Positions 1 through 64,000 of a stretch of 64,000 nt of DNA are shown here, one piece after another. Below the pieces are notes generated by a model. That model made no database searches, was not told the DNA's origin, and worked only from the letters and a program-made list of their open reading frames with translations. The stretch is from Odiellus spinosus (lineage: Eukaryota; Arthropoda; Arachnida; Opiliones; Phalangiidae): positions 11,472,501 to 11,536,500 of the forward strand of contig OY987226.1 in the NCBI GenBank assembly GCA_963920705.1, read 5' to 3'. The translations under genes and the position numbers were made by a program. The stretch's first letter is position 1. The number at the start of each line of letters is the position of its first letter.

Positions 1-579
1 ATGTTTCAAAAACGATGCATGAAATCGTAGAACTTTCTCTCTCGAAAAAATATAATTACCATCGCGTAATTAACACACTAATTACCATTGAACATGAACG
101 GAATTCAGGGTATTATAAATACTGGCTTCGTAATTAATTATTCTCTAATTTGTATTTTAGCGATAATTAATTTGAGAATGGGGTAATTAAAATTAATTTT
201 CTAGGAATTAGACTCGTCATATTTGTTGCGAAGCCAGTATGTAATTACGAATTAATTGCAGCACAGGCGTGTAAATCGTCCAAGTGCATGTGTTGGGTTC
301 GAATCCCGGCCATTATTAAATTATTTAATTAAGGAAAGATTATTTTTTTATAATAATTCGCTTTTTAGCGCCAGCTGCAGCTTTTGATTATTATATTCTT
401 ATTATTATTCATAAAATTAGCCTTTTTATATTATAAACCCGCATGATAACGATGAAAAATTGCTCGTTCAACGTAGTTTATTAGAAATACTTTTTAATAT
501 ATATCCAGCAAAAAAATGCATGATTAGGCGATGGTAGATACGTCGCAATTTTTAGGAAAAAAACCTAGCACTTTTAAGG
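1..579. other. AT-rich non-coding stretch
   Basis: No open frame with recognisable protein content and no clear splice-site pair is visible. The stretch is mostly A/T runs and TAATTA-type simple sequence. It holds one short inverted repeat (119-240, listed separately) and an isolated motif resembling a tRNA T-arm at 295-307 that has no matching acceptor stem. It may be upstream intron or flank of the glutamate receptor gene. Confidence 0.6.
119..240. repeat. Short foldback (possible MITE relic)
   Basis: Twelve bases at 119-130 (ATACTGGCTTCG) are repeated as an exact reverse complement at 229-240, enclosing about 100 bp of A/T-rich DNA. The size and shape fit a miniature inverted-repeat element, but I found no target-site duplication, so it could be an old relic or chance. 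Confidence 0.35.
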
Positions 580-900
580 ACAAGTTTAATTTAATATTAC
601 GTTTTTAAGAAGTTATGGATTTGAATTAAGCTCAGTAAGACCTTCAAATTGAGACCAATCACGCGAAAATCGGCCCAAAAATAAGGAAGTTAACTCTCTC
701 TCGACGCCCCTATAGAAAATATGAGCGCGGACCACCATCATGACGTCACGATGGATGGTCGCGCTAATTATTTCTCTTAGTATTCGTAACTTTGTTATTT
801 GTGGGCCGATTTCAGCCTAATTGGTCGCGTTTTGTAGCTCTAATTGAGCTTTATTCGAATATTAATCAACTAAAAACGTAATATTTTGTTTAAACTTGTT
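580..900. mobile_element. Foldback MITE with central TGACGTCA (copy 1)
   Basis: The two halves are imperfect reverse complements. ACAAGTTTAA at 580 pairs with TTAAACTTGT near 900, and ATCGGCCCA pairs with TGGGCCGAT further in. The turn of the hairpin contains the exact palindrome TGACGTCA at 741-748, flanked by ACCATC/GATGGT-type complementary bases. A related element with the same core lies at about 11,468-11,730. No protein is encoded. The ends are approximate because I could not fix a target-site duplication. Confidence 0.6.
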
Positions 901-1654
901 TTTGTATAACGATTTTAATTAATAACAAAATTTTGGCTTAGATTAGTCTACTATTATTAATAACAAAGCTTTAATTACCTATAGTAGAATAGTTTCTATA
1001 ATAATACCACCAAATATTTGACAAATTCAATGTTTAGAGTAGTACAAAAAAAAACATTATTTGAAGCTGAATGCGTTAATTCGCCGCTTGGTTTCGAAAA
1101 ATTCACATTTTTCAGCTTACCTATATTGTTTTTGATCGATATATATTTTTTTCCCGCATAAGCTGTTACTATTATCTAAATGTTGTGGCTCCAAAATAGT
1201 TTTTACCAGAAAAGAAAATTTGAAATAATTTTTTTTAAACATATTTTTCAAGCAAGTTTCGATTCTACGTTTATTAGCCTTCAAAATTAATTAAATTCGC
1301 GCGTATATATTAGCCTTCATCCAAATTAATTAATTATATATAATTATGAATTTAATTCCCTTAAAGTGATGGTGACACGATATTTTCGATTTAAGACTCC
1401 AATCGGAGTTTGCTCTACTTTTCAAAAGCAAAATAGTATATTCTTGTAGTTTTAATTCTAGGGCAAACTCCGGTTGTTATTTGTTTATTGGCCTAAATTA
1501 TCATTGGTTAGATTAATAATTATAAGGATCATTCTTAAATAATTTAATCCCTAAAGGCATAATGTTCCCTTGTGAACAATTTAATTTTCTCAAAAAAACA
1601 TACTTATTCAAAAATTAATTAGTAGGATTTTTTACTTTCTTAATTAATAGGCTT
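901..1654. other. AT-rich non-coding stretch
   Basis: No coding signal or clear repeat structure was recognised. The stretch separates the foldback element at 580-900 from the CRE-like array that starts near 1,655. Confidence 0.5.
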
Positions 1655-2316
1655 TCTACTGATGACATATATTCCCTAACCAATTCGTCGTCTATTTTCT
1701 TAAATCTTGACGTCATATATTTTCTTACTTATGGACGTTATAGGTTGTTTTACCTCCGGATGTCATAGGTTTTATTACCCCTTACGATATAGGCTTTCTT
1801 ACATCTTTACGCCTTTACACCATAGGTTTAGTTAAAGCCTAAAGTTATGTTTTTTCACCACTGGCGTCATGTTTTTCCAACTGATCAAATGTCTTAGGTT
1901 TTCCAGGGTTTTCCAGTTTCCTGACATTATATATTCTCTTACCCTTGACGTCATAAGTTTATTTAGTTCGCGATGACAGGTTTTCTGTCCCCATACGTCT
2001 TCAAACACTGGACGTCATTTCCTTACTCTGAACGTCATACGTTTGCTTTAATTCTTACCCCCTGACGTCATGTTTTTTTTTCACTGACGTCGTAAATTTT
2101 CTTACATCCCGACGTAATTTTTTCTATTCTCTTGACGGAATAAGTTTGATTTCCACTAATATTCTTATCCCGGATTTCATGGGTTTTATATCCCCCAACG
2201 TCATAGGTTTTTCAATCAGTTAACGCCATAGGTTTTTCTTTCCCCTGACGTCATAGGGTTTTTTTTTACTAAGACGTCGTATGATTTCTTACCCATAACA
2301 TCATAGGTTTACTGAC
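1655..2316. repeat. Degenerate tandem array carrying CRE-like TGACGTCA motifs
   Basis: A loosely repeated unit of roughly 25-40 bp recurs about twenty times, with the pattern CTTACCCCTGACGTCATAGG followed by a T-rich spacer. Exact TGACGTCA (the cAMP-response-element palindrome) occurs at 1,708, 1,946, 2,063 and 2,246. Near matches such as TGACGTCG, GGACGTCA and AACGTCAT fill many other units. It lies 3 kb upstream of the first visible exon of the glutamate receptor, on the same side as its missing 5' exons, so it is probably intronic. Whether CREB/ATF-family factors bind it is unknown. It may simply be a decayed minisatellite whose unit contains this motif. Confidence 0.65.
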
Positions 2317-2320
2317 TTAA

Positions 2321-2644
2321 AGGGAGAATGCAACCTAACAACAAGTGTTTTTTTTATCGATTCATCATCGTTTAAATAGGCCTAATCCACCATAAAACAC
2401 ATTTAGAAACACGTATTAAATTAGAAATAAATTTAAAACTTTGATTCGTGCCGATCCTGAACTCCCCATATAAGGACCATCGACCAATGTCATTGGTCGT
2501 TAGTCCTTATATGGGAGTTCAGGAAGCCTAAGCCTATTTTTCCGGGTAAGTTTTAAATTTATTTTTAGTTTTTTAATGGTGAATTAGGTCCAAACGATAA
2601 AGGAATCAATAAAAAAATACTTGTTGTTAGGTTGCATTATCCCT
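2321..2644. mobile_element. TTAA-family foldback MITE, copy 1
   Basis: It starts AGGGAGAATGCAACCTAACA and ends with the reverse complement (TTGTTAGGTTGCAT...CCCT). Both sides are flanked by TTAA (2,317-2,320 and 2,645-2,648), the target duplication typical of piggyBac-type and some other cut-and-paste transposons. An inner inverted repeat around CCTAAGCCTATTTT and a central ATTGGTCG block recur in the other copies at 20,654, 36,300, 37,424, 49,381 and 55,334. There is no coding capacity, so it must have been mobilised in trans. Confidence 0.85.
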
Positions 2645-2648
2645 TTAA

Positions 2649-3060
2649 TCCGTGAGAAATTTTTAAATTTAAGCACATTTTAATTTTGAGACTGATACTT
2701 CATGGTTTAACCTAAAAAACTAATAATTTTGGAAAGCATTTCGTACACACACGTTCCTTTTCAACCCAGCTAACAACTCTTTTTTTGTAGAAAGACTTTC
2801 CAAAAGTTTTTGATTTTAAACCGTGAAGTATCAGCCTCCTTATTTAAATAATTAAAATATTTAAGTTACCATGGTTAATAAATTTAATACAAATAATCGT
2901 AATAGTTGTATGGAAATTTGATTTACTTACCAGATTAAATTAGTTAAGTTCAAATATATATATACCGAAACTATTATGTCACCATCTCTTTAAGTTACAT
3001 AAATTCTAATTAGGAAGAAAACCATTTTTTTTAAATAAAAAGTCTGCGTAATTTGGATTT

Positions 3061-3091
<31 letters not shown>

Positions 3092-5020
3092 CAATTTATG
3101 AATCTGCAATATACCATACCCTTCCAAAGGCCATGCAGGGTTGCCAGAGGCTTCGAACCCAATGCACCACTCCGGATGTTATATTACACACTGTCTTTAG
3201 TCTTTTACACCGAGTTTTTACATCAGTTTATACACCAAATGTTTTTTACACGTACACCGTTTTTGATAAAAAAAATCCCCAAAATGTTTTTGTTGTGACT
3301 TCTAAGCTGTGTTTTTTCCTTGTTTAGGCTTACCCCGATAAGCTATGGGTCATTAACTATCGTGTTCGAGGGCCAGAGACACGACTAAGAGATCCTTTAC
3401 TATGACAAAGTTTGTTCAAAGCCATTGATTTTTTCCCTCCTTTTTTTCCCAAAAAAAGCTCTTTTGGTTCTAGAAGCTAAGAGAGGACCTTATACAGTTT
3501 TCCTCCAAATTATTGATTAGTAAGGCTAGCCGCAGTCTCTAGTGGCTTCAAAGAGAAGCGTTACGCTTCCCTAATTAATAATTTCGAAGTCAAATTTCAT
3601 TAAAAATCAATTTATAATTAGGTTAGGATCTCGCGTAATTTTAAGGCTTAATAATTAGCGCGTTTAATTTTATTTCAAATTAAAGTTATAAATAGAGAGG
3701 GAAGAATATTTTAAATCGATCATATTTTTAAAAATAGAAAGAGAGAGATGAGATTATGAATCCCGGAAGTTAGTTTTGTTAGCGGAAGTGGTCGGTGTAT
3801 ATGTTCGTATATATGTGTTTCAGTCAATCGGGGATAAGGGGTAATGTGAGGTTTAGGCATGATTTGAAATATTTAAGCTTACATTTCTTATATGTACAAA
3901 ATCTTAACAATATAGGCATATATCGTGTAAAATTAGGCTTAGCAAGGAACCACGACGAAACTCGTACATAACCATTGAAAGATTAGGCCTAAATTGACGA
4001 TTTCAAACAAGAAATGACGTAGCTTCGCTATTAGCGACCATTGGTATAATCCTACAAGTTAGGCTAATTTGGACCTTTCCTTAACCCCAAAATAATCTAG
4101 AAAATCATATTGCATTACTCCATCATAGTTTGGTGCTTTTATGGGATTTATTATAAGTATGGCCTGCGGAGGGGTATAGGTCACGCCTCTGTTGCTTGGT
4201 GACGCGCCTTGGATGGCCCAAGGTGGTCGAGGAAAATTCGTACGCCATTTTTGGGTCGTTGAACCCCCTGACCCCTACGTTTTTCCCCTCCATCCATCGA
4301 AAATAATACAATAATATTGCTTCAAAAATATGTTTGGTATAATTTTGGTAATATAAGTATAGAACTTTTGTTTAGAGTAAGTTTGACGCTAGAGCTTGTC
4401 CAAAAGTGACTGGATCAAAATAATAGAAACAAGGTATATAGTTAAAAAGGTTAATTTTATGACATCATTGTGTAAACCACAATTGTGTCACTACAATTTC
4501 GTTAGCTATAGGCACTAGAAGTTGAAACTATAAATCATTTCTAAAGTTAATCCAAAAATCTTACAATTTGACTTATGTTAAACTGTAAAACTTTACTGTT
4601 GAAATTGCGAAGTACAGTTATTTTCAACAGTGTTATAAAACGGTTGAAAATTATTTTAAAGTCTCTATTAAGAACGCGACTATGATCAGAAGTATATTTT
4701 TAAAGGGCAAGCTCTTGTTTGCGACTTATAAGTATGCGCAACCCGAAACAAGGTCTGAAAACAAAGACCCAAACTACACAATGCATAGGAGAGTAGCGCC
4801 ACCCTTATATCATCTTAGGAATATGAAATTTTCCCAAACTAAACAATTGGGGAAGGCTTTTTTTCTCGGTTGCGTGTCTCGTAAGCTACGAGAAATGTCA
4901 TTTTAACATAAATTACTACGTTAGGCTTAGTTGTTTACTCGTTTTATTGCTATATAGTGTATATTTTAAGATTTTTTCGTTTCGGTATCTATTCGAATTG
5001 GCTCTCTGGGGTGTTCTTAG
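2649..5020. other. Non-coding stretch upstream of the first visible receptor exon
   Basis: I see no exon here. In particular, no pore-loop sequence (the QQGCD-type motif that should precede the exon at 5,021) was found. The stretch holds a 22-base A run at 3,061-3,082 and scattered short open frames without recognisable content. The reading frame of the exon at 5,021 continues open upstream to about 4,947, but the translated residues do not resemble the receptor family, and a CTCTCTGGGGTGTTCTTAG acceptor fits better. Confidence 0.5.
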
Positions 5021-7482
<2,462 letters not shown>

Positions 7483-10400
7483 GTGGTACACATTTCTGTT
7501 GGAATTTTTCTTTCGATTTTTGACCCATTGCCTCTATTTTTTTGATTCGTCCTCTCTTTTTTCCCTTCCACTTTTTGAACCAATCACCTTTAACCTTTTA
7601 ACCCCTCCGTTTTTGTTTTCCCCTTCCCTTCGTTACGTTTTTGCGTTCGTGGAATATATTTTGATCTATAGGGCGATGTGCATGATCGTTCTAATTTTTG
7701 CCTGGCTCTTGAGTGACCGTGACGTCAGTACTCAAAGTCGCAAACTATAACCATAACCACACATCACACTAACAAAACATTTCACTTCTCCGACATCCAA
7801 TGAGCGTCCTCACACTTCCTATACGTAAATCAACCCAATTTTTTGCCACCTTTATCAAATTTATACCGAGTTCGTCTTCCCGCGATCTTAGTTTTAGTTC
7901 ATTTTTGGCATGAAAGGATGAGGTAATGACCAAATGACCCCTTGACCTGTCTTTACCATTTCGAAGTATGCCTTAATGGGTTAAGATTAGTGTTAAGTAA
8001 GTTTTGACGTCAACTTTGGTTGCCTTTGGTGAGAGACCAAGGCTTAGTTATGACCTTGGTTATGACTTTGAAATAAATTGACTGGTATTTAAATTCACAT
8101 TCCGGTAGTAACCGTAGTTAAATTTGATTAACTGGAATATACAATTCCACATGAAAGAGTTTCGTGGACGAATTAAATACTCAATTGCGTAATTAGGCGC
8201 ATTAAAAAATGTTTGAATCGAGGAAGGACTTTTTTATTATTGAATTACTGTTTTATCAACACAAAAGGGATTTTAATTTTTTCTTCAGACTCCATTTAAC
8301 GCGGATGAAATCGAATAATTTAAGCTTAACATAAATTTTAACCTAAACAATAACATTTGCGACTTTGAACAATTACTTTGAGCACCATTTGAATCAAGCT
8401 TCAAGGTCAATTCGATGTCTCGGAGGCGATCAACTAGTTATTAATGACGTCAAACCTTCCTTACCCCTATAGTTTCTAAGCAAAACGATTTCCTCGCATC
8501 TCTTGTATTGACGCCCGTCTCTTAATTAGTCCCTACCAGATCATGATTTTTACGATTGAGCCCTGTTGACCTTGGGTCCGGGGCCCTATCCGTACAATTC
8601 CCTTTGGGTTTAATTCTTGTTAGAACGTTTAGAAGTCTCTTATTGGTCTATCTGTTACAACCCCGTTTTATATAGCAGACTTTACTCTGACCACGTAACT
8701 AGCCCGAGTGAGGCGCGATGGTAGAAGCTACGTGTATTTTGAGTAGAAGTAGGTGCCATGACTCTCGTCGCGTAATTAGAAAAACACAAATAAGTCGGGA
8801 AATCGGCCGCCGCTGAGCATTCGGTTCTCGGACGCAACGGGGGTCATGTTGGAATGTGCATTTTCTTTTACCCGCCTAGTTCTACGCACCGGCAGCGCAC
8901 ATGATCACGGTCGACGGCCTATCGGAACCCGTTCCTACGAACACCCACACGCAAGTATGACAGCGGCCCTCTGATTGGCCCTCCAGCAGGGGGAGATCCA
9001 TGCCCGAGCTCAGCCTCTTGCCCCGTTAAGGAGACCACGTCACTCCGGAAACTAAGGCGGGGGGAGGGGAAAGAAATAAAAAATCTTCTTCCACGACCTT
9101 GAAGTTGCGGGTTAGGGGTCATCTTGACAAGGTGGTGTTTTTTCCCGCGCTCTCATTGGACGATTTTAAAATACGCGGATATTTCATCTGGCGGATTTCT
9201 ATGTACAAAATATAAACAACCCGTGTATTATAAAATTAAATCAAATCATGTATAAGCTTAGTCGACTCTTATATAGAAGTTCTTATAAAATTAAACATAA
9301 CGAGGCGAGTAATTAATACTCGTAATTAAAAACGCATCTTTGAATACCGAGTTAAACGGCTTCCGTATTTCTTCAGCTTAGATTTTTCAAAAATAATAAT
9401 ATTGAAACCTCGTAGGTAAATTAGCGTAGGAGTTTTGTAGTCATTTTGACTTACATATAAATAAGCGAGACCAGACGGCGAGGTCTTTACAGTGCTCTCA
9501 CTCTTCCACTATTTTCACTAAAAGCCACTAATTTTTGGTCACTAAATCGACCCATTTACCTATGAAAATTCCAAAGACTGAAATATTTTTTTATTCGGTA
9601 TTGTCCAGGCCCTTTGTAAAAAGGCGTCAATTCTTTGAATCGACTTGAACTGATCCAGATTACCTTTATGTGACGAGAAGAGCTGGGAATAATCTATTTG
9701 TAGATTATTATTTTCTCTAATTGATACAGTTTCTCACTATTTTCACTTAAAGATCACAAATTTCACTTTTAATTCGAGTTGTTTCAAGTGGGAGCCCTAT
9801 CTTTAATATATAAAAATTAAACAACTGATTTTAAATATGTAGATTAATTTTCAAAGTATTTTTTTTTAATAAGATTAATATTGAAAGAATTCTTTAAATT
9901 ACTTCAAGAACTAAAATTAAACTGCTAATAATTTAATCAGACTTTACTTTTTGCTTTAATACAATTAAAATAATATAAACTAATATTTTCGATATTTTTA
10001 TTAATAATTAATATTAAATGATTAAGAAGTATTTTAAACTGTCATTTTCCGAACGAAGCTGTTTAACTACTTATTCAAAGACTTAATGAAATAACAGTGG
10101 TACGTGGTATAATCTTTTAAAGAAAATCAAATTTTGGGTGGTAAATTGAAGTGAATTAACCAAGATATAAATTAGGAAAAAAAAAAAAAAAATCAAATCA
10201 AACCAAAATATTTTGTACATGTACAGGACTACTCGTACTCAACTTCAAATTTTACCCAAAAAAATATATTCAGGACAAAGTTTTAATAGCAAAAAATATC
10301 CAAATTTATAATACGAAAAATTGGCTTATAGTCTTCCATTTAAATATTTTAAATTTAAAAATTTAGCTTGTTGAGAATTCCGCGTGTTTCAAAGAAAAAA

Positions 10401-11467
10401 AAAAAATTCAAATTCAAAACAAAATTTTAGATCGTAATTAAAAATTTACTTCATTGAAAAAAAAAAAACATTATTTAAGTTTTAATCAATTTTAAATTTA
10501 AAAGAAATTTACTCTATCCAAAATAAAAATTAATATTAAAACAAAAAAACAAATGTGCTGATAGAATGGTGCTCAGACGAACGTTTTACGTTGACCACAT
10601 ATCATAAATCATAATTAAATATAACCAATTTGGGTCATTTTAAAACCCATCTAATTACTAAATAAAAATAATTAAAAAAACAAACTCTTTATAGAGTTTA
10701 TAGATTACCATCAAATTAACCTATTGAGATGTTTTGGAGCCTAAATAACGCTTTGAAGATTGTATAATTATATATATATGAAACAATTAAATTGGTACTA
10801 GCAATTAACTTTAAATTTACGCAATTCTTAATTATTTTAATTATTAATAAAAAATATGTTCGCAAAATAGAATGATATATTAAAAGTGTGTGTGCGAGAA
10901 ATGGTATTCTAAATATTAATAAATAATGTAAATTTTAATCAAGTTAATTGCTTTTACTATTAAATTATAATTTTAACATTTATTATTATCAAAACGTTAT
11001 TTAAAGTTCAAATATATCTTATTATTGGTAGATAACAAAAACTAAAGTAAAAAAAAAAAACACTTTATAGTGTAAATAAAATAATAAGTGAGGTTTAGCT
11101 AGACGTACTTGTGATTAATTATGATAATTAAATTTAATCTAACAAAAAAAAACAAAAACATAACTTGGCCCTCGCCGGAAAAACTTAAATCACAACTAAT
11201 CGCACACATGAGCAAATACAGGACGGGTTCCAATATTCAGGCGAATAATTAATAAACAATTAAAAAAAACAGAGCAAAACGGTGTTTAAAATTTTGTACA
11301 GAATATAGAAAAAAGTAGTCAGGAAAAGATTGTACAGTTAAAAAAAAAACAAACAGAAAACCAAAACAAATCTTTGTGTATAAATATACAAATACTGTAC
11401 AAATATTCCTATAAATATATATAAAGATAAAAAAAACGCATTTATAGGGTTCGTTTCTGAGAAATTC
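7483..11467. other. Long stretch without supported genes; GC-richer patch at 8,560-9,130
   Basis: No exon was recognised. About 8,560-9,130 is visibly richer in G/C and in CG dinucleotides than its surroundings. It could be a promoter or enhancer patch, or an insertion from another sequence class; the short minus-strand frame inside it (8,919-9,122) has no recognisable content. About 9,780-11,450 is strongly A/T-rich with many A runs and no genes. TGACGTCA occurs at 7,720 and 8,445. Confidence 0.5.
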
Positions 11468-11730
11468 AAGTTTTTAGATTCAGATTCGTAAATAATTCAA
11501 CATTACCTTCAAAATGAGATTAATTACGTCCAAATCAGTCCATAAATAAGAAAGTTACTATTGGAAAGTATCCTCATGACGTCACAATGGGATAGTAACT
11601 TCTAATTTAATTTTAAAGTATTTTTCTTATTTATGGACCGATTTTGTCGAAATTGATATCAAATTAAAGCTCTCTTTGAGTATATTTCGACTATGTATCT
11701 AAAAACGTACATTTCTAAACGATAACACCT
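11468..11730. mobile_element. Foldback MITE with central TGACGTCA (copy 2)
   Basis: The arms pair imperfectly: CAGTCCATAAATAAGAAAGT near 11,554 against ACTTT..CTTATTTATGGACCG near 11,620-11,640. The centre carries TCATGACGTCACAATGG, with TGACGTCA at 11,578-11,585. The element at 580-900 has the same design and the same centre (CATGACGTCACGATGG), so the two are copies of one family. The boundaries are approximate. Confidence 0.6.
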
Positions 11731-13155
11731 TTGATGACCTTATTATGACCTTTAATTAATATCGGCTAGAAAATCATCAAGTTGTATGATGTAATTTAAA
11801 TTTGAGAAGTGTTTTTAGGCCTTATAATAATTATTATATATAAAACAATGGACACGAATTGCAGCTCAAATTTGAACTCCTCCTTCCCTACTCTTCGCAA
11901 ACTAATACTTTCAAATTTTGTAAATAACCTCTCAGTCCGATGTTATTTGTTTGCAATTTTTCTCAATTTTAGTTTTTCGTTAGCGCATCGAGCCATATAG
12001 ATCAAATAACTTTTAAAAACGATTAACCAACCTGAATAATGTAAGAAATAATCCCTCCGACAATAACTAACCTTTTTTTGTACAGTACAGAATATAGAGG
12101 GAAAAAATACTAACAAAATAATACCGTTTCAGATGTCCAAAAAAAATAAAAGTTATTGATAATTATTGTCTTTCATTTTAGATAATTTGCACGAATTATG
12201 CATGAACGGATTATATCGTTTATTTTCGATCAAATTTGGAAGGAATTATTTTATGGTGAGTAAGGTGAGTTTAAATTTATTATTTACCTCTAATTGATTA
12301 ATTATTTAACGCTCGTCGAATCGGGACTATTCGAGGCGATTCGACCATCTCGATTTATACCCCATTTAAAATCGATCTGAATAGTTCCGATTCGCGTGGC
12401 ACTAATTTAAGGGCAAGTAAAGCGAGGAAGAAGGTGGGTGTGTAGTTATTGATGTTTCTTGTTGTTGCAGACGTGACATTAACGCGCGGCGAGTGGGGCT
12501 GGGTGGGAGAAATATCGCGGGGATTGAAAATTCTGTATATCCAACTTTATAAGTCATTATGAATTGCCGGGCCAATACCAAGCTCGGATTCCTAATTTAC
12601 TTTTTCACCCAATGGGGCGCCGATTTTAGTTCAAAAATAATTTGCATCTGCCCGGCCACGATTGTTTTCATGTATCCGAAATGTCAGGGATGCCAGTTCG
12701 GGGGAGTTTCTGAGACCTACTACAGACCAAAAACGAGTTCAAGCCCATATGAACCAAGTTGAAGGCCCGCGACTACTTTATTCATCGTCCTCGCACGTAT
12801 AATTTATCGTAAAATGGCGTCTACTTATTTACTGGCCTCACCACGGTCAACTTAGATCACGTGCTCCGTCGATCTAAGTTGGCCAGCTATAAAATATGTG
12901 AGAATGAAGCCAGAGGCTAACTAAATCTCTCAAGGTGCTTAATCTTAAGGGCTTCAATTCTTTCTTGTCCAGAACGACTTGATAAACATTAAACATTTTA
13001 CCCTAACCTTGAGGATTCCTAATATTCAAAACACATTTTCGGAGCTTATTTTTGGGTCTGGTACCCCTTTTTACAAGTCTAGTATGCTTTTGAATGATGC
13101 TTTTCATATACTCTTGGAACAGTCAACGGTTCAACGCCACTGGCTTGTACGCTGA
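11731..13155. other. Non-coding stretch with one weak exon candidate
   Basis: No gene is supported. A clean acceptor-like tract (TTTCTTGTTGTTGCAG) ends at 12,470 and is followed by about 80 bp of G/C-rich sequence. If it were spliced in phase 0 to the receptor donor at 7,462 it would read Thr then stop, ending the protein. This is only a possibility. The open frame at 12,559-12,762 has no recognisable features. Confidence 0.35.
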
Positions 13156-13598
13156 CTAAAGCCTCGTTCATACATAGGCCTAAATGCGCTTCGTTGCGGT
13201 TCGATTTCTATAACTGGTTATCAAACCAACGTGAGAAATCAGTTCGTGTTGGTTCGGGAAGCAGCTTGGCCAAGTCGCTTCGGTTCAATCCGCTTTGAAA
13301 ATAACGAGGCGCGGAGACAAATTTGCTGATAAATCTTAAAATAACGCGATTAAAATTATACTTTCTGTCAAAAATTATTAACCAACGAGTTAATACACGA
13401 TTTACTAATTAGTTTGAGATAACTAATTAAAAATTTTAAATTCTGGGCATTTTTTAAAACGACGCTAAGCCTTGGCTTAGGTCGAACCGGGGCGAACGGC
13501 CGCGAACCGTCTTGTCAGCGTGTGAACCAGGGAAAACGGAAAACGCTTCGAACTGGTTTTGGAACCGATTTTGCCTTCAAGTGTGAACGAGGCTTTAG
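13156..13598. mobile_element. Foldback element, CTAAAGCCTCGTTCA ends, 3-bp TSD
   Basis: It starts CTAAAGCCTCGTTCATAC and ends GTGTGAACGAGGCTTTAG, the near-exact reverse complement, over 443 bp. It is flanked on both sides by TGA (13,153-13,155 and 13,599-13,601). GCCTCGTTCA-like ends and a 3-bp duplication fit a PIF/Harbinger-type MITE, although that superfamily usually duplicates TWA. No protein is encoded. Confidence 0.7.
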
Positions 13599-13601
13599 TG
13601 A

Positions 13602-15084
13602 TTTGGAAAATAGGGCTTTTGAACAAGAATAGTTTGCCAAAAACAAAATAAACTTTATTCATCATGACTAATCATGATGAAAATATTCCCTCATTTTGCT
13701 CAATGTAAAATATCCGATTTTTGCCCCCTGAAGATGTTAAATAATGTACGTTATATATTTGCAGATGCTTGGTAAAAAATCAAATACAAGTAATGCAGCA
13801 GTCAATTTCCAGTAATCTCCTTCTGAAAAGGTAAGAATATTTTATTATTGTCGCCCAATACTAGCCACGAGTACCCGAAATAATTTATAGTGGCCAAAGT
13901 TTTTCCAAAACTTTAAAGCATTTTATCTTTGGTCCCAAAACTATTGTTTTATCTTTCGATCTAACATAATCCAAGGGCCAAGTTCGTCTCGTAGTTTACT
14001 TTACTGATATAGCTCTCAACGCTTCTCCTTGTTTTGAATTTAACCAATAGAAATCGGCCTTTACCTTATTACCTTCTCAGACTGGTATTTATTTAAAACA
14101 TAGGTGTCTCTGTTTAGTCTTGTTTTACTCTTTCTCTCATAATCCCATTGACATATTCCCAGTGGAAATTCTATTGTACGTTCATTAGGAAAAGCGGAAT
14201 TAAATAGAAGGGCCGGGATTGCTATTTGTCTAGTGTTTCGTATCCGTTCTATCACGTGGTGTATATACTGAATTCGTGAACCAAACTATACTTATGTCGA
14301 AGATAAGTTTACGGGAAATAGGCTGAGGCTGTATAATACATCTATTCAAACTATATACTACTAAACATTGAGGGTAAACGAGAACAAAATAAGATATAGA
14401 TCCACATGAAAATACGGTAAGGATATCGCCTGAGGAATTCTTAACGCTAAAAATATACTTTTCTACCTTAAACAATGGTGCCAAGGAGCGTTGGATGCGA
14501 TTCCAAATTTACCTTTATTTTCTGTACAATTTTCGTTTTGGTTCAAGTTCCCGCCAAAGATTAAAGGCGGGAACGGAAGAAACGTCTCGCGGCTGAATAT
14601 CAAAAGGCGATAGTTGTTGCGACTATAGGAACAGTACGAAGCGAATATATTCTCTCGGGAGCGTCTTGTCCGGCCGAATCTGTCAGGCTCCATTTAGTCT
14701 GATAAGAGTAGAGTCCCGGGTTTCGGCACCTCATTACAAAACAGAAAAGGAAGTACTTCCCGCCCCAACCCCATTCTTCTGCCATTCCGCTTTTGCATAA
14801 GCAATGGAAAATTTGGGACCCGGCATTTTGACTATTTGCTATCCGTATATTTATCTTTCGTAGGTCTTTCTGTTGTTGGCATTGTATTTTTTGTTTTACT
14901 ATTTTATACCATATGGTTTTGTTTATTCGTTGAAAGCCCTGCTTTCTAAATATTTCGAATTTCGTCTGAATTTTATTTTAATAATTTAAATAATAATTTA
15001 TGAACTGATAGCGAAAATAGAAGAGACAGGCTCTTATAGTTAAAGGAAGAATCATGCCCAGCAACGCGCTTTTCTTTGTGTCAT
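13602..15084. other. No gene seen
   Basis: Several overlapping short minus-strand frames between 14,061 and 14,785 have no recognisable domain, no consistent start context and no splice-site support. I treat them as chance. No repeat structure was noted. Confidence 0.5.
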
Positions 15085-15378
15085 ATTTGATGCGTATTTA
15101 TGCGTCAAATGATGCGTATTTATGCGTCAAATGATGCGTATTTATGTGTCAAATTTGATGCGTAAATATGTCAAATTTGATGCGTATATACATTGTCAAA
15201 TTGATGCGTATGTGTCAAAATTGATGCGTATGTGTCAAAATTGATGCGTATATGTGTCAGAATTGATGCGCATGTGTAAAATTTGATGCTTATATATGTT
15301 TCAAATTTGATGCTTATATATGTTTCAAATTTGATGCGTATATGTGTCAAATGTGAAGCGTATATACGTGTCAAATTT
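15085..15378. repeat. Minisatellite with TTGATGCGTAT units
   Basis: About thirteen tandem units of 20-25 bp follow the pattern TTGATGCGTATATGTGTCAAA. The first units (TGATGCGTATTTATGCGTCAAA) and the later ones (TTGATGCTTATATATGTTTC) differ in steps, which indicates progressive spread of variants along the array. The minus-strand open frame at 15,171-15,374 (repeated FETYIS/THIRI blocks) is a by-product of the repeat. Confidence 0.9.
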
Positions 15379-16322
15379 TCTCATAAACTAGAATTATGTG
15401 GCATTTTTAGTAAGGTAGTTTAACGTCATTGCCTCTTACACCCTCCGAGAGGAAAAACTCATTTGGCTTTCAATACCCAACACTGCACTACGGTGACCAG
15501 AAATTAAACCTAGTCCCTTTACTACTTTCAATGCCCTTTCCTCTCAAGAAGGAAAATAGAGCTGTCTCGACAGTTTCTTAGAGCTTTTTATCGATATTTA
15601 GTTATGAAATACTTAATCCCATTTCTAGAGAAACGAGTGGGTAGCGCACTTTTATATTTTTTGCAATATGTCTGCTTAGTTAAGTAATCGATAAAAAATA
15701 AGATATTACTTGGTTTCATTCTCACTTTAAAGTTTGGTTATCACCCATGGAAACCGCGTAATTTCTTTCGTCTGAATCTATATATGGAAACCTATTTTTC
15801 CCCGAAACAAGACTATATTGACGTTAAAGACAACAGGGGGATCTGTTTTCCTTCGGAGAAAAAGCTTTACTGTATGCCTAGGCTAAGGGTTTGAAAATGT
15901 CACGGGTCGCTGGACGTCCAGACATGCTAATTTAATTGCGGACAATAAGGTCAGCCTCTCTGTGACATTAGGATGATCATCCCTTCGCGCTCGTGGAACA
16001 GAGAGAAAAATAGAGGAGTATTTAATATAAATTACGAGCCTAGAGGGATTATATTGAGCGAAACGTCTTTTTGCACGACCGAAGTATAGGAGGATATACT
16101 CTTTTTACTACTAGCTAGGGTAGCCAGGGTTGCACGGTGAGACACAAATCGTATATCTTAGTAATGGATTAAGAGACCTTGTGCAAATGGTGTTAAGGGT
16201 TTCAAGGGAACGTGAAAAAGAAAATGAAATTTGACAAATAGGAAAATGGTATATATTAAACTTATTATATACCATGGTTTTAAGATATAGTTGAAATTAT
16301 TTTTTGTTACAGAGTAAACGAC
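15379..16322. other. No gene seen
   Basis: Ordinary A/T-rich sequence without coding content, recognisable transposon ends or tandem repeats. Confidence 0.5.
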
Positions 16323-16446
16323 ATGGTATTTATAGAGAGCCTTTATTTACGAGACATTTCAAGGCGAAGCCCTACTTTATTAAATCGTTGAAGAAAGGGT
16401 TTCGCCTCGAAACATTTCATAAATAAAGTTTCTCAATAAATACCAT
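16323..16446. mobile_element. Compact 124-bp foldback
   Basis: ATGGTATTTATAGAGA at the left pairs with TCTCAATAAATACCAT at the right. The complementarity continues inward through CCTTTATTT, GAGACATTTC and AAGGCGAAGCCCT, so almost the whole unit can form one hairpin with a short loop around 16,380. This is MITE-like. I could not establish a target duplication. Confidence 0.6.
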
Positions 16447-17105
16447 TCCATTTCTCTGTAATAAAAACGGATTGCACCATTAGAAAGTAGACATTCCGTT
16501 CCTTAATTTCGAATAGTAAAATTGACATGAGACATTCGAAAAGGATACCTCGCCTGTAGATACGAATTGAGCAAAAGTCCAAAATATTACCGCTATATTT
16601 AAATGGTCGTAACTTCTCACTAAAATCACCTAGACCAAAACAGCTTACACCGTTCGATAGTAGGCATTCCGTTCCTAAATTTTGAATAATAAAATTGACA
16701 CGAGCCATTCGAAAAGGATGTTTTGCCTGTAGATACAAATTGAGCCAAAGTCCGAAATATTACAGCTATATTTAAATGGCCGTAACTTTTCACTACAATA
16801 TCCTAGACCAAAACTGATTGCACCGTTAGAAAAAAGACATTCCTTTCACTAATTTTCAATAATAAAATTAACACGAGCCTCTTGAAAAGGATGTCTCGCA
16901 TGTAGATACAAATTGAGCAAAAGTCCAAAAATGACCCCTATTTTTAAATATATCATAGGCCAAAATTGATTGCACCGTTCATAAATAGACATTCCGTAGA
17001 TTATTATATGATTATAAACTTTACAAATGCTGTTTGGGAAGGAACTCTAGTCACTTGATTGAAATTGAGCACAAGTTCAAAAATTACCCCTATTGAAATG
17101 TATTG
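16447..17105. repeat. Tandem 190-bp-class repeat, array 1
   Basis: Four degenerate units each carry GATTGCACCATTAGAAAGTA, GACATTCCG, ATTCGAAAAGGAT, TTGAGCAAAAGTCC and TGGCCGTAACTT in that order, about 190 bp apart, with the last unit truncated. Related arrays with the same order of blocks occur at 45,270-45,860 and 62,060-62,420, so this is a dispersed satellite-like family rather than a single local duplication. Confidence 0.8.
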
Positions 17106-18587
17106 TAAACCATTTAAAACGTTAACCTATTTTAGCAGTTTGTTCACTAAGCCATCGGTCTTTGCTCCCCGTCGCTACGACACTGACGCTCCTGTTCCAA
17201 GATACCTTTTAAAATTCGTTTCACTATTCCTTGCTCTTCTCGTACAGTTTTAAGTGTTGCACTATCACCAACAAGTGTGTTGGTGGCAAAAATATATCCC
17301 CTTTTGCGTTTTTGTTTCTTTCTAGGAGTCCTTCTTTAAATATAAGAATGAAAGTTAAAGCGGCTTTAATCTTTCCCTCCTTTATTATTATTATATCCTT
17401 GTAGGAAATTGCCTTTTTTTTTAGGTTTTTTTATCCTTTTTTCCTATAAGCTCCAAACCTCGAAGCATTCCTGGCGTTTGCAATCTAGGTCGTACACGCT
17501 GCTGCTGGCTTTGTAATTTTTATGATTTTATTTTTTCGACCCGAACCTTATACGAGATTGTATACGTTCCTCGCTCTCGCGACAAAATTGTAATATCCGG
17601 TGTGATACCCTTTTGTTTCTATCGTCGACGGTTCCCCTATCTAGGCTTTTTTTTTGCTTTCTATAAGCCTTTATCAGTTTTTATTTCTTTTTAATAAGAA
17701 CGGAATTACAAGGTGCGTTCGACATACTCCCTAATATGACGACTTTATGTTGCAATATGTCAATCTAACCTTTTTTTGGTCTCGAGTGGGTTTTTTGCAT
17801 GGGTGCCATAAATATTTTTTGCAAAAGGGGAGTGATGTAAGTGGGGTAAGTGTGTGACCAAAGGTTATTGAACCGAAGTTATCATATACCTTGGATTGAA
17901 ATTGAATGAACCAGCAAACGGTTGAAAAACATAATAGACATAAAGCCAATAAGCCTTGAAAACATATCTGTGACTAAGAAATTGGTCGTGCCCACGATTA
18001 ATTATTGTCATTCTTGCTCACCTTGCCCAAAATTTCCCAAATAATACTAGTTTTCCCAAAATGTTTCTGCAAAACCTTCTTTTTTTTTTGTACAAGTTTG
18101 CCCAAATGGTTTTTGTTAACCAAACTGCAAACTTTACCTAATATCCCTCAATCTACCTAATTTAATAAACAGGCTAGATGAACGAAAGTTGGGACAATGT
18201 GGAAACAGAGAGCTTAAAAGATCTCAGAAGGAATTTAAATCTCAGATGGCCTGATATAGTTCGATCTGAAATATACGTAATGTATTCTAGAATATACGAA
18301 ACATTGTTTTTATTAATTGTGGTCATTAACCTTTTCGAGAAAGCGATAGGATCTGTGATGTGGCTTCGGGTCTAAAAATATTGATTATATGCATACCGCC
18401 CCAGATAACTCATTGTCAAAAGCATCTGCGGGATTCGGGGCCTCAAAAGTGCTAAGAAGGAGCGAGTAATATTTCCTTCCCTGTTCTTACACGTTGTCCG
18501 GTCTCTTTTAAGCTTGTAGGTTTATGCGACTAGTGAAGTTTTATAGCATCTGATATTTGTTTCCCTACGACCGCTCCAAAATATTAA
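17106..18587. other. Mostly empty; one possible transposase fragment
   Basis: Apart from the short frame at 18,178-18,375 (separate entry) nothing is supported. Much of 17,280-17,700 is T-rich. Confidence 0.45.
18178..18375 (+). pseudogene. Possible pogo/Tigger-like transposase fragment
   Basis: A 65-residue frame contains SWDNVETESLKDL then RWPDIV. The spacing of W-D-x-V, a SLK-type helix and a W-P-D motif resembles the region after the DDE core in Tigger/jerky-type transposases (A-W-x-x-V ... L-W-P-D). The upstream DNA shows no further transposase and the frame ends soon after, so at best this is a small decayed fragment. Chance resemblance is quite possible. Confidence 0.18.
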
Positions 18588-18594
18588 ATATAAG

Positions 18595-19012
18595 CAGAGG
18601 TATATAATAGCCCCCTTCGGGGGGAAGTATGAAAGCCTCTATACTACCAATGCTAAAAATCACGAACAACAAGAGCCCGCTGCTGACTATCTAGGCCACT
18701 AGCTCGCGCTGGACTTCTCAATGTCGCTACTCTAGTAAATGGTCTTTGTATAAACAAGACGGCTCGATTTGTGTTTAGAACTTCCTGTCTCAGGAGTCAG
18801 GCTGTCTGTTAAAACGGAGTAAAAGGTTGACTTCAGCTCGCAAGTTCCGGAAGTGTGCGTAGGGAAAATTTAGTGAGGTTCAAAATGGTGTAACTATTTT
18901 TTGGGAGTAAAGCGGTGTGTCGATCCGCCGCGATTTACGCCGGGCACTTGTTGTTCGTCGATTTTGCCTACCTTTCATACTTCCCCCCGAAAGGGGTTAT
19001 TATATACCTCTG
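18595..19012. mobile_element. 418-bp foldback element with 7-bp TSD ATATAAG
   Basis: It begins CAGAGGTATATAATAGCCCC and ends with the reverse complement (GGGGTTATTATATACCTCTG). The pairing continues through a G/C-rich block and GTATGAAAG, then further inward through ACGAACAACAAG. It is flanked by ATATAAG on both sides (18,588-18,594 and 19,013-19,019). The interior is richer in G/C than the surroundings and has no coding frame. A 7-bp duplication is uncommon; P- or Dada-like transposons are candidates, and hAT (8 bp) fits less well. Confidence 0.82.
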
Positions 19013-19019
19013 ATATAAG

Positions 19020-20348
19020 TATTGATAACTGACTGATAAAATCAGTCAGTGGGAGAATGAGCGCTGCTTGCACCTCAACTTGATTACGCTAAACTATGCG
19101 TAGCCATATTAGACTTGCTAAGTTTGTTGTAGCTGAACTGATCTCAACCTTCCGTTCGTTTTATCCATGACTTATCTTGCTTTTTCGTGTAGGAATTTAA
19201 GTTGTTTTTATAATATCATTTAATAATGTCGTATTTTAAAGATATGCTATAATTTTATCAATGGGAAAGGCTAATATGTTTCAGAAAAACAAAAATCTAA
19301 TCACAATTAAGAAAATTAGGTTAAAGAAATATTTGGTACTAAGTACGCAATTCGGGCTTCTTAGAAACCATTTGGAAATATAAATACTTTCATACATTTA
19401 CGAAAAAATTATAGCTTTCCATTTTACAAGATGGACGGTATTTACAAACCCATAAAGCTGTTTTACTTTTTTTTTTTAATTTATCCATAGGTAAACCCTC
19501 GGGTAAACCTCAGTATGTTGAATTAAAACAAATGGCGCCCCGTGGTCTAGCTTTTAATGAACGCATCGCTTAATAGGTATAGGTTCAAAAGTCCCATTTT
19601 GAATTTCAACATGCATATTGTAAAGCCACTCTATTTCAAACCTAAACGTGGGTACGGAAACAAAAATTGATTGCAGGCCTTGTGTTAAGACTTAAGACCT
19701 CATTAACATTTTATTCTCTAATTATAAAAAAAAAAGTCGTTTAGGAACATTCTCCTAGGATTTTTTTCAGCTTTTGTGAAAGTATTTTTAATAACGGTGG
19801 CTAGAGAGAGAGAGAGAGATAGAAAGAGAAAGAGACGGAGAGAAAAGTGTTTCCTCCAAAAGAAAAATAAGAAGATAAACTCTTTTGCTCAGTTTCAACA
19901 TCCGGCTTTACTTACGCTAGTGACGAAGAGGTGGGAACAGTTGTTTCGCGGAGGTCTTTGCTCTTCTCAACACTATATAGGCCTATATACTCAATTTGAA
20001 TTTTTCCCATTTCCGTTTGGTTCATTAATTCCACCCCTAGCTAGTTTTCGGTTTTATATAGAAATGGTACGAGAGAGCGAACGAATAGGGCTTGATTCCT
20101 CCGGGGTACTTTTCAAATTTTCAAAGAGTTACCTCGCGTAGACGGATAATCTGGAGTGGACTTTTTTGGGGGTTTCTCGGGGTTTCTGGTTTATTTTTTG
20201 ATGGAAATGTTTCTTTAGCTTTTTACGTCTGTGTGTGTTTTATGTTAATCTGTTTCTGGTATAGTTTCGAGTTGATTTATAAGGTTTTAGTTGCAGAAGG
20301 GCTCGAATGAAATTATGCGTATTTATTCTTAAGATGGTGTGCCACAAA
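19020..20348. other. Non-coding stretch with a GA microsatellite and a tRNA-like remnant
   Basis: A GA-rich simple repeat runs over about 19,803-19,850. The sequence at about 19,530-19,605 (CCCGTGGTCTAGC, then GGTTCAAAAGTCC about 45 bases on) resembles RNA polymerase III A and B boxes of a tRNA or tRNA-derived SINE. It does not fold into a convincing tRNA and has no obvious SINE body. The plus-strand frames at 19,776-20,310 start in the GA repeat and look spurious. Confidence 0.4.
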
Positions 20349-22295
20349 TAGAGCTCGGAATTTGTGTAACTTTAATTTATTGGATAGATCTATTGAATTA
20401 AATTCAGATATTATCCGTTTGGTTAAAAATAGACTATCAATCCAGTTAAGTTGTACAAAGATAAAAAATAATACTCATCTCTTTTTATCCGAAAATGCCC
20501 TTATCCTAGAATATTACCCGAGTTATAAGAAAATTTAAAAATTTATATTTTCTCCAAAATAATAAATAAAATTTAAACTTAAAAGTTCGGTTTTATTTTT
20601 TATTTGAAAATATATATTTTTTTTATTTTGCACGAATTCTTGGCGAAGGTTAAAGGAAGAATGTAACCTAATAAGTGATTTTCTATCGAGTTTAAATAGG
20701 CCTAATTCACTAAAAAAAGTTTACAAAACAAATATTAAACTAGAAATAAATTTAAAACTTACCCGGAAAATAAACTTAGCGGGATTCATGAAGATCATCA
20801 TTTCCTCGCGTATAAGGTCTATAGGGACCAATCGAATGCGTTTGTAAGTCTCGTAGAGATCTCGAGTGAACGACGGGCCTTTGCTCATTGGTCGTTAGAT
20901 CTTACGCGGAGGCAATTCATGAATCGCGCTAAGCCTATTTTCCTGGTAAGTTTCAAATTTATTTCTAGTTTAATATTTGTTTTGTGAACTTTTTATTGGT
21001 GGATTAGGATTATTTAAACGATAAAAAATCCATAAAAAACATCACTTGCTATTAGGCTGCATTCTACCTTTAAGCGAAGACCTGTTTTAAGGAAAGCCTA
21101 AATGCAACCTTAGGGAAGTTTATTTCCAGCACCAGTCCTGCAGATTCCTTTCATTACCAACCCCTTAAAAATGCGTTATATTAAAAATTCGGTATACCTC
21201 GACAGTGTAGTAATAATCGCGCGCAAGCTGCTAATTTTTTTCGCTGTAGATTTTTTCCATATCATATATGTACCGTATAGCTTAAAGAAGGAGGTTTAAT
21301 ATGTGCTCAGACTTTATGATAAGGATATTAGCTTTTTTTATTCACTCCTAAAACTCCCGCCATCCGACATACCCGACCCTTATTCTCTTTTCGAAGAGTT
21401 TTCATTTAAAACTGCTACTGGGGAAAATTAAATTTTTGCCTTAGCTCAAGCTATGGGATGGTTCGCCTCTAGCTAACATCACGACTAAGATATGAAAATC
21501 CTAAAAATAGATTTCTCCTAAAAACTAAAAAAAAAAAAAAAAAAAAAAAAAACTTTTAACTCTTTTTTGGTTAAAACTTTAAAAGCTTCGTTTTAAGCTG
21601 CCCGAATTTTGTTTAAAATTCAAGTTTAAAATTGACCGAACATGTATGTTAATGTATCTTTAGTAGTTTTAATTTTGATAATTAAAGTAAGAAGGTCGCG
21701 GGTTAGGTTTTTCATGAGCTCTAAATAGAAATTGAGTAATATTTCCTTAATGGTAGTTAAAAAGAGATACAATATTTATATGCATAGAAAATCTTACAGT
21801 ACAGTAAATATTAATATTTTACAATCACCATTTTCGGAATTTTAAAACCAAAATTCCCCACAATAATACGTCATCACTAGAGTCACGTGGCTATTTCTAG
21901 AGCCTACAGTTAATTCTTGCTTAATAAAAAAATTTGAAACTCAAGTTTCTTTGCGAATTTTAACCCAAACTGAGATCTTTTAGCTAGAATGTAGTAATGT
22001 AGTCGATTCCTTTCAAAATAATTGAAATACAATTATTATATTTCATTCTACATTTATCGAGAAATATCATATTTTTATTTTCGCGCTATCCCGTTTGAAT
22101 AAACGTGTAATTTGTTTATTAATCGAGCTTAAAATTTTATCTCCAAATAATTCGTATCCATTTAATACGTCTGTTTATATAATTTGTGCTTTTATATTAA
22201 TAAACCATTTATCCGAGATTATAATATCTGAAAAAAAAAGCCTTGTTATCAATAGATATCCAAAGTTATTCATTATCCTATTCCGATTAACAAGT
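20349..22295. mobile_element. Broken hAT-like element, inverted relative of 51,133-51,634
   Basis: The left end TAGAGCTCGG at 20,349 and the block at 21,925-22,295 match, in reverse orientation and in the matching order, the complete element at 51,133-51,634. Matching segments include ATAAACAAATTAC, AAAATTTTATCT/AGATAAAATTTT and GTTTATATAATT. Between them lie about 1.4 kb of other DNA, including the TTAA element at 20,654-21,069 and a 26-base A run at 21,527-21,552. This copy was therefore interrupted by later insertions and has lost its right terminus. Confidence 0.6.
20654..21069. mobile_element. TTAA-family foldback MITE, copy 2
   Basis: It starts AGGAAGAATGTAACCTAATA and ends GGCTGCATTCTACCT, flanked by TTAA at 20,650-20,653 and 21,070-21,073. 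The interior has the family features GTTTAAATAGGCCTAAT, AAAATAAACTTAGCGGGATT and the complementary GCGCTAAGCCTATTTT, with a central ATTGGTCG pair. It is longer than copy 1 because of a larger central stem. It sits inside the older hAT-like relic at 20,349-22,295. Confidence 0.82.
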
Positions 22296-22779
22296 ATATA
22301 GCGGTCTTCTTTACTTCAGAAAATTGTAGTTTAACTTACGAGTTCATGTAGCGTAGCTATTTAAGTGTCTTTGTATATTTTTTATTTATTTTTAAAACAA
22401 CGCGACTTCGTATATATGTAACGAATTTAAAATTCCTTCTATGACTTAATTATTTCTTGAGAAATAACCAAGAAATTATACCTGACTTTCGGATACGGTA
22501 CATCGCTACTGCAACAAAATATTACGCCCACGAGCTAGGGAAACAAAAGGTTTTCGTTTTATATATAAATTAAGCCAAGCGTAATTAAACCAGGCGAGGA
22601 AAGAGAGATGGAAGAACAAACCGACTTTTAAAAGCTTTGGGGATATGAAATATCTGACTATTTTTACAACTAGTTTCAGTAACAATTTGCAACGAGTATA
22701 GAAAACTTTCAAATACGTTCAGAGAGAGAATGAAGTTGGATAATATGAATTTTATCGATTGTCATAATACAATTTAATA

Positions 22780-22898
22780 CTGACGAGCTCTAGATTATTG
22801 GACTCGAACCCTGACGAGCTTTTGAAAAACTCTCTTATCGAGCTTCGAGCCGAGCGCTCGGCTCGAAGCTCAAAATTTCGAGCGCTCGCACACCTCTA
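22780..22898. mobile_element. hAT-like terminus with a 32-bp perfect palindrome
   Basis: Bases 22,840-22,871 form a perfect palindrome built from GAGCTTCGAGCCGAGC and its reverse complement. It is followed by TTTCGAGCGCTCGCACACCTCTA. On the minus strand the sequence ends TAGAGGTGTGCGAGCGCTCG, and TAGAG plus repeated GCTCGA blocks is typical of hAT transposon ends and their subterminal transposase-binding motifs. The opposite end may be near GAGCTCTAG at 22,787, but I could not fix it or a target duplication. Confidence 0.55.
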
Positions 22899-23156
22899 AT
22901 AACAATATAGTATATCCGACAAATTTCCCCATGTTTTCCTCTTGGAAAGCATCTGCTATCATCATTATGCTGATATACAGTCATTTGCATGATTCACTAT
23001 ATTGTCACTACAGTGAAAATGGTTCTGAACACATTGGGCTTGGTAGCATGCTTGTGATTCTACCTTGAAGTAGTAAAAACCCTACAACTCTTGTCAAGAA
23101 GTTAAAAGTTGTAAAATTAAAACTCCCACAAAATGCAATCATTTTGTATTGATGGT

Positions 23157-23330
23157 CAGGGCCGTATTAAGTGATTTGGTGCCAGGGGTCACAAATTATA
23201 CGCGCCCCCTAATTTGAAAATCCAATATTCATCGCGCCTTCACTCAAGGGAAAGACTTTAATTCAATGCGCCCTTATTTGACAGGCGCCCGTGGGCAGGT
23301 GCCCCTTCTGCCCCCTTTAATCCGGCCCTA
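23157..23330. mobile_element. 174-bp hAT MITE, CAGGGCCG ends, 8-bp TSD
   Basis: It begins CAGGGCCGTATTAA and ends TTAATCCGGCCCTA. The flanking octamers are TTGATGGT (23,149-23,156) and TTGGTGGT (23,331-23,338), which differ at one position. CAGGGCCGGATTAA-like termini and an 8-bp duplication are characteristic of hAT elements. No coding capacity. Confidence 0.85.
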
Positions 23331-23385
23331 TTGGTGGTTATGCGAAATGGTGGGGCATGTTCATATTGGTTGGAGTTGATTAAAT

Positions 23386-23666
23386 CAAGAAGGATCAGAT
23401 AAGGAGAGGAAATGTGGGGCTGCGTTGAGTTAGAGAGAGAAGAGCCAACCTCCCACTCGGGTGGAAAGGGGGGATAGGAAATTCTCGAGGTAAACTGTTG
23501 TCACGTGGTCGCTAGCTAGCGCGTCTCATAAAGGATTCGTTTTACCCACGTGACAACATTTTACCACGAAACGTCTCTACCCCCGTTCTCCCAGAGTGGG
23601 AGTTTAGGCCGACGCAGAAGGAACCGCGCCGTCCCCACATTTCCTCTCCTTATCTGATCCTTCTTG
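23386..23666. mobile_element. 281-bp foldback with 7-bp TSD ATTAAAT
   Basis: It begins CAAGAAGGATCAGATAAGGA and ends with the exact reverse complement. The complementarity extends over at least 36 bases (through GGAAATGTGGGG). ATTAAAT flanks both sides (23,379-23,385 and 23,667-23,673). An inner pair GTTGTCACGTGG/CCACGTGACAAC gives a second stem. The terminal CAAGAA and the 7-bp duplication are shared with the four-copy family at 29,805, 38,579, 42,165 and 61,221, which suggests the same transposase type. No protein. Confidence 0.85.
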
Positions 23667-23673
23667 ATTAAAT

Positions 23674-25028
23674 ATATATATTTTCGCAGATATTTTACGA
23701 CGCAGTCTAATCTTTAATAGTAAAATCGATAGAATTGATCGGCTTTATTCTCCCTTTAAACCTTTTATCTCCGGGATATTATTGCGTACAGGGATAGAAT
23801 GTAGTCAAGCACTATTAACATTGAAATTCTAATATGATTGTAGTTTAATTTTATAGGAATATCTGAGAATAGAAAGGCTAAGAATAGCGCCGAGTGGATG
23901 ATTTAGGGGTCCACTCTAAATTTGCTGTCTTCACTTTAGTAGTTGCGTAACTTGTAAAGTTAAGGAAATTACTGAGAACTTTTTGAGTGCAGGTTTTTGA
24001 CCTTTGATTTTGACCTTTCACTAAAATCATAGGTCAAAAACTTGCTCATTTTCGAAATCTTCGTCCTTTAATGCAAATGAATGAATCACTTAAAATCCCA
24101 GTCCAATATTTGTTATTTCCGAGATATTGGTTTTCAAAATTTTAAGTGGGTGGACTGAACAAATTATATGGGAGTCAGTTGCCTCAGGTCCGACGGTCGA
24201 GGGTGGGCTTAAGCCCATCCTGCCTCCCCACGCTTCCGACGCCCCTGTTGCTAGATACGGATCTGAGAATCCTATGGATAATCTCTAATTAAGTATAAAA
24301 ATAAATAGGATTATATCTACTCTAAATTAATCTGCATATACGTACGTTCTCGATTCGTTTAAGTAGTTCTTACATTTACTAATTCAAAGAGAACCAGGGT
24401 TACACGTTTTCACGTTCTATCATGTACGGCGTATTGAGGCTGGTTTGGATGGCGTGGCGATGAGGCGTACTACATTGGCGTATTCTCTCACGTTCCCTCG
24501 AGGCACACGGGGAACGATTTTGGATAGTGTTTAGAGAAGGTATATAGGGCTCCCCAAGTTCCCGCGTTGTCACATTGTGCATTGCCGTGAATCGTACACG
24601 CATTCAATCCTCGGATGTATCTCGCAGAGACCGTATAAGCCTCGGGCCTTCTATCCCGAGCTACTTACGTGATTGGAGTAATAAGATATGGGAGTCACTG
24701 CCATGAACGTGTTCACGCAGAAACACCTGTATGGAGTGTCTGCTAGGAGTTTCAAACTTTCATGGTGGCCAGTTGATCAGTTTCCCTCCAGTTTGGGCAG
24801 TTTTCGATGATCACTTGAGACTTGGATGAGGGAGTGTTAAAAAGGGGAAAACACCATACCTATAACACTGGCCAGTTGTTACTATATGTGTGGTGCGAAT
24901 TGTCCTTTAAATTCTCGACACATCCTAGCTTTGACTCTACAATTTGCTATGGTCAATGTCGTCTGCTAAGCTAAAAAGAAGGCCACTTTAAATGGGATTT
25001 AAAAATCACTGATAGTCCCTTTAATACC
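23674..25028. other. No gene seen
   Basis: Mixed-composition DNA without supported exons. A small hairpin around GGTTTTTGACCT/AGGTCAAAAACT lies near 23,992-24,042. The minus-strand frame at 24,400-24,603 has no recognisable content. Confidence 0.45.
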
Positions 25029-25030
25029 TA

Positions 25031-25234
25031 AAGAGAAGTAACAAAACCTGGCGCTCATAAGCACCCTCTAACGGAAAACAGAGGCTGAAGTAAGAGCTAA
25101 CGAAACTCACGTGCGCGTCTGTCTATTCTTTATCTTTACCTGCAGCAACACACAAGGTTTTGTTAGTTAATACTTCGGCCCCTGTTTTCGCCGTTAGAGG
25201 GCGATTACGAAAGCCAGGTTTTGTTATTCCTCTT
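25031..25234. mobile_element. 204-bp foldback element, TA-flanked
   Basis: AAGAGAAGTAACAAAACCTGG at the left pairs with the reverse complement CCAGGTTTTGTTATTCCTCTT at the right (one mismatch), and GCCCTCTAACGG pairs with CCGTTAGAGGGC inside. TA lies on both sides (25,029-25,030 and 25,235-25,236), compatible with a Tc1/mariner-type duplication, though a 2-bp match is weak evidence alone. Non-coding. Confidence 0.7.
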
Positions 25235-25236
25235 TA

Positions 25237-26736
25237 TCCCTTAAGCTAGATGTCCAGTAGTTAATTGTTCTAGGTCTGACATAGATGCCCGTAGAGCATG
25301 GTACCATCAACTTATAACAAACACCAAAGAATTCTTTGATTCCTTTACATTGTTCTTCCAAGGTACATAGAGTTCAGGCTCTTATACCCGCTCGACTTCC
25401 GAGAGCTAGGAATTGTATTTTGAGCTTTCTCTTTAGTTTTCGAGCCCACCGCAATTCTCCCCAAAATCCGCCTCCATTCAAGCCGTAACTTTAATTTAAA
25501 ATGTGTTCGTGTAATTGCTAAAATTCGTTTTTGTTTCAACGCGGATTTATTCGCATTTTTAAACCGTGCTTTTGAGTTTAATTTAAGTTGTTTTCGTATT
25601 TCGTAGAAAAGGTGGCTCTAGACGGAAATGAATTCAAAATAGCTTTCACATTTCTTGCCAACAGGTGATGGATCTCTATGAATTTAGGCTGTCTTGAACC
25701 CACAAAAATATTGGTTTCCTCCTAGTTCGCCGCCGTGTCTGTTTAAACCTTTTTTCATTCTTCCTCGCTAGTACTTTCACTTTCTTTTATTAATTAACGT
25801 ATTGCTTCTTATTTTAATCTAATTTTGTAAACAGATTATACTGTAATTTTAAATCTAAAATTACGAACGCCAGAATAGTTTTACAGCTATCAGAATTCTG
25901 GTCTGAGTTATAGGGTCAAGAGGCGAAACAGCTGACTGCGTATAATCTTTATACATCCTAAAGTTTCGAAGGATGAATAACGATGTATCTAATACCCGTT
26001 AAATTTAGGTTCTAGACTCTTTAAAAGGATTTTTGGACCAATCCAGATAAGATGTAGCCCATATCCCCGGTACTCTTGACCCGTTGAGGCTTCCAATTCC
26101 TTCTATTGTGGATTATAATGAGAGGCTGCGGCTCTCTAGAGAACCCTTTGTCTCTCCGTATCAGCTTCCCTCTTCGTTCAATGGTTCATCCCAATGACCC
26201 CATATTTTCTTTGTTTTAACGATGTTGCGAGAGTTCCACGTACCCGTATTCCAAGTTTGAATTAATAAATTATTGAAACAAGTTGCTTTTAGGTGATAAA
26301 GTATGCCAAGTCTATGATAAGTTGCTATTTTAGGCCTAAAAGCTTCCAATATTAATCATGTACTTGTCGACGTGTTGGTCTTACCCTTGATTAATTGTAC
26401 ACCTTCAACTGATTAAGTTATGATTAATTTACTACGCCATTACTACGGTTACTTGGCTATCCCATGTAGTTGATTCTTGTCGATTCTTGCACGTGACGCG
26501 AATGTTTCGCGCGGTTTTTCTCGTGAAAGTACTTAAGAAAATCCTACCTTTCATGTGTAAATTATCGTTACTTTACAGAAACAAAAACTACGCCACCAAT
26601 AGAAAAAAATATTGAATCTATATATATTTTTGCATTTTAATTTTGAAATTTCTTTATAACGCGTAAACCCAGAGCCGTAATCACTAATAACCACTACTAC
26701 TTAATTTAATTGTAATTTATATTTAAAATTATATTG
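25237..26736. other. No gene seen
   Basis: No exon, transposon end or tandem repeat could be supported. The short minus-strand frames at 25,345 and 26,161 look like chance. Confidence 0.45.
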
Positions 26737-27046
26737 TACCACTACAGTAAGTTATTCATTTTGGTATATTTCCAGTACCCAGATCGTGAGTTTTTCATTT
26801 TATTTAAAATGTTATTAATTTTCGCCATAAAAGTAAAAATATATATATTATAATAAATTTCCGTATTTAATTCAACGTTTAATTAATTTAAAAAGCCATA
26901 GTTTAGCATTTTATCGGAAATTACGCTTATTCTAAATTAAAAGTGGCGGGCTGGAATTTTCATAACGTATCACGTGACCTTTGCGATGCGCGGTAGTTGA
27001 ATTTTAGAAGAAGTGAGAACCACTGTACAAAGTTGCCTCTACGGAG
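26737..27046 (+). repeat. Segmental direct repeat, unit A1
   Basis: This 310-bp stretch, from ACCACTACAGTAA to AAGTTGCCTCTAC, is repeated at 27,980-28,286 in the same order and orientation with many point changes and small indels. Shared blocks include TTATTTAAAATGTTATTAA, GCATTTTATC/GTATTTTATC and CGTATCACGTGACCTT. Following blocks (CTAAATG...GTTCATTTTA, TTTTCGCCAACGA) are also reused at 27,170-27,260, 27,460-27,560 and 28,300-28,340. The whole 26.7-28.45 kb region is therefore a complex of old duplications. No coding function is visible. Confidence 0.75.
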
Positions 27047-27979
27047 TCTACGCGCAGTGCGCAATGTTAGTAAAAAACTCCGCTAAATAGTCCGCTACGG
27101 CCCGCGCTGCTCTAAGCCTTGTCCCACAGGGTCGTTAAATCGCGTTTGAAAGTGTAATCTAAAGTGTGCTAAATGTATTACTACACTAGATAAGTTCAAT
27201 GTACGTGTTCATTTTAATCTAAGACAAGATGTAACGTTTTGCGTGTCTACTATTTTCGCCAACGATGGGAGTGAATCCACAAACCACAGCACGGCGTTGC
27301 CATAGGGCGTTGCTAGTAAACAAAACTCTGCCCGATGAATTGGCCTACCGGCCAGGCTGCGCTAAGTCCTGTCTAACTGTTCGTTACCACTAACTACTCA
27401 TTATTTTTGCGCGTTTAAATAGCGCTTGAAAGTACAATCAAATGTGCGCGAATTCACCAACAGTGTGCTAAATGGGTTACAACACTCGAGAAGTTTAATG
27501 TAAGTGTTCATTTTATTTTAATTCAAAATACAAGTTTCGCTTGTCTATTCTATTTTCGCCAACGAAGGGTTAAATCTTATCGGGAATCGGCTGCACTCTG
27601 CCGTTGGTAGTATTAATTCGAGTAGGGAAATAACATGGTGTGCCGAAAGCGGAGATTTTTTGACTTACAATTTATAAAGGCCGACTAATGGTTCCCGTTT
27701 CTTGACTATTTGTCACTTTCGGGTCTATTTCTGCCCTGAATATGGGCGCATTTACCCGTAGTTTTCTATTTATCCCTGGCAAAAACAGACGTTTGAAATT
27801 TTCAATATAGGCCTGGGGGAATTTAGGTGTCGATTAAATTGAGTTCAATTAGGTTTTAATTTTGGTTTATTGAGATTGATTCTAGGTACCTAATGGTGAC
27901 TATGATCTCAGTAGCTCCTATTTAAACCAAAAATTGGCCAACTTTTATAATTCGAGTAATTCACAATTACTCGTCGATT

Positions 27980-28445
27980 ACCACTACAGTAATTTATTCA
28001 TTTTAGTATACTTCCAGTACATATAGGGTTGCCCAAATCGTGCCATTTTTCATATTATTTAAAATGTTATTAAATTTCGGCATAAAAGTATAAATATATT
28101 TATATATTTCCGTTCGTAATACGACGTTTATTTAATTTAAGTCATAATTTAGTATTTTATCAGATATTACGCCTATTTTTAATTATAAGTGTCTGGCTGG
28201 AATTTTCGTAACGTATCACGTGACCTTCGCGGTGCGCAGAAGTTAAATTATAAAAGGGAGAACCACGGCACAAGGTTGCCTCTACCTCTACTAATTTTAA
28301 GAAACAAGTTTCGCTTGTCTATTCAATTTTCGCCAACGGAGGAGGGGGGGGGGTTAAATCTAATCTGGAATCGCCTGCACTCTGCCGTTCACAGTATTAA
28401 TTCGAATAGGGAAATAACACTGTGTGCCGAAAGCGGAGTCTGAGA
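27980..28445 (+). repeat. Segmental direct repeat, unit A2 plus shared downstream block
   Basis: This is the partner of 26,737-27,046. After CAAGGTTGCCTCTAC it jumps directly to ACAAGTTTCGCTTGTCTATT, which in the first locus lies about 500 bp further on (27,530). It ends with TGTGCCGAAAGCGGAG, also seen at 27,634. Unit A2 therefore lacks a middle segment that the other locus has. A run of G at about 28,340-28,354 lies inside it. Confidence 0.7.
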
Positions 28446-28624
28446 TACAATTTATCATTGCTGTGCCGGCTCACCTCAATTCATTGAGCCCGAGCTCGAT
28501 TTGAGCTAGGTAGAAGCAGCCTACCCAAATCATCGCGCAATTTAATGAAATAGAAAAAAAGGCTAAAAAACATGAAGTTTAGTAATTATCTCTGAAATTA
28601 TTTATATCCATTTTTTTATTAAAG

Positions 28625-28789
28625 CAGTGGCGTTTCTAGGGGGGTGCGGTCCGCCCCGGGCGGCATTCCTTTGGAGGCGGCATTTTCCTCAAGCCGACTT
28701 TTTTTTTTTCATGAAAAGTCGAAAGTTTTTTAGGGGGCGGCAAAATTCAGAGACCGCCCCGGGCGTCAAACTCTCTCGATACGCCACTG
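28625..28789. mobile_element. 165-bp hAT-like MITE, CAGTGGCG ends
   Basis: It begins CAGTGGCGTTTCTAGG and ends TCGATACGCCACTG. A G/C-rich pair GGTGCGGTCCGCCCCGGGCG / GACCGCCCCGGGCG lies just inside. The flanking octamers TATTAAAG and TATGAAAT agree at six of eight bases, compatible with a worn 8-bp hAT duplication. No coding capacity. Confidence 0.75.
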
Positions 28790-28797
28790 TATGAAAT

Positions 28798-29797
28798 GGA
28801 ACTTTAAGTAACTCCTGACTTTATTGTACTGTATATACGATAATAGATTATTTAATTATGGATTTTTGTCCAAGGGTAATTTCATAAAAAGAAGTGCGCA
28901 TCCATTTTTAAGCTAGAAATCTTTAATCTGCCACGCGCAGATAGAAAAAAAAAAAAATACCCCTTAGATGGAAAGTAGTTTCGAAATCCGAGCTACTCTT
29001 GGAGTAAAGTTAAAAGTCACCCATGTAGTTCACGTAGCAGAAGGTAAACGAACTCTCTATAGAATTGAAGAAAAAAGGTGTTCTCGGAAATTCAGTTTAG
29101 TTTTAATCACTTACCAAGCTAGTTTTCAATCTTTTACAGCTTTCTTACAAATAAATAAATTGTATAGTCTAGAACTATATTACTGATGCATTCTTAAACT
29201 GATTCTGTGTGTTGAGAGTAGATATACTCCTGTTCGAGAACAGTTTGTAACGAATATTAATACCTATAAAGTTTAACATCGTGTATTAATCCGCTTCAGT
29301 GTTCGCGGTATTACAATACATGTCGCGAATCAAAGTGCGCGCAAAGATTCCAAAGAGAATGGGGGGGGGATAGGTTTTCTATTTCGCCAGCTTTCACGTA
29401 TTCAAAAATTCCAAAAACTCTAAAAATATGCGGAGTTTCAAAAACAGTATTTTTTTGTTTGCGTATAATACCACTAGACAATATTTTTTCGTGTTTTTCC
29501 AACTTTCGAGGTAACATATATCATTCCATAAATGGAATAAACGAAGTCCCGGCAACTCTCTGCTTTCCAAGGGATCGTGAAAAGGAAAATTTAATGTAAT
29601 TTTTATTCATGAATTCTTAGTCCGAAGAAAATAGAGCCCGAAGAAAATAGAGTGAAATACGCCATTACTTAATTTTTATTTTCCTTATGACCCAAAAATA
29701 GGATCTGGAGTATAAAAAAAAAAATAGTATTTAGTTTAAAATTAGCCCTTTCAAGTCGACAACTATTATGAATACCGCTATTGGAGTCTTCTATTCG
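28798..29797. other. No gene seen
   Basis: A/T-rich DNA. The short frames at 28,968 (plus) and 29,311 (minus) have no recognisable content. Confidence 0.45.
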
Positions 29798-29804
29798 AGC
29801 CAAT

Positions 29805-30103
29805 CAAGAATTCATTCAGGTTCCATAAGAATATGGGAGGGCTGCGATTCAATAACCATCCTCCCAAACTTTGTAGCAAAAGTTCGTCTGCTTCGAATCG
29901 ATCCTGACGTCTATTATTCACCCGCGCCACTAACAACCTTGACATAATATTTAGGGCGATAAAAATGGAGCCGACCGAAAAAAGATCTAAGCGTACAAAT
30001 GTTGCGAAAATTGCAGACGAACTTTTGTTACAAAGTTTGGGAGGATGGTACCAGAGGCTAAAGCTATGCTCCCATATTCTTATGGAACCTGAATGGATTC
30101 TTG
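29805..30103 (-). mobile_element. CAAGAATCC-family foldback, copy A (reverse orientation)
   Basis: It is bounded by CAAGAATTCATTCAGG and CCTGAATGGATTCTTG and flanked by the exact 7-bp duplication AGCCAAT (29,798-29,804 and 30,104-30,110). The arms share a 34-bp outer block (to ATATGGGA) and an inner block (ATCCTCCCAAACTTTGTA), but between these lie about 22 bp that differ between left and right arms. In this copy the CTTTAGCCTCTGGTACC block is on the right, so it is inverted relative to the other three copies. The open frames on both strands here are by-products; no transposase. Confidence 0.88.
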
Positions 30104-30110
30104 AGCCAAT

Positions 30111-30987
30111 GAAATCTCTTCTTAGGCAGCTATCAGAGATATTATTACGTATGCCTCTTCGAGGGAGGGGGGGAAAGGACATGTCATATTTTAGCAAATT
30201 AGGTCAATTTGCATATTTTTAGAAACCAAATACGCACGAGTCACACAATAACCTCCAGTCTCGAAGTGGGGTGGAAAGGGAGAAGAGGTGGCGCCTCATT
30301 TTCCATAAAAAAAAAAAAAACAAATTCAACCGTAACAAAACGAACCATTTTTTTAAGCGGGTTACGCTTATTTAATAGATTAGTTTAGGATTGAGAAGAA
30401 CAGAACTTAAGTGAGAGATTGTAACAGCCATCACCCTTGGAATGGCGGGGTTGGGCTTAGGGATATATTTAAAGGGAGAATGCAGGTCGACAAATTTTAC
30501 ATGTATTAAGAAATAGACTTAAAGGAATAATGTAGCCCTACAAATTAATATCCAAACAGGCAAACCACCGGGTATCTTATTGAAAAATACCAATCGAAAT
30601 ACAATACCATTCGTCGGCCTCGTATTTCTATAATAAGATTAATCCAATTCTAAATTATCTTTAAAATTTAATAGGATTCATTCAGTTAGCGTGAAAATTG
30701 TAGGGTTTTCTTTTTGATTTATACCTGTTCGAGGTTGAATTAATATTACCTTGTGTTTGTGTTGTAAGTTAAGGCAGTTGGAAAATCAAGACTCCGTCCT
30801 TTCCATTTTATTCTTCTATATGTCAGTGATATTTAAGCTGCATTTTGCCACATAAAATGCCTGAAAACCTTTGAACATTTGTTCTGTTGATACTTTTGTA
30901 TATTTTCAAATTCCCCTCTAGCTCAATTATCCCCCCCTGACCAAAAAGTGCCTATATATAACTGCAAAAATTTATTTCTCAAAACTA
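30111..30987. other. No gene; isolated ends of the TTAA family
   Basis: TTAAAGGGAGAATGCAGG at about 30,471 and TTAAAGGAATAATGTAGCCC at about 30,510 look like two solo left ends of the TTAA foldback family without matching right ends nearby. The rest is A/T-rich and without coding content. Confidence 0.45.
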
Positions 30988-31756
30988 AAGAACAACAGCA
31001 ACTCCCCATAAGAGTCTGGGTCCACGTAATGTTAAAAATTTTCGTCTCTTTTATGATAAATTCGTATTATATTATTAAAATAGGGTAGTTGGGGGATAAT
31101 TTAAAGCTAAAATTCGAGCTCACAACTGTAAATTTTGGGAATTACAACGAATGGAAGGTTTCTTCCATAATGTAAAGAATAGGAAGAATCTATGACTTCC
31201 GTGCCGGATATGAAAGCCTTCCCCCACACGAAAATCTTGAACGGTTATTATTTTAGATTCATAATTATGTTAGGAAAATATTAGGAAAGAATTATTTTGT
31301 AACTGCCACGGGTATAGTGCTGGCGGCAAAATGAAATTCGTATATTTTTGGTCTACTATGCCTCGAAATCCTCGAAAACGCCTGTAGAAGTGTTCCACTT
31401 GTCAAGCATTCATGCAGTAGGCTTTTGCTAGCTTTACAGGGGCCGTGCAAAGACTATATAGCTTACTTGAATAGTCTTTGGTGTATAAGAAACTCGAAAA
31501 ATAAATAGAGAAATCATACCAATTAGAAGATACTGGAGTAGTATCTTTAATTTTTATTTCATATTAAACAAAACACACTTGTATAAAACGGACAAATTAT
31601 TCATTTAACGCTAAGGTTTTCTACGTTTAACGTATGTCTGGTAGTTCAAGCTCAGTGGCATCTTCACACACTACACGCAATTTTGACTGGTACCAACTGC
31701 CTCGATCTTCATGGCGACGATAACCAAGATACCAGATTACGCTGCTAACGTGAACA
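30988..31756 (+). repeat. Left inverted arm of the transposon
   Basis: This arm pairs base for base with 34,001-34,769 (position sum 65,757). It contains the transposase carboxy terminus from the CVH of the SWIM finger onward, the stop codon and the presumed polyadenylation signal on the minus strand. The inner boundary falls inside the coding sequence, at TGTTCACG. Confidence 0.95.
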
Positions 31757-33879
31757 CAAGTACCTATCGTCAAACTACCACCTTTGCAATTGCAATACCA
31801 GCCTTTAATGGCATTTGCACCTGTCCCGTTCGGTACATAACGAATTAGAGCTTGGTGAACAGCTGAGGTGGAAAATTGACCAGGCACGCGTATACGAATT
31901 AAGTCATGTTCAACTTTGGACACTTCGACGCTGAAAGAGCCGGATTTCTCTATAGTCAACGCCACATAAGATTCAGCGCGTTTCGTTTTAAAGTCGCTCA
32001 TTACCACCTCACGTACATCACTTTCACGAAGTACAGGGAAGTCTTGAAATTCACTATCCTCAATTCGTTGCCATTTAGACGGTTTGCGAAGCAGATTATC
32101 GCGCTCAACTACTTCCTTAAGAGGATTTTCTTTCGTAGAGACTGCCAGCATTTTTTCGACGGAGTCTTCCCAGGAACCTTTAAGATGTAACTCCGGGTGG
32201 TAGGCGTTCAACAGCGCAGCAGCAATTTGAAGAAGTTCCGGAACTAATGGTAACATATGCACAGGTATACGGTTTTGAAAAAAACGATACACCGTCTGCA
32301 AATGCCCATTCCTAACTTCAACCGGCCACCTGAGGTACGTTACTTGTCGGGAACGATTAACTTCTTGCGTGTTTACTTGCTTCTCGCCTTTAGACAAGAA
32401 CGAAGGCATTTGTAAATCCACACCCAGTTCAGTCAGTACGCTGTTGGAGTCTCGAAAACCGCGGTCTGCCAGTACAACGTCACCAACTTGAAAGAAAGAC
32501 TGGAGTTCTTCCCTCTTTTTGATAGAATGGTTTAAAATGCGCGCGTCGCTATTGCGGCCATTAGCAAAGTAGGGTCTGATTATATTTATTATGTAACCCG
32601 TAGTTGTTACCATTAACATTGGCTTGAGGATATGCTGGCCTTTGTGCACACAGAAGGATTTGTGAAGAACGGTATAGTCCTTGGATCTTCCAACCTTGAT
32701 ATAGGTGCCATCTACAATGGTAATAAGACAATTAGGCTTGTTGTTAGCAAAGAGTTTTACTGCTGCTCCAGATTGATGGTTTGTTATCAGATTGTCACGT
32801 GATAAGTGTTGCAGGCCAAAATGATGTGGCACGAAATACTCCGATAAAGCCATAATAACCGCTTTTACCGTGTTTGATACCGATCTTTCAGTTAAATGAA
32901 ATAAAGTTGATAACACCTTATTGGAGATACCCAATCGTAATTTCACCAATAATACTGCTAGAGCTGTCTTCGACGAACAGCATCTGATGGTACGAATAAT
33001 GTCCTCAATAGTCGAATGCAACTCTAGGAACTCGTGCAGGGACAATGAAGTTAATACTTTACAGTCTTCATCACTTTGTATGAAATTGTCAAAGCTCGGC
33101 GTCCGTAGGTCGTTAACACATTTCCTGAGGTCCTGTAATAGTTGCTCAATGTCCGTGGCAGTCATAATGGTTGATCTAGCGGAAACCTGAATTCCAGCAA
33201 TTATTTCGGTGGGAAGCTCTCCGTTAACGAGATGCGTGGAGCACATTCGGTTGTCCCGATGAATAAATATGGCTCTTTCCACAAATATACTTGTTCTCAC
33301 TTCGGCTTTTACCCTGGTTCGTGTACTAACACCGCAAATGAAGCAAGTCTTTGGCAGGGGCCGAACACAACTGTGCTTTATGGCAATAGTGTTTGATGAC
33401 GTACGCTTTCGTGGTAATTGCGACGTTGATGGCTGAGGTATTGGTGACGGTGATTTATTAGATACTGTGGACTTTGTTGGTTCAGGTACTGTGGACGTTG
33501 ATGGCTCAGGTACTGTTGACGTTGATGGATTAGATACTTGCGTCATTTGTCTTCGTTTTTGTGGTGGAGACGATGACGTTGAAGAGCCATGATCACTACT
33601 GAAGGACGATTTGCTAGCATTTAAGAACGTTTGAAACTTTCGTGACAGACCCGAGCACTTTAAACAAATCTTCGTTGTTTTGCTATTAATTACAAGTGGT
33701 AATAACCCTTTACTAAAACGAAGAAAACGAGCAAAGCCAGCCTTTACGTGAGTGCTTATACCTCTACTTGTACTATTGGTAACTTTCCGATTGCACGCGT
33801 AACATGTATTTGGAGCCATCTCCAAATTCCAAGTGACTCTCACATTGATGTTATTGATAAGGAAAGTTCTTAAGATCAT
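31627..33879 (-). CDS. DDE transposase with HTH and SWIM zinc finger (IS5/PIF-Harbinger/ISL2EU-like)
   Basis: This single intact 750-codon frame probably cuts and pastes its own element. Domains by residue: Cys pairs at 26/29 and 72/75 (zinc-binding treble-clef type); a Ser/Thr/Pro linker (92-160); CxxC-CxxH at 179/182 and 213/216 (THAP-like spacing); a helix-turn-helix around 300-345 (LVKLRLGISNKVLSTLF then LTERSV), as in HTH_Tnp_4; a DDE_Tnp_4 core with D390 (IVDGTYI), D472 (LADRGF) and E521 (RWPVEVRNGH); and a SWIM finger C696-x-C698-x9-C708-x-H710 (WYCNC, then CVH). The catalytic triad is complete. The start is uncertain: Met1 and Met21 both have fair context, and Met21 (GAGATGGCT) lies just before the first zinc motif. 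The last 43 codons lie inside the inverted arm. AATAAA lies about 70 bp after the stop. Exact family placement needs a database search. Confidence 0.92.
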   Translation of the reverse strand: MILRTFLINNINVRVTWNLEMAPNTCYACNRKVTNSTSRGISTHVKAGFARFLRFSKGLLPLVINSKTTKICLKCSGLSRKFQTFLNASKSSFSSDHGSSTSSSPPQKRRQMTQVSNPSTSTVPEPSTSTVPEPTKSTVSNKSPSPIPQPSTSQLPRKRTSSNTIAIKHSCVRPLPKTCFICGVSTRTRVKAEVRTSIFVERAIFIHRDNRMCSTHLVNGELPTEIIAGIQVSARSTIMTATDIEQLLQDLRKCVNDLRTPSFDNFIQSDEDCKVLTSLSLHEFLELHSTIEDIIRTIRCCSSKTALAVLLVKLRLGISNKVLSTLFHLTERSVSNTVKAVIMALSEYFVPHHFGLQHLSRDNLITNHQSGAAVKLFANNKPNCLITIVDGTYIKVGRSKDYTVLHKSFCVHKGQHILKPMLMVTTTGYIINIIRPYFANGRNSDARILNHSIKKREELQSFFQVGDVVLADRGFRDSNSVLTELGVDLQMPSFLSKGEKQVNTQEVNRSRQVTYLRWPVEVRNGHLQTVYRFFQNRIPVHMLPLVPELLQIAAALLNAYHPELHLKGSWEDSVEKMLAVSTKENPLKEVVERDNLLRKPSKWQRIEDSEFQDFPVLRESDVREVVMSDFKTKRAESYVALTIEKSGSFSVEVSKVEHDLIRIRVPGQFSTSAVHQALIRYVPNGTGANAIKGWYCNCKGGSLTIGTCVHVSSVIWYLGYRRHEDRGSWYQSKLRVVCEDATELELPDIR

Positions 33880-33941
33880 GGTTCAAACCAGATATTACAA
33901 TTTTTTTAATGTTTATTAAAGCAGGTTTAATTATTTTTCGC

Positions 33942-33999
33942 CAACCTGGCTGGCAAAAAATATTAAAGACGTCTTTAATATTTTTTGCCAGCCAGGTTG
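33942..33999. repeat. 58-bp perfect palindrome at the inner arm junction
   Basis: CAACCTGGCTGGCAAAAAAT through AAAGAC (29 bases, 33,942-33,970) is followed immediately by its exact reverse complement (33,971-33,999) with no loop; it ends two bases before the right arm begins. It could extrude as a cruciform or snap back during replication. It may be a footprint of the event that built the right arm, or the remnant of an original transposon end. Confidence 0.95.
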
Positions 34000-34000
34000 T

Positions 34001-34769
34001 TGTTCACGTTAGCAGCGTAATCTGGTATCTTGGTTATCGTCGCCATGAAGATCGAGGCAGTTGGTACCAGTCAAAATTGCGTGTAGTGTGTGAAGATGCC
34101 ACTGAGCTTGAACTACCAGACATACGTTAAACGTAGAAAACCTTAGCGTTAAATGAATAATTTGTCCGTTTTATACAAGTGTGTTTTGTTTAATATGAAA
34201 TAAAAATTAAAGATACTACTCCAGTGTCTTCTAATTGGTATGATTTCTCTATTTATTTTTCGAGTTTCTTATACACCAAAGACTATTCAAGTAAGCTATA
34301 TAGTCTTTGCACGGCCCCTGTAAAGCTAGCAAAAGCCTACTGCATGAATGCTTGACAAGTGGAACACTTCTACAGGCGTTTTCGAGGATTTCGAGGCATA
34401 GTAGACCAAAAATATACGAATTTCATTTTGCCGCCAGCACTATACCCGTGGCAGTTACAAAATAATTCTTTCCTAATATTTTCCTAACATAATTATGAAT
34501 CTAAAATAATAACCGTTCAAGATTTTCGTGTGGGGGAAGGCTTTCATATCCGGCACGGAAGTCATAGATTCTTCCTATTCTTTACATTATGGAAGAAACC
34601 TTCCATTCGTTGTAATTCCCAAAATTTACAGTTGTGAGCTCGAATTTTAGCTTTAAATTATCCCCCAACTACCCTATTTTAATAATATAATACGAATTTA
34701 TCATAAAAGAGACGAAAATTTTTAACATTACGTGGACCCAGACTCTTATGGGGAGTTGCTGTTGTTCTT
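34001..34769 (-). repeat. Right inverted arm with mirrored transposase 3' end
   Basis: Plus-strand bases 34,001-34,130 encode the last 43 residues of the transposase (ending ELELPDIR) in the opposite orientation to the main gene. A frame opened in the palindrome (33,909-34,130) reads into it but has no independent start or function. A mirrored AATAAA lies at 34,199-34,204. Confidence 0.93.
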
Positions 34770-34771
34770 TA

Positions 34772-35834
34772 AATGGATACAGCCCTTCCTGAACCAAATA
34801 CGAAATATAATAATTGAAGCGCGTCCTGGAAAATAATAATTTACATTTGAATAAAACCCCGTGTTTGTTGAACCATAAATGTTTGTATAAACAGCCCATA
34901 AACCCTAATATCGCGGTTATTGGTAATGTATTCTTCTACAATTTGAAAGATTACACTCTTAAATATTTTTACAATTAACCTAAATTTCCTATAAATGTTT
35001 GGATGGATTTCCCTTGTCACCTTGTAACAGAAAATACGTTTACGATTTATCTACCAGATAAATTCGGTCCCCCACAAACGCTCGAATTTAAAATGAGGTC
35101 ATATCGCATCAAGGTCGTACGATTCATAAATTTGAGTTACTCGATTTTTCTTTTCACCCTTTCTTCATCCCTTTATGAGTCTATAGGGAAATAACATAGG
35201 ATAGCATTGACCTTTGGCTTCTATATACCCGAGGTCATTGGGTGGGTAAGTCAAGTCGTAAAGAAGGAAGAATCGTAAAAATATATTTCGTTGGGAATGT
35301 CTTATGAATATCGAAATAAAGCGGAGTAAGTGTAAATATACCCCTGTTTAAGGGGATTGTCCCGAATATCCAAAGCCAATTTCAGTTTCCAGTTGCAGCT
35401 AGGATTCTGAATAAGTGTATTTTTTTGAACAAAAGTGATTATAATTACTATTAATTTCCTGGAGATTTACAGAGCTAATGAAAAAGGTTGAACATATTTC
35501 TTTGATTTTTAACGGAAAATATGGTGAATATGACAATCAGAAATGGCATACTTATAGGAATTGTGATACTTATGGTAAAGTTAATGCTAAACGTAATAGC
35601 CCTATAAGTTGGTGTAGAGGGTAATTTTGTGTTAGGAAATAGCAAACTTAATATATTCATATATTTGATTAAGGGATCCGAAGGCGGATTAGACGACGAC
35701 CCATTGAATCTTTTAGTATCTGACAGGGTGGAAAGTTAAGGGAGTGACTCTCGAGAACTCAAACTAAAGGAGACCAAATTTCAACATTATCCTCAGCTAT
35801 AGGGGTTGGAATTCAATCTCGTTGTAGTAGGGTG
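34772..35834. other. No gene seen
   Basis: DNA to the right of the transposon; no coding content or transposon ends recognised. The short frames at 34,669 (overlapping the arm), 35,003 and 35,475 look like chance. Confidence 0.45.
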
Positions 35835-35838
35835 TGCA

Positions 35839-36152
35839 ACCATGGATTAATCAACCTCACAGGGATAATTCACTTTGGTAAAATGATTGTTCGAATCGCA
35901 CCTTGGTGACAAAAATTGTCTACACCGGAAGTTTCTAGCTACCGATACACGGGGTGAAATATTGAAGGGGAAAAAAACTTTAAAGCAGACGATGCTCTCA
36001 TGGATTACTTCCGGATTTGTATCGATAAGGGGGTAAAATTGAGGGGCCGGATAAAATGTCTGGCAGCCATGTTTGAAACAAACATCTTCAACTACTAGTA
36101 TAGCAAATCGTACCAGAGTGAATAATCCCTGTGAGGTTGATTAATCCATGGT
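35839..36152. mobile_element. 314-bp foldback element, ACCATGGATTAATCAACC ends
   Basis: ACCATGGATTAATCAACCTC and the block AGGGATAATTCAC at the left are mirrored at the right as GTGAATAATCCCT and GAGGTTGATTAATCCATGGT (one base difference). GCA (or TGCA, depending on where the end is placed) flanks both sides, giving a 3-4 bp duplication. The interior has no coding frame. Superfamily not assigned. Confidence 0.75.
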
Positions 36153-36627
36153 GCAACTAATACAGCGACGTCGGCCCCTTTTAGGTTGTGTTTTGGTTCC
36201 AAGAAATTAGTAAGTCGGAGTGATTTTCCTTCTCGGATCAACTCTTAATACCGTATCGGGACTAAAATTCTAATGAAGAGGGTGCGGTCTTGCTCTCAAA
36301 GGGAGAATGAAACCTAACATCAAGTGTTTTTGTTTCTTTATTTCAATTCCTTATCGTTTAAATGGGCCTAATCCACGATTAAAAAAATTACAAATATTAA
36401 ACTAGGAATATATTTAAAACTACTCGGAAAATAGGCTTAGCTGAATTCATGAAGATCCTGAATTTCTGCACAATAACTAATTGGATGTTATTGGAAGTCT
36501 CATGGAGATCTCGCCTTAACGAGGGGGTATTTCCTCATTGGTCGATGACCCTTCAATGCGAAGAAATCAGGATCTCCATGAATCCAGCTAAGCCTATTTA
36601 CCGTTTTAAGTTTATTTCTAGTTTAAT

Positions 36628-36863
36628 CGGTTTGAAATGGTAAAATCAAATCGATATTCAAATCGTCAGGAATCGTTTTAAGTGTCATGAATTTAAAAAT
36701 CGATTTATTGTAGCTTTATCTCTCGGTTGTTGAAACCGAGTCGGTATGAAACTAGTTCCCGAAGCGGTTTCAAGAAATAGAATTTAATTGATTCTGTTCA
36801 CACGACTCTAGCGAAACGTAATGAAACAGTTTAAATCGATTCCAAAGCCTAGTATGAAAGCAG
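36628..36863. repeat. Dispersed AATCGATTT/GTTTGAAAC repeat, nested copy
   Basis: This shares ordered blocks with 58,797-59,066, 39,965-40,135 and about 55,605-55,735: AATCGGTTTGAAA, AAATCGATTTATTG, GTTGAAACCGA, CACACGACTC, AGCGAAACG, GTTTAAATCGATTCCAA and TAGTATGAA. It is inserted in the right half of TTAA-family copy 3, between GTTTAAT and ATTTGTTT of the host sequence. Non-coding. Confidence 0.7.
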
Positions 36864-36894
36864 ATTTGTTTCTAATTTTTTTACTGGTGAATTA

Positions 36895-37071
36895 GAGATC
36901 GGGGTTTGGACAAAATAATCCACAACTATCAGTTAATCAGTTAATCACAAAAAAAAATAATCGGAAAATTATTCGCGATTCTATTGGACTTATCATAGAC
37001 TTTCCTCGAAAAATTTTAATTTATGAATAAACATAAAATAATCAGAAATTTCTTGTCCAAACCCCGATCTC
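36895..37071. mobile_element. 177-bp foldback nested in TTAA copy 3
   Basis: GAGATCGGGGTTTGGACAA at the left and its exact reverse complement at the right bound an A/T-rich centre. The host sequence resumes with GAATATTAGGTCTATTTAAACG, which corresponds to the ATTAGGCCTATTTAAACG seen in other copies. The GAATTAG and GAATATTAG segments on either side may be a worn target duplication. Confidence 0.7.
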
Positions 37072-37423
37072 AAGGCGAATATTAGGTCTATTTAAACGAT
37101 GAGGAGTCGATAAAAAAATCACTTGTTGTTAGGTTGCATTCCCACTTTAATCCAATTTAATCGAACAAGGTTTTTCATTTAGCCATAGAAATGACAGTTG
37201 CCCCTCGGAAAATCCTCAGAACTCATAAATATTTGAAGTATTTCCAAGTTGTTATTGCATTTCTGTATAACTTTATCAAAACGTCTCACTGTATACCTTG
37301 TGGCATATTCCTCAGACTTAATGAAAAGTAGCTTTCGTGGATGTTTGCAAACTCCCGCGTGATAGAATAACATATCGGACTCTATACACATATATCCAGT
37401 AATCTCTATATATTTTGTCTTAA

Positions 37424-37724
37424 AGAGAAACTTGGAGCTAAAAATGGAGCAGATTATGTATTTATTTTCGCCTATTCCACTAGTGAAAAAAAAATTTCAA
37501 ACAAATGTTAAACTAGAAATAAATTTAAAACTTACCCGGAAAATAGGCTTAGCGGGATTAATGTACCTTACACGGAAGTAATTTAGGATCTCCATGAATC
37601 CCGCTAAGCCTATTTTCCGGGTAAGTTTTAAATTTATTTTGTAAACTTATTTACTGTTGGATTAGGCCTATTTTAACGATATGGAATCGATAAAAAACAC
37701 CTGTTATTAGGTTGCATTCTCCCT
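37424..37724. mobile_element. TTAA-family foldback MITE, copy 4, with a different left end
   Basis: Flanked by TTAA (37,420-37,423 and 37,725-37,728). The right end is standard (GGTTGCATTCTCCCT) and the inner stem AAAATAGGCTTAGCGGGATT / GCTAAGCCTATTTTCCGGG is near perfect. The left end, however, reads AGAGAAACTTGGAGCTAAAA, unlike the other copies. A related end (GGGAACTTTGAGCTAAAAAT) occurs alone at 52,464, also after TTAA. This copy may be a chimaera of two TTAA families. Confidence 0.75.
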
Positions 37725-37728
37725 TTAA

Positions 37729-38571
37729 TTTTAAGCTTCAAGTTTCCCTTTAAGTTTAGATAAGACCATCCACTCGAACGTACATCAATCAAACTCATCT
37801 TCGTATTCATCATGGGACGCGAGCCACCGTAAAATGGGATCATGTTATCGCGAGAATTAGTTACTATTTTCAACACAAGCAAAGCTAGGATACCTTCATT
37901 ACCTATATATTAAATATTTCGTAGAGATGTAAAGGAGTCTTAAGATTTCATCTACTGAAGATTCAAAGCGATTCTTTAGTTAATGAAAATAAGATTAAGG
38001 TTACAGTACGTACAAAACTAGGATAACCTCTCTCTCTATATGAGGCTGTATACTAAATCATAGAAATATCAGAAGGAGATATCTTTGCTAATGCTGAAGA
38101 ATGATACTGAATTTGACTAACTCTATCCCCTGTTTGACACTCCATCTTCTTATACATAATTTTGAAACCTTTGGACCTGCGGGTCTTATATTCGACTTGA
38201 TAGAAATAATTGAACCAAGAGCGGGTTCAATCTTTTAAATACCCCAGACAATTAAATATTCCAAATCCTCAGCAAATCTTGAAATATTTTAACTAATCAG
38301 AAATACGGTAAATTTTTCAGATTTGAAATATAGTACAGATTTTGCACGGATGTGTCCTTTAAAAACAAAAACGCGTGGCTATATTTAGGAAACTATTCGT
38401 GTACCTGTTCTTAAAATATTGTAACATCGAATAGTAAACCTCCTACTCCTTTTCGTATAGATAGTTCTTCCCCAAAATATCTGTAAATTGATTTTAGCTC
38501 GGCACGCGACCTTTCTTCCCGTATGGCCATCCCCCTATTGCTAGTTGATTCTCAATATATAAACTCAATCC
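37729..38571. other. No gene seen
   Basis: No exon, tandem repeat or transposon end recognised. Confidence 0.45.
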
Positions 38572-38578
38572 ATAATAC

Positions 38579-38896
38579 CAAGAATCCATTCAGGTTCCAT
38601 AAGAATATGGGAGCATAGCTTTAGCCTCTGGTACCATCCTCCCAAACTTTGTAAGAAAAGTTCGTCTGCAATTTTTGCAACATTTGTACGCTTAGATCTT
38701 TTTTTCGGTCGGCTCCATTTTTATTACCCAAAATATTATGTCAAGGTCGTTAGTGGCGCGGGTTAATAATATAATGTCAGGAGCGATTTACTAGAAAAAT
38801 CGATTCGAAGCGGACGAACTTTTGCTACAAAGTTTGGGAGGATGGTTATTGAATCGCGGCCCTCAGATATTCTTATGGAACCTGAATGGATTCTTG
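38579..38896 (+). mobile_element. CAAGAATCC-family foldback, copy B
   Basis: It is bounded by CAAGAATCCATTCAGG and CCTGAATGGATTCTTG and flanked by the exact 7-bp duplication ATAATAC (38,572-38,578 and 38,897-38,903). It contains the family's central segment (GCAACATTTGTACGCTTAG, CGGTCGGCTCCATTTTTATT, GTCAAGGTCGTTAGTGGCGC). The copies are very similar over the whole length, suggesting recent spread. Confidence 0.9.
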
Positions 38897-38903
38897 ATAA
38901 TAC

Positions 38904-41900
38904 AGTTCTAAGCATAGGAACCCGTACTTCTAAACTATGTATGTACATTCAATCGTATTCCACGTACGAACTCGCGTCTATAGTTAGAACCGGGTTTATT
39001 TATCAACACGAAAAAAAAGTACGTCCGTTTCCATCTCCGCGATTCTTTTTCTAGAAGATGCTGCGATGGAAAGGTTCGTTCCTATTGTAAATTAAAATAG
39101 ATTTTTGACACGCAGTATATGGTATATTCTTTACGACAAAGTAACGGCGGAGAAAGATAAAAGTCGTATATGTAGCCGAGGTGTATATATTTCGTTGTTG
39201 ACTGGTTGGAGGGAAATGCCTCCCGATGCGGCCAGCAACCGGGGGTGTAGGACATCGTCCGTGTGTGTATATATAGATATATATATACCCAGGTAGTTAC
39301 GACTCAATAAGAAAAATACGTGACGCTCGCAAAATCTTCCTCTTTTCCTCCTGAAATAGAAAAAAGTCGATATCTTTCGCGATATAGAGAAAGCGATGTG
39401 TACTATATATAGGTGGCTTATTTTTGTGTCACGCGCTTATTTTTTAAATCAGGTCACTAGCAGCGAAACATGCAATGACCCAAAATTATTTAATTTACGA
39501 GAAATAATAATTCTTAACTGACCTTTCGTGATTTACCAAATATCACGGATTTTACCTATTTTCCAATTCCCTGTTTTTGTCGTTGTAAATTAATCCTTTG
39601 GGGCTGCGTTAAATATTATGCTCAAAGGTTTGAGCATGTTGGAATATGCACCCTAGTGCACAATTTACAAATCTTGAGTTTTATTATATCCTGGTGAAGT
39701 AATAGCAAAGTTTTCGATTCATCTCGAAATTAAATCTTAAATTTACAATAAATTAAATTGTAGTCCAAGAGCGTATCTGTGTAAATTAATGTGTTTATTA
39801 CCAATTACCGATCATTTTCAAGCAAATTTACACCCCCAAACATATTTGCGTTTATTGTATCTGTTAAATTACCATTTATACCCTTGTTCCAGGTTAGTTT
39901 ACATAATGGGGATCTAAGGTACTAAATTTGTTGTTACGTATTCAGTTTGAGAAAATATAATGAAGTCAGGTGTTCACGCATTATCTTTGTAAATCGATTT
40001 ATTGGTTGTTGAAACCGAATCGGGACGAAACTGATTTCCCAAGAAATTTCGAGAAATCAAATCGATTCACACGATTCATAGCGAAACGCTTTGAAAAGGT
40101 TTAAATCGATTCCAAGGCCTAATATGAACGTGGCTAAATTGGTCTCGCCCCAAACACGTGAATATCCTTTTAATTGCACGGAAAATTTCCGATGCGGTTT
40201 TTACACGCGCATGACGTTGTTGCTGTTTATTTCATTGTAATTCCATAGAACAACAAAATAAACTGGCTTACCTAATGAGGAAATGCATCAAAATTGGAAA
40301 TTTCCAACATAATTGTACCAAATAGACTAAATGAAATGATCGGAATTCAACAAAAGTGGACCCGAAGGCGTTTTAAATTTTGATCTACTTTCGTTGAATT
40401 CAGGTTAGTATTTGGTCGAAATCTATTGGAATACAATTTGGGCCATTGTAACATGTTGAAGTGAGAAGTAAAAGATTAAATTCGCTAGCTTGTCGCGAGA
40501 TCAATTTGATAACGGCTGGAATCGAGTCACTTTGCGTACTGTCTTCTTTAAATAGTGAAAATCACAAATTCTCTGGTCTTGACTCTTCATTAAAATTCAC
40601 TTTATTTCATTTGTTACGAGCGCGCAATCCCACCCACAGAAATTTCCTAGTATTGTTGAATAACCTTTCTCGTAAAACAATATTTATTTCCAATTGTCTC
40701 GCTGTTGCGCTCATGGTAAAGACACCATGGGGAACCTATCACCCCATTCGCCCGAAAAAAAGAAATAAACAAAAAAAAAAAAGAAGTTGTATAGGGACGT
40801 GAAAAACCTCAACAGGTTGATGCCGATCGAAAGGAACTGATGCGAAATCCCCGCATCTTCGGCAACACCCTTCACCTTTCAGTCTCCATCCTTTCTTCCG
40901 GAGGATACCGACCGGCGCCTGCTGATCCTAGTCTCTCCTTTTCCGATATATATCCCCCTTTCCCCTTCTAACTTTATCCAAGCGTTTCTAATCTAAAGGG
41001 CAAGTATCACTTTCAATTCCACCTGTTCAAAATTTACAAGAAAGGTTTTCAACAATTCTTATAAATAGCAAAGACTCGTGAAAAATCCCGAGATATTGCC
41101 TGAATTTTACAGACCTTTCTAGAACTTTCATGCGCTTTCGAGAATTTTCTAGACTTCTCCAATCTTTTCTGATAGTGGGATAGGGAGGGTGAGTAAAGGT
41201 TACGGACGGACGTACTTACGAATATAGGATTTTATTATGTTTTTATGATATATCCCATTCAAGACACTTTTTTTATAGGGAGAGTGAGGATTCTATATTT
41301 ACTATAAAAAATAATACTGGTTCGTGTATTAAAATATTCAGGAAATGTTACATAATTGTGCAAAAATATTGGAAAAGATTATGATTTAGGAATTTATTTA
41401 AAAAGAGACCCTCCAACTAATCAAAAGACTTTGTTTTTTGCTTCATAAAATATCCGCGTTGTTGTACGCGCGATTGTGAGCGTGATAATAATCAAGAACG
41501 AATCAAAGAGTGTACCCCTGGGATTTAATTAAACCAAAGGTGGTGAATCTTTTGTTTAATAGCTTTTAATTGAATACCTAATTAAGACAATATCGGATTA
41601 TTTTTTGTTCGTACAATTCAGAGACACTTCCTGAATATTTTTCTAAGCAGAATGAATAAAAACTAAATTTTCCTCTTCGTCCTAATATTGACAGTAAATT
41701 GCTAATAATAAGATTTAATAACATTACTTAATTTCAGATTGAGTTGCACAAACTTGTAAGAATATTATTTGATAATGCGATCTCGTATTAGTCGCGTAAT
41801 TACATAGCCCCACTAATTAACATTTTTAATCTATTTTAATTCTCCGATGCAGATTTAATGATACTTAAACGCCCAAACAAGGCTTTTGTTAAGATCGTTA

Positions 41901-42157
41901 TATAGAAACCAAATCAAAAATCCGTTAAATGTTCAACATATCACTTTTCATATTCTAAGATATGAATTGTTAACTTTTATCCGAGGTTTTATCTTCATGG
42001 AAATTTTGGTTTATATTCCATCACCAATCACGGTGCTTTTGATTAATCACGCTCCTATGGTGAAGCATTCAAGCATCATTTTAAGTATCACGGGAAAAAT
42101 GTATGAGAATGGTTTTTAAAGTTAAATTTAGACCTTTAATTCCATTTGAATTATTGA
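38904..42157. other. Long stretch without supported genes
   Basis: No exon could be supported. A diverged copy of the AATCGATTT repeat lies at 39,965-40,135. The plus-strand frame at 40,461-40,802 (113 codons) shows no domain, runs into a lysine-rich A tract and has no splice support. About 40,820-40,960 is somewhat richer in G/C. The rest is A/T-rich. Confidence 0.45.
39965..40135. repeat. Dispersed AATCGATTT repeat, partial copy
   Basis: Blocks GTGTTCACGCATTATCTTTG, AAATCGATTTATTG, GTTGAAACCGAATCGG, AGCGAAACG and TTTAAATCGATTCCAAGGCC match 58,797-59,066 in order. The left part of the repeat is missing. Confidence 0.65.
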
Positions 42158-42164
42158 GTGCTAA

Positions 42165-42460
42165 TAAGAATATGGGAGCATAGCTTTAGCCTCTGGTACC
42201 ATCCTCCCAAACTTTGTATCAAAAGTTCGTCTGCAATTTTCGCAACATTTGTACTCTTAGATCTTTTTTCGGTCGGCTCCATTTTTATTGCCCTAAATAT
42301 TATGTCAAGGTCGTTAGTGGCGCGGGTTAATAATATAATGTCAGGAGCGATTTACTTGAAAAATCGATTCGAAGCAGACGAACTTTTGCTACAAAGTTTG
42401 GGAGGATGGTTATTGAATCGCGGCCCTCCCATATTCTTATGGAACCTGAATGAATTCTTG
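42165..42460 (+). mobile_element. CAAGAATCC-family foldback, copy C, left end clipped
   Basis: The right end is complete (CCTGAATGAATTCTTG). The left lacks the outermost 21 bases and begins at TAAGAATATGGG. The flanks GTGCTAA (42,158-42,164) and GTGCTAC (42,461-42,467) match at six of seven positions, so the clipping happened at or after insertion without disturbing the target duplication. The length fits copies B and D minus 21 bp. Confidence 0.85.
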
Positions 42461-42467
42461 GTGCTAC

Positions 42468-43089
42468 CTCTATAGTTGTCCTTTGCGATAGTTGTCGAAC
42501 ATATTCGCTGTAATAGGGGCTTGAATCGATGGGTAACAGTCTTCACCATCTGGACGAGAAATGGTTCGAAAGAGGGAGACAACCGTAGTTCACGACCATC
42601 CCAGACATTCTCTTCATCTCCTTTAGATTACCTCTGAGAAGGCGTGGTTGATATACGGGCCATGGTATTAATATATATCGCGGAGAATGGAAGAGCCCCT
42701 AGAGACGCCGATTAATGTTTCCTCGATACCTATTAAAGGTCCTTTGATGACCAATAATAATAATAAAGTTTTCGTTGCTTCGACCGGAACGAATTTCGCG
42801 CCCACTCCGAGCTCCCTGAAAGGCTTAACTCTGTGCCGAAATACGGTAACTCCATATTTAACGATTAACTCAGTCAAATTGCGTACATTGTTAAGATCTG
42901 GAAACCTAGTATGGTCGGGGATTAAAGAAATATTTCAAAAGTTCAGAATATAATGATAGAGTGTTTCCTATAGTCAGGGGAAAGTAATATATTTAAAATT
43001 TATCCCGACTGACTTTATAGTCTAGAAATTTAATCCTTGCAAGATTCAATGAAATTTATGAAATTGAGTTCAAAATCAGAATGAAATCT
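42468..43089. other. No gene supported; two mirrored open frames
   Basis: Overlapping frames on both strands (42,668-42,877 minus; 42,687-42,953 plus) have no recognisable domain. The base composition is slightly higher in G/C than in neighbouring DNA. Left unassigned. Confidence 0.4.
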
Positions 43090-43850
43090 GTTGTTTGAAA
43101 AATATTTTTGATAGTGAAATAAATAAATTGATCAAGCTAGATGGACAGAGTAAAAATTTGGGAATTTTAAAATGCTTCTGAGAGTCATTTCTCAATTAAA
43201 TGAAATAGGACGGAAGGTTAAGTTCATGTCTGGGGATTTGAAAATTATTCCTAAGAGTCAGGGAAAAGTCTAGAAAATTAATAAAACAGGTTAGAAGATC
43301 AGCGTAAAGTCTGGATCGAAATTTGAATATTACTTCAGAGAGGTCGGAAAAATTCAAGGCCATAAATACAGGGTAATATCTGTGAATTACAAATTAACTC
43401 TGAAAGTCATGGAAAATTAAATAAATGGTCCGTGAATTTACAAATTACTCCTGAGAGTCAGGGAAAGGTCAAGAAATTAATTAAACAGGGCAAAAGGAAA
43501 CGGTAATGTCTGTGAATTTCAAAATTACTCCTGGGAGTATGAGAAAGGTCAAGGAAATTAACATTTTAGAAGGTCAAAGTAATGTCTGGGAATTTGAAAA
43601 TTACTCTTAAGTGATAATTAGAAAAGTCTAAGAAATTAAGATAGTGCAGGTTAGGGTAATGTCTGGGAACTTGAAAATTTCCCCTGAAAGTCAGGGGAAA
43701 GTCAAGGAAATAAATCTAAAATTGCAGACCAGGGTAAAAAATGAGAATTTAAAAAAATTACTGTACTGAGAGTCTTAGATGAGTCAAGGAAATAAAATAA
43801 AACATGGAATTATGAGAGTACTATAAATCGAAGCGTAAATTCAGGGTTAT
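43090..43850 (+). repeat. Degenerate tandem repeat of about 80-110 bp units
   Basis: Around eight units carry GTCTGGGAATTTGAAAATTA, CTCCTGAGAGTCAGGGAAAG, GTCAAGGAAATTAA and a variable A-rich spacer ending in CAGGTTAGGGTAAT. The core GTCAGGGAATTTGAAAAT recurs in the foldback element at 50,105-50,442, where it is also present more than once. The array may have grown from such an element. Non-coding. Confidence 0.8.
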
Positions 43851-45269
43851 ATCTGTATTTTTCTTCAGTTTTGAGTTTCTTTAGTCCATGTTTGATGATT
43901 AGAAATATGTATGAAACCAAATCATCCCAGCCAGGGATAATAAATTAATTTATTAATTAATTGAAAACTTATTTTATAAACGTACGTTACGCGTTATAAA
44001 ATCGTTTATAATAGCTTAATTTAACTACATTAATCATCATCCATAGTAATTTTCGAAAAAATGTAAAATGCGATATTTTCCCACCAAAACTAAATTCTTC
44101 ATATTGGAACACTAAAAGCGAAGGGTGTCTCAACTCTAACCAAACACAATTGGGAGGGGGTATATACTGAATATGGAAGAGCTTGCGGGGACTGGGCTTC
44201 TGTGGGTGGTTTAAGATAATACCAAGTTCCCTATATTCCCCTCGACCATAATAATGACTTTCGGCAATTAGTAGAATTTATCATAAACGGCTCGTAGGGA
44301 ATCGTATAACTTTTCGCGGACCCTATACTCGCTTTCAACGCTACGCAAATATAACCAGTTCCAGTTTTCAGCACGATGTATTTAATGCGCGCGTTACGAA
44401 GATACTGAGACATACGTGGTTTCTCTACATTCGCGTCTGTTAACCGATTAAAATGAAATGAACAATATAGTATTAATTAGTTTATATTTTCAGCAATTTG
44501 GAAGTTAGGTTATTTATACCAGCCATCTCTTAGAAACATACGAAACTCTTAGTCTTGGACGAACTGAAAATTAAGTATGATTCTTATTAAAGTTTCTATA
44601 GGAAAACACGGTCCACCATGACGTCCAGTTAGGAATAAATGAGACCTCATGGACTATTTAAAACACCGCCAGCTCTGTCCCTTTCCCCCTTCGCGAGGGG
44701 AAATAAACTTCAAGTTTTAAACATGGTGTCGAGCTAAAGACAACCATGCTTTAAAGGGAAAACATCAGGTTCTCTGAGCTCCAATTGTAAATAGTTCGAA
44801 TAATTCGTAAATTTCAATGCATATCGACCTTCGAAAACATTGTTACAGGAAATGGGATCTATTTGCATTGATCTATATCTCGTAGAATAGCACTTTCTTC
44901 ATGATGTATATAGAGGTATTAAATAAAGGACTAGATTAGAGGTATATACCCTGTAAGAGAGGTTCCCTAAATGGGACCAATTATATCCAGATTTGGTAAT
45001 ATATAAAGTTATGATTTTGCAAGTTAAATTAATCATCATAAATATTTCTAAGGACTTGAAAGAGATAGTCTCGTAGAATTAGGATTGGAATGAAATCATT
45101 GTTACGCATCAGTTATCGTGGACGTTTAATTGGATTTAAAAATGAATTTCCAGATATCCAGTATCATTTAATTCAGTAATGCTAATAATCGTATTTGCTC
45201 ATCTTACCACACTTATTGAAAATATGTTTTTGGTGCTCAAGTTAATTTCTAAAATTCTGAGTTAAATTT
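43851..45269. other. No gene seen
   Basis: A/T-rich DNA without supported exons. The minus-strand frame at 44,231-44,413 has no recognisable content. Confidence 0.45.
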
Positions 45270-45860
45270 GGTATTCAGTGATGAGTAAAATCAGACAATA
45301 TAAACCGATTACACCATTGGAAAGTAGACTTTCCCTAGATTATTTTAAGACAGTCAAATCATTGGCAATGTAGTAAAAGGGATAAGTTTCAGCGAAAGCT
45401 GTCCCAATCCAAATTGGATATATTCAACTTCCGGAAATCACTGCCACGCGATAGTGCGTGCAAAAGCCCGAAAATAACCCCTATCTTAAAATGGCCGTAA
45501 CTTTTCTTTATGACCTCTTAGGCATAAACTGATTGCACCATTGGAAAGCAGACGTTTCTTATATTATTTTAAGACAATCAAGTTTTGTTTTTCCATTCGA
45601 AAAATATGTTTCGCCACTGATATCTAAACTAAGCATAAGCCCGAAAATAACCCTCATCTTGAAATTGGCGTAACTTGAAGTCCTCTTCAACTTCCTAGGG
45701 ATAAACCGATTGTACCATTAGAAAGTAGACAAGCCTTAGATTATTGTAAGCCAATCAAATTATGTTTCTCCACTCGAAAAATAAATTTCGCCACTGATAG
45801 AAATTGAGCAAAATCCCGAAAATAATCCCCATCTCAAAATGCCCGTAACCTTTCTATACC
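45270..45860. repeat. Tandem 190-bp-class repeat, array 2
   Basis: Three units carry AAACCGATTACACCATTGGAAAGTA-type blocks (at about 45,303, 45,528 and 45,702), then TTATTTTAAGACAATCAA, TTTCGCCACTGATA, GAGCAAAAGTCC/CCCGAAAATAA and TGGCCGTAACTTT. The same block order occurs in arrays at 16,447 and 62,060; this array and the one at 62 kb share the CGCCACTCGA variant and are closer to each other. Confidence 0.8.
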
Positions 45861-47588
45861 ATCATTCCACTCATTGGCATAGTACTAGAATAATTCAATC
45901 AATGGAGTTTTAATTCTATGTGACTTATAAATTAGGTTAGAAAAAAAAATGTGTAAATCAAGCTTTTCTTTTAACCCACGTTAACCGGCTTCAGGTGATG
46001 GGAGCTTGAAAAACGTTGATAGAAAACGGTACTTTACAAACACGTGCCATTTCAAAGACAAACTTCCATTGTCATCAGCAATTGAGTCCTTTTGAAACAA
46101 AATCCGAAATTTATTCGAGCCTAATTTCGTATCTTTAATAATTAATCGCGAATTACGACGAAACCTTTCTAGCGAGTTTCGATAATGTTTCTTGGAATAT
46201 TTTAAAAGATTAAATCGATTGAAAATAACTTGTTTCCGAGAGTTTAGTATCTCTTTAAGGAATAATCCATTTTTAATGGGACATGTCGATCTTTTAAGGG
46301 AAATTAGAATATTGCGTGACTGCATATAGAGGACAAAACTCCCTTCGCTGCAATGAAGGGAGATATCCATTCTTTATATTATACGCCGAATTCGGGGGAA
46401 GAGATCAATACAATGAAAAAAGAAAACTTTCTAAATTATAATTGACGTTTGCGTAGGTTAAACCCGAGAATATACCCCTTTACTTTGCTCCATAAACGGA
46501 TAGGGTAATATTACTTTTATATTGATTGCAACAAATCTATTTCCATATTTTTATATCATCAACATATTGATATTGATTTTTAACTACGGTTCTCTGTTAG
46601 TGCGTGGATTTTTTTTGAATAACTGCAATAATTAGAAATTACACCAGTAAATTTTATAGTAATTAAAAAGCTTTATTATTCCATAATTGAACTAAATCAT
46701 CAGTCTTAACTATTTCAAGCCATAGGTGGAAATTTAGAGTATAGAGTTTTACCTAAGGTAAAAACTAGGCATATTTTGCATAAGGCTCCGAAAGAAAAAG
46801 AAATGGTGACAACCTCACATTTATTTTGTGAATTATTTTTTTGTTATTCTTGTCCCTTTTTAAAGGGAGGGTGAAGAGGAAAATGTTTATTTCTATGGAT
46901 TCTGCTTTTAAAAATAAAATAGACTCTCTAAATTGTGCACAATATCGGTCGTGAACCTCCTACTAATTAAAAGATAACCTCACCTTTGGTGTGATAAAAT
47001 TCCCCCGTCACGAACTCATGCGTAAAACAGCACGAGTCGAGGATATTTTACGAAGCCTTAGTCGAAGGTTCTCTTCTTATTTCAAGTTCCAAGATATGAA
47101 TCTTTTCCGATTTTTTTGCACAAATAGGAGACCTTTCCCAAATGTTTTAATACGCCAGCGAGTCTTATTATAGTAGAATCGATCGGGCAGGCACTTGAAA
47201 AATCTGCTGTTCAAAAGTTTTGAACACTTGATTTACCAAAGCTGAACTCGGAGCTCATTGAAATTCGAACTCATTGCACTGACAAAACTGAACATACTTG
47301 AACTCGGGTGTACATCGAATTCAAGAGTGTCTACCCCTTCGATTATAATCAATAATATATATATAAATATATATTCCTCTTCATGGTTCCTTTAAGAAAA
47401 GATATAAACAAGATTTAACCTTACATTTAGTTTCAACTTTTCAATCCAGGTAGTTTATAGTCCAAAGTATCACCTTACCTTTCCGTAGTTAGGTTTTTGT
47501 ATTGGTCCAAATGCATATACGTGACCCTCCGCCATTGTTTTCTATGTATTGATAATTCAGACAAATTTGGTTGGGGGAAACTTCTTGC
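45861..47588. other. No gene seen
   Basis: The minus-strand frame at 45,981-46,370 (129 codons) is the longest here but has no recognisable motif and no splice support. The rest is A/T-rich. Confidence 0.45.
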
Positions 47589-47601
47589 ATTCAACTTTTA
47601 T

Positions 47602-47918
47602 CAGAAGTAGATGAAACCCTCCTTTGAAGTCTACTCCTCTAAAGTTCGATATAGCGCTCCTCTCTGTATGGGTAAAATTCCCAATTTTACGAGATCGGAG
47701 GGGTCCTACTTCATACCCCCTGTCTACGGAAAATTGGAAATTCTCTCTCTCCACAAAAGACGACGTTTTTTTGACGAACTCCAATGCTGCTAGAGATATT
47801 CGCTCGACGAACTCTCGCTCCGAAAATATCTACCGTTAGGAGGCGTACGAATCGCGCTTTTTGAAACTAACCCATACAGAGAGTAATAGACTTCAAAGGA
47901 GGGTTTCATCGGCTTCTG
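47602..47918. mobile_element. 317-bp foldback element with 13-bp TSD
   Basis: The TIRs start CAGAAGTAGATGAAACCCTC and CAGAAGCCGATGAAACCCTC (read inward from each end) and pair over about 38 bases with four differences. Both sides carry ATTCAACTTTTAT (47,589-47,601 and 47,919-47,931). A duplication this long exceeds the 9-11 bp of Mutator-like elements; part of it could be coincidence, or the ends could be placed one or two bases further out. Open frames inside are short and unrecognised. Confidence 0.82.
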
Positions 47919-47931
47919 ATTCAACTTTTAT

Positions 47932-49376
47932 ATATACCTGAATAGAGGATTTAGGAATCTATCTGGCTTGGTAAATGAAACTTTTGCCATCAAACGAAGT
48001 GAACAGGGAGAGTTGAATAAATTTTTAGCGTTGCACTCGGTGATTACGTTGGTGTGTTTTAGCTTTTTTTGCTCCATAGGTAGGCCCCTACGAACTTCGC
48101 GAACTGTCACCGACGGCTATGATCGAAGACCAGGATAAAGCTCGGAAAAGTTCACCTTTTCGCGCGACCCCAATACTATATAAGCCTTGATTCCAACTCG
48201 ACTTTAACCTTTTTCACTTTTGGCCTCAATCTAGCTGCTATGATTATTTTCGCTTATCTTTTATACTGCGCGGTTTTTATATGAACTGCAGTTTGAATAG
48301 GTATATTCAACTTTGAACGAAAACCACTGTAACGAAAATATTATCGATCCCATACCATTCGAGGGAAAGGTTCCCCAATATAATTTCGGTCGAATTACCA
48401 TAATTTGGGAAATAGGAAAATTATCTTAGGTGTTCCCTTTACTACATTTCACATGATTTAAATAATATTTCGAGAGTTAATTATTAATTTAGAAGTCTTG
48501 TATCTTGTCTTATTGTTGAAGATAACAATTGAAGTGTAGATCTCAAGGAAATGCACGTTAAATGACTCACCGGTGAATATTTTGCTGTAAATTAGATTTT
48601 TCTCCTCGCTTGAAAACGAGCCTTGATATAATGTGACTATAATGCGATCGCGTGTAAATTTCTCGGTATAACTCGTGGACGAAATTATAAAATTGGTTTT
48701 CAGCTCAGCTTGACGTAACTAGCGAATTAGGAGCCCCCATCTGCTACTATATCCAATTGCATTCCTCTTATTTTATTCACATAAAATTCATCTGCGGTAA
48801 CGATTTTAAGTTAACATAATTATGTTTATTTTAACATTAAAATAATTATTTTTAACGTTAATTATTTAGTATGAACTGGGCCATTTCAATTAGATTCACG
48901 GGCATACAAGTTGTTATTTAAACTGGAAATAGTGGCTCTAGTTTGCTTAACATTCATCAATATATCTCCAATAACCTTCCCACGCGGGATTAGCACTTAA
49001 TCTTTACCCAAATAAGAAAACCCAAACGCTGATATTCATCGTGCTGACGAAATACCTTTAAAGAAAGAAGGAAGTCTGATATCGATATAGTAAACGCTAA
49101 CAGTCAACTTTAACATTTAAATCGTAGCTATATGCCAAATAAAAAAAAATAGCTACCACCACTTTTACGCTCAGTGATTTGGATTCTTCCTCGAGATTTT
49201 AAGTCTGGGAGGGAAAGATGGAATACAGACGGGTGTGCTTCGCAATATTGTCTTTACCTTAATTTTGGGAAATTGATAAATTACGTGTTAATGTACATCT
49301 TACACGGTAATTTACCGGTATTCACAAAATTATTTGCATTTAAATTTCTGTGATTTTTAAATGCGGAGCTCCTCAT
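47932..49376. other. No gene seen
   Basis: No exon, tandem repeat or transposon end was recognised. Confidence 0.45.
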
Positions 49377-49380
49377 TTAA

Positions 49381-49735
49381 AGGGGGAATGCAACCTAATC
49401 ACAAGTGATTTTTTTTATCGATTCCTTATCGTTTAAATAGGCCTAATCTACCAGTAAAACGTTTACAAAACAAATATTAAACTAGAAATAAATTTAAAAC
49501 TCACCGTCAAAATAGGCTTAGCTGAATTCATGGAGATCTTAAATTGCCTCCCTGCAAGGTCTAGCAACCAATGAGCCAAGGCCCGTCGTTCGCGCGAGAT
49601 CTCCACGAGACTTAAAATCGCGTTCGATTGGTCGCTAGACCTTACACGCGAGGAAGTCAGGATCTCCATGAATCCCGCTAAGCCTATTTTCTGGGTAAGT
49701 ATTAAAATCACTTGTTGTTAGGTTGCATCCTCCCT
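49381..49735. mobile_element. TTAA-family foldback MITE, copy 5
   Basis: Starts AGGGGGAATGCAACCTAATC and ends TTGTTAGGTTGCATCCTCCCT, flanked by TTAA (49,377-49,380 and 49,736-49,739). The inner stem AAAATAGGCTTAGCTGAATT / AATCCCGCTAAGCCTATTTT and the central ATTGGTCGCTAGACC block are clear. It lacks the ATTTATTTCTAGTTTAAT segment that copies 1 and 2 have near the right end, so it carries an internal deletion. Confidence 0.85.
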
Positions 49736-49739
49736 TTAA

Positions 49740-50099
49740 ACGCTTCAAAAATCTTATTTCTGACAAACCGCATTAGTGAAAAATGCAATGTTTTTAATGA
49801 TATTAATAACCATTTGCACTTTGAATTGATAGGGGAAAGTGACTCGGATATGAAAAATTATATTTCCTTTGGAAAGTAGACTTGTAGACGATTTAAAACT
49901 TTAAACTTTGACCTCTTTTAGCGATTGGTTCATTTTTAATCCAAAATGTTTTAAATCATAAATTAGCAGAATGGTAATTTTTTCAATTGCTATTACTTTT
50001 GTAAGGAGCGTGTCTCTCCTGGTCGTCGCGATTTCAAGTCTCATTTACTCTAGAAAGAATATAATGGGCCCGGCCGCCTTTTTGTAGAAATTTCGGAAT
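49740..50099. other. Short spacer with a remnant of the 190-bp repeat
   Basis: TTCCTTTGGAAAGTAGACTTG at about 49,868 and the following lines resemble the GGAAAGTAGAC core of the dispersed 190-bp repeat. No gene. Confidence 0.35.
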
Positions 50100-50104
50100 A
50101 TTTA

Positions 50105-50442
50105 CAGGGTTGCCACAGGTCAGGGAAAACAGGGAAAAGTCAGGGAATTTGAAAATGAACCAAAAAAGTCAGGGAATTTTAAGATATTTTAAAATGTCAG
50201 GGAATTTCAAGATCTTTCAAGAAGCCAGTAAATTACAATCATTATCTGCAAAAAAGATTTGAAGCTGACCGTGTCAGTTATATAGATTAGAACAAAGATA
50301 CGCGTGCAAAAAGTTTGTCGAACGCAATTGCAAAATAATATAAAAAATATAAGGTTAAAAACCTTTTTATTAGCTGAAAGGTCAGGGAAAATCGTTGGAA
50401 AAGGTCAGGGAATTTGAATCTGAAAAAACTGTGGCAACCCTG
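50105..50442. mobile_element. 338-bp foldback element, CAGGGTTGCCAC ends
   Basis: It begins CAGGGTTGCCACAGGTCAGG and ends ACTGTGGCAACCCTG. ATTTA flanks both sides (50,100-50,104 and 50,443-50,447), giving a 5-bp duplication, or part of a worn 8-bp one. The left part repeats GTCAGGGAATTT three times and the right part GTCAGGGAA twice. The same core builds the tandem array at 43,090-43,850. CAGGG...CCCTG ends suggest hAT, but a 5-bp duplication would not. Confidence 0.78.
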
Positions 50443-50447
50443 ATTTA

Positions 50448-51124
50448 GGTTGAAAAAATCAGACTCGCTTCATTGTCACCCGCAGTATGTCATCTTATAA
50501 ACTTAATTGTGGTAGTATATTATTTTGCCAGTAAATTGTGCCAATTCATTGGATAAAGGATCGATATATCAATAACTTGTCAGACTTCATTCTTCCTTTA
50601 AAGGTTTTTCGTAACCGCGGTATATAATTAGGTAGTATATATAGACCGCGCGGTATCAAAATCGATCATGTGTATAATATTTCGTTTGTTCACCGCACGA
50701 TATTCTAATCCGAAACTAATTGTTTCCCGTATTCCCCGCAAGAAAACTGTTTGCGATTGGTTTTCGTTTCAAAATCTAGGTCATTTCGTTGCGAGTATTT
50801 AGGATAAACAAACTTTAATATTATTCATGCGGCAAAGTTATACAAAGTTGTATGATTTGTGTGACGTCAATCTATGAGATATGGAATATTAATGAATGTA
50901 GTACCGCCAAGAGTTAATTTATTTCAACTCGGTACCAATTTAGAGAGAATGAATAGGAATTAAATGATTTTTTAGCTATTTGAAAGTTAAACAAATTGAC
51001 CCGCTTAATCTTATTTGTTTGTTCGCGACTTTGATAATAATTAACTGTAAATTACTGGGAAACCGTTGATGAGTTTTGATATGTTTTTAACGCATATAAT
51101 TACAGTCGAAATCAGTTAAAAATT
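50448..51124. other. No gene seen
   Basis: A/T-rich DNA with a TGACGTCA at 50,862. No exon or repeat assigned. Confidence 0.45.
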
Positions 51125-51132
51125 CTTGAAAT

Positions 51133-51634
51133 TAGAGCTCGAAATCGGAAAATGAATAACTTTGATATTTTAATCTCGGATAAATTGTTTATTAATATAA
51201 AACCGTCAATTATATAAACAGACATATCAAATACGAATTATCCGTAGATAAAATTTTAAGCTTGATTAATAAACAAATTACGCGTTTATTCAAACGGATA
51301 ATGCGAAGATAAAAATACGATGTTTCTCGAAATCCGCGTAGAATTAAATAAAAATAATTATATTTTAATCTAAATTGAAAGAAACCAACTAAATTACTAC
51401 ATTCCTAGCTTCAATATCTCAATTTGAGTTAAAATCCGCGAAGAAACTTAGAGTTTCAAATTTTCTTATACGAATATCAATTTCCTATAACAATGACTGC
51501 AAATAAAAAGTTTGTCATACATTATACGTTAACTCGAATAAGAAATGGATATGTTTTCGCGAACGGATAATATCTGATTGGCATTCACGATGGTCTTATT
51601 CAATTAACAAAATTTATACGAATTCCGAGCTCTA
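51133..51634 (-). mobile_element. 502-bp non-autonomous hAT element, 8-bp TSD CTTGAAAT
   Basis: It begins TAGAGCTCGAAATCGG and ends ACGAATTCCGAGCTCTA. The octamer CTTGAAAT is exact on both sides (51,125-51,132 and 51,635-51,642). TAGAG-type termini with an 8-bp duplication are the standard hAT signature. The A/T-rich interior has no transposase frame. A diverged, interrupted relative in the opposite orientation occupies 20,349-22,295. Confidence 0.87.
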
Positions 51635-51642
51635 CTTGAAAT

Positions 51643-54600
51643 AAGAGTCTACTATCCGTTTAAGGGTCATTAAGATAAAAGTAGATTGGTCTAGAAACGA
51701 AGCTGCTCTCTAACAGGAATATAATCTCTCTGTAACTGCGTAGTTGTTGAACTCGCATAATCGTGGATAAAAATGAGGGCATGGTTTTGGTAATACGGGT
51801 CTAATAGCCGACTTGTCTTTACCTGGTCCTTTTCGTAATGACCGATTGGCTGGGATAATTGTCTAGAGAATCAGATGGGAGTTCTGTGGGTGTATACTTG
51901 CTCCAATTGAAGACGTAATATATAGGCTTTGAAAGAGAGATAGAGGTATCTAGATGAAGCGATGGGTGGGGCGACCGCCCTATTCTAGTATCAAACTCAA
52001 TTTCGAGAGCCGCTCCAAACCGATTATGACCAAGGACTTAATTATGGAGGATTAAAGAGCCCTCCCTAGCTGAGCTGATTTAAAATTATCTTCTATTCTG
52101 ATTGTATTATACAGAAAGTTGAAATTACTATGCAAAGTCTGAAAGTTTTTAATTTACCCATAATGCGTGGTTAAACCGTTAAAGGGTAATGTCGATGATT
52201 GGTTGTTAGCCTGCAAAGGGTTTGATAAATTTAATTCAACTGAAGTCTGAATAGAATGTAGTGAAATAGATGGAAAACATTATCTGATGTAAAAAAGTTT
52301 ACAACAAAGACAAAAAGAAATGTATAGCGCAATAAGTCTTAACCTAATTTTTAGGTATCTTATGAACCAAAAATAGGATCTTGGGTAGATAACGTCACAT
52401 TCAAATATGTATACGCTTCAAATTCAATAAAAATCCGGGAAAGGGGGGCAGTTAAGACTTAAAGGGAACTTTGAGCTAAAAATGGAACAGCTTTTGAATT
52501 TATTTTCGGAATTATTCTATTCTGGTATTTTAACAAGGTTTAAGGGAGTTGACACCAACTACTTAATTTCTAAATTCAATTTAACAGCTTCTTACATTAT
52601 GCAAACTCTCCTTGAAGAAAAATATATCATCTATTAATTAAAATATTTTGTTAAAAATAAATTATATTATTCAGTCGCGGCGATGAAAACTTATGTTTAA
52701 TGGTTTTAGGTTTAAGGAAGAGTCAAACCCCCGGGAAAGCTACAGATAGGAACAATACATCTAATAATCTCACGTATTTATTCTAGCTCGAATAATAAAT
52801 ATTATCAAACAGATAAAATAAATAAAATAGGTTTCTTTCTCTTATAGCTTCCTCATTCCTGTCTTTGTGGATATATAAGAATGTCTACGGAAGCTTTAAC
52901 TTCCGTTATAAGATAGTATATCGCTAGGCCTATATATAGCTGGTTTTCTGTCGCTTTCGAACAATTTTCTCGGGCTTTGCTTTTCTCTGGCATGGCACGG
53001 AGTTGCTTTGGCCGAGTTAATAGATTATCGACCAAGAGAAGCTGAGAATGACATCGCTGTCACTCGACCTTATACAGAACCCCTTCTTCGCTCCCTTAGC
53101 CCCCCCCCGCTTTTCGCGAGCTTATGTAAACGGCATCCCTCTCTATAACACTGTAACACCGACCCAAGATTCCCCACGTGACCTTACAACCATTAATAAT
53201 CGCGTCCACGTGCAGAAACCCGCGAATTTTGGTATCGCGGGAGTGCGATTCCATTTATATCCAGCTGCGCTTAGTTTTTAGGATATCGCGTTTCATAGGG
53301 TAGCAAACTATGATTCAATGCTTTGTGGACGTAGCAACTAAAAAAAAATATCAAAAACCAAGATTTAATTTATATGTAACCCGAAAATTAAGGAAGGTAG
53401 TCGTGTTTATCCCCTGGACCAAATTCTTCTACTCTCTGAACTTCTCCATATAGATAACTTATAGCAAGGCCACTCTTAAGGCTACAAATTGGTTTGACAT
53501 TTACTCAAAACTAGTTTGTAGCTATTTAGACCTACTCTCGATGCTGGGTACCTGTAACGAAGTTCAACTTTATTGGGTACCTGAACATCGAGTTTATCGT
53601 GGTAATACTCCGGCCAGGTGATGGGTCGAGGGTATAGGTTCTTTGAACCCGACATCACTGTTACGATTGGTCTGGTATTTACGGAACCATATTCTTAAGG
53701 TCATGACTTGCATTCATCTTAGGCTTTGGCTTGAGTTGGAGGGTCATAGGCATACCAAGGAGTGTATCCTTGCTCCGTCTGAGAGAGCGATTGACTTGCT
53801 CTGCTCACTATCTATAAGCCTGGCATTAGGATGCCATTGGTCACTGATCTGCTACATCAGTATTAACTTAAATGCCATACCCACTTAAATGATTGGTGAG
53901 ACCAATCCTATCTACAGGGTATGCCTTGCTGAAGAAAAAACTTATCCCCTCACGTTCTTTGTAGGTAGTTGCGTTTATTTTACCTAAAATATGTCTTCGT
54001 GACCTTTTGACTGTATTTTTTGTAAGCAATAACGAGTTAGGCCACTTAGTTTCTAGATATTTAATTATAACTACGATAAAATATCTTATCGAAGATAAAA
54101 GTGTATTAATCTACTTGCTATTACCTATAAAATAATTCACTTCAACACTCGGAAAATATATTTTTATGCTAAGCCTACTTCGGGACTGATTTCGTTTGAA
54201 AGTAAAGAACATTTTAGGCCCGCTTTTTGGCGCGAGAGTTACCATGGTTACACTCTGATGGAGCGGGGCGCCTCGAGTGTCGCGAAACTTTAATTGGCTT
54301 CAAACTCGATTTTAATGCTGATTAGCAATTGAATTGATTTAAATTTAATTAGTTTTGAAATTAATCTTATTTATTTTTAATGCGAAAATATTGAAATTTA
54401 GAAGTAACATATAATATGGAGATAGGTTTCAAATAACGTGGTAACTAAATTAAGAGGAATTTTTCATTTAGAAAAAGTTTCATATAAACCTGTTTTTTTC
54501 AACACCATATAAATGTAATTTCAGTTTAAGCCTTGCCACAAGAACACATTGTATATGAATAAATTCTTGCTAACCATATCACTGCAATAAACTAAAACTA

Positions 54601-55329
54601 TTCGATCGAATGATATTCGTTCTAATATTAGGAAAGTATTTAACCGTAATATCTTTCCAATAGTCCTGAAACTCTCGAACATAACTACAGAAGTATAATC
54701 ATTTGAATCTCATATTCATCCATCCTTTTAATCTCTTAACGGCCGACGAAAAGCGTTAAAAGATAATCATTGTTAAAATCCCGGGAGCATTGACAGATCT
54801 ACATGGATGTAACATTACTGATGGTGCCATAATTATGGGCAGCGAGTTAATTAGGTATAGAGAGGGATAGATGCGCGGTCGTTGCGTCGACCCAAACTTC
54901 AAACTTCATCAATTCTAAGAGCTCTAGATACGTTGAGCGAGAGAGAGACGGACGGATAAACGCGGAGGGTACTATAGGCTTAGATCTCAGGGCTTCAAAA
55001 GCTCGCGAACCTCAAAATAGATCTCCTCCTAGCTTCTATAACCTTCCCGCTGTTACCGAATTTGTCTAGGGCTCCCATCATCTTTGCTATATGTAAATTG
55101 TATATAACTTCATCGCGGGGCATATTCAACTGGTTTATAATTAATAAGACATTCTCCGCCACAGCACCGCACCACCATCGTCGTGATTGAAATTTAAATT
55201 GATATCATCAAATTCTATATACACGATACGCGGTCGAGTTTGAAATTAGAAAGATAAGAATTTAGTTTCAAAGTCTGATCTTTTTATTTCTTCGTCAGTG
55301 TATTTGAAAGCGGTATACTACTATTTATT
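51643..55329. other. Long stretch without supported genes
   Basis: No exons supported. A solo TTAA-flanked end (GGGAACTTTGAGCTAAAAAT) lies at 52,464. The frames at 52,853 (minus), 53,048 and 53,643 (plus) lack recognisable domains. GGGTACCTG is repeated at 53,546 and 53,576. About 54,840-55,060 is somewhat richer in G/C. Confidence 0.4.
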
Positions 55330-55333
55330 TTAA

Positions 55334-55754
55334 AAGGGAGAGTGCAACCTATATAAAAACAAGTGATTCCTTATCGTTTAAATAGGCCTAGTTCAACCAT
55401 AAAAAACAATTACAAACAAATATTAAACTAAAAATAAATTTAAAATTTACAATGAAAATAGGCTTAGCTGGCATCCTGAGCGACCAATGGCATTATTCGA
55501 TGACTCTTATATGTGGTATACAGGATCTCCTGAATCTACGAATCTAACTAAGCCTAATTTCTAGTTTTTACTGGTGGATTAGGCCTTTTTAAAAATCACA
55601 CTAGCTGCGTCCACACACTTCAGTAAATCGATTTGTAAAGATAATGCGTGAACACGTGATGTTTTAAACGATTCCTCGGTTTTATTACACCGTTTGAAAT
55701 CGATTAAGAGATGTTAGTATGACCGTAGCTTATTTTATTACCTCCAGGCTCCCT
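55334..55754. mobile_element. TTAA-family foldback MITE, copy 6, with nested repeat
   Basis: The left end AAGGGAGAGTGCAACCTAT follows TTAA (55,330-55,333); the right end CTCCCT precedes TTAA (55,755-55,758). The inner stem AAAATAGGCTTAGCTGG / CTAACTAAGCCTAATTT is present with ATTGGTCG-like bases shifted. Between about 55,605 and 55,735 it contains a fragment of the AATCGATTT repeat (AGTAAATCGATTTGTAAAGA, CACGTGATG, TTAGTATGA), which replaced part of the right half including the TTGTTAGGTTGCAT block. Confidence 0.75.
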
Positions 55755-55758
55755 TTAA

Positions 55759-58700
55759 ATCAATAGCAGATAGTTTCGAAAATTGTTTTAGATCGTTTTC
55801 CCCGTCGTGTCGCGATCAAAAATATTTTATTTAGAAGTAGAAAATTAACTGTATTGTGGTTGTAGGTTTAGATACAATAGTCATTAAAGATTAACTTTAG
55901 CTGTTATTGGGGGAAAAAGCAATTGCCTCGAAAGCCGAAGCTATCGACACTAAAAGAACAAAAAGAGGAAAACATCACCATATTTATCAAGACGGCAAAA
56001 TACACGAAAGCAACAATTTTCTGTTTCCTCAATACCATTAGAGAAAAGAACCGCCCAAGAGAAAATAGAAAGAACAAATACTATTGTCGAGATTGATTCC
56101 ATATTGCTAGGACAATTTTATTTTCGCTCGAATTTCGGCATGACCTTCCCTCGCTTTTCTTATGGACATTAATAATGAAATGACTTAAAAGGGAAACTAT
56201 CAGGATGGCCATTTTTTTTTTCCTATTTCTTCAATCCCTTCCTATAAATTCCTATAATTGAAGGTTTTCTCTTATAATTTCATTTTTCTTTTTTAATTTT
56301 TTTTGGTTATCAGCTTATTCAGTTTCAAATAAAAGTATAATTTAAAATTTCTCAAAAATAAAAAGGCATCGAGTCAAAAACCGAAGAGATTAAGATTTTC
56401 AAGAAAATCAAAAAGCGATAAATATATGGTAAAAATGTTAAATCAGCGGCATATTAAAAGATGATATCCTATTTTTTCCTATAAATTTGCTGTTATTTTT
56501 TCCTGTATATTTTCGTTATTATAAATCCTAGATTTCCTATGATTTTAAATTTTCAATCCTATTTTCTTCTATAATTCGCCTTTAACTTTCCTATTTTTCC
56601 TGTAAAATTTAAGTTTTTTTCATGGTCACCCCGTACTATAGACTCTGGAAAAAAGTTATTTTAAATCGATTTTAGACATGCCTAAAAACATTTTCAAAAC
56701 TCGCGACAATGGTTTCGTGGCAATTCCCTGTTAAATTATTAAAGTTTAGAAATTTGTCTCTAAGATATTTATCTCAAAAGGACTTGGCTATCGCTCAGGG
56801 GAAAGACTTTAAACTAGGAGCGCCCCTTTTGTCTTGAAACTGAACAATTTTGTTATTTGGAAAGGTTAGAAATTTGACGCACACATTTTGACTGTTGCCC
56901 CCAAGCCTTCCCCATTAATTAATGGTACAGCGCAAGTTTTGTTGATTTTTTTTTCAAGCCTATGATGTGACGTCTTTAAGATTAGCCAGAGGAACGAACT
57001 GCTTTTAATTGAATGTCAAAATCTTTTTGTATTTTTACCCAAAATTAGAGATACTTCGTTAATCGTAAGACTTGATCTTTAAGAAAAATCGAGAATAGCT
57101 CTAGGAAGTTACGAGCATGAAGAATGTTGTTTAAATAGCACCCGATAGTATATATCGATACGGTACGTAGAAGAAAGCCTTTTATAAATTTTGGATGACT
57201 CAATCAATTTAAGCTTTGTCCCTGGAAAACTGCCGGCGCACTATAATACTATATATATGAGCCAGGGGTCTGGAAATAGCCATATTTCATTTTATCCTTT
57301 CAAAATCCTATAATTAGGTCTATATATCATTCCAAGATGGAAGACGGATAGGGTTTCGGCGGTGAAGGAAATATCTGGCCCAGTAAAGGCGGCCCTAGGT
57401 TATCGTTTCGAGACTCATCTGTTAGAATTAGCTTCAAACTGATGTCTATATTTTTCATCAAAATAATTTTCGGCACTTTATCAGAAATCCAGCCATGGTT
57501 TATCTTTTTGTTTTGAATTTTAGGCGCCGTTATATAATAACTCTCCTTTAAGTTTTTAAATACAATAAAATCTACTAATGTTTATTTTAAAGGTAGAATT
57601 AAATCGGAAAGTTATCATTTTGTAGCGATAAAATGTGTAATCAAATATTCAACAATTAGGGGATGTTGTCACTCCTATGATTTTAATTTAACAATTTTGG
57701 AAGAACGAATTATATTAGAAAACATTTTAATATCATAAACCATGATTACCAACAAGCCAATCAAATTTCGAATATAGATGGCGCCTCACTGGGGAAAATG
57801 TGAAATTAGCTTACTCATTAGGCCTTGGCACTTTAGACTATTTTGCGTAAAAAGAACAGTCTGCCTTTCCCAATTCTTGTTTGCTCCTTCCTTGTATTGT
57901 TCTTCAAGATATTCATTAATTTATTCTTTTAAATAAGTATATTTAGTTTAAAACGGTTCGTTTCCTTACTACGTTAATTAGGAAACTAATTTTCTACGAA
58001 TTTAGAAGCGACTAAATATCGGACATTTCTAGAAACTCGCGTAATTTGCTCTTGGCTCTAATTAATCTTTTGAAAATAAAAATTAAATTATTGTTGAAAT
58101 AATAATAGTAAAAATTCAGGAGGATATATTTAGTTACAAGGAATCACGGGAAAAAAATAGTGTGTTATGAAAATTGTCTCTTATTAATCTTTTTTAAAGC
58201 TTTAAGCTATACTAATAATAATAATCACGCCATAGTACACAATATAATCTTTCAAAAATCCTTATAAAAGGGGCTTATTTTTAGGGTTCATCAACGTTGG
58301 ACTCGAAAAAAAAAGTATTATGGCTTTTTTTAGGTAACAGCTTGCAGTGATGGGGACGGGGAAGGTGGCCCGAAGGGCGTTATAAAATTTTTACGCCATA
58401 CAGAACGGTTCATTTAGTTATAACACTACACTTGGCCCAACACACTCCAGAGTCCTAGTTTTTCGACCAAGATCTTATTACTACCCTACTACGTTAAACC
58501 AATTAATAAAGGGTCCCAAAAGTAAAACAAGTAAAAAAACGTTATTCGTAGAGTAGATAAGTGTTCGTGTATACGCTCTCTTTGTACATGTACATTATCT
58601 GAGCTTGAAACACTGATGGGTATACGTTAAGCCAAGGAGACTTGATTACATGCGTGAGAAAGGGGTGATTTATAAGTGGTAATCTTTAAAAACCCCCTTT

Positions 58701-58796
58701 AATTTTTACCCCTAGCTGCCTCCGATGAAGTGATAATTACTTTATGCGGACTAGAAAAGTCGATGGTATCATCGATCTTCGAATCCTAAGTTACGG
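55759..58796. other. Long stretch without supported genes
   Basis: A/T-rich, with T-rich and A-rich runs around 56,210-56,620. No reading frame of note, no clear transposon ends. A small TAA microsatellite-like run lies at 58,212-58,225. Confidence 0.45.
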
Positions 58797-59066
58797 TCAC
58801 ACTAGCATTTCTTAATCGGTTTGAAACGGTAAAACCATACCCATATTCAAATCGCCAGAAATCGTTGTAAGCGCCATGCGTTCACGCATTATCTTTCATA
58901 AATCGATTTATTGTACCTTCATCTATCGGACGTTGAAACTGGTTCCCGAAGCAGTTACAAGAAATCGAATCAAATCGATTCGAGAAAAGACGGTTTACCG
59001 TTCACACGACTCCAGCGAAACGTTTTGAAACGGTTTAAATCGATTCCAAGGTCTAGTATGAACGCG
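58797..59066. repeat. Dispersed AATCGATTT/GTTTGAAAC repeat, longest copy
   Basis: The longest example of a family also seen at 36,628, 39,965 and about 55,605. The left end GTCACACTAGCATTTCTTAA and the right end CTAGTATGAACGCGAC read as loose reverse complements, and AATCGGTTTGAAACGG at the left pairs with AACGGTTTAAATCGATT at the right. It is therefore probably a foldback element of about 270 bp. Non-coding. Confidence 0.7.
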
Positions 59067-61213
59067 ACTCTAGAGTATTAGTGAGCGTTATGGAGGGGAA
59101 AATTTAGCGTACCTAAATGAGCGTCCCCAACTTGGACCGGGTGCTATCACCATCTGTGAATTGTTTATTTGATATACATGTATATAAAATTCTATGAGAA
59201 TTTCTACTTTTATAAGTTTTTAGCCATGATCATACAGGACGATTAATATATACCCTATATATATATATATATATAGAGAGAAACCATAAATAATTCGCCA
59301 AGGCTTAGCTACTTCAAAGTATTAATTTAATACATTCCTTGATCGACGTATTATAATTCAATATTTAAAATTATTATCAGTTATTTCCACTAAAGCGCGC
59401 TTCCTTTTCATCAAGAGTCAAATAGTGTCTCAAGCTCTTAAATAACGTTACTTTCTAACTCGTAGCAGACACATATATATATATATTGTTATAGTTACAC
59501 AATTTCAACATTGTTTTGGGCTACAAAAGATCATAACTCACGTACACGTATCAATAAAAACTATTAGGTTCCCAAAAAAAGTGGCCTCGAGAGAGACAAG
59601 GCGTGTAAAAAAGGGGAAGGCTCGGGTTGCGATTTTTTCCACAAACATCCTCCCTTCATAATTTAATCTCGAACAGCTCGAGTGAATTTATTAGAAGCAA
59701 TGAGATGATAAGGAGAAGCTCGGCTACTTAGAAGAGTTCTCATAATGAAATTGTGCGAAATCTATGTGGGTGTTACCAACGCGTGGACCTTCAGATTGTG
59801 CAAGGTTTCAGTTGTGTATTATATATATTTTTTTATATTAATAAGTAAACATTAATTAAATTTTGACAGTAATTTCTTTCACGTATCTTATTTCAGTTCA
59901 GTTCAAAATTTTTAAATCGAATTTGATCAAAATTAACGTATAACCAGGAATTTATAGGATATTGGACATATTGACCAAAATTTTAAATACCTTTGATCCA
60001 GTTCATGTTAAATCAAGGTGTAATTCAGGTTATTTTATTTTATTTATTTATAGGCTTAATCGAATTATGTTAGAATTTTCCATTTTGGAGCATTTTTAAT
60101 TAAAATAGGTTTATCCTCGTTATTTAAAAGAATTGCTGTTGTTATTATATGGAAGCACATTGAAACGAAAAGAAACTCTGACGTCACAAGCATGTAAAAA
60201 GAGCCACGAGAATTTTTCCAGTTCTCAAAAATATTAAATTCACGTAAGGCTCACATTGAGGCTGGTTGCAATTTTTCTTTAAATTGAGTCATGAAATCTA
60301 AATTAAGTTTTGTTAGCCTTCAAAGTTCTACTGCTGTTGGCATTTACAACTATAAGGAGTACATAAAACAATTTTTTCTCTAGAGAAAGATGCGCTTTGT
60401 CTTGATTAATTAAGTGATGGCGTTTTACTTTTAATTCTAGTCTAGGGGCTATAGAATGTTCACGGTGAAAGATCGAATACAATGTAAGGTGTTTCCTCTC
60501 CTCCATTCGCGTCCAATCATTCGCATTTATTTCTTGTATGCTAAGATCTATAAACGTATTAAGGAAATGGAATAAGAAGATAGGAGTCTTTTCGAAGCTA
60601 ATATTGCTGACAAGGTCCGTTGTCTCTTTTTAATGCAATTTAACGCTTCCATACTACTTTATTATACGATTTTCAACGCTGTCATGCGGGCATAATTGAA
60701 GATAATTTATGACAAAATTTCGTGTAACTATTTTTAAAGGGTTGCATCTCAAATAAAAAAAAAAAAAAATCAGAAAAATAGATTTAAACGATGTAAATAT
60801 TATTGTGTAGCTAATTATAAAATATTTGGAGTATATTTCATCTCCACAGTTAATCATCCTTAATATATTAGGTGAATTTTAGCTCCTTTCGAAAGTATTA
60901 AAATGTAAAAAAAAAGGAAAAAAATTCTATCGAGAAAAATTAGCTTAAAAATTCAGATGGCCTCAACGCCCTAACTATAGCTGCTTTTAATAATAATTAT
61001 TCTGGGTAAAAGAAATGGCAGGTAGTTTTTAAACTCTTTCGAATCTGGTATTCAAATCGCTCTTCTGAAAAATGACGTACGTCATCGGTGAGAAGTTTGA
61101 AGATATTGTAATATAATGTTTTAAAGGCTTTTAGACATTTAATTTGCTTTCAAAAGCTTTCTGCCTCGATTTAAAGACTTTAATTGACCAAACTACCCTA
61201 TCTAGATGAGTTC
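59067..61213. other. Long stretch without supported genes
   Basis: It contains TA dinucleotide runs at about 59,258-59,274 and 59,473-59,487 and a TGACGTCA at 60,179. The minus-strand frames at 60,303 and 60,654 have no recognisable content. Confidence 0.45.
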
Positions 61214-61220
61214 ATGTAAG

Positions 61221-61537
61221 CAAGAATCCATTCAGGTTCCATAAGAATATGGGAGCATAGCTTTAGCCTCTGGTACCATCCTCCCAAACTTTGTAACAAA
61301 AGTTCGTCCGCAATTTTCGCAACATTTGTACGCTTAGATCTTTTTTCGGTCGGCTCCATTTTTATTACCCAAAATATTATGTCAAGGTCGTTATTGGCGC
61401 GGGTTAATAATATAATGTCAGGAGCGATTTACTTGAAAAATCGATTCGAAGCGGACGAACTTTTGCTACAAAGTTTGGGAGGATGGTTATTGAATCGCGG
61501 CCCTCCCATATTCTTATGGAACCTGAATGGATTCTTG
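61221..61537 (+). mobile_element. CAAGAATCC-family foldback, copy D
   Basis: Complete copy bounded by CAAGAATCCATTCAGG and CCTGAATGGATTCTTG, flanked by the exact 7-bp duplication ATGTAAG (61,214-61,220 and 61,538-61,544). Orientation and sequence agree closely with copy B. Confidence 0.9.
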
Positions 61538-61544
61538 ATGTAAG

Positions 61545-62059
61545 AGGCTAGCTTAAGCTTGAAATGAGGTTCTTTCTGTAAAGTTTGATATCGGTCGCCG
61601 GTTATTAAAATACGTCTTATTAAATTTTAATATATAATTTAATGTAGGCTATATTAATTTAAAAATACTGGTATACGGTTTTCTACGTTTTGAAATGAGG
61701 CCTTTGATATATAAGATGAAATATTTCTTCTTTTAAAATTGTTACGTTGCCTCGAGTACTTTGATGAAAAGTTTCGGAATTACGCAAGCTGACGTGCGGA
61801 AATCTGAAACCCTCAAGGCCTAATTTGAGAAAGTACAATGATCACAAATAAGAAAACGACATTTTGAAGAAATTGACCATGGGGAGGCGAGAATTGCAGA
61901 GTTTACACGTGTTATTAATAGTATTTATCACATTATTAAAATTAGATGGTGCATAGAGTGATTTTATTGTGTAGTTAACGATATCCTGGCCAACTTCTCT
62001 GTATAATTGCAAGGCTGAGTTACTATTTCCACTAAAACTTAATTTTTTAGTTACTATTT
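61545..62059. other. No gene seen
   Basis: Between copy D and the third satellite-like array. The minus-strand frame at 61,842-62,063 looks spurious. Confidence 0.45.
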
Positions 62060-62420
62060 TCACTACAATTAAGTGCCCGTAACCTTTCTCTACAATTTCC
62101 TAGGCATTACACCATTAGAAAGAAGGCATTTCCTAGATTATTCTTCAATAATAAAATAATGTCTCGCCACTCAAAAAAGAAGCCTCGCCACTAATAGAAA
62201 TATCACAAAATTTCCAAAAATGACCCATATCTTAAAATGCCAGTAACTTTTCTCTGCGACCTCCTAGGCATAAACCGATTGCACTATTAGAAAGTAGACA
62301 TTACGTTTATTATTTTAAGACAATAAAAGTATGTTTCGCCACTCGATAAATGTGTTTCTCCACTCGATAGAAATCGAGCAAAAAGTCCAAAAATGAGACT
62401 TGTATTAAAATGCAATAATT
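62060..62420. repeat. Tandem 190-bp-class repeat, array 3
   Basis: Two units with the block order GCATTACACCATTAGAAAG / ACCGATTGCACTATTAGAAA, GACATT, TTTTAAGACAATAAAAGTAT, GTTTCGCCACTCGATA, GAGCAAAAAGTCC, then ATGCCAGTAACTTTTCTCTG. It is closest to the array at 45,270-45,860. Confidence 0.8.
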
Positions 62421-64000
62421 GACCATGCTAGTGGCCAATGGTCTCTAGGTTAAAAAATGTAAAAATAAAAACTGAGGCGAATTTGTCCTCGAAGGGCCAC
62501 ACGACAGGAGAGTCCAACTTAATCCGGCGGAAATATTATAAACTGCACAAACATGGCCCGATCTCTTTGTTTCGTGTGATGAATTTTCTGAAAGTTGTTA
62601 CGTGCCAGTTTTAAGAACCGTTTTTAAAGGGTACAGCCTCAGAATGCGTAAAAGTATGGGAACAACGTTCATAAAATATGATTGCAATGACCACCTTTTT
62701 TTCTTCACGCGTTACGCAATAAGACAATTCACTTCAGACCCTTTTTAATTAACATAAATAACGTACTCCTTAACGCTCTGAAAAATTAAAAAAAAAAAAA
62801 TTTACAAAAAAATCGCTATAATTATCAAAAGTGTTCTTGTGTACTTAGGTATACTTTTTGAATCCTTGATCTGTAGAATTTCTTTAAAAGCCTCTACTTT
62901 CTTGAGAAAGCCGAGAAAATATACTTGGGTAACTCAATTCCAAATTACAACTAGCGTAAGCGAAAAGCTTACCTTTTTAGTTAAATGATTCTGATCTTCG
63001 AAATAGCACTAAACTTTCTACTCGCCGAAATTTGACCCTGACATCGACCACAATGAAGAGGTGAAAGAAAAAAAAAAGTAAAAAGAAATTCAAAGAAAAC
63101 GGTTTCAACTCGAAGTGATATCGCCGGGAAGTTCAAGTGCTTGTTAAACATTGCTTTCTAGCTTCAAAAGCAGCCGAATCCCACGAAAAAAAAAAAAACT
63201 CCCACATCCTTAAGACACGTTTCCATAGTCGGTCTAATAGCATCAACTTTACATTTAAATGTTTACAAATTTTACATACCAATGCCGCTAAACACGAAAA
63301 TCAAAATCTTACTAAAACTCTTGGTTTTTATTTTTCTTTTCAGAATCATTATCATAATTATACCTTCTACCACTTGTAGAACATCTCAGAAGGACAACGA
63401 TGAGCCAATTGACGATGAGATTATGATTTGGTGGTCCTGAAATGAGAAACCACTAATTCAATTTGCACCAACGTCGCAAAGTGTCAAAAATTATTACCGA
63501 ATGCGTATTTCCAAAAGTGAACAAGTGGCGAAAATTAAATTATGCGTTAATCATAATTGAACTGAACTTTTTTTTTGACGATACACCGTCTTCGAGATCT
63601 TTGGTAAGTAAAAATGTTTTTTTGGGTTTCACAACTCTATCTTTTGAAATATTTTTAATTTTTGGTTGAATGATATAATATCGGACTAAAAATACTAGAA
63701 TTATTAGTATCTTATGACGTTTATTTTTGGCCACTCCGAAAGCCATTGACGCGATGCATTTTCGATTGCTCGGAGAACGGTTGGAGGGGCTTAATAGTTG
63801 TTTAAAAAGCTTTAATAGCTACAGTAGAATTAACATACCCCTTATGGTGCTGTAGTTTCAATTATTCTAGTTTTAAATAGTGAAAGCAATTAATATTTTC
63901 CTGTGTTTAGTTTTTCAATAATAAGTTCTGAATATACCTTAGATTTAATTTTGCTGCTTCATTATGTCGTATTTTAACAACAAAGCATAGTTTAAAAAAA
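62421..64000. other. A/T-rich window end with one weak exon candidate
   Basis: No supported gene. A good acceptor tract (TTTTTATTTTTCTTTTCAG, ending at 63,343) is followed by a 32-codon frame with six Ile codons, then PSTTCRTSQKDNDEPIDDEI and a TGA stop at 63,438-63,440. It could be a terminal exon of an unidentified gene entered in phase 2, but there is no homology or upstream exon to back it. Another GTAAGT donor-like site lies at 63,604. Confidence 0.3.

Follow-up and report, generated by a model that had tools for sequence, protein, structure and literature searches.

Spy transposons insert into AAATTT, a target signature that is left without duplication (PMC4482050), and the published descriptions of their make-up (PMC4482050, PMC11304231) give them one transposase open reading frame (ORF) of about 700 aa, long terminal inverted repeats (TIRs) in some members, and arthropod hosts. 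In a cgSpy-type case (cgSpy being the element of Colletes gigas), a Spy element with 467-bp TIRs is reported to be active in human cells (PMC11304231), and since its shortened TIRs retain 42-60% activity in the same account, long arms are not strictly needed. The element described here is like Spy in target, transposase ORF, long inverted ends and type of host, and its parts, with coordinates in the window (the whole stretch of DNA that was analysed, 64 kb in length), are the following:

30990..34767, minus strand (that of the transposase): Spy-type palindromic transposon, read as an internal-deletion derivative (from the arms, the ORF, the flanks, the deletion model and an empty site).
30987..30989, unstranded: AAA half of the AAATTT target (flanks and empty site).
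34768..34770, unstranded: TTT half of the AAATTT target (flanks and empty site).
30986..31756, plus strand: left arm, the 3' end of the transposon with the transposase stop; includes the target AAA (repeat finder).
34001..34771, minus strand: right arm, an inverted copy of the 3' end with one mismatch; includes the target TTT (repeat finder).
31627..33819, minus strand: transposase ORF, 730 aa, with DDE_Tnp_4 (PF13359) over residues 369-538 (ORF list and Pfam).
33924..33970, plus strand: 47-nt unit at the fold centre, capable of forming a hairpin and present in duplicate in some other copies (copy comparison).
33942..33999, unstranded: perfect 58-bp palindrome; the parent structure folds about its centre, 33970/33971 (repeat finding and copy comparison).
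33999..34001, unstranded: deletion junction at which the model palindrome has lost 2,185 bp and a single filler T stands at 34000 (deletion fitting).

The two arms of the window element, inverted and 771 nt long, differ at a single position (31531 versus 34226), a match for which chance cannot account, and each of them comprises the final 42 full codons of the transposase, its stop and DNA downstream of the ORF. A preliminary description of this DNA had already pointed out these near-identical arms and proposed, in consequence, an element with two 3' ends, which is borne out both in the window copy and in the copies read elsewhere. The 58-bp perfect palindrome that adjoins the right arm had been missed; its centre is the fold centre common to other copies. 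No further copy of the element is present within the 64-kb window, and Rfam and tRNA scans of it gave no matches. A repeated AAAGAC/GTCTTT binding motif in the arm was considered and dropped, with 2 occurrences versus 0.5 expected and 190 of 2,000 shuffles giving as many or more. If transcribed through, the self-complementary arms might, as the preliminary description also proposed, yield double-stranded RNA.

The transposase ORF of the window copy (33819-31627, minus strand) is intact, and its 730-aa product matches DDE_Tnp_4 best among Pfam families, across the full profile (E=1.4e-19). A second ORF reaching 130 aa is absent from the window element, a search of solved structures by transposase sequence returned nothing meaningful (best E=0.91), and none of five pattern matches to relatives in viral contigs was confirmed. 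Transposase variants shared between copies number 23 synonymous and 35 non-synonymous, and singletons 24 and 97, respectively, the neutral expectation being 71% non-synonymous; from these sequence counts, selection on the transposase would amount to weak constraint at most.

Regarding its identity, the element had been taken for a Harbinger-type transposon with TA outside each arm. The flanks are instead AAA and TTT, with no TA duplication, and hence the element proper extends from 30990 to 34767. In all of the 34 elements read tip to tip (the window copy and L009-L041), AAGAAC...GTTCTT has an A on its left and a T on its right, the right tip of L018 being mutated, and the paralogous empty site for copy L012, the one empty site available, reads AAATTT, with 590 of 605 positions identical. 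Insertion into AAATTT without target site duplication (34/34 flanks, one empty site) is accompanied by a single ORF for a DDE transposase of the size known from Spy (730 aa, PF13359), and the layout departs from the published one, a transposase gene between TIRs, in that the copies read terminate in a 3' end on either side and L041 carries two genes. The element would thus be a Spy-type DNA transposon of the PHIS superfamily, a designation that rests on target site and domain and for this reason claims the type and not proven clade membership. PIF/Harbinger elements duplicate a 3-bp TWA target and carry a Myb/SANT gene as their second gene, and ISL2EU elements duplicate a 2-bp AT target and encode a YqaJ protein. 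Both were rejected, given that the element shows neither a target duplication nor a second ORF of at least 130 aa; a Harbinger element with TA duplication is ruled out by the flanks and the empty site, and Galileo (P superfamily) by the missing target duplication and the best Pfam match.

Is the mirrored arm a duplication private to this locus? It is not, as the mirrored structure is found elsewhere in the genome, and the assembly search that had been proposed for other copies revealed the palindromic form at many different insertion sites. The 28-nt tip has 791 exact copies in the genome, and mirror-image structure is seen in 34/34 elements read tip to tip. All 40 arm matches scored, from 1,115 candidates, are identical over 769 bp, and the 39 from outside the window belong to 32 loci, every one with two inverted 3' ends, in a set chosen for an arm identical to that of the window and biased, therefore, to near-identical arms. 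When loci were picked by the transposase (61 matches scored of 2,067 candidates), 20 of 20 ran into an inverted copy. An exact-tip test over C1, plus C2 up to 11.5 Mb, showed that 26 of the 28 exact transposase-start sites are preceded on their 5' side by an exact inverted tip, at varying distances of 940-3,123 bp (3,123 for each of the L041 pair); their own 3' tip was likewise present at 26 of the 28, and both sites lacking the exact 5'-side tip, once read, carry an inverted arm. Neither an ordinary one-gene copy nor a native 5' end appeared among the copies read, a sample that makes up a minority of the family. Among the first 100 exact tips, 18 stand alone; matching arm sequence lies near 7 of these, and the other 11, as judged by probe matching alone at unread loci, have neither partner tip nor exact arm probe. 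The exact arm probe matched on both sides in 29 of 41 tip pairs, on one side in 8 and on neither in 4 (most of those 12 are unread).

Fold-back chimeric reads are a known class of sequencing artefact and could give rise to false palindromes, in the sense that the mirror would come from sequencing or assembly. However, the mirror ends at the transposon tips, the outer flanks differ between the sides, the A...T flanks are kept in 34/34 elements, the same asymmetric junctions reappear at different sites and the contigs that hold the 34 elements measure 24.6-35.4 Mb, which reduces the probability of an artefact to a negligible level. A biological alternative would be an ordinary long-TIR transposon, whose 771-bp arms were TIRs kept alike by gene conversion and extended, in a Galileo-like manner, by recruiting internal sequence. 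The TIRs of 5-691 bp reported for Spy (PMC11304231) and the recruitment of internal sequence described for the TIRs of Galileo (PMC3573991) fit with it; nonetheless, no fixed TIR length exists, given that arm lengths differ between loci from less than ~360 bp (inferred from coordinates, C1:4667843) to the entire 2.98-kb half, transposase gene included, and a separate 5' region is absent from every element read, which makes this alternative very unlikely.

The relationship between the copies becomes apparent in L041, a complete palindrome of 5,965 bp, 99.6% self-complementary, in which two transposase genes, each intact and coding for 730 aa, face each other head to head as full frames without stops. 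The other 33 elements correspond to this palindrome minus one to three deletions (compared with the model palindrome, none is needed in 1 element, one in 27, two in 4 and three in 2), and L064 also fits it, with three. The window copy lacks 2,185 bp of the palindrome and retains one intact transposase gene. The preliminary description had suggested, as one possible origin, that two head-to-head copies fused with loss of internal sequence, and this comes close to the family pattern (L041 plus deletions), although the mirrored arm was not formed at the window locus. Among 19 distinct primary deletions, 18 touch the palindrome centre and 11 end at most 61 bp from it, a limit chosen after the data were seen (7 do so at 30 bp, 9 at 45 bp and 12 at 100 bp), versus a mean of about 1 and a maximum of 6 under two nulls, each run for 20,000 trials. 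Deletion junctions contain short shared letters or filler, and identical junctions recur at different sites, one of them at 9 of the 34 loci.

It might also be argued that each copy gained its mirrored arm independently, by template switching in aborted transposition or gap repair, with no single palindromic parent. The variation in arm length from locus to locus and junctions like those of error-prone repair would agree with such a history, but the common fold centre, the complete palindromic copy, the 27/34 elements explained by one deletion and the identical junctions at different sites would not, and arms within one element are no closer than arms between elements (each comparison gives 0.26% difference, the sample being biased to near-identical arms); independent gain is, accordingly, very unlikely. 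The like shortening of both arms at C1:15051590-15055000 had raised the suspicion that a palindrome re-formed there from a derivative, which was ruled out because the junctions differ between the arms.

It is highly probable, in summary, that the family is a giant palindromic Spy-type element and the window copy a deletion derivative of a two-gene parent. This parent, of ~5.97 kb, would have two complete transposase genes head to head round the fold centre, and the 3' end at both termini. The transposase may pair and cut two identical 3' ends and insert the unit into AAATTT without target duplication, in which case a native 5' end would be unnecessary. The palindrome centre would be unstable, and deletions mostly starting at it or spanning it, possibly caused by hairpin or cruciform processing, would generate asymmetric derivatives in which both outer 3' ends persist and which may themselves be mobilised. 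Mobility is suggested by the copies at different sites, and the family may be active at present. The palindrome could have originated from a 5'-less element, either by folding back or by recombination with an inverted copy, at the 47-nt hairpin-forming unit by the centre. On a broader level, the chances appear evenly balanced that this is a lineage propagating solely as a giant inverted dimer, in which the palindrome made good the loss of the 5' end and replaced the ordinary form, with two working 3' ends, two transposase genes and an unstable centre that would itself serve to produce new non-autonomous derivatives.

Instability is what one would expect of a long near-perfect palindrome, and in spite of this such a mirror-image element would here have spread by transposition to hundreds of loci. 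Should this be the case, two identical 3' ends would suffice in nature for a Spy-type transposase, a broken element could regain mobility by turning palindromic, and at least 19 distinct natural deletions would record the breakage and mending of a palindrome centre in animal cells. The family is relevant, too, to how symmetric Spy vectors for gene transfer might be designed.

No description of a palindromic or two-transposase head-to-head transposon was found in the open-licence literature, as judged by titles and the beginnings of abstracts, which does not imply its absence from print. The reported form of Spy has one transposase gene between TIRs of 5-691 bp (PMC11304231), whereas the parent is here an inverted dimer with two genes; its two 3' ends and the two-gene full palindrome are new relative to that reported structure. 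Galileo and the Foldback-like elements of Drosophila are similar in their very long and variable inverted ends, the recruitment of internal sequence and the many derivatives, but Galileo belongs to the P superfamily, with a P-type transposase and 7-bp target duplications, and, according to PMC3573991, its longest TIRs never occur in nearly complete copies, only in those without a transposase ORF. KolobokP is another eukaryotic DNA transposon lineage with duplicated long ends, although these are direct instead of inverted, and it encodes a homing endonuclease (PMC9587614). Symmetric RE/RE donors of piggyBac excise, and with a hyperactive enzyme also integrate, yet they are laboratory constructs, and with the native enzyme LE/LE is reported as inactive and RE/RE as giving no integration (PMC7351741). 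Finally, the palindromic junctions of inverted copy number variants, explained by the ODIRA model, are also long, unstable palindromes that rearrange secondarily (PMC10766186), but they concern chromosomal segments, whereas the palindrome is here a multiplying mobile element.

The family to which the window element belongs is a real, unusual structural variant of a Spy-type element (Spy being DNA transposons of the PHIS superfamily), bounded by inverted copies (arms) of one and the same 3' end. The near-identical inverted arms claimed in the preliminary description were borne out (30986-31756 against 34001-34771, 771 nt with one mismatch), as was the duplication and inversion of the transposase end: the left arm holds the final 42 codons and the stop, with the right arm carrying the inverted repeat of the same. 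The features of this copy are as follows.

30990-34767: element proper, its limits set by the AAATTT target
33819-31627, minus strand: intact transposase ORF of 730 aa, between the arms, its final codons within the left arm
33942-33999: perfect 58-bp palindrome adjoining the right arm, absent from the preliminary description

The ORF covers the entire DDE_Tnp_4 profile (E=1.4e-19), its HTH_Tnp_4 match scoring below the family cut-off, and with this one intact gene the window copy may still be autonomous. As single-stranded DNA, 33924-34000 folds into a single long hairpin (z = -11.3).

In each of the 34 elements read from one tip to the other (the window copy and loci L009-L041 of the same assembly) the left flank is A and the right flank T, the boundary reading AAA/GAAC...GTTC/TTT with no further duplication in any of the 34; the right tip of L018 is mutated. 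When the flanks of L012 are joined, they align with a stretch of L013 (590 of 605 positions identical), and this uninterrupted copy, a single empty site (n=1), has AATT at the element's position, i.e., AAATTT. The empty-site paralogue is adjoined by a lone 58-bp transposon-tip fragment (L013 6405-6462, ~95% identity). Spy transposons are described as entering AAATTT without duplication (PMC4482050; PMC11304231). Given the AAA/TTT flanks and the AAATTT empty site, the element proper spans 30990-34767 and the TA duplication reported earlier is an illusion.

The rest of the window holds other repeats: four copies of a MITE-like repeat of 300-320 bp with inverted ends (29803-30103, 38579-38898, 42164-42460 and 61221-61539; 90-97.5% identity), a partly self-inverted, dispersed repeat family of ~73-90% identity (2317-2648, 20677-21073, 36286-36627, 37470-37729, 49377-49708 and 55358-55471), members of which also adjoin several of the transposon loci outside the window, and two tandem repeats, one at 16464-16949 with a 173-bp unit repeated 2.8 times and the other a 22/46-bp array at 15077-15378. 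An exon-like ORF with a Lig_chan domain (4827-5264; PF00060, E=1.3e-21) resembles part of an ionotropic glutamate receptor gene, and directly downstream of this ion channel exon lies a 27-bp tandem repeat (5369-6274; 35.5 copies, 94% matches, several frames open).

When the 443-Mb assembly was searched with the arm, each of the 40 matches scored, out of 1,115 candidates, showed full identity across 769 bp. The 39 outside the window fall at 32 loci, and the check for further copies proposed in the preliminary description found the mirrored form, with two inverted 3' ends, at all 32, arm lengths and internal junctions varying among them. The 61 transposase matches scored out of 2,067 candidates, the window's own among them, all extend over the whole 730 aa at 98-100% identity, although a stop interrupts some; they include two adjacent head-to-head pairs. 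L041, one of these pairs, measures 5,965 bp and is 99.6% self-complementary; both of its transposase frames are complete and stop-free, and their start codons lie 301 bp apart. Ten of the 16 full-length transposase genes in the 34 elements have a stop inside the frame, and such copies would rely on others. A stretch of L020 (1504-1621), 81.5% matching element positions 903-1021 within the transposase gene, may be an older relative that has diverged.

Genome-wide, exact matches number 391 + 400 for the 28-nt tip, 109 + 131 for the transposase start site and 326 + 338 for a coding-3'-end probe. Among the first 100 tips there are 41 convergent pairs, all 2,292-5,967 bp long but for one of 8,909 bp, along with 18 singles, which, scaled to 791 tips, gives ~400-470 loci; the first 100 probe matches form 45 convergent pairs, with 10 unpaired. 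The probe lies on both sides in 29 of the 41 tip pairs, on one side in 8 and on neither in 4, and alongside 7 of the 18 single tips (absent at 11).

Are there also ordinary one-gene copies? At 20 loci chosen by transposase rank and not by arm, all outside the 34, the ~500 bp preceding the start codon ran in every case into a second, inverted copy of this transposon. The interval in which tips and start sites are both fully listed (contig C1, and C2 to 11.5 Mb) holds 28 exact start sites, some of them in copies that were read as well. For 26 of these an exact inverted tip lies on the 5' side, and 26 have their own 3' tip; the two lacking an exact 5'-side tip both showed the inverted arm when read. 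Start site and 5'-side tip lie anywhere from 940 to 3,123 bp apart, in disagreement with a single native 5' end. A small number of copies of the ordinary form, or of some other form, may exist among the 11 probe-less singles and most of the 12 pairs without two probes, which lie outside the sample read.

The 34 elements were mapped onto a model palindrome, the full two-gene head-to-head form, made of the window half and its own reverse complement. Leaving out small indels inside aligned pieces, L041 requires no deletion, 27 elements one, four two and two three, and the pieces explain every length within 21 nt; three deletions also suffice for L064, read after the 34. The window copy is the model minus one 2,185-bp deletion, with a single filler T. 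A 45-bp gap is common to several copies. Apart from L009/L022/L029 with 15 shared letters, L027/L039 with 19 at one of their junctions and L025 with 14 filler bases, the junctions have between 0 and 4 letters in common or 1-7 bases of filler. Some junctions recur (P1731/P2975 in 9 of 34 elements, both orientations counted), so that the derivatives must themselves have moved.

The deletions concentrate at the fold centre (33970/33971 in the window copy). Merging orientations and taking only the first deletion of elements with several, there are 19 distinct primary deletions, of which 18 touch the centre and 11 end no more than 61 bp from it, a limit chosen after data inspection (7 at 30 bp, 9 at 45 bp, 12 at 100 bp); random endpoints, or the same lengths slid, gave ~1 expected and a maximum of 6 in 20,000 trials each. 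Hairpin or cruciform processing may drive the deletions. In L033, L042, L046, L051, L053, L054, L057 and L058 the hairpin-forming unit at the centre is duplicated (47 bp), which marks them as a separate derivative lineage, and in L056 an additional centre unit sits between two head-to-head genes.

The two identical 3' ends must form a usable pair for the transposase, since the copies read carry nothing else at their tips. The palindrome, with a working 3' end on either side, may have arisen when an element without a 5' end turned back on itself, or underwent recombination with an inverted copy, at the start-proximal hairpin-forming unit (33924-33970; z = -2.5, 4 of 200 shuffles equally good); it would then have spread and produced its derivatives by centre deletions. 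Activity in human cells is reported for a Spy element whose TIRs measure 467 bp; its long TIRs when shortened retained 42-60% activity and those short-TIR donors that were tested were non-functional (PMC11304231). Symmetric piggyBac RE/RE ends allow excision, with integration only by a hyperactive enzyme (PMC7351741). In the open-licence literature, seen mostly as titles and abstract openings, we found no description of an inverted-dimer, two-transposase lineage. Galileo has TIRs extended by internal sequence (PMC3573991) and KolobokP direct duplicated ends (PMC9587614); going by these partial descriptions, neither is an inverted dimer with two transposase genes.
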